Assembly: GCF_900103415.1 (NCBI RefSeq)
Contig: NZ_FMXB01000023.1
Span: 1-41,266 of the forward strand
Length of the DNA: 41,266 nt
From: Methanobrevibacter millerae
Lineage (GTDB): Archaea; Methanobacteriota; Methanobacteria; Methanobacteriales; Methanobacteriaceae
Reading direction: 5' to 3'
Numbering within the stretch: position 1 is the stretch's first letter; every line of letters starts with the position of its first letter. The position numbers and the translations under genes are program-made. Below, in pieces: positions 1 through 41,266 of the stretch. The notes under the pieces are model-generated. The model did no database searches. It was given only the letters and a program-made list of their open reading frames with translations, and was not told where the DNA came from.

Positions 1-1
1 A

Positions 2-250
2 TCGAGATTCATACAAAGACTTAAAGATAAATTCCAACTCTACAAACCCGAAGCAGACGGTGTACAATTCACAAACGCAAAAAATACAAGCAAAACATGC
101 CACCACTGCCAACACATCAATGAAGATTTGGATGTAAAAGAACGGGAATGGATGTGTCCGAAATGTGGAAAAATACTTGATAGGGATGTAAATGCCGCAA
201 TTAATATACTGAACCGTTGGTGCGACGGGGATAGCCTAGTTCAGACTTAA
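2..250 (+). CDS. tnpB: RNA-guided endonuclease TnpB, C-terminal part (cut by window edge)
   Basis: Open frame from the window edge to TAA, about 82 residues. It shows the TnpB C-terminal zinc ribbon as two Cys pairs (CHHC and CPKC) followed by DRDVNAAINI, the RuvC-III signature with its catalytic Asp. TnpB is the RNA-guided nuclease of IS200/IS605-type elements, which helps the element persist at its donor site. The rest of the gene lies outside the window, so whether it is intact or has a TnpA partner cannot be told. The right-end hairpin follows directly. Family assignment is secure because the zinc ribbon and DRDxNAA motif are diagnostic. Confidence 0.93.
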   Translation, partial: SRFIQRLKDKFQLYKPEADGVQFTNAKNTSKTCHHCQHINEDLDVKEREWMCPKCGKILDRDVNAAINILNRWCDGDSLVQT

Positions 251-311
251 TAGACTATTAAGCAAAAAAAATCTAGGAATCCCCGACCTCTAAAAGGTCG
301 GGGAGGTTCAA
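248..311 (+). mobile_element. IS200/IS605 right end and 3' part of the TnpB guide RNA
   Basis: Just after the tnpB stop is a perfect 8-bp stem, ccccgacc (281-288) with ggtcgggg (296-303), loop 289-295, followed by aggttcaa (304-311). As I recall it, the ISDra2 reRNA scaffold likewise ends in a hairpin followed by GAGGTTCAA, with the guide starting right after. The element's right boundary is therefore placed at about 311, and the flank from about 312 would serve as guide. The boundary is inferred from this resemblance and not from a target-site comparison. Confidence 0.7.
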
Positions 312-429
312 AATTTTTATTAAACTTTCATTTTCAAATAATTATACTTTAAATATATTAAACAATAAAAAATAATTTAGAGACTAGAAAATATTTCTGC
401 TCTAAACATGATAAATACTGGTGTTTTTA

Positions 430-1263
430 ATGAATAAAAAGATAGGTTTTATTTTAGCTTTAATTGTAATAGCCTTTGTAGTCATGGGTACTGCCAGTGC
501 AGGCTTATTTGACTTTTTAGGTGGTGGAAATAATGCAACTAAAGTAACTAATGATAATAATACTTTTATTGTTGGATTTGATGCAGAATTCCCACCATAT
601 GGTTTTAAGAACGGTTCTGAGTACGTAGGATTCGACTTGGATTTAGCAAAAGAAGTTTGTAAAAGAAACAACTGGACTTATGTAGCACAACCAATCGACT
701 GGGACGCTAAGGACGCAGAATTGGATTCCGGCTCCATCGATTGTATATGGAATGGATTTACCATTAACGGAAGAGAAAACAACTACACCTGGTCTGAACC
801 ATACATTGACAACAAACAGGTATTTGTAGTAAAAGCGGATTCAAACATTTCTTCAATCGCTGATTTAAGCGGCAAAGTTGTAGAAACCCAAAAAGATTCA
901 TCTGCTTTAGCATCTCTTGAAGGAGACAACAAAACCATCAAGGATACCTTCACTAACTTAGTGCAGGTTGCAGACTACAACACTGCATTCATGGATTTAC
1001 AATCCGGTGCATGTCAGGCTGTTGCAATGGATATTGGTGTTGCACAATACCAAATCAACTCATCCAACTCTTCTAGCTCTTTCATCATCCTGGATCAACC
1101 TCTTTCATCAGAACAGTATGGTGTAGGATTCAAATTGAACAACACTCAATTAAGAAACCAGGTACAGGCTACTTTAGATGAAATGTACGCTGACGGTACT
1201 ATCCAAGCTATTGCAGCTAACTACTCCTCATACGGAGTTCCAGGTTCTCTTATTCTTAAATAG
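430..1263 (+). CDS. Amino acid ABC transporter, substrate-binding protein
   Basis: 277-residue extracellular binding protein of the SBP_bac_3 family (polar amino acids). Residues 1-24 form a signal peptide: MNKK, a hydrophobic stretch, then an A-S-A cleavage site. The mature part has the family hallmark of an early F-x-A-E-F-P-P-Y-G-F ligand segment and G-F-D-L-D. The ATG at 430 is preferred over the in-frame GTG at 421 because a ggtg ribosome-binding site at 420-423 sits 6 bases before it and the MNKK start is typical. It heads an operon with the permease and ATPase just downstream. The amino acid carried cannot be read from sequence; glutamine, histidine, arginine or cystine are all possible. 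Confidence 0.9.
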   Translation: MNKKIGFILALIVIAFVVMGTASAGLFDFLGGGNNATKVTNDNNTFIVGFDAEFPPYGFKNGSEYVGFDLDLAKEVCKRNNWTYVAQPIDWDAKDAELDSGSIDCIWNGFTINGRENNYTWSEPYIDNKQVFVVKADSNISSIADLSGKVVETQKDSSALASLEGDNKTIKDTFTNLVQVADYNTAFMDLQSGACQAVAMDIGVAQYQINSSNSSSSFIILDQPLSSEQYGVGFKLNNTQLRNQVQATLDEMYADGTIQAIAANYSSYGVPGSLILK

Positions 1264-1289
1264 ATAGAAAGTATTTTGGAGAATAGTTC

Positions 1290-1940
1290 ATGATATTAAG
1301 TTCGATGGTGGAATTATTGATTGGGGGTATGATTACCTCCATCGAAATATTTTTGCTTACATTGCTGTTTGCGCTTCCTTTAGGTCTTCTAATATCCTTT
1401 GGAAGGATGAGTAAGTTCGCACCGCTCAGATGGTTAATGAAAATATATATCTCTATCATGAGGGGTACTCCATTAATGCTGCAGTTAATTGTAGTGTTTT
1501 TCGGACCGTATTACATATTTGGAATGACTCTTTCACCTGATTATAGGTTCATTGCAGTTATCATTGCCTTTTCAATAAATTATGCTGCGTACTTCGCTGA
1601 AATTTACAGGGGAGGAATCGAAGCAATTCCGAAAGGCCAGTATGAGGCTGCTCAGGTTTTGGGTTACGGCAAGGTACAGACATTTTTCACAATTATTTTG
1701 CCGCAGGTATTCAGGATTATTCTCCCTTCAGTAACCAACGAGGTAATTACTCTTGTAAAAGATACTTCATTGTCATTCGTTATAGCAATTCCGGAAATGT
1801 TTACCGTAGCAAAACAGATTGCTGCTGCAGACGCTTCAATTGCGGCCTTGCTTGTTGCAGGATTGTTCTATTACATATTCAACGTGCTTGTCGCATTTGT
1901 CATGGCACGCCTTGAAAACCGCTATAATTATTTAAGTTAG
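1290..1940 (+). CDS. Amino acid ABC transporter, permease
   Basis: 216-residue inner-membrane permease of the HisM/GlnP type, the usual length for the family. It has about five hydrophobic segments and the EAA loop that contacts the ATPase (AIPKGQYEAAQVLGYG, followed by ILPQVFRIILPS). N-terminal residues match the three-letter HEQRo permease pattern (MEL-IGGMITSIEI). A ggag ribosome-binding site lies about 9 bases before the ATG. It is 26 bases after the binding-protein gene and 9 bases before the ATPase gene, so the three are surely co-transcribed. A single permease suggests a homodimer. Confidence 0.92.
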   Translation: MILSSMVELLIGGMITSIEIFLLTLLFALPLGLLISFGRMSKFAPLRWLMKIYISIMRGTPLMLQLIVVFFGPYYIFGMTLSPDYRFIAVIIAFSINYAAYFAEIYRGGIEAIPKGQYEAAQVLGYGKVQTFFTIILPQVFRIILPSVTNEVITLVKDTSLSFVIAIPEMFTVAKQIAAADASIAALLVAGLFYYIFNVLVAFVMARLENRYNYLS

Positions 1941-1949
1941 GGGATTATT

Positions 1950-2633
1950 ATGAGTTTATTGGAAGTTAAAAACCTTAAAAAGAGTTTTGATGAAAACGTA
2001 GTGCTTAAAGATATTTCCCTTAGCGTGGACAAGGGTGAAGTATTATGTATAATCGGACCTTCAGGTTCAGGAAAGTCCACACTGCTCAGGTGCATTACCA
2101 GACTTGACCATGAGGACAGCGGAAAAATAGATTTCGACGGAACATTCGGGTTAGTGTTCCAGGATTTTAATCTCTTCCCGCACCACAATGTTTTGAAAAA
2201 CATTACCAACGCTCCAATCAAGGTCCAGAAAAGAGACAAGGCGGAAGTGTTAAGCACAGCCCGTGACCTTTTAAAGAAAATGGGTCTGGAAGATAAGGAG
2301 GAAGCTTATCCTCACGAATTGTCCGGAGGCCAGCAGCAGAGGGTTTCAATCGCTAGAGCTCTTGCAATGAATCCGGATATCCTGTTTTTCGATGAGCCGA
2401 CTTCAGCTTTGGATCCCGAGCTCACTTCAGAGATTCTGGTTGTAATAAGGAATCTTGCGGCTGAACACATGACTATGGTCATCGTCACTCACGAAATGTC
2501 TTTTGCCCGTAACGTTGCTGATAAAATAATTTTCATGGATGACGGATACATTATCGAAGAAGGTACTCCTGAAGAGGTATTTTCATCCGATAATACCAGA
2601 ATGAAAGAATTTTTAGGAAAATTTTACGATTAA
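1950..2633 (+). CDS. Amino acid ABC transporter, ATP-binding protein
   Basis: 227-residue GlnQ/HisP-type ATPase that powers import through the adjacent permease. Visible in order are Walker A (GPSGSGKST), Q-loop (LVFQDF), signature LSGGQQQR, Walker B with catalytic Glu ([14 protein letters not shown]) and the switch His (IVTHEMS). It is somewhat shorter than the usual ~240 residues because the segment between the beta-strand after Walker A and the Q-loop is compressed ([12 protein letters not shown]). All catalytic residues are kept, so it should be active. A ggggatt ribosome-binding site precedes the ATG. Last gene of the transporter operon. Confidence 0.93.
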
Positions 2634-2652
2634 AGGAATGAGAATTAAATCC

Positions 2653-3447
2653 CTATTCCTTTAAACATATATTTTTATACTCGCAGTTGCCGCACTTTTT
2701 TTCGCTCATTTTTACATTAGGAACCTTTGCGTCGTATTCTATTTCTTTTACTTCATTAATGATGTCAAACAATGATTTTCTGATGTTGACATCCATTACC
2801 ACAGGCCTTCGTTCGTTGATTTTGGCGTATTCGACGAATCCAACGAAGACTTCAGTCTTGAATTCCTCTTCTATCAGCAGTGCGCACATTCCGACGTCAA
2901 CGGCATCCTGGTCCCAGACTCCCTTGGCCGGAGGACTGTTGTATTTGATGGAAATGGGGTAATATTTGCCGTCAACGATTTCTATCTTGTCGCACACTCC
3001 GCTGACTTCCATGCGGGCATCCTTGAGGTGGTAGGAATACATGCAGTTCGGGAAAAACATGTCCACAATCGCATAGCCGTTTTTTCCCAGAAGTTCCATG
3101 GCCTGTTTTGCTTTAATTGCCTGAAGCTTGATGCTGAAATAGGTTTCATTGTTTATTTCAACGATCTGGTCGGTCGTCAAACCCAAATCCATGCTTTCAA
3201 TGGAGGAGAAAGTGCTTTCAAGATAGCTTGGGATGTTTTCTGAAAGGATTTCCTCCACTTCAACAAGGCCCATTTCCTTTTTCAGCTTTCGCATATTCTT
3301 CTGTATAAGGTCCTGCGTGTCTATTTTAATCTTTTTAAGCTCGAGATTTAACTGCATGTCGTTTCTTTGCCTGTTGTCAACATGCGTCTGCAGATACAAT
3401 TTCATCGGGCAGTACATGTGTGTTTTTATTGAAGATATTGTTATCAT
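2653..3447 (-). CDS. Orphan Cas4-like PD-(D/E)XK nuclease
   Basis: 264-residue protein with the Cas4/RecB-like layout. Cys13 in YCPMKLYL near the N-terminus and three Cys at the C-terminus (C252, C255, C261; CGNCEYKNIC) are the four ligands expected for an Fe-S cluster. The nuclease core shows the motif II Asp (D153 in GVCDKIEI) and Lys168 in PISIKY. The position two before that Lys, normally Glu in the D...ExK motif, is Ser166, so catalysis may be altered. Cas4 trims protospacers for CRISPR adaptation, but no cas1, cas2 or CRISPR array is present here. It is longer than most Cas4 (about 160-220) owing to a helical insert at residues 30-100. A TATA-like stretch on the minus strand near 3491-3503 and an aagaggtt ribosome-binding site support the ATG at 3447. 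Confidence 0.78.
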   Translation of the reverse strand: MITISSIKTHMYCPMKLYLQTHVDNRQRNDMQLNLELKKIKIDTQDLIQKNMRKLKKEMGLVEVEEILSENIPSYLESTFSSIESMDLGLTTDQIVEINNETYFSIKLQAIKAKQAMELLGKNGYAIVDMFFPNCMYSYHLKDARMEVSGVCDKIEIVDGKYYPISIKYNSPPAKGVWDQDAVDVGMCALLIEEEFKTEVFVGFVEYAKINERRPVVMDVNIRKSLFDIINEVKEIEYDAKVPNVKMSEKKCGNCEYKNICLKE

Positions 3448-3511
3448 TTTTTAACCTCTTAATTTTTGTAATATTAGATTGTACGTTCTGATATAAAAAA
3501 ATAGAGGTTAT

Positions 3512-3606
3512 TGATGCCGTAAATTCTTATTAAATAAGTAAATATGGTGTGGTTAGGTAAATTCTTAGCTTTGACATGAATTCTTAGGAGTCAGGACAAT
3601 TCTTCA
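3512..3606 (+). repeat. 19-bp imperfect tandem repeat array, locus A (5 units)
   Basis: Five consecutive 19-base units start at 3512, 3531, 3550, 3569 and 3588. Four of them end in aaattcttat, aaattcttag, gaattcttag or caattcttca; the second unit is degenerate. The phase is exact, with no insertions. The array lies between the promoter side of the Cas4-like gene and the 3' end of the gene at 3604-4677, touching that gene's stop codon. A second array with the same unit length and core lies at 29028-29160. Function unknown. Confidence 0.65.
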
Positions 3607-4677
3607 TGCAGGAGGAACTTTCAGCTTGAGATATTCGTCAATGGCTTCCCGTGTGGTGCCGACAACGATCCTGTAATAATCGTCCTTTCCGTCCTGTATG
3701 ACCTTTTCGACCTTGCCTTTGGCGATTACGTGTTCTCCGTCAATGACTTCGCCGGCATAGGTGTGGGTAAATGAAACGACTTCAACAATGTCCTTTTCAA
3801 CCCCTTCAAGGGTTTTCACGTTTTCAGCGGTGTATAATGAAGGATTGTCAAATGCTCCAAGGGCACTTATGATGTCGCATTCGATTTTGGCAATTCCCTG
3901 AGGCTCGTATCTCGTATCGCCCCAGCTTCCTTCGATTTCATCATAATTCTTGGTGGCTAAAATGTCGAATAACGTTCCGTCAATGGTTCCACGGTTCGCC
4001 TTCCTGTTTTCATACCATTTGAACTCTTCAGGTGTAAGGCTGGAATCGCTCATCCTTTTGTTGTAGACGAAATCCCAGTAATCGTCGGTGATTCCGTTTA
4101 AAGTGATGTGCTTGTCCTTTTCCTTGATGTAAACTTCAGAGTTTCTGTGCTCTTTAAAAGCTTGAATGGCCTTTCTGTGATTGTCAAGGCCGTAAATCAC
4201 ATAATCCAAATCGGAAACTTCCTTTTTTTGGAGTCCCGGAAGGATTGATCCGGAAATTCCCATGTTTTCATAGGGGATTCCTGCAATGTAGTGGAAAAAG
4301 TCACAGACGTCCATTAATTTGGCAATGATTTCGGGATTCTTGACTTCGCCTCCGGACTCGAATGTCTCTTTAAGTCCCAAAAGCCTCTGTTCCGGCTTGA
4401 TAATCCTTTCAACCTTGTCGATAGGAACTCCCATCATTTCAACGTTGGTAATGTCGCAGAAATATAAGTAATCAGGATAATTTTCACGCAGGTAAGTGTA
4501 TGCTTCCTCAGAACCCACTTTCCTATATCTCATGCCGTCCTTTTCACGATCTCCGTTTTCATCAGGTATGTATCTTAAAAATGAGATGTATCTGTCTTCG
4601 GGATGGATATAGTTCGTTGATGCAAAGTACATTCCGTCCGTCGTGTAGATAAAGTCTCTTGTTCTTACTTGTTCCAT
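3604..4677 (-). CDS. Predicted nucleotidyltransferase-fold protein (archaeal, COG1665-like)
   Basis: 357-residue cytoplasmic protein. Residues around 140-160 carry the nucleotidyltransferase signature G-I-S-G-S-I-L-P-G-L followed by S-D-L-D-Y-V, equivalent to the GS...DxD metal-binding motif of the Pol-beta superfamily. The N-terminal third is a separate domain unlike known catalytic modules. The C-terminal ~80 residues look like a beta-barrel-type domain (VEKDIVEVVSFTHTYAGEVIDG). It matches an archaeal family of predicted nucleotidyltransferases without assigned substrate. The ATG has ggtgtt about 9 bases upstream. Its neighbours give no clue to function. Confidence 0.7.
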   Translation of the reverse strand: MEQVRTRDFIYTTDGMYFASTNYIHPEDRYISFLRYIPDENGDREKDGMRYRKVGSEEAYTYLRENYPDYLYFCDITNVEMMGVPIDKVERIIKPEQRLLGLKETFESGGEVKNPEIIAKLMDVCDFFHYIAGIPYENMGISGSILPGLQKKEVSDLDYVIYGLDNHRKAIQAFKEHRNSEVYIKEKDKHITLNGITDDYWDFVYNKRMSDSSLTPEEFKWYENRKANRGTIDGTLFDILATKNYDEIEGSWGDTRYEPQGIAKIECDIISALGAFDNPSLYTAENVKTLEGVEKDIVEVVSFTHTYAGEVIDGEHVIAKGKVEKVIQDGKDDYYRIVVGTTREAIDEYLKLKVPPA

Positions 4678-4878
4678 ATGAATAACACCTTCTAAAAGAA
4701 TTTTTATTTTAACTATTAAATCTAATTTTCTATTGCTGTTGATATGAAATACTCAAAAGTTAAATGGCTATTGAATATCGAAATAATCATTTTTAGGCAT
4801 TAATTAATGATTAATGTGCTTGAAACTGTTATTCGTGATGTTTCGTTCAAGTTTCTTATCACGGATAAAAAAGTAAAG

Positions 4879-4930
4879 TTTATATGCTATTTGTTGTATA
4901 ATTAATATTACATTAAGTTGGTGGAGGTGA
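4879..4930 (+). promoter_or_regulatory. Promoter and ribosome-binding site of the secreted protein gene
   Basis: TTTATATG at 4879-4886 is a good archaeal TATA box. Transcription would start near 4908-4912, giving a short leader that contains the strong ribosome-binding site ggaggtga at 4923-4930. That site lies 4 bases before the in-frame ATT at 4935 and 13 bases before the in-frame GTG at 4944, so it bears directly on the start choice. Confidence 0.6.
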
Positions 4931-4934
4931 AAAT

Positions 4935-6185
4935 ATTAACAAAGTGATTCCAGTCGTTGTTTTAGTATTGGCTATTGGTTTAATCGTTGGAGGTTATTCT
5001 TTAACTTTAAATGAAGTGGAAAATGTAGTTGCAGATGTTTCTTCTTCAAATGACGTATCTAATGATAATGTTACAGTTGCTGATGAAAAAATGCCTGCAA
5101 AGGATATTTCATTTTCTGCTGATTCAGTGTTTAATTACATTTTAAACAGCATGTCTCCAAAGACATTTTCCGGCGAATCAATTGCTTTGCTTTCCAATGC
5201 TGGCGGCAATTCATCTGAACAGTTGCCTGTTAGTGAAGATTCCTCTTCTCAGGGTGGCGATTATCAAACCTCTAAACAACCGAATATTGGGGGCGATTCT
5301 GCTGCAAAACCTGCAGGTTATCAATATGGTGGTGCTGCAGCGTATACAATTGGGGAAAGCACTGCTCAGGACAGGATTAACCCAGAGGATCCGTATTCTT
5401 ACCCTTTAAAGCCGGTAAGTGAATCCTATTTCCCTTTCAATAATATAAACAAGAGTGAATATATGCTGTCTCCTAATTTCAATGACCATATTTTCATTAG
5501 GATTGGCCAGGATTTCACGGACAAATATGCTCAATGCGTTGAAGCAGGTTTCATACCGTTGGGAAATATTACAAAAGTTATCCCTAAACTTGATATTTGT
5601 GATTTTTCCTGTGGATTGGGCGATAGTTATTTCGATTTGGATAGTGTAGGCATTTATGATTATGATGAGGTTCAATATTATATGAATCATCATACATTCC
5701 CATCAGAAACTCAAAAACATCAGGAAGCGCTTCAGAGAGAGTATCTTCTTTCAAATTACAGATTGGTTGATGGTGAAGTAGAGCTATATGTAAATGTAAA
5801 TCAGGATTTCACTGACATGTATCTGCAATGTGTGGAATGCGGAAGATTTATTCCTTTAGGAAATGTTACAACACCATTAAAGGATATAATGATTTGTGAT
5901 TATATATACCGTTTTGGCAATGAAAATTATATTAATCTTGGTCCGGGCGTAATTTCCAATGATACTGCATATGAATATTGGGCTCAAAATTCCTTAGAAG
6001 AACTATATTCTAACCCGGATTATGTTCCGGTTCATTACGCGGATTCATCTGATGTGGCTGGTGTAGATTATACCGGGCCTGCAGAAAATAACGACGTGGC
6101 TTCTGGACAAACTCCAGATAAACAAATTCAGTTCCATGTTGTGGATGTGAGCAATATTGGTCTGAACCCTGTAACAGTAGGTTAA
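4935..6185 (+). CDS. Secreted or membrane-anchored protein with a duplicated Cys-containing module
   Basis: 416 residues if read from the ATT at 4935, or 413 from the GTG at 4944. The N-terminus (MNKV then about 20 hydrophobic residues) is a signal peptide or anchor. Residues 30-160 are low-complexity Ser/Gly/Gln/Asn-rich, as in a surface stalk. Two copies of a roughly 55-residue module follow, at about 186-241 and 283-339. Each has D-F-T-D-x-Y-x-Q-C-V-E, then F-I-P-L-G-N-(I/V)-T and (I)-C-D. I recognise no named domain. There is no in-frame ATG, GTG or TTG between the upstream stop and 4935, and the ribosome-binding site spacing favours an AUU start. A role at the cell surface is inferred from export and composition only. 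Confidence 0.7.
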   Translation: MNKVIPVVVLVLAIGLIVGGYSLTLNEVENVVADVSSSNDVSNDNVTVADEKMPAKDISFSADSVFNYILNSMSPKTFSGESIALLSNAGGNSSEQLPVSEDSSSQGGDYQTSKQPNIGGDSAAKPAGYQYGGAAAYTIGESTAQDRINPEDPYSYPLKPVSESYFPFNNINKSEYMLSPNFNDHIFIRIGQDFTDKYAQCVEAGFIPLGNITKVIPKLDICDFSCGLGDSYFDLDSVGIYDYDEVQYYMNHHTFPSETQKHQEALQREYLLSNYRLVDGEVELYVNVNQDFTDMYLQCVECGRFIPLGNVTTPLKDIMICDYIYRFGNENYINLGPGVISNDTAYEYWAQNSLEELYSNPDYVPVHYADSSDVAGVDYTGPAENNDVASGQTPDKQIQFHVVDVSNIGLNPVTVG

Positions 6186-6365
6186 ATTTTTATTTCGGAA
6201 AAATTTTATTTTTCCACCATTTTTTCTTTTGATAATTCAGGCATTTGCGCACAATTATTCAAATACTACAATCAAAAACTCCAGTTTTAATTCATCATTT
6301 TTTCAATATTATTGCAAAACCACTTATTTTCAGGATTTTCTTTCCCATTAATGTACATGTTTTAA

Positions 6366-6454
6366 TGTATAAATAGGATTGATTACATATTATAATTGTC
6401 AATTCTGATTATTGATGTGGATGCTGAAATCCACAATTTTAAAAAAGCAGGTTT
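6366..6454 (+). promoter_or_regulatory. Promoter and hairpin/pseudoknot candidate before the preQ0 operon
   Basis: TATA-like tgtataaatagg at 6366-6377 (a second candidate lies near 6388-6396) is followed by a leader with a perfect 7-bp hairpin: tgtggat (6416-6422) with atccaca (6429-6435), loop gctgaa. A run of six A (6441-6446) follows. tgct (6422-6425) can pair with agca (6446-6449), which abuts the agg of the ribosome-binding site at 6449-6451. This gives an H-type pseudoknot layout. It resembles the shape of small preQ1 riboswitches but not their consensus, so the assignment is speculative. Confidence 0.35.
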
Positions 6455-6459
6455 TAAAG

Positions 6460-7047
6460 ATGGAAATAACTCATAAACATGTAGAAGACATTTTCGAATA
6501 TGATGGCAGTCAAATCAATCCGTCATGGGCGTTTCAGGAGTTTGGAATCTACGGATCTTCAATAGTAACATGGATAGGTCCAGTCAACATTACTCCGGAC
6601 AATCTGAAGGATTTCGCCGATGTGGGGCTTGAAATAAAGTCAAATAACATGGTCAATTTCATCTGTGAATTTTTCGATCAGCAGCCTCCCAACATGAGGA
6701 TTGCATATCTTCGCCAAAGGCTTCTCGTCATGATTTTCAGGGAAATATTAACCGAAAGGGGAGTTAAAACAACCCGTGAAGGGGATGACATTTTTGTCGA
6801 CGGCAGGAAACTGAGCATTTCAATAGCAAGCGTTTCCCTAAGCTCCGCAAAGATTCATTTTGCCCTCAATATCGAAGATAAGGGAACTCCCGGCGACGTT
6901 GAATGCATCGGCCTTTATGATATCGACGGCGGAAAGGTCTTCAATGAAAACAATCTGAAGGATTTAATATTTGAAGTTGCAAACCGCTTCATTGATGAGT
7001 TGAAAACCATTGAAAAAGACATTAGTAAAACTAAGGTGTTAGGATGA
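6460..7047 (+). CDS. DUF366 family protein, linked to preQ0/archaeosine synthesis
   Basis: 195-residue soluble protein that I recognise as DUF366 by its start (M-E-I then F-E-Y-D-G-S-Q-I with W-A-F and G-I-Y-G-S-S-I-V). No biochemical function is established to my knowledge. The ATG at 6460 is chosen over the ATG at 6412, because family members start just before the YDGSQI motif and the longer reading would consume the leader hairpin. The gene overlaps queD by 4 bases (ATGA) and is followed by queE, so it is translationally coupled to 7-deazaguanine synthesis. A role in that pathway or in its use for archaeosine in tRNA is inferred from this context. Confidence 0.8.
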
Positions 7048-7565
7048 AAATTTTGGTAAACGGAATTCAATCCAATTTAAGATTCTCATCTGCCCATGTC
7101 ATTCCCGGCCACGAATCATGCGGTTTCATCCACGGTCATTCCTATTTCGTTGACGTGGAAATCGAAGGGGAAAGGGCAGGTGAATTCGAATTTGTTGTTG
7201 ATTTTAAGGACGTTAAAAAGTACACGAAAGCCCTATGTGACGAACTTGACCACAGGCTTCTGATTCCAGTGTACAATAGCTTAATAGACTTCAAGGATTT
7301 CGATAAGGAATCAGATTCTATTTTCGAATTGAAAAAACAGAAAAGCGTCTACTTCAAGATTGACGGCAAGGGTTATACTCTGCCTGCTGTTGACTGTGTA
7401 TTTTTGCCGCTTCCATATACGTCAGCTGAAGAGCTCTCCAAATTCTTTGCAGAGACTTTGGCCCGCAAACTGGGCGAAACTTACGACAATTTGGAATACA
7501 TTTCAGTCTGCGTCAATGAAGGAATCGGCCAGGGAGCTCAATTTAAGAAAGAATTCGTGGAATAG
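7044..7565 (+). CDS. queD: 6-carboxytetrahydropterin synthase QueD
   Basis: 173-residue member of the 6-pyruvoyl-tetrahydropterin synthase family. It converts dihydroneopterin triphosphate to 6-carboxy-tetrahydropterin, the second step to preQ0 and archaeosine. Zinc ligands H18, H30 and H32 and catalytic Cys26 are visible (F-S-S-A-H, then C-G-F-I-H-G-H-S). The C-terminal part carries the conserved (T)-S-A-E-E-L-(S) and E-(T/Y)-ISVCVNEG segments. It is longer than bacterial QueD (about 120) because of an insert near residues 75-110, as is common in archaea. The start overlaps the DUF366 stop by 4 bases; queE begins 2 bases after its stop. Confidence 0.92.
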
Positions 7566-7567
7566 TT

Positions 7568-8266
7568 ATGAAAGCTCCAATTATCGAAATATTCTCTTCA
7601 TTTCAAGGTGAAGGCTTATTAATAGGTCAGAGACAGATTTTTGTACGTTTTGCAGGCTGCAACCTGAATTGCGCATACTGCGATACGAAAAACAGCATTT
7701 CAAAAGATGACGGCATTCTCATGACGCCATCCGAAGTGGCCTCAAAAATCGAAAGTATTTTAACTCCGGACTGTCAAACAATATCTTTTACAGGTGGTGA
7801 ACCCTCACTGTATCCGGACTTTATCAATGAAGTGTCACGTCTTACAAATCTTGATATAATGCTGGAAACTAACGGGACTTTACCTGATAATATTGATTTA
7901 ATTGATAATTTGGATATGGTATCTCTTGACATTAAGCTAAAAGAGCATTTTGAAGGCGATTTTAAAGAAGATATTTTTTTAAATGAAATTAAATCACTAA
8001 ATTTATTAATAGAGAAATCTATAAATGTATATTGTAAAGTAGTTATATTACCACAGTTAAATTTGGAGTCATTTGAAGAGGTAATTAAAAAAATTGATGA
8101 AGAGATAATTGATAAGAATAACGTTCAAATTATTATACAGCCGTCAAGTCCGCTAAACGATTGGGAAAATCTTTCCTCTCGCTTATTCGAATTTTCAGAG
8201 GCTGCCGGCAAATATTTTGAAGTTTCCACCATTCCCCAAATTCATAAAATTTTGAATATTGAATAA
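7568..8266 (+). CDS. queE: 7-carboxy-7-deazaguanine synthase QueE
   Basis: 232-residue radical SAM enzyme that contracts 6-carboxy-tetrahydropterin to 7-carboxy-7-deazaguanine, the precursor of preQ0. The 4Fe-4S motif is C31-NLN-C35-AY-C38. The preceding I-F-x-S-F-Q-G-E-G and the following S-F-T-G-G-E-P-S motifs are typical of the family. Third gene of the DUF366-queD-queE operon. From about codon 100 the codon use becomes markedly more AT-rich than in the first half, which may be a sign of relaxed bias or recombination. The queC-type enzyme and transglycosylase are not in the window. Confidence 0.93.
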   Translation: MKAPIIEIFSSFQGEGLLIGQRQIFVRFAGCNLNCAYCDTKNSISKDDGILMTPSEVASKIESILTPDCQTISFTGGEPSLYPDFINEVSRLTNLDIMLETNGTLPDNIDLIDNLDMVSLDIKLKEHFEGDFKEDIFLNEIKSLNLLIEKSINVYCKVVILPQLNLESFEEVIKKIDEEIIDKNNVQIIIQPSSPLNDWENLSSRLFEFSEAAGKYFEVSTIPQIHKILNIE

Positions 8267-8309
8267 TGATTAAATTTAATGTGTGTAATTATAATTTAGA
8301 GGTGTATAA

Positions 8310-9251
8310 ATGAAAGAAAAAACATCCATTAACTTGAGAAAATCTATGAATAGAGGATCTGTAGAACAAGAAACTAAAATTCATGATAAACCTGGAGAAA
8401 TAATGAAGATTGCAACTTCAGACGTTGTATCAATTCCTCCTAGTAAAAGTATTAAGGATACTGCTAAAGTAATGATGGAACATGAATTCAGGAGATTGCC
8501 AATCACTGATCCTGGTTCCGGCAAAGTTTTAGGTATTGTAACAGTAATGGATATATTGGATTTCTTTGGTGGAGGAAATAAATTTAATATTATTGAGAAA
8601 AAATACGAAGACAACTTTTTAGCAGCTATTAATGAACCTGTACGTGAAATCATGTCACGTGATGTAATTTCATTATCCAGCAAATCTTCCATTAAAGAAG
8701 TTGTTGATTTGATGTTGGCAAAACAAATTGGAGCGCTCCCTCTTGTTGACGGCGACGATAAACTCGTCGGTATCGTAACTGAAAGGGATATCGCATTGTC
8801 ATTTGCAGGCGAATTGGATGAAAAGGCTGTACACGATTACATGACAACCAAAGTCTTCACTACCACTCCAGGTACTCCAATCGAAAGTGCCTGTAAGATT
8901 ATGGTCAGAAACGGCTTAAGAAGAATTCCTATTGTTGGAGGAGAAGCCGACATTTCAAAGGCAGCTAAAAAATTATTGGGAATCGTAACTTCAACTGATA
9001 TTATTCGTTTCTTAAACGCAAAAGAGTTATTTGATAATTTAAACTCCAATGCAGCAAGCAAAGTACTCGAAACTAAACTGTCTGATATCATGGTTAAGGA
9101 TGCAGTAATTGCAGAACCTGAAGACAGCATTAACGAAATCTGCGAATTATTCAAAATCAGCAACATCGGTGGAGTGCCTGTAGTCAGGGATAATGATGTA
9201 GTAGGTATCATAACTGAAAGGGATATCTTGAGAGCTATTAAAAACTTATAA
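8310..9251 (+). CDS. Protein with four CBS domains
   Basis: 313-residue cytoplasmic protein built of two Bateman modules (four CBS domains at about residues 30-90, 110-165, 170-235 and 250-312), with repeats such as S-I-K-E-V-V-D-L-M-L and G-I-V-T-E-R-D-I. CBS pairs bind adenine nucleotides or related ligands and usually act as energy or metabolite sensors. No catalytic domain is fused. A gaggtg ribosome-binding site precedes the ATG at 8310. A second four-CBS protein follows 15 bases later, so the two are probably co-transcribed and may form mixed complexes. The ligand is unknown. Confidence 0.88.
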   Translation: MKEKTSINLRKSMNRGSVEQETKIHDKPGEIMKIATSDVVSIPPSKSIKDTAKVMMEHEFRRLPITDPGSGKVLGIVTVMDILDFFGGGNKFNIIEKKYEDNFLAAINEPVREIMSRDVISLSSKSSIKEVVDLMLAKQIGALPLVDGDDKLVGIVTERDIALSFAGELDEKAVHDYMTTKVFTTTPGTPIESACKIMVRNGLRRIPIVGGEADISKAAKKLLGIVTSTDIIRFLNAKELFDNLNSNAASKVLETKLSDIMVKDAVIAEPEDSINEICELFKISNIGGVPVVRDNDVVGIITERDILRAIKNL

Positions 9252-9266
9252 TTATGGAGAATTAAT

Positions 9267-10067
9267 ATGCAAGTTAAAAATTTAATGTCTAAAACGCTAA
9301 TTACCATCGACAAAGACCAGAGTCTTGCCGATGCATTAAAATTACTTAGGAAAAATAGAATTTCCCGTCTTCCTGTTCTGAACAACAAGGAACTGGTGGG
9401 TATAATTTCAGAAAGAGACATTGCAGCTAAGCTTGGTTCTTCAAAATATGAAAGCATGCCTGCTTCAAGGCTTCACGTTTCATCCGTTATGGTCAAAGAC
9501 ATTATTACTGTTCCTCAGACCATGCAGCTTGATGAAGTGGCAAACATAATGCTTGAAAACGGAATCGGATCCGTGCCTGTCATGGAAGACGACAAAATGG
9601 TCGGTATCGTTTCAAAAGCTGACTTCGTCACATTGGCCGTAGATGGCGAATACGACAAAATCTGTACAAAGGATTTAATGACCAAGGATGTAAAGACTGT
9701 TTCTCCATCCGAAAGGCTTATCCACGCAAGAAGAGTAAGTCTCGATTCAAAAGTCGGCAGACTGCCAGTTCTTGATGACAGCGAACTTGTCGGAATGATT
9801 ACTTCCAAAGACCTTATGAGGGCATTCATCGACTTCAGGAAAAAGGTTCCTGAAAAGTATCAGAAATCCCAAATCAAGGAAGTGCTCGTTGAAGACATCA
9901 TGTCCACAAACCTTACCGTCGTAAGCAAGGACACCTGCATTTCAGAGGTCTCAAAAATCATGATGGACACCGGCTACAACGGTTTGCCTGTTGTGGAAGA
10001 CGATGAGCTTATTGGAATCGTAACCCAAACAGATATCCTAAGGCTCATTGCAAAACTCGAAGCATAG
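9267..10067 (+). CDS. Second protein with four CBS domains
   Basis: 266-residue protein consisting of four CBS domains with almost no linker, starting directly in the first one (M-Q-V-K-N-L-M-S-K-T-L-I-T-I). It is a paralogue of the preceding gene, with recurring G-I-(V/I)-(S/T)-x-(R/K)-D motifs. A nucleotide-sensing role is inferred from the family. The close spacing to its neighbour argues for a common transcript. A T-rich tract after the stop (10092-10110) may terminate it before pheA. Confidence 0.87.
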   Translation: MQVKNLMSKTLITIDKDQSLADALKLLRKNRISRLPVLNNKELVGIISERDIAAKLGSSKYESMPASRLHVSSVMVKDIITVPQTMQLDEVANIMLENGIGSVPVMEDDKMVGIVSKADFVTLAVDGEYDKICTKDLMTKDVKTVSPSERLIHARRVSLDSKVGRLPVLDDSELVGMITSKDLMRAFIDFRKKVPEKYQKSQIKEVLVEDIMSTNLTVVSKDTCISEVSKIMMDTGYNGLPVVEDDELIGIVTQTDILRLIAKLEA

Positions 10068-10126
10068 TGTAGCTATAATTAGCTATACTTTAAAATTTTT
10101 TCTTTTTTTCATTTCAAGGTGGTATT

Positions 10127-10933
10127 ATTTCTGAATTAATCTCTTTTTTAGGTCCCAGGGGAACATTTACCCATGAAGCGGCGTCAACAATAGGCGATAA
10201 TCTAATCCCGTACTGTACGATTCCCGCAATAATGGAAAGCATCGTTTCGGGAGAATGCAACAAGGGCGTAGTGCCTATTGAAAACTCAATTGAAGGCTCC
10301 GTCGGCATAACTCTCGACTCCTTAGCCCATAAATATGACTTAAACATCGTCGGTGAAATCGTTCTGCCGATCAATCAGAATTTAATCGTAAATCCTGGAA
10401 CAAGCCTTGATGACATTGATGATGTCTATTCACACGCCCAGGCGATTGCCCAGTGCCAGGATTTCATCAGTTCAAATAATATTCAGCCCCATTATGCGGT
10501 AAGTACGGCAAGGGCTGCAAAAGGCATCATAGGACACAAGTCCAAGGCAGCTATCGGAAACGCCAAAAGTGCCGAGCTGTACGGCCTTGAAATACTTAAG
10601 GCCAATATCCAGGATGTTTCAAACAATGAAACCCGTTTTGTCGTTTTATCTACACAAGACACTGAGCCTACCGGCAGGGACAAGACCTCAATAATATTTT
10701 CAATCTATGAGGATCGTCCTGGAATGCTTTATAAGATACTTGGAATCTTTGAAAGGGAACACATTAACTTAACTAAAATCGAATCAAGGCCTTCCAAGGA
10801 AGGTTTGGGCAAGTATATCTTTTTTGCCGATTTTAACGGTCATCAAAAAGATGAAACAATTAAAGGCATAATAAAAGAAATCGATGATAATACTTATTTT
10901 TTAAAAGTTCTGGGTTCATACCCTGAATTTTAA
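10127..10933 (+). CDS. pheA: Prephenate dehydratase with C-terminal ACT domain
   Basis: 268-residue enzyme that makes phenylpyruvate from prephenate for phenylalanine synthesis. The catalytic domain shows F-L-G-P-R-G-T-F-T-H-E-A at residues 7-18, P-I-E-N-S-I-E-G-S-V, and N-E-T-R-F with the catalytic Thr. The ACT domain that senses phenylalanine shows E-D-R-P-G-M-L and E-S-R-P. An ATG at 10232 would remove the first conserved block. Between the upstream in-frame stop at 10091 and that block there is no ATG, GTG or TTG. ATT at 10127 (or 10124), just behind aaggtgg at 10116-10122, is the best start and gives the normal family length. Confidence 0.93.
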   Translation: MSELISFLGPRGTFTHEAASTIGDNLIPYCTIPAIMESIVSGECNKGVVPIENSIEGSVGITLDSLAHKYDLNIVGEIVLPINQNLIVNPGTSLDDIDDVYSHAQAIAQCQDFISSNNIQPHYAVSTARAAKGIIGHKSKAAIGNAKSAELYGLEILKANIQDVSNNETRFVVLSTQDTEPTGRDKTSIIFSIYEDRPGMLYKILGIFEREHINLTKIESRPSKEGLGKYIFFADFNGHQKDETIKGIIKEIDDNTYFLKVLGSYPEF

Positions 10934-10993
10934 GAAAACTTTAAATTATTGTTTCAATATAATAATTAATATTAATAATTTAGGAGGGTTGGT

Positions 10994-11674
10994 ATGTCCA
11001 CAGATAAAGATAAACTTCTTCAAATAATGGCCAGTCTGGAATCAGATTACGCTCATGGAAAGATATCCAGAGAAAAGTATATTTATTTCCGTTCAAAATA
11101 TGAAGACAAGCTTAATGCTTTGGATGCAAGAGAGGCTACCAATAGAATCAGATCAATGCAGGGAAAACCTTCCGATTCTCCTAAAAAGGTTGAAAAACCT
11201 AGTGAAAAAGAAATAAAAGAGAAAGAGGATTTAGTTCAAAAATACATCATAAATCCTAAAAAGGGTGACAAGCAGCTTAAGGAAAAGACTCCAATGGATT
11301 CAGGTACCTTCAAGCTTGTAGCCATTTTGATTTTGGCTGTCGGCTTTACCGTCGGCGCCGCATTTGGTGTATTCAATTTTGATTTCCAAACCTTTTCAGA
11401 AACCAATGCTGTAGCTATCGTTACCGATACCGCATTTCCTGATGTTGCAGACATTCATGTAAATACTACAAAAACGGTCAGCAACACCACATATGTCCAG
11501 AATACGACGGATTCGTCCTCGGTACAGACTTACCAGGACACTTCAACCCAGAGCGTCGATACGAGCCAGAGTTCAAGTCAGAGCTCAAGTCAGACTCCTA
11601 GTCAGAGTCCGTCTCAGGATTCAGGTTCACAGGCTCCGTCTCAGGATTCAGGTTCACAGGCTCAAGCAGGATAG
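10994..11674 (+). CDS. Single-pass membrane protein with Ser/Gln-rich tail
   Basis: 226 residues. The N-terminal ~90 are charged and helical (A-S-L-E-S-D-Y-A-H-G-K-I-S-R-E-K-Y), resembling a short SHOCT-like or coiled-coil oligomerisation segment. A transmembrane helix follows at about 108-128. The outside part has Thr/Asn-rich sequence ending in tandem S-Q-S-S units and two copies of S-Q-D-S-G-S-Q-A. No known function. A ggagggttggt ribosome-binding site supports the ATG. The next gene starts 28 bases on and is also membrane-anchored, so they may work together at the cell surface. Confidence 0.72.
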   Translation: MSTDKDKLLQIMASLESDYAHGKISREKYIYFRSKYEDKLNALDAREATNRIRSMQGKPSDSPKKVEKPSEKEIKEKEDLVQKYIINPKKGDKQLKEKTPMDSGTFKLVAILILAVGFTVGAAFGVFNFDFQTFSETNAVAIVTDTAFPDVADIHVNTTKTVSNTTYVQNTTDSSSVQTYQDTSTQSVDTSQSSSQSSSQTPSQSPSQDSGSQAPSQDSGSQAQAG

Positions 11675-11701
11675 GAATGATTTAATTTAAACGGTGAATA
11701 T

Positions 11702-12280
11702 ATGAAGAAATTAACTATAATAGGAGCTGTAGTGCTTATATTAATTATTGCAGTTTGCGGATACATTGTTCTAAATGATATCCAATTCAATGCAGGAAGC
11801 AGTAAAAATACAGGCAGTACCAATGAATCCGTTACTATGCTATCCATTTCAAAAGGCGGTGTCACAATAGAATATCCTTCCAATTGGGTAATGTCCCAGG
11901 CAACTTCAAACAATTCCGTATTGGCAATCTCAAAAGCCAGTTCAGTGGACAATCTTGAAGTCGGCCAGGTTAACATACACGTTGAGAAAAAGGATTTCAC
12001 GGGCGACTTTGACCGCTTCGTAAACAGCACTTACAATAACATTCAGGCCGATGAGGCCTTCGATCTGGTATCCTCAGGCGAAGTGGACCTTAACGGCGAG
12101 AGGGTTCTTCAGTACATCTACACTTCCTCATCAAATAACGGTGTCGTCAAACAGCACAAGGCATTATGGTTCGACAGGGGAAATGAAGCTTACGTTGTCA
12201 TGTACAGTGCTCCTATCGATAAGTATGAGGTTAACCTGCCTGCTGCAGACTACATTATCCAGCATATCAAAATCAACTAA
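11702..12280 (+). CDS. Membrane-anchored PsbP-like protein
   Basis: 192 residues. An N-terminal hydrophobic anchor spans residues 4-25, then comes a short Gly/Ser/Asn-rich linker. The remaining ~145 residues have the PsbP-like pattern found widely in Methanobacteriales: G-V-T-I-E-Y-P-S-N-W, a middle beta-rich part, L-N-G-E-R-V-L-Q-Y, and a final stretch on import or stability (A-Y-V-V-M-Y-S-A-P). The function of these archaeal proteins is not established. An acggtga element 4 bases before the ATG fits a ribosome-binding site. Likely co-transcribed with the preceding gene. Confidence 0.75.
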   Translation: MKKLTIIGAVVLILIIAVCGYIVLNDIQFNAGSSKNTGSTNESVTMLSISKGGVTIEYPSNWVMSQATSNNSVLAISKASSVDNLEVGQVNIHVEKKDFTGDFDRFVNSTYNNIQADEAFDLVSSGEVDLNGERVLQYIYTSSSNNGVVKQHKALWFDRGNEAYVVMYSAPIDKYEVNLPAADYIIQHIKIN

Positions 12281-12308
12281 TTTTATTTATTTTTTTAGAG
12301 GTATTATC

Positions 12309-12818
12309 ATGATTGTATTATGCGTTACGGGCAGCGTGGCTGCCACACAATCAGTTAAATTGGCTAGAGAATTCAAAAGACAGGGCATTGATGTCAAATG
12401 CTTCATGAGCGAGGCCGCCTGCAAAATCATCCATCCTAATTCCATGGAGTTTGCAACCGGCAGCGAAGCGATAACGGAACTTACGGGCAATATCGAGCAT
12501 GTAAGGTATGCCCAGGAGGATTTGATACTTGTAGCTCCGGCTACCGCAAATACCATCTCAAAATTCGCTCATAAGATTGCCGACAATCCGATTTCCACAT
12601 TGCTGATAACGGCATACGGTCATGACACTCCGATTCTTTTCGTTCCGTCAATGCACGATTCAATGTTTAAGGCAATCGAGGAAAACATCGAAAAGATCAA
12701 AGCAGAAGGATCAGCATATTTCATGCCTCCGGTAATGGATGAGGGAAAGGCAAAGTTCCCGTCCAAGGACGATATAGTCATGGAATCCTTAAGATGCATT
12801 AACCTGAATAAGAAGTGA
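12309..12818 (+). CDS. coaC: Phosphopantothenoylcysteine decarboxylase (CoaC half)
   Basis: 169-residue flavoprotein that decarboxylates 4'-phosphopantothenoylcysteine in coenzyme A synthesis. It shows the flavoprotein start M-I-V-L-C-V-T-G-S-V-A-A, the A-P-A-T-A-N-T segment with active-site Asn, and P-S-M-H-D-S-M near the decarboxylase site. The ATG at 12309 with gaggt upstream is chosen; a longer reading from 12051 only overlaps the previous gene in another frame. In most prokaryotes this domain is fused to the CoaB ligase. Here it stops at TGA and coaB begins with an overlapping GTG in the -1 frame. Confidence 0.92.
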   Translation: MIVLCVTGSVAATQSVKLAREFKRQGIDVKCFMSEAACKIIHPNSMEFATGSEAITELTGNIEHVRYAQEDLILVAPATANTISKFAHKIADNPISTLLITAYGHDTPILFVPSMHDSMFKAIEENIEKIKAEGSAYFMPPVMDEGKAKFPSKDDIVMESLRCINLNKK

Positions 12819-13474
12819 TTACCATTCGAGGAAAAAAAGTTTTAATCAGTCTTGGAGGAACGTTCGAGCCTATAGATTCCGTAAGGGGAATCACCAACAA
12901 GTCCTCCGGAAAGATGGGCCTTGCCCTTGCAAAGCAGGCATATATCCTGGGAGCAGACGTTACTTTGGTTGTTGCCAATGTCAGCGTTGAGATTTCACCC
13001 CTTTTTAATGTAATTCCCGTTGAAACTTCCAAACAGATGGCCAAAGCTATTTTTGAAATCGTTAAGGATTTTGACATTTTCATTTCAACGGCTGCCGTTT
13101 CGGATTTTGAGGTCGTCGAGAGAAAAAGCAGAAAAATTGATTCAGATTCCTCGCTAGCCATCAACCTGAAGCCGACGGTTAAAATCATTCGCCAGATTAA
13201 AAAGATCAATCCGTCAATATTTCTTGTGGGATTCAAGGCGGAATTCAACATATCTCGTGAAGACATAATCTACTGTGCCCACAAGCAGATTAATGATGCC
13301 GGAACCGATCTGGTCGTTGCAAATGACGTTTCACGCAAGGACTGTAATTTCGGGTCCGATAAAAACGAGGTTTTAATCATTGACGATGAGGTCATGACGG
13401 TTCCGCTTGCAAGCAAGGACGAAATAGCCAAAACCATCATGGAAGTCATTTCTAAAAAGACTACATGTAGATAA
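12815..13474 (+). CDS. coaB: Phosphopantothenate-cysteine ligase (CoaB half)
   Basis: 219-residue enzyme that joins phosphopantothenate to cysteine; the product is the substrate of the adjacent CoaC. The nucleotide-binding start is K-K-V-L-I-S-L-G-G-T-F-E-P-I-D with R-G-I-T-N-K-S-S-G-K-M-G. The later A-A-V-S-D-F and N-L-K-P-T-V-K-I segments are CoaB-specific, including the Lys of the K-x-K-K-like loop region. GTG at 12815 overlaps the coaC stop (GTGA), with only a weak ribosome-binding site, so translation probably depends on coaC. The combined length equals a normal bifunctional CoaBC, so the fusion has been split at the linker. A sequencing frameshift is the alternative. Confidence 0.92.
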   Translation: MITIRGKKVLISLGGTFEPIDSVRGITNKSSGKMGLALAKQAYILGADVTLVVANVSVEISPLFNVIPVETSKQMAKAIFEIVKDFDIFISTAAVSDFEVVERKSRKIDSDSSLAINLKPTVKIIRQIKKINPSIFLVGFKAEFNISREDIIYCAHKQINDAGTDLVVANDVSRKDCNFGSDKNEVLIIDDEVMTVPLASKDEIAKTIMEVISKKTTCR

Positions 13475-14077
13475 CGCTAATGATTTTACATTTTCTTTTC
13501 AATGTCATGCATAATTAATGCATTAATGATTAATTATATTGATTTATTTTTCGAAGCCATTAATTTAATAATTCGTTCATTGCAAATGCTTGACGGAAAT
13601 TTTCATCCTGTTTTTTGATAATATTTTTTTAGGCATGGCTCAATTAACTTTTAAGCTTTTTATTTTTAAATCATTAACTTGCACATATCTAATTTATCCA
13701 AAGTTTTGTGTGAAATAACTGAAAATTAATATTGCTTTTTTTGTGATATATGAAGGGTTAATGATAGCTTTTTAGTAATACTTTTTTGAAAAAAAGACAG
13801 TATTTTAGCTTAAAAATTAAAATTCATAAAAAAGAGTTTTTGACAAAAAGAAGTTCAATCCTTTAGGATTTACATAAATGAAGTGATTAGTAGAGTGAAT
13901 TTACCTAAAGGATTATTGAGTGAACTTTTTTTTTATTTGCATTAGCATATATTATATTTAATTTTATGGTATAAAAAGCTATCGAAGTAATACTTTTTCG
14001 GGTATTTTTTAACATTTTTTAATAATATTTTAAAGAAGTTTTTCATCTATTGTGGAATGAAAAACAACTATTTTTTT
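13475..14077. other. 600-bp gene-free, AT-rich region between convergent genes
   Basis: No convincing coding frame. It contains a strong hairpin followed by ten T (separate entry), flanked by a 12-bp perfect inverted repeat, gatagcttttta at 13763-13774 and taaaaagctatc at 13972-13983. agtaatacttttt occurs directly repeated after each arm (13774 and 13986). It is long for a region between two gene ends in this compact genome, so it may hold a non-coding RNA. Confidence 0.5.
13853..13934 (+). terminator. Long hairpin followed by a T-tract (terminator or small RNA 3' end)
   Basis: A 10-bp perfect stem, atcctttagg (13858-13867) with cctaaaggat (13904-13913), is extended outward by gttca/tgaac (13853-13857 and 13921-13925) across a 7-base bulge. 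It is followed by ten T at 13925-13934. The loop is 36 bases. It sits between convergent coaB and flpA genes, several hundred bases from either, so it is far for a simple gene terminator. It could be the 3' end of an unannotated RNA. Confidence 0.5.
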
Positions 14078-14719
14078 TTAAAAATTTTTCTCTATGAGAA
14101 ATGAGATATGGTCTTTTTCGTAAGGTTCCAGTTTCACTTTTTCGATAATTTTAAAACCTTTCTCTTTCAATTTCTTCTCTTCTTGTTTGAAAATCTTTTT
14201 AGGCTTCTGTACCACGTCGATGCTTCGAGCCTTAATCATCAATATTCCCAATGCATCATCCTTTGCGAACATGTTCATGTTTCTCATAAAGAGGTTCGTC
14301 TGGGTAGGCTGGGCAACATCGCAGTATAATAAGTCAACCTTTTCAACAAGGTTCATGTATTCTTTAGGCTTTGTAGCATCACCGAGTATAGGGTAAATAT
14401 TGGGCCTCTGGCGTGACAGCCGGGTTAACTTCTTGGCGGTCACAGGAGAAAACTCAACCGCATATACTTTTCCCTCATATGCAATGTCTGAAATGTGGGA
14501 AACGGTCGTACCGGTTGAAGCTCCGAGATATAACACCTTGGAGTCATTTTCAATTCTTAAATTATTAAGTCCGTTTAGGATGGCGGCAGCAAGTTTTGAC
14601 CTTCTCGGATTCCATATCCTGTATTCGGCCTCTTCCTCAATCAGCTCTTCGCCGTAGACTGAAATTCCAGGGGTCAAATTTCTGGTTGCGACCTGATCGT
14701 CCTTTAAAAAAACATCCAT
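14078..14719 (-). CDS. flpA: Fibrillarin-like 2'-O-methyltransferase FlpA
   Basis: 213-residue SAM-dependent methyltransferase of the archaeal box C/D RNP, which methylates rRNA and tRNA ribose 2'-OH under guide-RNA direction. Visible motifs are R-I-W-N-P-x-R-S-K-L-A-A, the SAM-binding V-L-Y-L-G-A-S-T-G-T-T, the acidic end of beta-2 (Y-A-V-E-F-S) and L-L-Y-C-D-V-A-Q-P. The C-terminal K-L-E-P-Y-E-K-D-H matches fibrillarins. It lies 3 bases after nop5, its structural partner, with an aaggagga ribosome-binding site inside the nop5 end. Confidence 0.95.
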   Translation of the reverse strand: MDVFLKDDQVATRNLTPGISVYGEELIEEEAEYRIWNPRRSKLAAAILNGLNNLRIENDSKVLYLGASTGTTVSHISDIAYEGKVYAVEFSPVTAKKLTRLSRQRPNIYPILGDATKPKEYMNLVEKVDLLYCDVAQPTQTNLFMRNMNMFAKDDALGILMIKARSIDVVQKPKKIFKQEEKKLKEKGFKIIEKVKLEPYEKDHISFLIEKNF

Positions 14720-14722
14720 TTT

Positions 14723-15856
14723 CTATTTCCTCCTTCTTTTTTTGCCTTTTTTACTCTTCTTTTTGCCCTTTTTCTTTTCTTCACTTCGTTTCTTTGACGT
14801 CTTTGTTGGAAACGGATTGTTTTTTTCTATCTCTTCTGCCTTTGATTTGAATTCATCGAATATCTTTTCATCAAAGTCATGGGTGAAAACGTCCTTTCTC
14901 ACGGCCAGTGATATTCTTGATGCAAGCAGCCTGGCAATCTTTCCCCGATTCCACCATTTTGCGCCCCTGACCTGGGGATGCTGGTATATCAGACCGTATT
15001 TAGGCGGCCTGTCTCCGCTTTTCAGATGCCTGAATAAGGCCTTTTCAGCACCCATTATCTGAACCGTGCTTGATGGATAGCTTGCAAGCCTTTTAAGTCC
15101 GCCGGCATGTGATATCAGTTTGGCACCCAGTGATGAGCCCACCAATAGTTTCAAATTAGGAGCGACGGATTCCATCTTCTCGTCAATGTAGTCAATAATG
15201 TTTTTTCTGGTCTGCTGAAGCTCATAAATCGATTTGGCGTAATTGTTCATTATTTCAAGGTCGTTTGGATCTATGTCCTCTTCAATGTCCAGCATGTCTT
15301 CGGGAAAGGCATCGATTTTTGCGTTGATGATTTCCTCTTTTGTCTTGTTTTCATAAATCAGCTTGATATATGTCTCATTGTTTTTTATTAAATCCATTTC
15401 AGGGAAATAAAGAGCATACCATTCGCGTATCCTCTCGATTAACCGTGCAATTGACTCATCAATCTCGTCAATGGAGTTGATTGCCTGAATCAGGTGCTTG
15501 TCCTCTGATGACTGGGCCTTTTTCATCCTGTAGATGGCCAGCTTCTGATAGATTTCATTGTCGCAGTCCAGTTCATATTCGCTTCTTAAAAAATCTCCCG
15601 CCTTGTTGGGATTAAGCACCCTTACTTTTTCGCAGCCGTAATCTGACGCTCTCTTGTTTGATTCTATAATGATTGAATCGTAATCTCGAGCCAGTTCATC
15701 AATCAATTCCCTTTCCTCTGATGGAATTTCCTTATTGTCAATTTCAATGAGTTTTTGAAGGATTTCATCCTCTTTGAATAACTTTTCCTTAATTAATGCA
15801 TTGTCCTCGTTAAAAGCATAAAATCCCTTGATAGAGTAAGTAATATAACATTCCAT
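14723..15856 (-). CDS. nop5: C/D box RNP core protein Nop5 (Nop56/58 homologue)
   Basis: 377-residue scaffold of the box C/D methylation complex. It has an N-terminal domain that binds fibrillarin, a central coiled coil (about 120-260) and the NOP domain near the end with L-V-G-S-S-L-G-A-K-L-I-S-H-A-G-G-L and G-A-E-K-A-L-F-R-H-L. The last ~25 residues are a Lys/Arg/Ser-rich tail (KKRSEEKKKGKKKSKKG...) typical of the family. Forms an operon with flpA directly downstream. It is transcribed divergently from the coiled-coil gene at 15938. Confidence 0.95.
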   Translation of the reverse strand: MECYITYSIKGFYAFNEDNALIKEKLFKEDEILQKLIEIDNKEIPSEERELIDELARDYDSIIIESNKRASDYGCEKVRVLNPNKAGDFLRSEYELDCDNEIYQKLAIYRMKKAQSSEDKHLIQAINSIDEIDESIARLIERIREWYALYFPEMDLIKNNETYIKLIYENKTKEEIINAKIDAFPEDMLDIEEDIDPNDLEIMNNYAKSIYELQQTRKNIIDYIDEKMESVAPNLKLLVGSSLGAKLISHAGGLKRLASYPSSTVQIMGAEKALFRHLKSGDRPPKYGLIYQHPQVRGAKWWNRGKIARLLASRISLAVRKDVFTHDFDEKIFDEFKSKAEEIEKNNPFPTKTSKKRSEEKKKGKKKSKKGKKRRRK

Positions 15857-15937
15857 GTTCTTAAATTATTTTCTTTATTTCTAATATATTTTGGCTTTCA
15901 AAAAGTTTATTATCATTTGAATTCAAATATTTCTGTA

Positions 15938-16471
15938 ATGTCAAAGCAAAGTTTCAGAGATTTAAAGGACGCAATCGATTTGAAAGACGGTGAAATAGAC
16001 GAGCTTACAATGGAGCTTGAGGCCAAAAACGAGGAAATCAATAAATTGAAATTGTATTCCACCAAGCTGAAGTACGAAAAGCAGAATCTGGAATACAAGC
16101 TGGATAATGAAATCAACAACGAAAAGGCCAAGATAAAAGAGCTTGACGATTTAAACCAGAAAATCGCAGAAAAGCAGCAGATAATCGATGACAAGCAGGA
16201 TCAGGTCAAATATTTAAGGGGTCTCATTGACGACTACAGAAATCAAGTCAAAAGCAATTCCGAGGAGCTTGAAATACAGCTTAGAAAGATTTCCAAAACC
16301 TACGAATCACTGCTTCAGCAGAAGGATAAAATCATTGAAAAGCAGGATGAAAGCATCAAACTGCTGATGAAGGAAAAGGAAGAGATAATCAAATCCAACA
16401 AGACCAACGTAATCAGCCTGAAACTGCAGAACGACAACTATCGCCAGCAGCTTGAGAAATATGAAAAATGA
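15938..16471 (+). CDS. Coiled-coil protein of unknown function
   Basis: 177 residues from the ATG at 15938, almost entirely a charged coiled coil with long Glu/Lys heptads and no transmembrane segment or Cys. The in-frame TTG at 15917 is rejected. No ribosome-binding site is seen before 15938, but a TATA-like tttatta at 15907-15913 sits about 28 bases upstream, which fits a leaderless transcript. It faces nop5 divergently. A structural or adaptor role is the most that can be said. Confidence 0.65.
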   Translation: MSKQSFRDLKDAIDLKDGEIDELTMELEAKNEEINKLKLYSTKLKYEKQNLEYKLDNEINNEKAKIKELDDLNQKIAEKQQIIDDKQDQVKYLRGLIDDYRNQVKSNSEELEIQLRKISKTYESLLQQKDKIIEKQDESIKLLMKEKEEIIKSNKTNVISLKLQNDNYRQQLEKYEK

Positions 16472-16549
16472 TTTCTCTTTTTTTCAATCCACTAATTTTA
16501 AATTATTTGTAAAACAAACATTAATACATAATAGAAATCTGGTGGAATT

Positions 16550-17461
16550 ATGTTAGAAACTGATGTTTGTGGAGTTCATTTTAGAAATCCTTTAATGTTG
16601 GCTGCCGGAATCATGGGAAGCACAGCCTCTTCCATGAACTGGATTTTAGAATCAGGCGCAGCGGGCGTTATAAGCAAATCATTTTCTTTAAAGCCTCATC
16701 CTGGATACAAGAACCCGACCACCGTCGGCGTTGAAGGCGGAATAATCAACGCAATAGGCTTGTCCAATCCGGGTGTTGAGAACTTTAAAGAGGAATTAAA
16801 ACTAATCAATAGAGAAAACAATGTCGTTATAGCATCCATTTACGGAGCCACTCCCGATGAGTTCAGCACTCTTGTAGAGGAAGTTCAGGATTATGTGGAC
16901 ATGATTGAGCTTAACATTTCCTGTCCTCACGCAATGGACGGTTATGGTGCTTCAATCGGTCAGGACTGCAATTTAAGCCATACCATAGTATCCGCTTCAA
17001 AGGATGCAAGTGATGTCCCGATTATAGCCAAGCTCACCCCTAACGTGACTGACATTACCGGAATCGCCAAGACCTGCGAGGATGCGGGAGCAGACTGTGT
17101 GAGCCTCATTAATACCCTGGGTCCGGGAATGAAAATCAATATCGACGCCGCAAGGCCTGTTCTTTTCAACAAGTTCGGCGGAATGAGCGGAAAGGCAATA
17201 AAGCCAATAGCTATAAGCAACGTCTATTCCGTTTATGAAGCGGTTGACATTCCTATTATCGGCGTCGGAGGAGTCTACACATTTGAAGACGTTGTTGAAT
17301 TCATATTTGCCGGTGCTAGAGCGGTTCAGATAGGCACTGCAATCATGGATGAAGGCGTTGAAGTGTTTTCACAAATTAACGCTGATTTGGAAGCCTTCAT
17401 GAAGGAAAAGGGCTATTCATCAATTGATGAGATGGTCGGGCTTGCACACGGAGGTGATTAG
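16550..17461 (+). CDS. pyrD: Dihydroorotate dehydrogenase, catalytic subunit (PyrD class 1B)
   Basis: 303-residue FMN enzyme that oxidises dihydroorotate to orotate in pyrimidine synthesis. It shows the family motifs F-R-N-P-L-M-L-A-A-G, the N-A-I-G-L-S-N-P-G loop, L-N-I-S-C-P-H with the class-1B Cys as catalytic base, and I-G-V-G-G-V-(Y)-T FMN phosphate-binding segment. NAD-linked class 1B enzymes need the PyrK partner, whose gene follows 1 base later. A ggtgg ribosome-binding site precedes the ATG. Confidence 0.95.
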   Translation: MLETDVCGVHFRNPLMLAAGIMGSTASSMNWILESGAAGVISKSFSLKPHPGYKNPTTVGVEGGIINAIGLSNPGVENFKEELKLINRENNVVIASIYGATPDEFSTLVEEVQDYVDMIELNISCPHAMDGYGASIGQDCNLSHTIVSASKDASDVPIIAKLTPNVTDITGIAKTCEDAGADCVSLINTLGPGMKINIDAARPVLFNKFGGMSGKAIKPIAISNVYSVYEAVDIPIIGVGGVYTFEDVVEFIFAGARAVQIGTAIMDEGVEVFSQINADLEAFMKEKGYSSIDEMVGLAHGGD

Positions 17462-17462
17462 T

Positions 17463-18248
17463 ATGATTAGGGCACCTCAAATAGTTGAAATCAAGAAAAT
17501 CGTTGAAGAGACTCCTACAATCAAGACATTCACCTTTGAGAGTGATATTAACGCCAATCCCGGCGAATTTTTAATGGTTTGGAACTTCAATGATGAAAAG
17601 CCGATGTCAATTTCAAACATTTCAGACGGTGAACTTTCAATTTCCGTTAAAAACATCGGTGAATTTACCTCACAGCTTCACGAACTTAAGGTAGGCGATA
17701 AAATCGGCGTAAGGGGAAGCTACGGAAACGGTTTTACAACAGATTTTGAAGGCAAAAAGCTTCTTGTAATCGGCGGAGGAGTCGGAATGGCACCTGTTAC
17801 CGCATTAACCCATGAGCTGGTTAAAGATAATGACGTTGAAGTTCTTGTAGCGGCGACCACAAAGGATGAATTGCTGTTTTTGGATGATTTAAAAAATTCA
17901 GGCGCAAAGGTTCATCCGTGCACAGATGACGGATCTTTTGGATTTAAGGGATTCGCCTCAGATTGTCTAAATGATTTGCTTGAAGATTCGACTTACGATT
18001 ATGCATTTGTCTGCGGACCTGAGATAATGATGATAGGAATATTCAATATCCTTGAAGATGCAGGCATTCCGGGAGATTATTCCCTTGAAAGATACATGAA
18101 ATGCGCACTTGGAGTATGCGGACAGTGCTGCGTTGACAATACCGGCTGGAGAATATGCGTTGAAGGTCCTGTATTCGATAATGAAAAAATAAGAATGATA
18201 GATGAATTCGGAAAATACAGGCGTGACTCCTGCGGCGTAAAATACTGA
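17463..18248 (+). CDS. pyrK: Dihydroorotate dehydrogenase electron transfer subunit PyrK
   Basis: 261-residue FAD/2Fe-2S subunit that passes electrons from PyrD to NAD or another acceptor. N-terminal FAD-binding beta-barrel (K-P-M-S-I-S, replacing the usual R-P-x-S), central nucleotide-binding G-G-G-V-G-M-A-P, and C-terminal 2Fe-2S Cys cluster M-K-C-A-L-G-V-C-G-Q-C-C followed by a later C. The ATG at 17463 is preferred over 17424, because ggaggtg at 17451-17457 sits just before it and the shorter form starts like its homologues. Confidence 0.94.
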   Translation: MIRAPQIVEIKKIVEETPTIKTFTFESDINANPGEFLMVWNFNDEKPMSISNISDGELSISVKNIGEFTSQLHELKVGDKIGVRGSYGNGFTTDFEGKKLLVIGGGVGMAPVTALTHELVKDNDVEVLVAATTKDELLFLDDLKNSGAKVHPCTDDGSFGFKGFASDCLNDLLEDSTYDYAFVCGPEIMMIGIFNILEDAGIPGDYSLERYMKCALGVCGQCCVDNTGWRICVEGPVFDNEKIRMIDEFGKYRRDSCGVKY

Positions 18249-18251
18249 TTG

Positions 18252-19271
18252 ATGATTACTATGGAAAAAGACTTAAAAGACTATATGACACCTCCGGTAA
18301 TGCTGGTACTCTTCTTGCTGGCTGTTTCACTGATATTCATATTTCCGGTTCTTAACATGATTGTGCTGGGGGCGATTCTGGCTTACTGGATAAGGCCTAT
18401 TGCCTGCAAAATCCAGTCCAAGCTAAGGTTCGAGTCAATCTCGACAATACTGGCAATGATTCTTGTTATAATACCTCTGATACTTCTGGTGAGCTATATT
18501 GTATTCGTAATCTCCGGATTCATATCTGATGTCCTCTTAGCCAATTCCAATTTCGACTTCAATGTGGCCATGGCGCAGATTTCATCATACATTCCGCAAA
18601 ATCCATTCATTGACGCAAACAATATGGCTTCCATGGTTCAAAGCGTCGCAAAATACGTTTTAGGCTACATCTCAGGAAAGGCAGGTTCAATCATGAATAT
18701 CACATTGGATTTGTTCATACTGGTCTGTTCAGTCTATTACTTTATAAAGGATGGGGATGACTGCTTGAACTTTATCAAATCATTCGTTCCCGATGATCAC
18801 ATTGAATTTTTCGACAATACTGTCAAATCCGTTGAGGACGTCTTGAAAAGCATTTTCTACGGACACTTTCTCACTTCAGTGATAATCGGAATCTTCGGTG
18901 CAATAGGATATTCCCTTCTGGGCTATCCTTACGGAATATTTCTGGGTATCATAACCGGAATACTTCAGTTAATACCGATATTCGGCCCATGGCCAATCTA
19001 CTGGGCATTAGCTATTCTTGATGCAGTATCCGGCAATTATCCGAGAGTCGTGGTCGTATTGCTTTTCGGATTTTTCCTAAGCCTCGTAGATATGTACATC
19101 CGTCCGGCCATATCCTCCCACCATGCGGATATCCATCCTCTGATATTGCTGGTAGGTTTCCTGGCAGGACCTCTGGTTTACGGCATTGTGGGATTCATTG
19201 TAGGTCCGCTGATACTCGGCGTCACCTATACGATTTTGGACAGCTTTAGAAAGGAATTAAACGGAGCCTAA
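18252..19271 (+). CDS. AI-2E family membrane transporter (UPF0118)
   Basis: 339-residue integral membrane protein with about seven to eight hydrophobic helices, including two at the N-terminus (residues 15-50), a pair near 60-95 and four in the C-terminal half. The C-terminal part has the family pattern G-I-L-Q-L-I-P-I-F-G-P and D-M-Y-I-R-P-A-I-S. The family includes AI-2 exporters and Na+/H+ antiporters, so the substrate is unknown. Start candidates are ATG at 18252 and 18261; neither has a clear ribosome-binding site, and coupling to pyrK, whose stop ends at 18248, is likely. polB1 begins 3 bases after the stop. Confidence 0.85.
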   Translation: MITMEKDLKDYMTPPVMLVLFLLAVSLIFIFPVLNMIVLGAILAYWIRPIACKIQSKLRFESISTILAMILVIIPLILLVSYIVFVISGFISDVLLANSNFDFNVAMAQISSYIPQNPFIDANNMASMVQSVAKYVLGYISGKAGSIMNITLDLFILVCSVYYFIKDGDDCLNFIKSFVPDDHIEFFDNTVKSVEDVLKSIFYGHFLTSVIIGIFGAIGYSLLGYPYGIFLGIITGILQLIPIFGPWPIYWALAILDAVSGNYPRVVVVLLFGFFLSLVDMYIRPAISSHHADIHPLILLVGFLAGPLVYGIVGFIVGPLILGVTYTILDSFRKELNGA

Positions 19272-19274
19272 ACA

Positions 19275-21059
19275 ATGGAAAAGGAAGTTGTTATTTTAGA
19301 CATTGACTATATCTCATATGAAGAAAGGCCTGTAATACGCCTCTTTTCAAAGGATGGGGACAAGAACGTTGTATTAATAGACGATTCGTTCACTCCATAC
19401 CTTTACGTTTACAGCAAAAACCCTGATGATTGCATAAAGGATTTGGAAGAGCTTTTGGAAGACATTGAAATAGAAAAGGTAGTAAAAAAGGACTTCCAGA
19501 TTGAAAAAACCTTCATTAAGGTAACTTTCACCCATCCCCAGGAGCTTTCAAAGCACAGGGACGAAATCAGGGATTTGGACAGCGTAATTCAAATCAGGGA
19601 ATTCGATATTCCATTCTACAGAAGATACCTGATGGACAGGGACGTCATTCCGATGACAAAGGTAAGGGCTTCAGGGGAAGTCATAGATTCCTTTTCGGCT
19701 TTAGAAAGTGTTAAGCATGACGTTGAAATAATAAAGCTCGACAAGCCTTTGGAAAGGGTGGATGACAACATAAACGATTTCAGGATTTTAAGCTTTGATT
19801 TGGAAGTTAGAAACCCTCACGGCATGCCCGATTCCGAAGAGGATGAAATAATCATGATAGGAGTTGCAAGCAACTTCGGCGTAAATCAGGTAATATCCAC
19901 CAAGACAAAGTCCTCAGGTGAATGCGAATTCGTAAATCAGGTTGAATCCGAAGAGAAAATGATTCAAACCTTTGTAGATATCATCAAAGAGAATAACGTT
20001 GACATTATCGTCGGCTACAACTCAGACAATTTCGATTTTCCATATATAATTGACAGGGCCAAGATTTACGGCATCGACCTGGACCTTGGAATGGACGGCT
20101 CAGACATTCGCTTCATTAAAAGGGGCTTTAACAATGCGGCATCAATGAAAGGATTAATTCACGTTGATTTATACCTTGTCATGAGAAGATACATGTCTCT
20201 TGAGCGCTACACTCTTGAAAGGGTTTATTATGAACTCTTCGGTGAGGAAAAAATTGACGTTCCCGGAGACCGCATATGGGAATTCTGGGACAACGGAGGC
20301 GACGAGCTGGATAATTTATTTGATTACTCTCTTGATGACGTAGTATCCACGTTGAAAATCGCAGAACAGACTCTGCCTCTCAATTTGGAATTGACCCGTA
20401 TTATCGGGCAGCCGCTTTTTGACGTAAGCCGTATGGCAACAGGCCAGCAGGCGGAATGGTTTTTGGTAAAGCAGGCTTATTTTGATGATGAAATCATTCC
20501 AAACAAGCAGGGATCCAACTTTACCGACCGCGCAAACGCCGAGGACAATGAAGGGGGATTCGTTCTCGAGCCGGACAAGGGACTTCATGAAAATCTGGTC
20601 CAGTTCGACTTCAGGAGCCTGTACCCGAGCATTATCATCTCCAAAAACATTTCACCGGACGTTCTCATAACGGGGGATGTAGATAATCCCGATGACTATA
20701 ACATTTCACCGGAACACGATTTGAAATTCAAAAAGACTCCTCAGGGATTCATTCCTTCAGTCATTGATAAAATCCTTCAGGAACGTTTCAGAATCAAGCG
20801 TGAAATGAAGGCAAGTGACGATCCCACAGAGAAAAAGTCCCTCGACGTACAGCAACAGGCCATTAAAAGGCTTGCAAATACGATGTATGGTATTTACGGT
20901 TTTCCACGCTTCAGATGGTATTCCTTTGAATGCGCAAAAGCCATTACTTCATGGGGAAGGCAGTACATTAAGCATGCCATGAAGGAATCTGAAAAGTACG
21001 GTTTCAAGGCAATCTATGCTGATACCGACGGGTTTTATGCTAAATATGAGAAGAAATGA
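19275..21059 (+). CDS. polB1: Family B DNA polymerase, large N-terminal subunit (naturally split)
   Basis: 594-residue replicative-type polymerase part. Exonuclease motifs are seen: Exo I (L-S-F-D-L-E-V), Exo II (G-Y-N-S-D-N-F-D-F) and Exo III (Y-S-L-D-D-V). Polymerase motif A is D-F-R-S-L-Y-P-S-I, motif B contains K-R-L-A-N-T-M-Y-G-I-Y-G, and motif C is Y-A-D-T-D-G. The frame ends 10 codons later, lacking the rest of the palm and the thumb. In Methanothermobacter the polymerase is likewise split into PolB1 (MTH1208, about 586 residues) and a small PolB2 encoded elsewhere. So this is a complete subunit, not a truncation. Confidence 0.94.
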   Translation: MEKEVVILDIDYISYEERPVIRLFSKDGDKNVVLIDDSFTPYLYVYSKNPDDCIKDLEELLEDIEIEKVVKKDFQIEKTFIKVTFTHPQELSKHRDEIRDLDSVIQIREFDIPFYRRYLMDRDVIPMTKVRASGEVIDSFSALESVKHDVEIIKLDKPLERVDDNINDFRILSFDLEVRNPHGMPDSEEDEIIMIGVASNFGVNQVISTKTKSSGECEFVNQVESEEKMIQTFVDIIKENNVDIIVGYNSDNFDFPYIIDRAKIYGIDLDLGMDGSDIRFIKRGFNNAASMKGLIHVDLYLVMRRYMSLERYTLERVYYELFGEEKIDVPGDRIWEFWDNGGDELDNLFDYSLDDVVSTLKIAEQTLPLNLELTRIIGQPLFDVSRMATGQQAEWFLVKQAYFDDEIIPNKQGSNFTDRANAEDNEGGFVLEPDKGLHENLVQFDFRSLYPSIIISKNISPDVLITGDVDNPDDYNISPEHDLKFKKTPQGFIPSVIDKILQERFRIKREMKASDDPTEKKSLDVQQQAIKRLANTMYGIYGFPRFRWYSFECAKAITSWGRQYIKHAMKESEKYGFKAIYADTDGFYAKYEKK

Positions 21060-21121
21060 TATTTTTTTTTGAAATTAATTCTGTACTTCTCATGTTAATC
21101 TTTTTTTTTAATTTATGCGTG

Positions 21122-21174
21122 TTCGCATTTTACGAACGCTACTATATAAATGACCGCTCGCATTTTACGAACGC
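21122..21174. promoter_or_regulatory. Paired 17-bp repeats flanking a TATA box
   Basis: tcgcattttacgaacgc occurs twice, at 21123-21139 and 21158-21174 (35 bases apart). The first copy, with its preceding bases, is an inverted repeat gttcg-N7-cgaac (21121-21137). Between them, tactatataaatgacc gives a TATA box readable on both strands, best on the minus strand as atttatatag. No gene obviously starts from it: polB1 ends at 21059 and the next gene points toward it. It has the look of an operator/promoter. Confidence 0.6.
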
Positions 21175-21260
21175 AGTGAAATTGTTATCTAAAATTAAAA
21201 TAATTATTTTTTAAAAGTGATTGTTAATAAATGGTAAACTAATAAAAAAAGAAAAGAGAA

Positions 21261-21620
21261 TTATTTCAATTCTTCTCTTACATCATTGGCGGCTACAACG
21301 AGCAGTACTGAAAATGCTAAAAGCAATAGGCTGAACCCGATTACAATGAAGTTCAGCACTGCAATTACGATGTAGGCTTTCCAGACTACATCATCGTTAT
21401 CATATCTTGTTGAAAGAAAATAGATTACGGCAGCAAAGATAAAGTAAAATATCACGCCGAAAACCAAATCGGAAATGGAAGCTCCTCTTTGAGCCAATAA
21501 TGCAGCACCGGTATCTGAGTTCAGTGCAAGTGCAACGACCAAAAGCAGGACGCCTGCAATTACATAGGCGTAGGACGTTATTTTTGCTAAGGTTCTTCCT
21601 CTTCTTCGCTCTTCAAACAT
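21261..21620 (-). CDS. Small integral membrane protein of unknown function
   Basis: 119 residues with an Arg-rich N-terminus (M-F-E-E-R-R-R-G-R) and three predicted transmembrane helices at about 16-34, 50-68 and 82-110. No recognisable motif. It starts 6 bases after the stop of the dehydrogenase gene on the same strand, so it is likely the last gene of the aCPSF1-side gene row. Its end faces polB1. Confidence 0.7.
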   Translation of the reverse strand: MFEERRRGRTLAKITSYAYVIAGVLLLVVALALNSDTGAALLAQRGASISDLVFGVIFYFIFAAVIYFLSTRYDNDDVVWKAYIVIAVLNFIVIGFSLLLLAFSVLLVVAANDVREELK

Positions 21621-21626
21621 GCCAAT

Positions 21627-22658
21627 CTATTCTTCAAGGTATGAATCCAAATCAATGTCTAAATCGTCACAGATTCCTTTAAGCTGTTCATATAGCTTTT
21701 CATCGATTTCGATTCCGTTTTCTTCAGCGTCTGCGATTCTTTTGACTTCCAAATCTCCCGGAATTGCAACGGTTTCGCCGGTTGCCCTTACCTGGGATAC
21801 GAAGTCCTCGGTATTTGCCACGAAGTCTCCGAAGTCTCCGAATTTGGACGGATCGATTGCTAAATATAAGTCTCCTTTTGTACAGTTCTTGTCAGGGGAA
21901 GCGGTACCGGTTACGCCGTGGCCGTATCCTGCCTGTACAAGAGGTCCTGTTAATATTTCAACCATTAATGCAATGGCGTATCCCTTGAATCCGCCGAAAG
22001 GAAGGATTGATCCTCCGTCAAGGGCAACTTCAGGGTCGGTTGTTGGTTTTCCTTCCTTGTCAAGCGCCCAACCTTCAGGCAATTCAAGTCCTTTTCTTTT
22101 TGATTCGATAATCTTTCCACGTGCGGTAACTGATGTTGCCATGTCCACGGTAATGTAGGTTTCTGATGGAATACCGATAGCTATTGGGTTTGTTCCAATC
22201 AATGCTTCCTTACCGCCTAATGGTGCGATTGCAGGGTCGGTATTTGCGATAACTATTCCGATAACGTTTTCCCTTAAGGCCAAGTCTGAGTAGAATCCGG
22301 TCACTCCGAAGTGGTTTGTATTGTGCACACCGACACATCCGATACCGACTTCCTTTGCCTTCTTGATTGCAAGCTGCATTGCTTTGTATGAGACAGCCTG
22401 TCCGAATCCGCTGTTACCGTTGATTAATGCGATTGCTGGGGTTTCCTTTTCGATTGTAATGTTGTCTTTTAAGTTGATTGTTCCTGCGTTGATGCTTATT
22501 AGATATTGCGGAAATCTTCCAAGTCCGTGTGATGTGAATCCTTTCATGTCTGCGTCGAGGGTAGCTTCAGCCACCAGCTGACAGTCCTCATCACTGGCTC
22601 CCAATTTCTTTAATACTTCCTTGACAAGAGCCATTTCGTTATCTTTCATTATCTTCAT
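21627..22658 (-). CDS. comC: L-sulfolactate/malate dehydrogenase family protein (ComC-like)
   Basis: 343-residue NAD(P)-dependent oxidoreductase of the LDH2/MDG family, unrelated to classical Rossmann malate dehydrogenases. It shows G-F-T-S-H-G-L-G-R-F-P, H-N-T-N-H-F-G and L-I-G-T-N-P-I-A-I-G, all conserved in the family. In Methanocaldococcus the homologue oxidises (R)-sulfolactate in coenzyme M synthesis (ComC). A malate or general 2-hydroxyacid dehydrogenase is the alternative and cannot be excluded from sequence. A gggaggg ribosome-binding site supports the ATG. It follows purM by 11 bases. Confidence 0.85.
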   Translation of the reverse strand: MKIMKDNEMALVKEVLKKLGASDEDCQLVAEATLDADMKGFTSHGLGRFPQYLISINAGTINLKDNITIEKETPAIALINGNSGFGQAVSYKAMQLAIKKAKEVGIGCVGVHNTNHFGVTGFYSDLALRENVIGIVIANTDPAIAPLGGKEALIGTNPIAIGIPSETYITVDMATSVTARGKIIESKRKGLELPEGWALDKEGKPTTDPEVALDGGSILPFGGFKGYAIALMVEILTGPLVQAGYGHGVTGTASPDKNCTKGDLYLAIDPSKFGDFGDFVANTEDFVSQVRATGETVAIPGDLEVKRIADAEENGIEIDEKLYEQLKGICDDLDIDLDSYLEE

Positions 22659-22669
22659 ACTTTCCCTCC

Positions 22670-23689
22670 CTAGTATTCAATCGTTGAGCCTTCGAAAGCT
22701 TCAACAACAATTTTTTCATCGTCAGTTACTTTGCCGATTATTTGGCATTTGCAGTATTCATTTAAGGTGCCCATTATCTTTTCGGCTTCAGCCTCACCGC
22801 AGATTACGACAAAGCCGATTCCCATGTTGAATACCTTATACATTTCCTTAATGTCAACGTTCTGTTCGTAGATAAGCTTGAATATTTCCGGTGTTTCCGG
22901 AAGATCGTTAATCTCGTATCCGACACCCTTTTTGAGGCGTCTGAGGTTTGTGAATCCTCCGCCGGTAATGTGAGCCAAACCATTGATTTCATATCCCTCT
23001 TCAAACAATGCTACAATAGGCTTCACGTAGAGTTCGGTAGGCCTTATGAGCTCTTCGCCGATAGTAGTTTCGCCGTTAGGCATCTTGTCTTTTACGTCAA
23101 ATCCTGCATCGTCAAACAATGCTTTTCTTGCCAGACTGTATCCGTTTGAGTGGATACCGTTACTTTGAATGCCTATCAGTACGTTTCCAGGCTCGATGTC
23201 TTCTCCTGAAATGATTTTGTCAACGTCAACGAAGCCTATTCCTGTTCCAGCTAAATCAAAGTCCTTAATGATGCCAGGCAGTGATGCCGTTTCTCCGCCG
23301 ATAATTGCTATTCTTGACTCTTCAGCGCCTTTTACCAGTCCTTCAGCTATTTCAGCTGCCCTTTGAGGGTCAGGTTTTTCAACGGCAAGGTAATCGACCA
23401 AAGCTATAGGTTCGGCGCCGACGCATAAGATGTCGTTTACCACCATCGCAATACAGTCGATTCCAACGGTATCGTATTTGTTCATCATTTCAGCTATTAG
23501 AATCTTACTTCCCACTCCGTCAGTACTCATTGCAATAGCTTTGTCTCCTAATCTAACTAAAGCAGCGTAATGGCCGCTGTCAGTAATAATATCTCTACAT
23601 TCCAATGTTGATTGGAGTTTGGCAGCTATTTCGGATACTGTCTTTGCTTCCAAATCAATGTCAACACCGGATTCTGAATAAGTAACCAT
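22670..23689 (-). CDS. purM: Phosphoribosylformylglycinamidine cyclo-ligase (AIR synthetase)
   Basis: 339-residue ATP-dependent enzyme of purine synthesis, closing FGAM to AIR. It has the family signature S-T-D-G-V-G-S-K near residue 55 and D-C-I-A-M-V-V-N-D. The G-G-E-T-A-S-L-P-G loop and H-I-T-G-G-G-F-T-N segment follow. Length matches the family. It is upstream of and close to the ComC-like gene on the same strand, as in Methanothermobacter. The 79-base gap to the aCPSF1 gene could hold its own promoter. Confidence 0.95.
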
Positions 23690-23768
23690 CTATTCACCCA
23701 TTGCATTTTTTTTATTAAATTAATTTATATTAATTAAATATTTGTCATCGATTAGTATATATTTTTTA

Positions 23769-25682
23769 TTAATGGATTCTTACACAATCTAAATTAACAG
23801 GAGTCCTGGTTTCGATTTTATAGCTTCTGTGGATTGATGAAGCCAAATCGACTGCCTTTTTAGGGTCTCCGTGACATGTAATGACTTTTTCAGGTCTTGG
23901 ATTAAGCCTTTTGACATATTCCATTAATTGCCTTCTGTTGGAGTGACCACTGAATCCGTGAATGGTCTTGGTTTCCATATTGACCTTGAATTCCTTGGTT
24001 CTTCCGTCATCGTCTTCAAGAGGCACTTCTTTTCTTCCTTTCTGGATTCTTCTACCCAGTGATCCTTCAGACTGGTATCCTACAAAGATTAAGGTGTTCC
24101 TTTCGTCTTCGCACAGCCACTTGAAGTATTCAACGGAGTTTCCTCCGGTCAGCATACCTGAAGTTGAAAGTATGATTGCAGGATTCGGACTTTCGACGAT
24201 GTCCTTTCTCTGGTTGTGGTTTTGAACCTTTTCAAACATGTCTGAGACGAACGGGTTTCTTCCCATATGGAATATCTGGTCCCTCAAGTCCCTGCTTAAG
24301 TATTCAGGCCTTGCGGTGTGGATTGCGGTAGCTTCCCAAATCATACCGTCGATGTAGATAGGCACTTCCTCAATCATTCCGTGTCTCATGTACTCTTCAA
24401 GCACTACCATAAGTTCCTGTGCCCTTCCCACTGCAAATACAGGAACAAGAACTTTTCCGCCACGTTTCAACGTTCTGTAGATTGTTTTCATCATTTCCTT
24501 TTCTGCGGAGTTTCTTGAAGGCTGAACGTCTTCCCTTCCACCGTAGGTACTTTCCATGATTACGGTTTCAGCACGTGGGAACCTTATTGTTGCAGGCTCC
24601 AGAAGCCTTGAAGGCTCATACTTGAAATCCCCTGTGTATACGAGGTTGTGTGCGCCGTCTCCGATGTGCATGTGGGAAATCGCTGAACCTAAAATGTGTC
24701 CCGCATTGTGCAGGGTTAAGCGGATGTCCGGTGAAATGTCTGTTACTTCACCGTAGTCTAAAGTGATTGTATTTTTAATAGCCTTGTGGATATGCTTTAC
24801 GTTGAACGGTAAAGGATTGCCTTCCCTGTGTGCAATATCGATATGGTCGAGCTGGAGTAATGTAGTCAGGTCCCTTGTAGGGGTTGTACAGTAAACCGGC
24901 CCTTCATATCCGTAATGGTAAAGGTAAGGCACGAATCCACAGTGGTCAAGGTGAGCGTGAGAAATGATTACCGCATCAAGCTCTTCGATTGAAAATTCGG
25001 GAGCGTTCAAGTAAGGGAATGCGGTTTTGTTGTCAGGTGCGGCTACGTTAACGCCGCAGTCAAGTAATACTCTACTGTTAGGGGTCTGCAAAAGCATTGA
25101 TGAACGTCCTACTTCCTTGAATCCGCCCATGGAAGTAACCCTTGCCCAGTCGTTAGGGTATTTGCTTCCCTGGTGAATCTGGCGTCCGAGTCTCTGAAGC
25201 AGCTTTTTCCTGTCTTTGCTGCTGTTTTTCAAGGTCGTTCTTATTTTTCCGATAACGTCAGAGCTGATCGGTGGGGTTCTTAAAATCTTAGGTGCCCAAC
25301 CAGTATTCTTTACGATATTTCTTGACGTTGCACCGTACTTTCCGATAACGAGTCCCGGCTTTTTGGCCGTAATTACAACTTCGCACGTTACCGTGTCAAA
25401 GTAAATGTCTGTAATCTCTGCTCCTTCCGGAACGATTTCATGAATCTTTTCGATGGTTTTTTCCGGTTCAAGCAATGCGCTTTTGTCAGATCTAATAATA
25501 ATTCTTTTTCTAAGTTCTTTTGCAAGTGACCTTATCAGATCACCGTTTTCAGTAATAACCTGAGGATTTTTGGTATAAACCACCACTTCAGGCCCTTCAA
25601 ACTCTACTTTTGAAACCTGCGTTGTCTTCGGCAGTTTTGCCATAATCTCTTTTTTAATTTCATCTAAAATATCTGAAGTCAT
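23769..25682 (-). CDS. aCPSF1/FttA, archaeal transcription-termination ribonuclease
   Basis: 637-residue beta-CASP nuclease that cuts nascent RNA at U-rich ends and terminates transcription in archaea (aCPSF1, also called FttA). Order of domains: two KH domains in the first ~145 residues (the second with V-I-G-K-Y-G-A), then a metallo-beta-lactamase domain with the zinc motif H-A-H-L-D-H, then the beta-CASP insert and the C-terminal H-G-D-P-K motif. The length fits the family. MTH1203 is the orthologue by position and sequence. Genome-wide T-tracts after genes in this window are consistent with its mode of action. Confidence 0.95.
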
Positions 25683-25814
25683 ATAATCCCTTCAAAAAAA
25701 GTGTAGTGTATAGAATAGTCTGTGAAAAGCCTTTCAGCTATAATCAGTTAACTTCACAAACTATGTACACTTATTATATCAAAAAAAGTTAGTTTATGAA
25801 AAATTAGTTATCGC

Positions 25815-26429
25815 TTATATTTTTTCTAGAACTTCATTAATTTTTTCATTGTCTAACATTTCAAATCCGTCTTTGTCTACTTTAGCAACCAAATATCCGT
25901 TTCCGGAATATGTGTCACGTTCAGCAGCTGCTCTTATAGCTCTAATGGCTATTTCAATTCCTTCGTCAGTTGTAAGATCATCCCTGAACCTGTCTTCAAG
26001 AACACCGTATGCAACGATGGATCCAGATCCGGTTGATATATAAGTATCTTCAATCATACCACCAGCTGGGTCAAGTGAATAAAGGGAAGGTTTGTCTCCA
26101 TCCATTCCACCGAGCAAGGTCTGAACATACATAGGTCCTGAACGCAATATGTTGGCAGTCAATGATGCAGCTGCTTTAACGCTTATTGCATCGTTGTTTC
26201 TCATCTGATAGAGTGAAACTTCTGCTTCAATTATTTTCATAAGACTCTGTGCATCTCCAACTGAACCAGCTATGGTTGTTACGATGTGATCGTCAATTTT
26301 AAATATTTTTTCTGCGACTTTGTGAGCTACAAGGTTACCCATACTAGCTCTTCTTTCGCTTGCAAATACAACTCCGTCCTTACAGGTAATACCTACGGTC
26401 GTTGTACCTTCCAAAATTTTGTCATCCAT
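25815..26429 (-). CDS. psmB: Proteasome beta subunit
   Basis: 204-residue N-terminal-nucleophile protease subunit of the 20S proteasome. An 8-residue propeptide (MDDKILEG) precedes the catalytic Thr9. Counting from that Thr, Glu17 and Lys33 are in place, and G-S-V-G-D-A-Q and S-G-S-G-S features are present, so the subunit should be active. The ggtg ribosome-binding site lies about 9 bases before the ATG. A TATA-like stretch lies near 26455-26463. The alpha subunit is not in this window. Upstream begins the accessory region with IscB. Confidence 0.96.
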   Translation of the reverse strand: MDDKILEGTTTVGITCKDGVVFASERRASMGNLVAHKVAEKIFKIDDHIVTTIAGSVGDAQSLMKIIEAEVSLYQMRNNDAISVKAAASLTANILRSGPMYVQTLLGGMDGDKPSLYSLDPAGGMIEDTYISTGSGSIVAYGVLEDRFRDDLTTDEGIEIAIRAIRAAAERDTYSGNGYLVAKVDKDGFEMLDNEKINEVLEKI

Positions 26430-26597
26430 TTAAAAACACCTCTATAAGTATTTAAAATATAATTTCAACTACTTCTAGGTTATCTTAATAAAATATTGTT
26501 TAATTTTATTTAAAATCAGAATCAATGTGTCAGTTTAAACTAACAATTTAATATTAGCTATTGGAGTATATAAATGTTTTCTTTAATTTCTCAGACA

Positions 26598-26714
26598 TTA
26601 ATGCTGATTTATATATTTTGGGATTTCTTCTTTTGAAAGGCCTGTGATTTTTTCCAATTCATTTATCAAACTTATATTTGTGTATCCTAAATCCTTATTG
26701 TCTTGTTTTCCATC
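26598..26714 (-). pseudogene. 3' fragment of an Rpn-like or related small gene
   Basis: Directly after the iscB stop and in the same frame, 38 codons read through to TAA. The end, N-E-L-E-K-I-T-G-L-S-K-E-E-I-P-K-Y-I, resembles the C-terminal helix-turn segment of Rpn/PD-(D/E)XK transposase-like nucleases, and also the end of the 68-residue gene at 28396. It has no start of its own. It may be the 3' end of the gene whose start (ATG at 28261, M-K-K-R-G-L) lies on the other side of the IscB element. That link is inference. Confidence 0.5.
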
Positions 26715-27977
26715 TTAATTAGGCAGGGATACCTTGATCTCTTTTGGTCGTGGAGGAATTGTCCATCTCCAATCTACTAACCAACCTTTAATAGGTTCTA
26801 ATAATTTTAACTTCTTACTGTTTGTGCTTTGGCTGATAACTGTCCCATCAAATGATTTTAACTGGAAGTAGCCGTTGCTGCGTTTTCCGGTAATGAAACA
26901 TTCAATGCCGTTATACATTACTTTATCGTATCTTCTAAAGTCATTAATGATATAATGTGATTGGTTTTTTCTGCGTTTTCCTCCTTTGCTTGGTTTGGCT
27001 TTATGGATTTGTCGGTTGTGTCTTCTTACTTTTTTAAACAAATATTCAATGCTGGATTGTTCTGCTTGTGGATTGTGGCTGATTATAAAAGCGTCATTGC
27101 AATGGGACTTAGGAATGCCTAGTTTTTCACGGTTATATTTGGTTAAATAGCCAAATGTTTCATGAACATTGTCAAATTCTTTTTTAAGTAGTTCCATAAG
27201 TCTTTTTCGTATGATATTCATATGGGAAGTATGATTGAATCTTGTTACTTTCTTGTTAAATTTTAATTCGCCGTTATGGACTTTATGATGACATTCGCTG
27301 CATAGTGTTGTGAGATTTTCCATTCGGTTAGATCCGCCTTGGCTTTTGGGTATTATGTGGTGAGCTTCGAATTTTACTTGTTTTTTTCCACATATTTGGC
27401 AGGTATATTTGTCTCGACTTAAAACGGCTTGTTTTACATTATAAAAATCTTTGCCTTCACCGTTTTGGTATTCAACTCCTTGTACATTAGGATTTTTTAA
27501 TTTGTGAGTGTCGAATTCTGCAGTTTCAACAATTATATTCTGTATGGGAATAATGTTGCAGACTCGTTTGATAATGGTGAGGTGGCAGTCTATCTTATGC
27601 TGAATGCTTGGAGCCAGTTTTCCTTTTTTGCCACGATTTTTAAATCTTGGCGGACGATACCTCAATTTTCTTGTCCTGCGATTTCTACGTAGAATACTTC
27701 GGTTTTCTAGTAATTTAGGAATGTCCCGTCGTAATTCTACAGTGGCTTTAAACAATTCCTTATTAGTGGTTGTTGCGGATAAGCCCACATATTTGCTTCC
27801 TGCATCAACACCTAAATTAACAGGTTGTTTATGTCCATAACTGCCATACAACAATTGTATGGTGAATGGTGTTCTATTTACCACTTTTGCTTTTTTTTCT
27901 TTCAATAATATTCTTGCTTTTCTTGGTTTACATGGCATCAAAGGTTCACCATGCATGTTTAGTACGTAAACAAACAT
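26715..27977 (-). CDS. iscB: IscB RNA-guided endonuclease (Cas9 ancestor family)
   Basis: 420-residue IscB with all parts visible: PLMP motif at residues 12-15, RuvC-I with Asp58 (N-L-G-V-D-A-G-S-K-Y), Arg-rich bridge helix at 97-111, RuvC-II with Glu151 (I-I-V-E-T-A-E-F-D), an HNH domain with zinc Cys pairs C193/C196 and C226/C229 and catalytic His206/His207, and RuvC-III with His292 and Asp295 (S-H-C-N-D-A-F). A beta-rich target-interaction domain follows from about 345. No catalytic residue is missing, so it is probably active with an omega-RNA encoded just upstream. The ggaggt site 9 bases before the ATG supports the start. No TnpA is nearby. Confidence 0.93.
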   Translation of the reverse strand: MFVYVLNMHGEPLMPCKPRKARILLKEKKAKVVNRTPFTIQLLYGSYGHKQPVNLGVDAGSKYVGLSATTTNKELFKATVELRRDIPKLLENRSILRRNRRTRKLRYRPPRFKNRGKKGKLAPSIQHKIDCHLTIIKRVCNIIPIQNIIVETAEFDTHKLKNPNVQGVEYQNGEGKDFYNVKQAVLSRDKYTCQICGKKQVKFEAHHIIPKSQGGSNRMENLTTLCSECHHKVHNGELKFNKKVTRFNHTSHMNIIRKRLMELLKKEFDNVHETFGYLTKYNREKLGIPKSHCNDAFIISHNPQAEQSSIEYLFKKVRRHNRQIHKAKPSKGGKRRKNQSHYIINDFRRYDKVMYNGIECFITGKRSNGYFQLKSFDGTVISQSTNSKKLKLLEPIKGWLVDWRWTIPPRPKEIKVSLPN

Positions 27978-28250
27978 AATGTTTACCTCCTATTCCTGAG
28001 TTATTTTATCCCTCGACAAAGTTATCCCAAGGTTTTAGATTGTAAGCAACACTGTTCCTACCATCACAGAACTTGTTTAATCACTTACCGTAGAGCGTGG
28101 AACTGGGATTAAACATTCCACGGTACCTATGATATTCTTGGGTAACGTAGACCACGATTTAATGGTCTGAGTCTATTAAACTTGTAGATTCCCAGAAAAT
28201 TCTAGAAATCTACGGCTTCTATAAGCCGTGGTAGTTTAACTATTAAACCT
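27978..28250 (-). ncRNA. Predicted IscB omega-RNA and left end of the element
   Basis: Non-coding, relatively GC-rich stretch upstream of iscB, where omega-RNA is expected. Several perfect stems are present: cgtggaa/ttccacg (28096-28102 with 28116-28122), agacca/tggtct (28149-28154 with 28163-28168), gtagatt/aatctac (28184-28190 with 28207-28213) and a terminal hairpin ctacggctt/aagccgtggtag (28210-28234). The last two compete for the same ctac. The guide would come from the flank beyond about 28240-28250. Exact ends are not determinable without comparison to an empty site. Confidence 0.7.
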
Positions 28251-28258
28251 CTTTTTTT

Positions 28259-28330
28259 CATATTATCTCCTGTGTGCATTATCATTTTGTGCTGCAGTTG
28301 CTTTGTTGTCTGTATGTGGTTATATTTTTT
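28259..28330 (-). promoter_or_regulatory. Promoter and start of the gene interrupted by the IscB element
   Basis: On the minus strand a TATA-like aaatataacc (about 28319-28327) is followed by ggaga at 28270-28266 and ATG at 28261, reading M-K-K-R-G-L-I-V-K-L before entering the left-end hairpin and stopping at a TAG. A good ribosome-binding site with a start and no continuing gene suggests that an insertion cut the gene. The promoter could now drive the omega-RNA. Confidence 0.45.
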
Positions 28331-28395
28331 CTGGTTAATGTATGGTGTTGTTGTGGTTTTTAGAATTTCGGAGAGTTTTTGAGTTGGGTGGTTGA

Positions 28396-28602
28396 TTATT
28401 GATTTTGGATGGCTTCAATTTCTGTTATTGACAGTCCTGTGATTTCTGATATTTTTTCTAATCCGCAGTTTAGTATTGTTAATCTTGTTATTGCACTTTT
28501 TAATGAGATTTCGTTATCATTTAATAAATCTCGAATTGTTTCTATTTTTCCTGTGTTGTATTGTTCTTCTCCATAATCTTTTATAAAATCTACGTTGTTC
28601 AT
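28396..28602 (-). CDS. Small protein like the C-terminal part of Rpn nucleases
   Basis: 68 residues from the ATG at 28602. The sequence (K-D-Y-G-E-E-Q-Y ... I-R-D-L-L-N-D-N-E-I-S-L ... I-S-E-I-T-G-L-S-I-T-E-I-E-A-I) resembles the end of Rpn/PD-(D/E)XK transposase-like proteins, which are normally about 300 residues. The nuclease core is absent. A clear gtgaggg ribosome-binding site at 28614-28608, 5 bases before the ATG, argues for a real stand-alone gene and not just a fragment. In bacteria, short C-terminal Rpn products block the full-length toxin; a similar role here is only an idea. Confidence 0.55.
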   Translation of the reverse strand: MNNVDFIKDYGEEQYNTGKIETIRDLLNDNEISLKSAITRLTILNCGLEKISEITGLSITEIEAIQNQ

Positions 28603-28643
28603 AAAATCCCTCACTTGTTTATTAATTTCTTCTGAAAAAATGG

Positions 28644-28802
28644 TTAATTAACTACCAATAAGCAAAATATATTAATTAAACATAATACTATCTCCATTAT
28701 TAGTAAAGTTATAACTATTTTTTTATTATATGCTTTTTTTTGAGCAATCATATAAACTATTATTATTAATATTAATGTAATTAGTATTGTGATTATTAAC
28801 AT
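28644..28802 (-). CDS. 52-residue hydrophobic peptide, two membrane helices
   Basis: Not a usual-size gene, but the minus strand reads ATG to TAA for 52 residues: a helix at about 1-18 (M-L-I-I-T-I-L-I-T-L-I-L), a short basic loop (Q-K-K-A-Y-N-K-K) and a second helix to the end. A run of six G (28819-28814) lies 11 bases before the ATG and could be a ribosome-binding site. It lies between the 30-residue peptide and the Rpn-like small gene on the same strand. The AT-rich codons (ata, tta) could also arise by chance in low-GC DNA. Confidence 0.45.
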   Translation of the reverse strand: MLIITILITLILIIIVYMIAQKKAYNKKIVITLLIMEIVLCLINIFCLLVVN

Positions 28803-28858
28803 TATTTTTTATTCCCCCCTAAATCTTAAATATTTAAATAATCATATAATACATCATA

Positions 28859-28877
28859 GTGGGATTATTAATCCCAC
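28859..28877. promoter_or_regulatory. Palindromic hairpin at the end of the 30-residue peptide frame
   Basis: gtgggatta, then one T, then taatcccac is a near-perfect palindrome with a 9-base arm. It overlaps the stop codon of the 30-residue peptide and lies between it and the 52-residue peptide, so it could attenuate transcription or act as a protein-binding site. Confidence 0.4.
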
Positions 28878-28960
28878 TCTGTATTATATAAAGTTAGTAT
28901 CAACATACACATCCCAATCAGAATGTTAATCATGTTGAATACTAACTCTAAGAACTCAAT
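28868..28960 (-). CDS. 30-residue hydrophobic peptide with apparent AUU start
   Basis: A very strong ribosome-binding site, aggaggtg (28974-28967), lies 6 bases before ATT at 28960, opening a 30-codon frame to TAA: M-E-F-L-E-L-V-F-N-M-I-N then a hydrophobic run and an acidic end. GTG codons at 28969 and 28966 are in frame but overlap the ribosome-binding site. A TATA-like tttaaatag on the minus strand near 29008-29017 precedes it. The stop overlaps the hairpin at 28859-28877. One predicted membrane helix. Confidence 0.45.
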   Translation of the reverse strand: MEFLELVFNMINILIGMCMLILTLYNTEWD

Positions 28961-29027
28961 TTCCACCACCTCCTATTAAGTTCTATACAATATTATGGTT
29001 ATACTACTATTTAAATTGCTTTGTTTT

Positions 29028-29160
29028 GAGTTAGAACAATTCTTATGACTCAAGGAAACATTTTTGACTCAAAGCAATTCTTAGAAGTGAAAACAATACT
29101 TATGAGTTAGAACAATTCTTAGCAGTGACGACAATTCTTAGTGGTGAGAACAATTTTTAT
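29028..29160 (+). repeat. 19-bp imperfect tandem repeat array, locus B (7 units)
   Basis: Seven units of exactly 19 bases start at 29028, 29047, 29066, 29085, 29104, 29123 and 29142. The approximate consensus is gagttagaacaattcttag; the second unit is the most divergent. The core agaacaattct contains a small inverted repeat agaa-N3-ttct. The array lies between the promoter of the small-peptide row (minus strand) and the promoter of taw2 (plus strand); the last unit runs into the taw2 TATA box. The same unit and phase occur at 3512-3606. Confidence 0.75.
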
Positions 29161-29187
29161 ATACAATCCGATTCATATAATCTTTTA
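29154..29187 (+). promoter_or_regulatory. taw2 promoter
   Basis: tttatata at 29156-29163 is a consensus TATA box. Transcription about 25 bases downstream would start at 29185-29188, exactly at the ATG of taw2, so the message is probably leaderless. This places the repeat array upstream of the transcript and argues against the longer GTG start at 29125. Confidence 0.6.
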
Positions 29188-29910
29188 ATGAAATATAAAA
29201 AAATCGGTGATATTCTAATTTTAGATGAAAATCCAGGTAATTTGGATGAATTGGCCAGAAAGCATAATGTTAAAACGATAATGAGAATCAATCATATTCA
29301 GGGCACTAAAAGGGAACCTTCTTATGAGGTTTTATATGGCAGCGAAACCGAAACCGTCAACAGAGAGAACAAGTGCCTGTTTAAGCTTGATTTGTCAAAA
29401 GTGATGTGGTCAAAGGGAAATACGAATGAACGGTTGAGAATTGCCAAAATGGTCAAAAAAGACGAAACGGTCCTTGACATGTTTGCGGGAATCGGATACT
29501 TTTCCATTCCGATAGCTGTCCATTCCGATGCAAAGAAAATAATTTCCATTGAAATCAATCCCAATTCCTATCATTACCTGTGCGAAAACATTAAATTAAA
29601 CAAATGCGATAACGTTACTCCGGTTTTGGGCGATTGCCTTGTTGAAACTCCAAATTATAAGGCTGACCGTATTGTGATGGGTTATGTCAAGACCACTCAT
29701 CATTACCTTAAGGTCGCCGTCAACAGCCTCAATGAGGGGGGAATTATCCATTATCATGAAACTGTTCCCGAAAAGCTGATTGAAACGAGACCAATTTCAA
29801 GAATAAGGGACGCTGCCGGTGAGAGAAACGTTGAGCTTTTAAAAATAAATAAGATTAAAAAATATGCTCCAGGTGTGGAGCACGTAGTTATAGACGCTTT
29901 AATAGATTAA
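29188..29910 (+). CDS. taw2: tRNA-Phe 4-demethylwyosine aminocarboxypropyltransferase Taw2
   Basis: 240-residue SAM-dependent enzyme of the Trm5/Taw2 family. It adds the aminocarboxypropyl group of SAM to the wyosine precursor at position 37 of tRNA-Phe. SAM-binding motifs are V-L-D-M-F-A-G-I-G-Y-F-S, E-I-N-P-N-S and D-R-I-V-M-G-Y-V. The M-G-Y-V form in place of N-L-P supports Taw2 over the methyltransferase Trm5. The ATG at 29188 gives the K-K-I-G-D-I-L-I start shared with homologues; a GTG at 29125 would translate the tandem repeats. The last 23 bases overlap cofG, which is convergent. Confidence 0.87.
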   Translation: MKYKKIGDILILDENPGNLDELARKHNVKTIMRINHIQGTKREPSYEVLYGSETETVNRENKCLFKLDLSKVMWSKGNTNERLRIAKMVKKDETVLDMFAGIGYFSIPIAVHSDAKKIISIEINPNSYHYLCENIKLNKCDNVTPVLGDCLVETPNYKADRIVMGYVKTTHHYLKVAVNSLNEGGIIHYHETVPEKLIETRPISRIRDAAGERNVELLKINKIKKYAPGVEHVVIDALID

Positions 29911-30985
29911 GGGTCTTTTCCAGAAGCCTGTCGTTAAGCCATTCGCTTGTAACGTACTTTTCATAAATGCAAAGCCTTTCTGTTAACTCAAAGCCTTCGC
30001 TTACGGTTAAGTTTCTAAGCACGTCTATTGTGGGCCATGGAGATGTCGGATTGACGTAATCGATGCTTACAGGTGAGACTCCGCCCCAGTCGTCGGCTCC
30101 GCAAAGCAGGAAGCTCTGGGCGGTATCGTAGTTTAAGTTCGGCGGCACCTGAATGCTTACGTCGGTATCTCCAAAAAGCATTGTGGCTGCCGTAACGGTC
30201 CTTATCATGTCAAGAAGGCTAGGTTCTGGCCAGTCCTTCATTTCAATGTCAGGCGTTGAGGTAAAGTTCTGTATGATGATTTCCTGGATATGGCCGTATT
30301 CATCATAGATTTCACGGATGTCAAAAAGGGAATCTACAATTTCCTCTTTTGTCTCGCCGATACCTATCAGTATGCCTGTAGTGTATGGAATCTTCAGCTT
30401 TCCCGCATTTGAAATGGTTTCAAGCCTTAATTTAGGATCCTTTCCCGGACTTTTTTTATGAGCCGGAAGCTCCATCAGCCTTTCGGAGGAGTTTTCAAGC
30501 ATCAGTCCCATGGACACGTTAACTTCCTTAAGTCTTTTTAAGGCGTCATAGCTGAAATTGCCTCCGTTGGTGTGGGGAAGCAGGCTTGTTTCATCAAGGG
30601 TCATCTCGCAGATGTCAACGATGTAGTCGACCATGCTGTCATAGCCCCAGTCATTCAGTCTCTTTAAAACCACTTTGTCCTCGTCTGCATCTTCGCCGAA
30701 GGTAAACAGAGCCTCCTTGCAGCCGTACTCTTCAGCTGTCTTGAGCTCTTTAAAAACCTCTTTTTTGCTTTTCAGAATAATGGCTTCGGAATCGTTTGAA
30801 TCCTTTTTAAAATTACAGTATCCGCAGTCGTTTCTGCAGATTTCAGTTAATGGTATAAAAACGTTTTTAGAATAAGTAATAAGATTATTCTTCCTGTATC
30901 GTGCCGCTTTGGCCATATATTTAAGAAGGTCTAAACGTTTTGCGTTCAATACGGAAAGAATATCTTCTTTTGTGTATTTCGTCAT
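29888..30985 (-). CDS. cofG: FO synthase subunit 1 CofG
   Basis: 365-residue radical SAM enzyme that, with CofH, makes the deazaflavin ring (FO) of coenzyme F420. The 4Fe-4S motif is C-R-N-D-C-G-Y-C. The downstream segments E-A-L-F-T-F-G-E-D, L-P-H-T-N-G-G and P-A-H-K-S-P-G-K-D match CofG. cofH is not in the window. It overlaps the convergent taw2 by 23 bases at its 3' end, and lies 5 bases after the small gene at 30991. Confidence 0.94.
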   Translation of the reverse strand: MTKYTKEDILSVLNAKRLDLLKYMAKAARYRKNNLITYSKNVFIPLTEICRNDCGYCNFKKDSNDSEAIILKSKKEVFKELKTAEEYGCKEALFTFGEDADEDKVVLKRLNDWGYDSMVDYIVDICEMTLDETSLLPHTNGGNFSYDALKRLKEVNVSMGLMLENSSERLMELPAHKKSPGKDPKLRLETISNAGKLKIPYTTGILIGIGETKEEIVDSLFDIREIYDEYGHIQEIIIQNFTSTPDIEMKDWPEPSLLDMIRTVTAATMLFGDTDVSIQVPPNLNYDTAQSFLLCGADDWGGVSPVSIDYVNPTSPWPTIDVLRNLTVSEGFELTERLCIYEKYVTSEWLNDRLLEKTLNLLKRL

Positions 30986-30990
30986 GTTTT

Positions 30991-31431
30991 TTACTCGACT
31001 CTTTCGGAAACGGTAACTTCAACATATAGCGGCGGAATTCCGTTTTTGTCTTCCCAAACTGCGATGATAACGTCAAAGCTTGGAAGTTCAAAAACCTTAT
31101 AGACAACCACAAGCCCCATTGATTCAAGCTCTTCCTTTACCCTTGAAAAGCCTTTGCCGTCAACGGTTACGGTTGTCAATTCGCTTTCCTTTATATGCTT
31201 GTCACCCAGTTTCATTATTTCTTCGATTTTGGTGGATGTTGCAGGAATTTCAACGCCGCCAAGTTCCTCACCGATTTCTAAAACCTTGCTTTCAAGCTCG
31301 TCAACCGGTATTGCTTTTCTTGTACGGCTTCTAACGATTAATATCTTGTCGTTGTCGATTGCCGGACGGGATCCTTTAAATGAATCGAAAAATCCCATAA
31401 CGCTTCCTGCAATTTCGTATCTCTTTAGCAT
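30991..31431 (-). CDS. Conserved archaeal protein, possibly DUF2120
   Basis: 146-residue soluble alpha/beta protein without signal peptide. I believe it belongs to DUF2120, a family of methanogens, on general sequence character, but this is not certain. The start may be ATG at 31431 or ATG at 31398 (M-G-F-F-D-S-F-K-G-S-R-P), the latter with aggaag 4-9 bases upstream. It lies between mptA and cofG in a tight row of cofactor genes, so a link with methanogenic cofactor synthesis is possible, but only inferred. Confidence 0.6.
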   Translation of the reverse strand: MLKRYEIAGSVMGFFDSFKGSRPAIDNDKILIVRSRTRKAIPVDELESKVLEIGEELGGVEIPATSTKIEEIMKLGDKHIKESELTTVTVDGKGFSRVKEELESMGLVVVYKVFELPSFDVIIAVWEDKNGIPPLYVEVTVSERVE

Positions 31432-31443
31432 TGCATCAAGTCC

Positions 31444-32388
31444 TTACATGTTTAATTCGGCTTTCAGTTCGCCCATAGTCGTTACTTTTTCCGCATATGC
31501 GTTGTGTCTGTGGATACTTTCTTCGTTTTCCTGTCTTGCAGTAATTAATGTCTCGTCAGGCAGGTCTGAGTATTTCTCAGCAATCATTTCCATCATGTTT
31601 CTCACACAGTCCTCAACGAATGCAGGGTTTCTGTGGGCGTTCAGGACATTTGCGTTCTCGTCAGGTCTTTTGAGAAGTTCAAATACTGGTGCAGACATTG
31701 ACTTTTCGATGATTTCGATGATATCCTCCCCTTTGACTTCCCATCCTTCAGGAACTTCAATCAATAATGTTCCGATACCTCTCTGGTTGTGGGATGCGAA
31801 AGTCACTGTATCAAGCACTTTCTGTGTGGTTTCTTCATCCAGGAATTCCAGCAATCTGATTTTGTCGGATTCCCTTACGGATTCCTGGGCGCATGGGCAA
31901 ACGGTCATTCCAACCAGTTCCGCACCGATGCTTTTCCTGATTTCCACGTTTCCTTCTTCATCTCTTAAGCCGACTGCCTTTGCTTTGAGATTGCACATTT
32001 CCTGTGTTTCCCTTTTGGTTGCAGGTGACTCTCTCATGAACATGTAGTCGCTTGTCATGGAAATTTCAACACGTTCAGCGTATTCGTGCTTTTCCATCAT
32101 CCTTTCAACAATCTTTGCACATAATGATTCCACTCCAACACTTTTGTCTTTAGAAACGTCATCCAAAACTTCGCTGATAGCTTCGGGGTTTCTTGACATA
32201 TGCACTCCTTTCTGATTGTTTGGCAAATCAACAAATGCATCAAAGGTCGGCAATAGAATTATTGGTCTTTTATTTGCTCGTTCGAGTTGCAATAGTTTTT
32301 TAACACCGGTTACTCCTACTCTAGTCAGTTTAATAGGAATATGCGGTGCACCGTCTTGGGTGTCTGGTAAACAAACTGCCAATTTCAT
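31444..32388 (-). CDS. mptA: GTP cyclohydrolase MptA (methanopterin synthesis)
   Basis: 314-residue Fe(II)-dependent GTP cyclohydrolase of the FolE2/MptA (type IB) family; it makes 7,8-dihydroneopterin 2',3'-cyclic phosphate, the first step to tetrahydromethanopterin. Recognised by its N-terminus (C-L-P-D-T-Q-D), the V-G-V-T-G-V-K-K segment, and M-T-V-C-P-C-A-Q, which holds the metal-ligand Cys, followed by F-A-S-H-N-Q-R-G. A gaggtt site precedes the ATG. First gene of a row with the DUF2120-like gene and cofG. Confidence 0.94.
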   Translation of the reverse strand: MKLAVCLPDTQDGAPHIPIKLTRVGVTGVKKLLQLERANKRPIILLPTFDAFVDLPNNQKGVHMSRNPEAISEVLDDVSKDKSVGVESLCAKIVERMMEKHEYAERVEISMTSDYMFMRESPATKRETQEMCNLKAKAVGLRDEEGNVEIRKSIGAELVGMTVCPCAQESVRESDKIRLLEFLDEETTQKVLDTVTFASHNQRGIGTLLIEVPEGWEVKGEDIIEIIEKSMSAPVFELLKRPDENANVLNAHRNPAFVEDCVRNMMEMIAEKYSDLPDETLITARQENEESIHRHNAYAEKVTTMGELKAELNM

Positions 32389-32575
32389 AACCTCTAATTA
32401 ATATTTGATAATATAAGTTTTTTGTTTTCAAGATATTTAAATTAATATCATATAAAAATTTTAGATTTTTTTGATAGATTTTAAAATTTTTTGAAAAAAA
32501 GTAGATATTCAGTTTGATTGACTGTTCAATAAATAAAATAAAAATAGTTAATACAGTAGGGTTTTGCTACTGTAT

Positions 32576-33052
32576 CTATAAGATGTTAGATGATCCCATA
32601 TCCTCTTTGATTACATCCAGTACGGTTTGGGTGTAAGTCCTTTCAATGATTGGGTCTTTCAACAGTTCTTTGATGAATGAATTCAATTCGTTGGTGTTTC
32701 TGAATTTAGCTATCAGGAACGCGTCGTATTCTCCTGTAACATCATATATGCCTACAACGTTTTTATTGAAGAAGGTTTTTTCTTCCCAGTTTTTGAGTTT
32801 TCCGCCTTTTACTCTTACTCCAATAATCGTTGTCAATACGAATCCCAGTTTTTCATGGTCAATGACCGGTGAAAATTTCTTGATAACGCCGGTTTTAACC
32901 ATCTTGTCGATACGGTTGTGAATGGTTCCGACTGAAACGTCGAGGTCTCTTGAGATTTGTCTGTAAGATGTTCTTACATCCTTGTTGATGATTTTTAAGA
33001 TTTTTACATCTGTTTCATCTAGCTTTACTATGTTGTCTTTTTCTTTAACCAT
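32576..33052 (-). CDS. Lrp/AsnC family transcriptional regulator
   Basis: 158 residues: an N-terminal winged helix-turn-helix (about 12-60: L-D-E-T-D-V-K-I-L-K-I ... S-Y-R-Q-I-S-R-D-L-D-V-S-V-G-T-I-H-N-R-I) and a C-terminal RAM ligand-binding domain (about 70-145). These regulators respond to amino acids or act globally. The upstream region is rich in ataata/tattat symmetric sequence around 33078-33110, which would suit autoregulation. A gggagg ribosome-binding site supports the ATG. Target genes are unknown. Confidence 0.93.
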   Translation of the reverse strand: MVKEKDNIVKLDETDVKILKIINKDVRTSYRQISRDLDVSVGTIHNRIDKMVKTGVIKKFSPVIDHEKLGFVLTTIIGVRVKGGKLKNWEEKTFFNKNVVGIYDVTGEYDAFLIAKFRNTNELNSFIKELLKDPIIERTYTQTVLDVIKEDMGSSNIL

Positions 33053-33264
33053 TAGTTTTATCCTCCCATTTGGATATGTTTTATAATATTTATATTGTAT
33101 TATAAATTATTTAAACATTTTGTATTTTTTTATAATAATGTAATATTTTTTTATTGAAATTCATTTATATTAATGTATTAAAATTGTAATAAATTGGATT
33201 GCATTCTATTAATTAGGGCTTCGTTTAGCCATTTGTAATATTGTTTAGAAAATTTTTGAAAATT

Positions 33265-34428
33265 CTAGAAATTTAATAGAATTTCCTTAATGTCATTAAT
33301 GCCGGCATCTGTTTTTATTCCGATTGGGCTGAAATGGGTCTTGACGGCTTTAAAGCCTTTATTTTCCAGTTCATCAAATATTAAATCAAGCTTTGGGGCG
33401 CTAATCTTCAATGCTTTGCAAATGCTGTGAACGTCGTAGAATGTGGCCGGGCTTTCGGCTTCGTTAAGGCAGCTCGTAAGCAGTTTCAATAACTGGTTTT
33501 TGGTGTTCAGTTTCTTGTTTTCAGATTCCTTAATCATTTTTGATATGAATTCGCTGTTTTGAATGTCTCCAAGCCATAGCGGACCTGCATGAATCAGTTT
33601 TTCGCCGCATTCGGGACATGTTTCAGGGATTGGCGTTGCAAGTCCCTTATTGGTTTCCCGGTAGAGGCACTCCTTACAATGGCTTATGTATCCGATATTT
33701 TTTAGTGATTCGTCACTTTTTTTGGAACCTTTCTTGACATATAGGTATAATCTCATGTAATGTTCTGTACTGTGGGACAAAAGCACTTCAATGCACTTGG
33801 CGTATTTGGATAGTGTCAATGCGCAGAAGCCAGCAAGGATTCTGATGCCGGTTTCATGGCAGTATTCGCTTTTGTATGGTTTTGAATTGTATTTTCTGAT
33901 GCACGGTTCCTTGTAGGTTCCGCAAAGGGCTGAAGTGTCCGTTGCGGTAACGCATAAAAGTGATTCCCTTCTGGCGCAGTATCCGGCTGAGTCGAGAAAC
34001 GGTGAAGGAGTTCCGAACGGATCGATGTCGATGACGTCGAATATTCCTCTGTTGCTTCTTAAAAACATGCTTGCGTCATGCTGGTGGACGCTTATGTCCT
34101 TTAAATGATTTATTTTAATGTTGTGCTCCTCGAATTCATTTGCAAGTTCGCTTATGTCGTTAATGTAGACGTCGCCCACACCGTTGATTTCGTTTTTATA
34201 GCGAACTCCCCTTATTCCGCTTCCTCCAAACAAGTCGCAGATGTTTATTTCACGGTTCTGCTCTTTTTGAAATGTCTGCAATGCAAGAATGGAGATGTCC
34301 CTGTTCATTTCCATCTGGGGATTGTAGAAAACGGGAGCGTCTGATGATACCTTTTCGTACTCGGGAAATTCAATTTTCGTCAGTCCCTCTTCAATTGTTA
34401 TAATCTTATAATCGTCCAAAATAATCAC
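33265..34428 (-). CDS. trm1: tRNA (guanine26-N2)-dimethyltransferase Trm1
   Basis: 387-residue SAM-dependent enzyme that forms N2,N2-dimethylguanosine at tRNA position 26. The N-terminal catalytic domain shows F-Y-N-P-x-M-x-x-N-R-D, the SAM motif L-F-G-G-S-G-I-R-G-V-R and D-I-D-P-F-G-T-P. The C-terminal domain has a zinc site, C-K-E-C ... C-P-E-C, followed by G-P-L-W-L-G. Length is normal for archaea. Monocistronic, with its start facing the divergent aminotransferase gene. Confidence 0.95.
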   Translation of the reverse strand: MIILDDYKIITIEEGLTKIEFPEYEKVSSDAPVFYNPQMEMNRDISILALQTFQKEQNREINICDLFGGSGIRGVRYKNEINGVGDVYINDISELANEFEEHNIKINHLKDISVHQHDASMFLRSNRGIFDVIDIDPFGTPSPFLDSAGYCARRESLLCVTATDTSALCGTYKEPCIRKYNSKPYKSEYCHETGIRILAGFCALTLSKYAKCIEVLLSHSTEHYMRLYLYVKKGSKKSDESLKNIGYISHCKECLYRETNKGLATPIPETCPECGEKLIHAGPLWLGDIQNSEFISKMIKESENKKLNTKNQLLKLLTSCLNEAESPATFYDVHSICKALKISAPKLDLIFDELENKGFKAVKTHFSPIGIKTDAGINDIKEILLNF

Positions 34429-34495
34429 TTTTAACTTTAATTAAGTAATATTTTAAATATTATTAAATTTAAATATATTGTAAAAGGTGATATTT

Positions 34496-35602
34496 GTGTC
34501 AGAAATTAAAGTTCCAATAGCAAAACCGATTATAGGGCAAGAAGAAATTGATAACGTGGTTGAGGTTTTAAAATCAGGAATGATCGCTCAGGGACCTAAG
34601 GTTGCTGAATTTGAAAAAGAATTCTCATCATGGGTAGATGCCGATTACGGTATCGCAACCAACTCAGGTACCGCAGCGCTTCACGTTGCATTGTTGGCAG
34701 CAGGCATTGGTGCCGGAGATGAGGTAATTACAACGCCGTTTACTTTCATCGCAAGCGGAAACTCAATCGTCTACACCGGAGCAAAACCTGTCTTTGGAGA
34801 TATTGATTTAAAGACCTACACTCTGGATCCTGAAACCATTGAAGCGTTAATCACTGACAAGACCAAGGCAATAATGCCCGTTCAATTGTATGGTCAGTCT
34901 GCAGAGATGGATGCAATCTGCGATATCGCAAAAGACCATGACTTGCTTGTAATCGAAGATGCCGCACAGGCTCACGGAACTACATACAACGGCAAAAAGG
35001 TCGGTTCTTTAGGTGACATGGCATGTTTCAGCTTCTATCCGACAAAGAACATGACAACCTCAGAAGGAGGAATGATTACCACAAATGACGAAAAGCTCGT
35101 TGAAGAGGCTCACATTTTCAGGGCCCACGGCTCACGGGTAAAGTATCACCACGATGACATCGGATACAACTTCAGGATGACTGACATTTCAGCTGCAATC
35201 GGCCTTGCACAATTGAAGGTAATTGATGAATTCAATAAGAAAAGGGCGGACAATGCGGCCTATTTAAACAAAGGCCTTGCTGATGTTGACGGTGTAATCA
35301 CCCCTTACGCAAGGGAAGGCTCAAGACACGTTTATCACCAGTACACAATCCGTGTTGAAAAGGGTGAAAGGGATAACTGGCAGGAAATATTAACCGAAAT
35401 GGGAATCGGAACAGGCGTTCACTATCCTATACCTCTCTACAATCAGCCTATTTATGAGAAAATGGGATTCACCGGCCACTGTCCTAACGCCGAGCTTGCG
35501 GCAAGCTCCGTTATTTCACTTCCGGTACATCCTTCATTAACCAGTGATGATTTGGATTTAGTTATCGATGCAGTCGAAACTGCAAGTAAAAAAATAGCTT
35601 AA
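34496..35602 (+). CDS. DegT/DnrJ/EryC1/StrS sugar aminotransferase
   Basis: 368-residue PLP enzyme that aminates nucleotide-linked keto sugars, used in surface glycans. Signs are A-T-N-S-G-T-A-A-L-H near the N-terminus, I-E-D-A-A-Q-A-H-G (PLP-binding Asp) and F-Y-P-T-K-N-M-T-T-S-E-G-G, with the Lys that forms the Schiff base, then Y-N-F-R-M-T-D. The GTG at 34496 is chosen because aggtgat sits 5 bases before it; a GTG at 34487 overlaps that site. No other glycan genes adjoin, so its sugar is unknown. In Methanothermobacter the gene next to MTH1187 is of this kind. Confidence 0.9.
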   Translation: MSEIKVPIAKPIIGQEEIDNVVEVLKSGMIAQGPKVAEFEKEFSSWVDADYGIATNSGTAALHVALLAAGIGAGDEVITTPFTFIASGNSIVYTGAKPVFGDIDLKTYTLDPETIEALITDKTKAIMPVQLYGQSAEMDAICDIAKDHDLLVIEDAAQAHGTTYNGKKVGSLGDMACFSFYPTKNMTTSEGGMITTNDEKLVEEAHIFRAHGSRVKYHHDDIGYNFRMTDISAAIGLAQLKVIDEFNKKRADNAAYLNKGLADVDGVITPYAREGSRHVYHQYTIRVEKGERDNWQEILTEMGIGTGVHYPIPLYNQPIYEKMGFTGHCPNAELAASSVISLPVHPSLTSDDLDLVIDAVETASKKIA

Positions 35603-35621
35603 AAGTCATGTCAAATGACTT

Positions 35622-35927
35622 TTAATCCAACATTTTTTCAACCGTTTCTATTTTTGCATTTAGCGTTCTTTTTTCAACATCCCTTCTGTCGTCTACCTTG
35701 ATTACCGTATAAACCCTGCCGACGCCTACTTTAAAGACCGCTTCCTGGGCTTCAGCTATCACTTCATATAATTCTTTCAGGCTTTCGGCTTCAATCTGCG
35801 TTCCCATTCCCGTCAGCTGGAAATTGAGTCCGGAGTCCTTCACTACCTGAACGGCAGCGGTTACGTAGTCCTTGCATTCGGTTGAATCGCATCCGACCGG
35901 CAAAATTGCAAAATCACATGTTATCAT
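35622..35927 (-). CDS. MTH1187/YqgV family thiamine-binding-type protein
   Basis: 101-residue protein of the MTH1187 family, with its small ferredoxin-like fold. Pattern: an N-terminal beta strand ending in P-V-G, then Y-V-T-A-A-V-Q-V and Q-L-T-G-M-G-T-Q-I-E, and a C-terminal I-K-V-D-D-R-R-D. Members of this family bind thiamine or a related ligand, but the physiological role is unclear. Converges on the aminotransferase gene with a 19-base gap. Confidence 0.88.
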   Translation of the reverse strand: MITCDFAILPVGCDSTECKDYVTAAVQVVKDSGLNFQLTGMGTQIEAESLKELYEVIAEAQEAVFKVGVGRVYTVIKVDDRRDVEKRTLNAKIETVEKMLD

Positions 35928-35979
35928 ATATTATCACTTCCAAAAAATTATTTATTAATCTAATTATAAATCATTTGTT

Positions 35980-36855
35980 ATGGCGAAACTGAATAAGGAT
36001 GAATTCAATGGGATGATTTTTAAAAGGATTAATGACCTGATTTCAGATTACAAACTGATTAAACAAAACGAGCTCATAGCCGTTGCTTTATCCGGAGGAA
36101 AGGACAGCGTTCTGACATTGCATGCCCTTAAAGGATATCAGGAATACGAAGACTTTGATTTGGTAGCGATAAGCGTTGATGAGGGCATTGAAGGTTACAG
36201 GCCTCACGGCATTTCATCAGCAGTTAACAATGCAGAAGCCTTAGGGGTGGAGCTGATTCAAAAGTCATTTCTTGAAGAGGAAGGATTTGCCCTTGATGAT
36301 ATCTATCAAGACTTTAAAAGCGCCTGCATTCCCTGCGGAGTTTTCAGAAGAAACATTTTAAACAAAACCGCTTATGAACTGGGCGCTTCAAAAATAGCTA
36401 CAGGCCATAACCTTGACGATGAAATCCAGTCATTTCTAATGAGCTTTGCAAGGGGCGACACCATCAAATTCTCCAAGTTCGGCCCCGAGCTTGACGTAAT
36501 CCATCCCAAACTGATTCCAAGAATAAAGCCATTGTGGAACACTTCTGAAAAGGATGTCGGTCTCTGGGCTGTGTTAAACGATATAGATATCCACTTGGAT
36601 GAATGCCCATATTCGCATCTCTCATTAAGGGCTAAAATAAAGGAATTTCTAAACAACAGTGAGGATGCATATCCCGGATTGAAAAATAATATAATGGAGT
36701 CATTTAAAAAGATTTTAACCTTTGAAAATGACATTCAAGCTAATTTAAATGAATGCAAGTTATGCGGCGAGCCGACTTCATCTGAAATCTGCAAGGCCTG
36801 TGAAATAAAACAGCTAGTTTCTCAGGACTGCGAAAGCCATGTAAGCGATGAATAA
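35980..36855 (+). CDS. tRNA thiolation enzyme, TtuA/NcsA family (TIGR00269-like)
   Basis: 291-residue PP-loop ATPase that sulfurates tRNA uridine (position 34 or 54, depending on subtype). It shows the PP-loop A-L-S-G-G-K-D-S-V, the catalytic Cys region C-I-P-C-G-V-F-R-R, T-G-H-N-L-D-D-E, and the C-terminal zinc finger C-K-L-C-G ... C-K-A-C. The N-terminal zinc finger with two CxxC pairs usual in these proteins is missing and no upstream sequence supplies it. The ATG seems to be leaderless, with tttattaa at 35951-35958. Its 3' end overlaps the convergent antiporter gene by 42 bases. Confidence 0.85.
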   Translation: MAKLNKDEFNGMIFKRINDLISDYKLIKQNELIAVALSGGKDSVLTLHALKGYQEYEDFDLVAISVDEGIEGYRPHGISSAVNNAEALGVELIQKSFLEEEGFALDDIYQDFKSACIPCGVFRRNILNKTAYELGASKIATGHNLDDEIQSFLMSFARGDTIKFSKFGPELDVIHPKLIPRIKPLWNTSEKDVGLWAVLNDIDIHLDECPYSHLSLRAKIKEFLNNSEDAYPGLKNNIMESFKKILTFENDIQANLNECKLCGEPTSSEICKACEIKQLVSQDCESHVSDE

Positions 36856-37761
36856 TGCCACAAGAATGGCTCCTTCTTTTTTATCGTATTTGTCCTGGGT
36901 TTTACCGAATATAAAGAAGAGTATTGTAACGCCAAGCATTAATGCAATGTCTATTATCATGTTCGGGTTAATTGCAATTGGGCTTATTGCGCTGCTTGCT
37001 CCGAGTACAAAAAGAATATTGAAAATGTTTGAGCCTATGACATTACCTATGATTAGCTGATTTTCGTCTTTCTTTAAAGCGGTAAGTGAAGTGACAAGTT
37101 CCGGCAAAGAGGTACCTATTGCCACAATGGTTAAACCTACCAGTGTTTCACTCATTCCGAATCCCATTGCTATATATGAAGCGCTGTCAACTACCAAATC
37201 CGCACCGATTGCAATGCCCGCAATACCGCCGATGATATAGATGGCACTTCTTAAAAGACTCATTTTTGGCTCTGATATGATTTCGGACTCTTTTGATTTT
37301 TTTGCATTGTAAACAAGATAAAAAAGGTATCCGATAAGGATAACTAACAGTATGATTCCTTCGATTCTTGAAACGTTCCAGCTTATGAGGATAAACGCAG
37401 ACAGGATTGCTGTAATAATGACTAAAAAGGGCAAATCCTGATTTAAAACGTCACGGCCAATTTTAAGTTCATTTAAAAGTGCGCACAGACCGATAATCAG
37501 GAGCATGTTAAAGAGATTGCTTCCGATAACGTTACTGACAGCCAAAGCGTTGTTTCCGGTTAACGATGAAGTTATTGAAACCGCCGCCTCGGGAGCGCTC
37601 GTACCGAAAGCCACAATTGTAAGTCCTACAATCAGCGTTGGAATCTTGAGTATTGAAGCGACGTTGCTTGCCCCGTCAACGAAAAAGTCTGATCCCTTGA
37701 TTAAAAGCACAAAACCGACAATCAGTAAAACGAATTGTATTCCCATAGCTGCAAAATCCAT
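36814..37761 (-). CDS. Calcium/sodium antiporter family protein
   Basis: 315-residue membrane protein of the CaCA (YrbG/Na-Ca exchanger) family with about ten helices in two homologous halves. Each half has the alpha-repeat signature: G-T-S-A-P-E with G-N-x-x-G-S-N in the first (residues ~50-85), and G-T-S-L-P-E with G-N-V-I-G-S-N in the second (~215-245). It exchanges Ca2+ or another cation for Na+ or H+. Starts immediately after the stop of the CBS-transporter gene upstream, so they are co-transcribed. Confidence 0.93.
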   Translation of the reverse strand: MDFAAMGIQFVLLIVGFVLLIKGSDFFVDGASNVASILKIPTLIVGLTIVAFGTSAPEAAVSITSSLTGNNALAVSNVIGSNLFNMLLIIGLCALLNELKIGRDVLNQDLPFLVIITAILSAFILISWNVSRIEGIILLVILIGYLFYLVYNAKKSKESEIISEPKMSLLRSAIYIIGGIAGIAIGADLVVDSASYIAMGFGMSETLVGLTIVAIGTSLPELVTSLTALKKDENQLIIGNVIGSNIFNILFVLGASSAISPIAINPNMIIDIALMLGVTILFFIFGKTQDKYDKKEGAILVALFIAYMAFAVLRN

Positions 37762-39084
37762 CTAATCCTCCTCTTGTGAATTGTAATCTTCGCCTAAATC
37801 CGTTACAAGAATCTTGTCAATCTGATGGCCGTCCAAATCGACGATTTCGAAAATAAAACGTTCCCATTCGTATTTGTCCTTTACGTCCGGAACGGTTCCG
37901 CTTATGCTTAAGATGAAACCTGCAAGGGTTGTAAAACCGTCTTCGTCCTCGTCAGGGAACTTGTCGTCGATATTGAATAATTCCTTGAACCTGTCAATTC
38001 CAAATCTTCCGTCTATTAACCAGGTTCCGTCATCTCTCTGGGTTGCTATCGGGTCATCGTCCTCGTCGATTCCCGGAATGTCTCCCACGATTCCTTCCAG
38101 CAGGTCGTTTAGGGTAATGAGACCTTCAACGCTTCCGAACTCATCGACTACAAGGGACATGTGAACGTATCCCTGGTTTTCCTTGAACTCCTTTAAAAGC
38201 TCTAAAGTCTCCAGGTTTTCTGAAACAACCAGAGGTTCCTTTACGATGGAATTGATGTCGAACTTTTCTCCGCTGAACATCATTGAGAGAATGTCCTTTG
38301 CCTGAACGACTCCTATGAAATCGTCAAGCTCTCCATAAGCTATTGGAAATATTGACCTTTTGCTCTCCATGATCTTGACCTTGTTGATTTGCCTGTCGTC
38401 TTCAAGGTCAATCCAGATGATTTCGTTTCTCGGAGTCATTATTGATTCGACTTTCTGGTCGTCAAGCTTGAAGACCCTTTTGATGATGTCTTCCTCTTCC
38501 TGCTCGATTGTTCCGCCTTCGATACCTTCCTTAATCATCAGTTCGATTTCCTCTTCGGTAACGGTGTCGTCATTCCTGTTTTCAATTCTTAAAAGCCATA
38601 AAAGGAAGCTGCTTGACTTTGCAAGAATAAAGCTCACTGGCTTTGAAACCTTTGAGAGAACAAGCATGCTTTTTGCAACTTTAAGTGAAATCCTTTCCGG
38701 GTCATTAAGTGCGATTACCTTAGGAACGATTTCTCCTACAACTAATGTAAGGTAGGTGGTGACGATAACGACGATTGCGACGCTTATCGGTTCGCTGTAG
38801 GGAACGAATGATATTAATTTGGCCAATGGTTCGGCGAGGGTTACTCCACCGAATGCACCTGTGAGAACTCCGATAAGTGAAATTCCAATCTGTACGGTTG
38901 ATAAAAATTCGTTTGGATCTTCGAGCAAATCAAAAACGATTTGTGCGTTTTCATTGCCGTCTTCCAAGTATTTCTGCATTTTCGCTTTCCTAACCGACAC
39001 AACGGCAAGCTCTGCCATTGATAAGTAACCTGTAAATATTATTAAAATTAATATTATAATTATTTCAATTATTTCTCCAGCCAT
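37762..39084 (-). CDS. CNNM/CorC-type membrane protein (hemolysin family)
   Basis: 440-residue protein. N-terminal DUF21/CNNM transmembrane domain (about 1-190, four helices), two CBS domains (about 205-330) including I-M-T-P-R-N-E-I and a C-terminal CorC_HlyC domain (about 345-430). The family includes magnesium and cobalt transport or efflux proteins. The old name hemolysin has no support here. Adjacent to the cation antiporter, with the antiporter ATG touching its stop, suggesting a joint role in divalent-cation balance. Confidence 0.92.
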   Translation of the reverse strand: MAGEIIEIIIILILIIFTGYLSMAELAVVSVRKAKMQKYLEDGNENAQIVFDLLEDPNEFLSTVQIGISLIGVLTGAFGGVTLAEPLAKLISFVPYSEPISVAIVVIVTTYLTLVVGEIVPKVIALNDPERISLKVAKSMLVLSKVSKPVSFILAKSSSFLLWLLRIENRNDDTVTEEEIELMIKEGIEGGTIEQEEEDIIKRVFKLDDQKVESIMTPRNEIIWIDLEDDRQINKVKIMESKRSIFPIAYGELDDFIGVVQAKDILSMMFSGEKFDINSIVKEPLVVSENLETLELLKEFKENQGYVHMSLVVDEFGSVEGLITLNDLLEGIVGDIPGIDEDDDPIATQRDDGTWLIDGRFGIDRFKELFNIDDKFPDEDEDGFTTLAGFILSISGTVPDVKDKYEWERFIFEIVDLDGHQIDKILVTDLGEDYNSQEED

Positions 39085-39101
39085 TTTTAACAGACCTTAA
39101 A

Positions 39102-39314
39102 TCATAAATCACTGGCCAATATAAAACCAGTGTTACCGTATATTTCGTCCTGCATCTCCTGAACTGCAAGGGAAGCTTCTTCTCTTGTATTAACCTTTTT
39201 AAATATTCTGCGCCCCTTGACTTTTATTGTCTTGCCGCATACGCATTTTCTGGTGGCAACGCCTTCCTTTGCGTATAAAACCCTTCCACAGTCACAACGA
39301 AATATAAAGTACAT
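39102..39314 (-). CDS. Small zinc-ribbon protein, DUF1922 (MTH1184 homologue)
   Basis: 70-residue protein closely matching MTH1184 as I recall it. N-terminal zinc ribbon with C-D-C-G and C-V-C-G pairs, then a helical tail with E-E-A-S-x-x-V-Q. Function unknown; a nucleic-acid-binding or adaptor role is usual for such ribbons. It starts a minus-strand row with the CNNM gene, whose ATG is 17 bases beyond its stop. Confidence 0.9.
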   Translation of the reverse strand: MYFIFRCDCGRVLYAKEGVATRKCVCGKTIKVKGRRIFKKVNTREEASLAVQEMQDEIYGNTGFILASDL

Positions 39315-39430
39315 GTTAATTTTTCCTAAAATTCAGATTATATTATATTTTTCTTATATATATAAAAAACTTTTTGCAAGTATTAATAGTTATTGATTTT
39401 CAAATCCTAATGATTTCAAGTGTTTTCCCG

Positions 39431-40591
39431 CTATCCTCCGAATATCTTCATGAATAGTGGTATAAATACCTGTGAAGGAAGTATTACTAATGTTGCGATA
39501 CTTACTGCAAGGTTTGTTCCGATAACCACCAGCAATATTCTGAAAATGTTATTGTTCCACAAATCCCTGAAGCCTTCGACATGCGCAAGGTTCTTGATGT
39601 CCCTTTGCCTAACCTTTCTGTATTTGGCTTCGGTGAGGCCTGAAAACCATCCTGCCGCAAGCAAAGGATGAATTATGGTCAGCGGTGCAACCACTCCTCC
39701 AACGATAGCTGACTGGATTTTGGAACCGGACAAGATTGATCCTAAAAATCCCATGAGCATGCTGATAACGATGAACTGGTATATGTCATAGGTAATGTTT
39801 ATCCCGCTAAAAAAAGCCAGAAAAAATATCACAACGAAAAGGATTGGGATTAAAGCCAGGAATACTTTTGTCCATGGTATTCCCTTGCTGTCCTCGATTT
39901 TATTGAGCTCTTCGAGAGGCGGAATCGTTTCGGGATTGTCAAGGTATCTGTTGATTCCCGGCTGGTGGCCTGCGCCGACTACTGCAATTACTCTGTCTTC
40001 AGGGATTCTAAGAAGGCTTCCCGCAAGATATGCGTCCCTTTCATGGACTAAAACTTCGTATATTTCGGGAGCCTCGTCCTTGAACATGTCAAGCAGGTCA
40101 TCCAGATTGTCTGGGTTTTTCAAATCCTCGATGTCAATTTCCTCATCTTCCATGTCTGAAGTCAGGATTCCGTAGAGGAACTTGATTTTATCCAAAAAGG
40201 ACATCCTGTTCAGTGCACGTTCGAGGGTCGTATTGATGTTTCTGTCAATAAGGGCAAGGGGAATTCCCAAATCTTCCGCAGCCTCGATTGCACCAACCAT
40301 TTCAGAACCAGGGGCAACGTCAACTTCAGCTCCGATTTTGGACTGGAAATAGCTTAAGACTGTTGTAACCAAAAATAAGCTGACCTTGTTTTCCTTTATG
40401 ATTTTGGTAACGGAAATTGAGTCATCCTCTTCAATTCCCATCATGGACTTCTTAAGTTTCGTATATCTTGCAAAATCAAGCTCAATTGCTACACGGTCAG
40501 GCTGTATCTCATAAATCTTGTCCTTGACCTCTTCTACACTTTCAGCAGAAACGTGGGCAGTACCTATGATTGTTAAACATTCTCGTCTCAT
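39431..40591 (-). CDS. TraB family membrane protein
   Basis: 386-residue protein. N-terminal TraB domain with T-I-I-G-T-A-H-V-S and later V-V-G-A-G-H-Q-P-G (conserved GxxH motifs of this superfamily, thought to bind metal), then about four transmembrane helices from ~245 to the end. Archaeal members are named after pheromone-shutdown TraB of enterococci, but their function is not known; the fold relates to putative metalloproteases. The ATG has a weak upstream site. Monocistronic by spacing. Confidence 0.9.
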   Translation of the reverse strand: MRRECLTIIGTAHVSAESVEEVKDKIYEIQPDRVAIELDFARYTKLKKSMMGIEEDDSISVTKIIKENKVSLFLVTTVLSYFQSKIGAEVDVAPGSEMVGAIEAAEDLGIPLALIDRNINTTLERALNRMSFLDKIKFLYGILTSDMEDEEIDIEDLKNPDNLDDLLDMFKDEAPEIYEVLVHERDAYLAGSLLRIPEDRVIAVVGAGHQPGINRYLDNPETIPPLEELNKIEDSKGIPWTKVFLALIPILFVVIFFLAFFSGINITYDIYQFIVISMLMGFLGSILSGSKIQSAIVGGVVAPLTIIHPLLAAGWFSGLTEAKYRKVRQRDIKNLAHVEGFRDLWNNNIFRILLVVIGTNLAVSIATLVILPSQVFIPLFMKIFGG

Positions 40592-40660
40592 TTAAAAAAC
40601 ACTCATCAAAAAAATTTTAATATTTTATATTTATTTTTATAAGGTATTTAACTTTTTAGA

Positions 40661-40989
40661 TTATTGGATGATGTCGGGCAGTTCTTTAATGTCATCGATA
40701 ATTTTTAATGGATAATCGCTTTTGAATGCGTCATTTCTTCCATAGCCCCATCCAACAAGAACAAAATCGATTTCACCGTTTATTGCAGTCTTGATGTCAA
40801 TCATGGTGTCTCCAATAAAAATCGTTTCCTCTTTGGGGATTTTTAACTTGTGCATTATCTTTTTAACGCCGCATGCCATAGGTTTTGCCGGATTTGAAAA
40901 GTCATGGCCTCTGATGTCTGAGAAATTGATGTCATTGAAGAATTCGTCAACGTAGTATTTTATCATAATATTGCAAGAATACCCCAACC
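40661..40989 (-). pseudogene. HAD-family phosphatase, C-terminal part, cut by an insertion
   Basis: About 109 codons remain of a HAD hydrolase, probably phosphoglycolate-phosphatase-like. Motif III Lys (N-P-A-K-P-M) and motif IV (F-I-G-D-T-M-I-D) are kept. The N-terminal D-x-D-x-T nucleophile motif is missing. The frame runs into the insertion at 40989/40990, so no natural start is present; initiation at TTG/ATG within the remnant would give an inactive protein. Whether the other half lies beyond the window cannot be seen. Confidence 0.8.
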
Positions 40990-41266
40990 GTGCGACAAGC
41001 TAGGATCAGTAATTTGTTATATGCTTATTAAAGCATATGTTAGTGCAGTTCTATAAACTGATAATGTTGTTGTGTGCATTATTCTCCCTTGAAACTGCGT
41101 CACCGGCAACGGTGAGGTGGGTTGCAAGATAGGTAAAGCATAATCGATGCCATAACTTCCAATGGCACGAATGCGAGAGAAAGATTAGTATTGGTTAACG
41201 ACAGTGAACTCCTAAAAAAAGCATCGTTATATTCGGCAGTGGGTAGGAAGTTTCGAAGAGCTACTG
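40990..41266 (+). mobile_element. Probable group II intron, 5' part (continues past window)
   Basis: The sequence begins with GTGCGAC, the canonical group II intron 5' end, exactly where the HAD reading frame breaks. The following bases are non-coding and richly structured: an 8-bp stem at 41019-41026/41031-41038, cagtt/aactg at 41046-41060, and caccg-GCAA-cggtg at 41101-41114, a 5-bp stem with a GNRA tetraloop, as in domain I. It lies antisense to the disrupted gene. The intron-encoded reverse transcriptase and domains V/VI would be outside the window, so the call rests on these features only. Confidence 0.6.

What the first reader, a model, noticed from the sequence alone, without database searches (positions are those of the whole stretch)
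29028..29160. Seven exact-phase 19-bp tandem repeats upstream of taw2 and a short-gene row
Units of precisely 19 bases, diverged in sequence but never in length, lie between two divergent promoters, and the last runs into the taw2 TATA box. Conserved spacing with drifting sequence suggests a periodic protein-binding array (about 1.8 helical turns) or a repeat kept by some mechanism. It is unlike a CRISPR array because there are no spacers.
Basis: seen in the sequence. Interest (0 to 1): 0.65.

Follow-up and report, generated by a model that had tools for sequence, protein, structure and literature searches.

The report
Methanobrevibacter 19-bp promoter repeat arrays
The seven repeats are one copy of a family of switch-like DNA arrays, found only in the gut methanogen genus Methanobrevibacter, that sit between back-to-back promoters of toxin-like, mobile, structured-RNA and ordinary genes; they probably form the landing strip of a gene-regulating protein that nobody has identified yet.

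Summary
In detail: seven units of exactly 19 bp (29028-29160), head to tail, between two outward-facing TATA boxes. It is not a private feature of taw2. The same unit (SASTSARRACAATTYTTAK) recurs at about 16 places in this genome and widely in Methanobrevibacter. An exact two-unit pattern run over 84,980 species genomes hit Methanobrevibacter only. Near-by units on one strand are always multiples of 19 bp apart. Units within an array are no more alike than units of different arrays, so this is a shared recognition sequence held by selection, not drifting tandem copies. Both TATA boxes face outward, so the array should not be transcribed and acts as DNA. Orthologous arrays persist across species; copy number varies. 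The strongest gene link is to Rpn-like (PD-(D/E)XK toxin-type) genes: 17 of 124 arrays lie just upstream of one (0.03 expected), always in the same orientation. At taw2 the array occurs only where an Rpn-like gene or its remnant lies between psmB and taw2, so taw2 is probably a bystander. Another array fronts an undescribed structured RNA in seven species. Best explanation: operator array for head-to-tail binding of an unidentified regulator controlling an accessory/defence-leaning regulon. The regulator and the direction of regulation are unknown.

The parts
29028..29160 (+). array of seven 19-bp direct repeats: GAGTTAGAACAATTCTTAT GACTCAAGGAAACATTTTT GACTCAAAGCAATTCTTAG AAGTGAAAACAATACTTAT GAGTTAGAACAATTCTTAG CAGTGACGACAATTCTTAG TGGTGAGAACAATTTTTAT
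29156..29163 (+). TATA box of taw2 (TTTATATA), overlapping the end of unit 7; the start codon is 25 bp downstream of the box, so the mRNA is probably leaderless
   Evidence: sequence; TSS distance from general knowledge of archaeal promoters
29008..29015 (-). TATA box (TTTAAATA) of the leftward promoter, 12 bp from unit 1
29188..29910 (+). taw2 (TRM5/TYW2-type tRNA methyltransferase), right-hand neighbour, probably a bystander
28396..28614 (-). 72-aa stub; its last 48 aa match the C-terminus of the Rpn-like protein that occupies this site intact in genome G020 (50% identity)
28868..28969 (-). possible 33-aa small hydrophobic ORF in the leftward transcript behind an AGGAGGTG Shine-Dalgarno-like sequence (start codon uncertain)
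28644..28802 (-). 52-aa hydrophobic ORF with a Shine-Dalgarno-like sequence, second ORF of the leftward transcript
28840..29000 (-). start of the leftward transcript, predicted to fold very stably (three hairpins, -50.3 kcal/mol, z = -6.0)
3550..3606 (+). second, weaker 3-unit array of the same family (TGGTTAGGTAAATTCTTAG CTTTGACATGAATTCTTAG GAGTCAGGACAATTCTTCA), upstream of a Cas4-like gene
2653..3447 (-). Cas4-like nuclease gene, 103 bp from the second array and pointing away from it

Best explanation
The array is an operator: a row of identical-polarity recognition sites for a sequence-specific DNA-binding protein of Methanobrevibacter that binds neighbouring sites head to tail. It lies between two outward-facing promoters, so one bound array can control both. 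The protein's regulon is mostly accessory: Rpn-like toxin-type nucleases, IS-borne tnpB, cas genes and a structured RNA, with housekeeping genes such as taw2 and trpE caught on the other side of the shared promoter. At this locus the array came with, or arose for, an Rpn-like gene that sat between psmB and taw2 and has since been reduced to a stub in this genome; the array now also faces two small hydrophobic ORFs. Shown: the repeats, strict phase, common consensus, genus restriction, promoter position, conservation, and the Rpn association. Inferred: that a protein binds, that binding is cooperative, and that it regulates (repression of the accessory side is my guess).
For: Same unit at about 16 loci in this genome and at 124 loci (E <= 1e-3) in 41 genus genomes. 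All 136 same-strand unit pairs within 120 bp are spaced 19, 38, 57, 76, 95 or 114 bp. Units no more alike within than between arrays (0.724 v 0.739, permutation P = 0.89), 22.9 bits per unit and no dyad symmetry beyond chance (P = 0.24), as expected for direct-repeat binding. TATA boxes are concentrated just outside both array ends and face outward (left offsets 6-14: 29 hits, about 3 expected; right offsets 3-5 and 17-25: 30 hits, about 4 expected); 50 of 65 arrays have an outward gene within 420 bp, 29 on both sides. Orthologous arrays at trpE, the STAS-like/ATPase pair, split polB, valS-ncRNA and the mreB-like operon across species with varying unit number. The ncRNA promoter is conserved in all six species whose upstream sequence was printed, and an array was also found there in the seventh. 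17 arrays lie <= 350 bp upstream of an Rpn-like gene, 0.03 expected, always with the same unit polarity. At taw2 both Rpn and array are intact in G020, both decayed in G009 and G062, and both absent in genomes with psmB directly upstream. An exact pattern scan of 84,980 species finds only Methanobrevibacter.
Against: No binding protein was identified: no family model gave an HTH regulator next to the arrays I scanned; one MarR-like gene beside an array in one genome (L186) is a reading of sequence only. The gene set is mixed (trpE, split polB, hmd, DUF2264), so a simple regulon logic is not proven. In this genome the array is in excellent shape although Rpn is a stub, so it must now serve something else. 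Array loci were collected with a two-unit model, which favours the 19-bp lag itself (not the longer multiples). No expression or binding data exist here.
Confidence: 0.72

Rival explanations
1. Portable promoter module: the array with its two TATA boxes is mainly a mobile bidirectional promoter that spreads with Rpn-like genes, tnpB elements and integrases, and regulation by a dedicated factor is secondary or absent.
For: Arrays of nearly the same sequence precede tnpB at several places in G014, G061 and G063, precede integrase-linked regions in G010, G014 and G062, and enter the taw2 locus with Rpn.
Against: A plain promoter needs no strict 19-bp multiples or 22.9-bit units; orthologous arrays stay put for long times at trpE, split polB and valS; units of different arrays share one consensus without local similarity.
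Confidence: 0.12
2. Tandem core-promoter-like sites: each unit is a degenerate BRE/TATA element and the array is a row of TBP/TFB sites or decoys.
For: In T-rich relatives the unit (ACAATTTTTAT) resembles BRE plus TATA, 17 of 78 internal units contain a TATA-like 8-mer, and the last unit of the taw2 array merges with the real TATA box.
Against: In the window's own genome 0 of 37 internal units contain a TATA-like 8-mer, yet phase and consensus are strongest there; the conserved SASTSA half is not a core promoter element.
Confidence: 0.05
3. Slippage-born minisatellite without function, kept in phase only because copies arise by tandem duplication.
For: One array (G000 C20) has three identical neighbouring units; unit number differs between species.
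Against: Within-array identity is not higher than between-array identity; about 16 unlinked loci share the consensus; position beside TATA boxes; conservation across species in the ncRNA promoter.
Confidence: 0.04
4. Structural DNA element (histone-positioning or architectural protein site, insulator between divergent genes) rather than a regulator's operator.
For: Location between divergent promoters, AT-rich, genus-wide, mixed neighbouring genes.
Against: Recognition sequence is too specific (22.9 bits) and asymmetric; most divergent gene pairs lack it; some arrays front only one gene or an RNA.
Confidence: 0.07

Closest known systems
BldC-type direct-repeat operators (Streptomyces; PMC5859096)
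   Same: Variable number of asymmetric direct repeats in promoter regions, head-to-tail polarity, AATT-containing sites, broad regulon.
   Different: BldC repeats are 9 bp per protomer in bacteria; here the unit is 19 bp with two differing conserved blocks, in archaea; no BldC homologue was identified.
Archaeal Lrp-type multi-site operators (Ss-LrpB and others; PMC4046817, PMC2995911)
   Same: Archaeal regulators that can bind operator sites cooperatively near TATA boxes (abstracts seen; site spacing from general knowledge).
   Different: As I know them, Lrp sites are palindromic; the unit here has no dyad symmetry.
Halovirus HF2 intergenic repeats carrying promoters (PMC8707807)
   Same: Archaeal intergenic repeats tied to promoters and conserved in position in a genus.
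   Different: HF2 repeats contain the promoter itself; here tandem units lie upstream of and between the TATA boxes, on chromosomes; no hit in viral contigs.
Plasmid iterons (17-22-bp direct repeats bound by Rep proteins; general knowledge)
   Same: Strictly phased direct repeats of similar length with constant polarity.
   Different: Dispersed at about 16 chromosomal promoters, 1-7 units each, no Rep gene or origin association seen.

Membership tests
CRISPR array | identical repeats separated by unique spacers | tested here: not met
   contiguous 19-bp units, no spacers
Operator array of a sequence-specific regulator | same recognition sequence at many unlinked promoters | tested here: met
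Operator array of a sequence-specific regulator | conserved at orthologous promoters across species | tested here: met
Operator array of a sequence-specific regulator | a protein binds it and changes transcription | not testable with these tools
   no binding or expression data
BldC-type direct-repeat operator | asymmetric direct repeats, no dyad | tested here: met
BldC-type direct-repeat operator | 9-bp repeat per protomer | tested here: not met
   period is 19 bp in all 136 pairs
BldC-type direct-repeat operator | BldC-family protein in the genome | not tested
   no search made
Minisatellite made by slippage | neighbouring units more alike than distant ones | tested here: not met
   0.724 within v 0.739 between arrays, permutation P = 0.89
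Rpn family (neighbouring gene) | PD-(D/E)XK core and variable repeat-bearing C-terminus | tested here: met
   invariant D and E-x-Q in EFQST, (EGK)n-type C-terminal repeats
Rpn family (neighbouring gene) | passes a curated family cut-off | tested here: not met
   TIGR01784 19.7 bits against a cut-off of 52.1; therefore called Rpn-like only

The most novel reading that the evidence does not exclude
Methanobrevibacter has a dedicated silencing or stress-responsive regulator that polymerises head to tail along 19-bp asymmetric repeats and keeps acquired toxin-like, mobile and small-RNA genes under one switch; the arrays travel with those genes as ready-made divergent promoters. It would be an undescribed kind of archaeal control system for foreign genes.
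Probability: 0.25. Interest if true: 0.8.

Novelty: new variant of a known kind. Interest (0 to 1): 0.6.

Why it matters
Methanobrevibacter is the main methane-making genus of the rumen and of the human gut, and as far as I know few of its regulators have been characterised. A genus-specific operator array with about 16 copies in one genome is a direct bait for the missing regulator and defines candidate target genes, including Rpn-like toxin-type genes and an undescribed structured RNA. It also gives a clean case of a housekeeping gene (taw2) whose upstream control region was replaced by that of an inserted toxin-type gene.

Tried and rejected
CRISPR-like or spacer-bearing array: no spacers. 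Slippage minisatellite: units are not more alike within arrays. TBP/BRE decoy row: 0 of 37 internal units TATA-like in the own genome. taw2-specific regulation: most genomes have taw2 without the array. Viral origin: no exact match in IMG/VR. Rfam identity for the array-driven RNA at valS: none at gathering scores, and none at E <= 1 in the loci given. A known regulator through neighbouring genes: Pfam, NCBIfam and PADLOC gave none. Literature: six searches listed no paper whose title or abstract describes these arrays; only a few papers were opened.

Full report
1. The observation. Window 29028-29160 holds seven head-to-tail units of exactly 19 bases. Tandem Repeats Finder sees the right-hand part with periods 19 and 38. 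A leftward TATA box (TTTAAATA, 29015-29008) and the taw2 TATA box (TTTATATA, 29156-29163, overlapping unit 7) flank it.

2. It is a family. Searching the window's genome (G000, 2.72 Mb) with the array DNA gives ten further places with E from 1.5e-16 to 6.8e-5. A weight matrix and a sequence-only two-unit model give the unit SASTSARRACAATTYTTAK and about 16 loci in the genome, with 1 to 7 units, including a second weak array in this window at 3550-3606. A broader model (R2) finds 124 loci at E <= 1e-3 in 41 genus genomes. With the narrower model, eight of 51 genomes scored, all of them in the same genus; none of the other genera tested had a hit. An exact two-unit pattern run over 84,980 bacterial and archaeal species genomes hits 17 stretches, every one Methanobrevibacter (M. 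millerae SIG13 and rumen or gut MAGs); IMG/VR gives none. Contig lengths identify G009 as M. millerae SIG13, G020 as RGIG7892, G035 as RGIG3316, G062 as RGIG4352 and G032 as RUI021. The hits in more distant members of the genus are weaker (T-rich units, two or three copies) and some may be chance.

3. Phase and selection. In the fetched loci all 136 same-strand unit pairs within 120 bp are multiples of 19 apart (19: 73, 38: 35, 57: 19, 76: 7, 95: 1, 114: 1). The loci were chosen with a 38-bp model, which explains lag 19 but not the longer multiples or the absence of other lags. In G000 (11 arrays, 43 units) each unit carries 22.9 bits; identity is 0.724 within arrays and 0.739 between arrays (permutation P = 0.89), and there is no dyad symmetry beyond chance (P = 0.24). 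So the units are not recent tandem copies that drift; each is held near a common asymmetric recognition sequence. That is how binding sites behave.

4. Position. In 49 arrays TATA-like boxes cluster just outside both ends and face outward (alignments). Of 65 arrays 29 have outward genes within 420 bp on both sides, 21 on one side and 15 on neither; several of these last front an RNA or a mobile-element end. Since archaeal transcripts start downstream of TATA, the array itself should not be transcribed; it acts as DNA (inference). Many arrays end in a bare SAGTGAG half-unit followed by CTCAACAAGCTTTAAATA, that is a half-site fused to BRE and TATA.

5. Conservation and gene content. Orthologous arrays persist in synteny: trpE (G000, G009, G035, G062; 5, 2, 2, 2 units), the HATPase-like/STAS-like pair (G000, G009, G035, G062; 4, 3, 5, 5), split polB (G000, G014, G009, G062), the mreB-like operon and others. 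Pfam hits for neighbouring genes include Anth_synt_I_N, DNA_pol_B, HMD, DUF2828/DUF7788, DUF3800, DUF2264, CRISPR_Cas2, Phage_integrase and MreB. One array precedes a structured RNA of about 200 nt between lacA and valS. It is single-copy, found in exactly seven of 41 genomes (those richest in arrays), has five pairs with two-sided changes kept and no Rfam match. In the six species printed its promoter reads nearly TATAAATACTTTTTGTTATGAGTGAGGACAATTYTTA..ACAATATTTAT-CAGTGAGCTCAACAAGCTTTAAATA; the seventh (G062) also has an array there. In G020 the left TATA and first unit are kept although the left neighbour differs.

6. The Rpn link and the taw2 locus. 17 of the 124 loci lie within 350 bp upstream of an Rpn-like gene, against 0.03 expected; because some are orthologous these are roughly 13 independent sites. 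Every clear array upstream of an Rpn-like gene has the same polarity (12 of 12 with score >= 20). Many other Rpn-like genes have no array, so the link is not obligatory. At taw2: G020 has an intact Rpn-like gene and array (score 56); G009 and G062 have Rpn-like genes broken by stops and degraded arrays (scores 8.5 and 24.5); the window has only a C-terminal stub (28396-28614, 50% identity over 48 aa) with an IscB element beside it, and a strong array (141.5); the other genomes examined have psmB directly upstream of taw2 and no array. The array therefore goes with the Rpn-like gene, and taw2 is probably a bystander whose upstream region was replaced up to its TATA box. In the window the leftward promoter now faces a stable hairpin leader (z = -6.0) and two small hydrophobic ORFs, which may be why the array is still intact (inference). 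At trpE in G000 too only a 96-aa C-terminal Rpn-like fragment remains. In E. coli the separately translated Rpn C-terminus is the antitoxin (PMC10327210), so retention of C-terminal pieces would fit loss of the toxin with the antitoxin kept (inference). The Rpn-like proteins do not reach a curated Rpn cut-off but keep the PD-(D/E)XK-type D and E-x-Q residues and repeat-bearing C-termini.

7. Mechanism. Asymmetric, strictly phased direct repeats of variable number upstream of promoters are best explained by a regulator that binds neighbouring sites head to tail, as shown for bacterial BldC (9-bp repeats; PMC5859096). The 19-bp step is 1.8 helical turns, so successive copies would wind round the DNA. 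The bound array could repress or activate both divergent promoters. The regulator was not found.

8. Verdict. A real, genus-specific operator-array family that I found no description of; known in kind (direct-repeat operators), unusual in its strict 19-bp period, number of copies, shared divergent promoters and company of Rpn-like genes and a structured RNA.

Noticed in passing
window 26715-27977 (-) and 28001-28239 (-): IscB (RRXRR plus HNH domains) with its HEARO/omega RNA directly upstream (Rfam RF02033, 104 bits), beside the Rpn-like stub.
   Followed up: partly
L283:1501-1700 (-) (G000 C18) and six relatives (L280, L281, L282, L284, L285, L286): Undescribed structured RNA of about 200 nt between lacA and valS, present in exactly the seven array-richest genomes, with covariation and no Rfam match.
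   Followed up: partly
window 28884-28960: Palindromic stretch that recurs (78% identity over 80 bp) at an unrelated place without an array in G009 (L275): a possible small palindromic mobile element.
   Followed up: partly
L040:5168-6676 (-) (G000 C4): DUF2828/DUF7788 protein behind a six-unit array with a leader of about 400 nt without long ORFs, containing a tRNA T-loop-like GGTTTGAATCC; possibly a non-coding RNA.
   Followed up: no
L043 left of array (G000 C15) and window 28396-28614: Only C-terminal (antitoxin-like) pieces of Rpn-like genes survive next to arrays in the window's genome.
   Followed up: partly
L040:10839-10914 against L154:3018-3074: The two arrays share flanking gene families (9029-10012 and 12155-13012 of L040), but G000 has a DUF3800 gene and G035 has cas2 nearby: array sites may be hot spots for swapping accessory genes.
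   Followed up: no
L131, L132, L164, L166, L167: tnpB elements of G014, G061 and G063 carry a nearly constant two-unit array about 190 bp upstream of tnpB (in L131 a reverse-transcriptase gene lies between them).
   Followed up: partly
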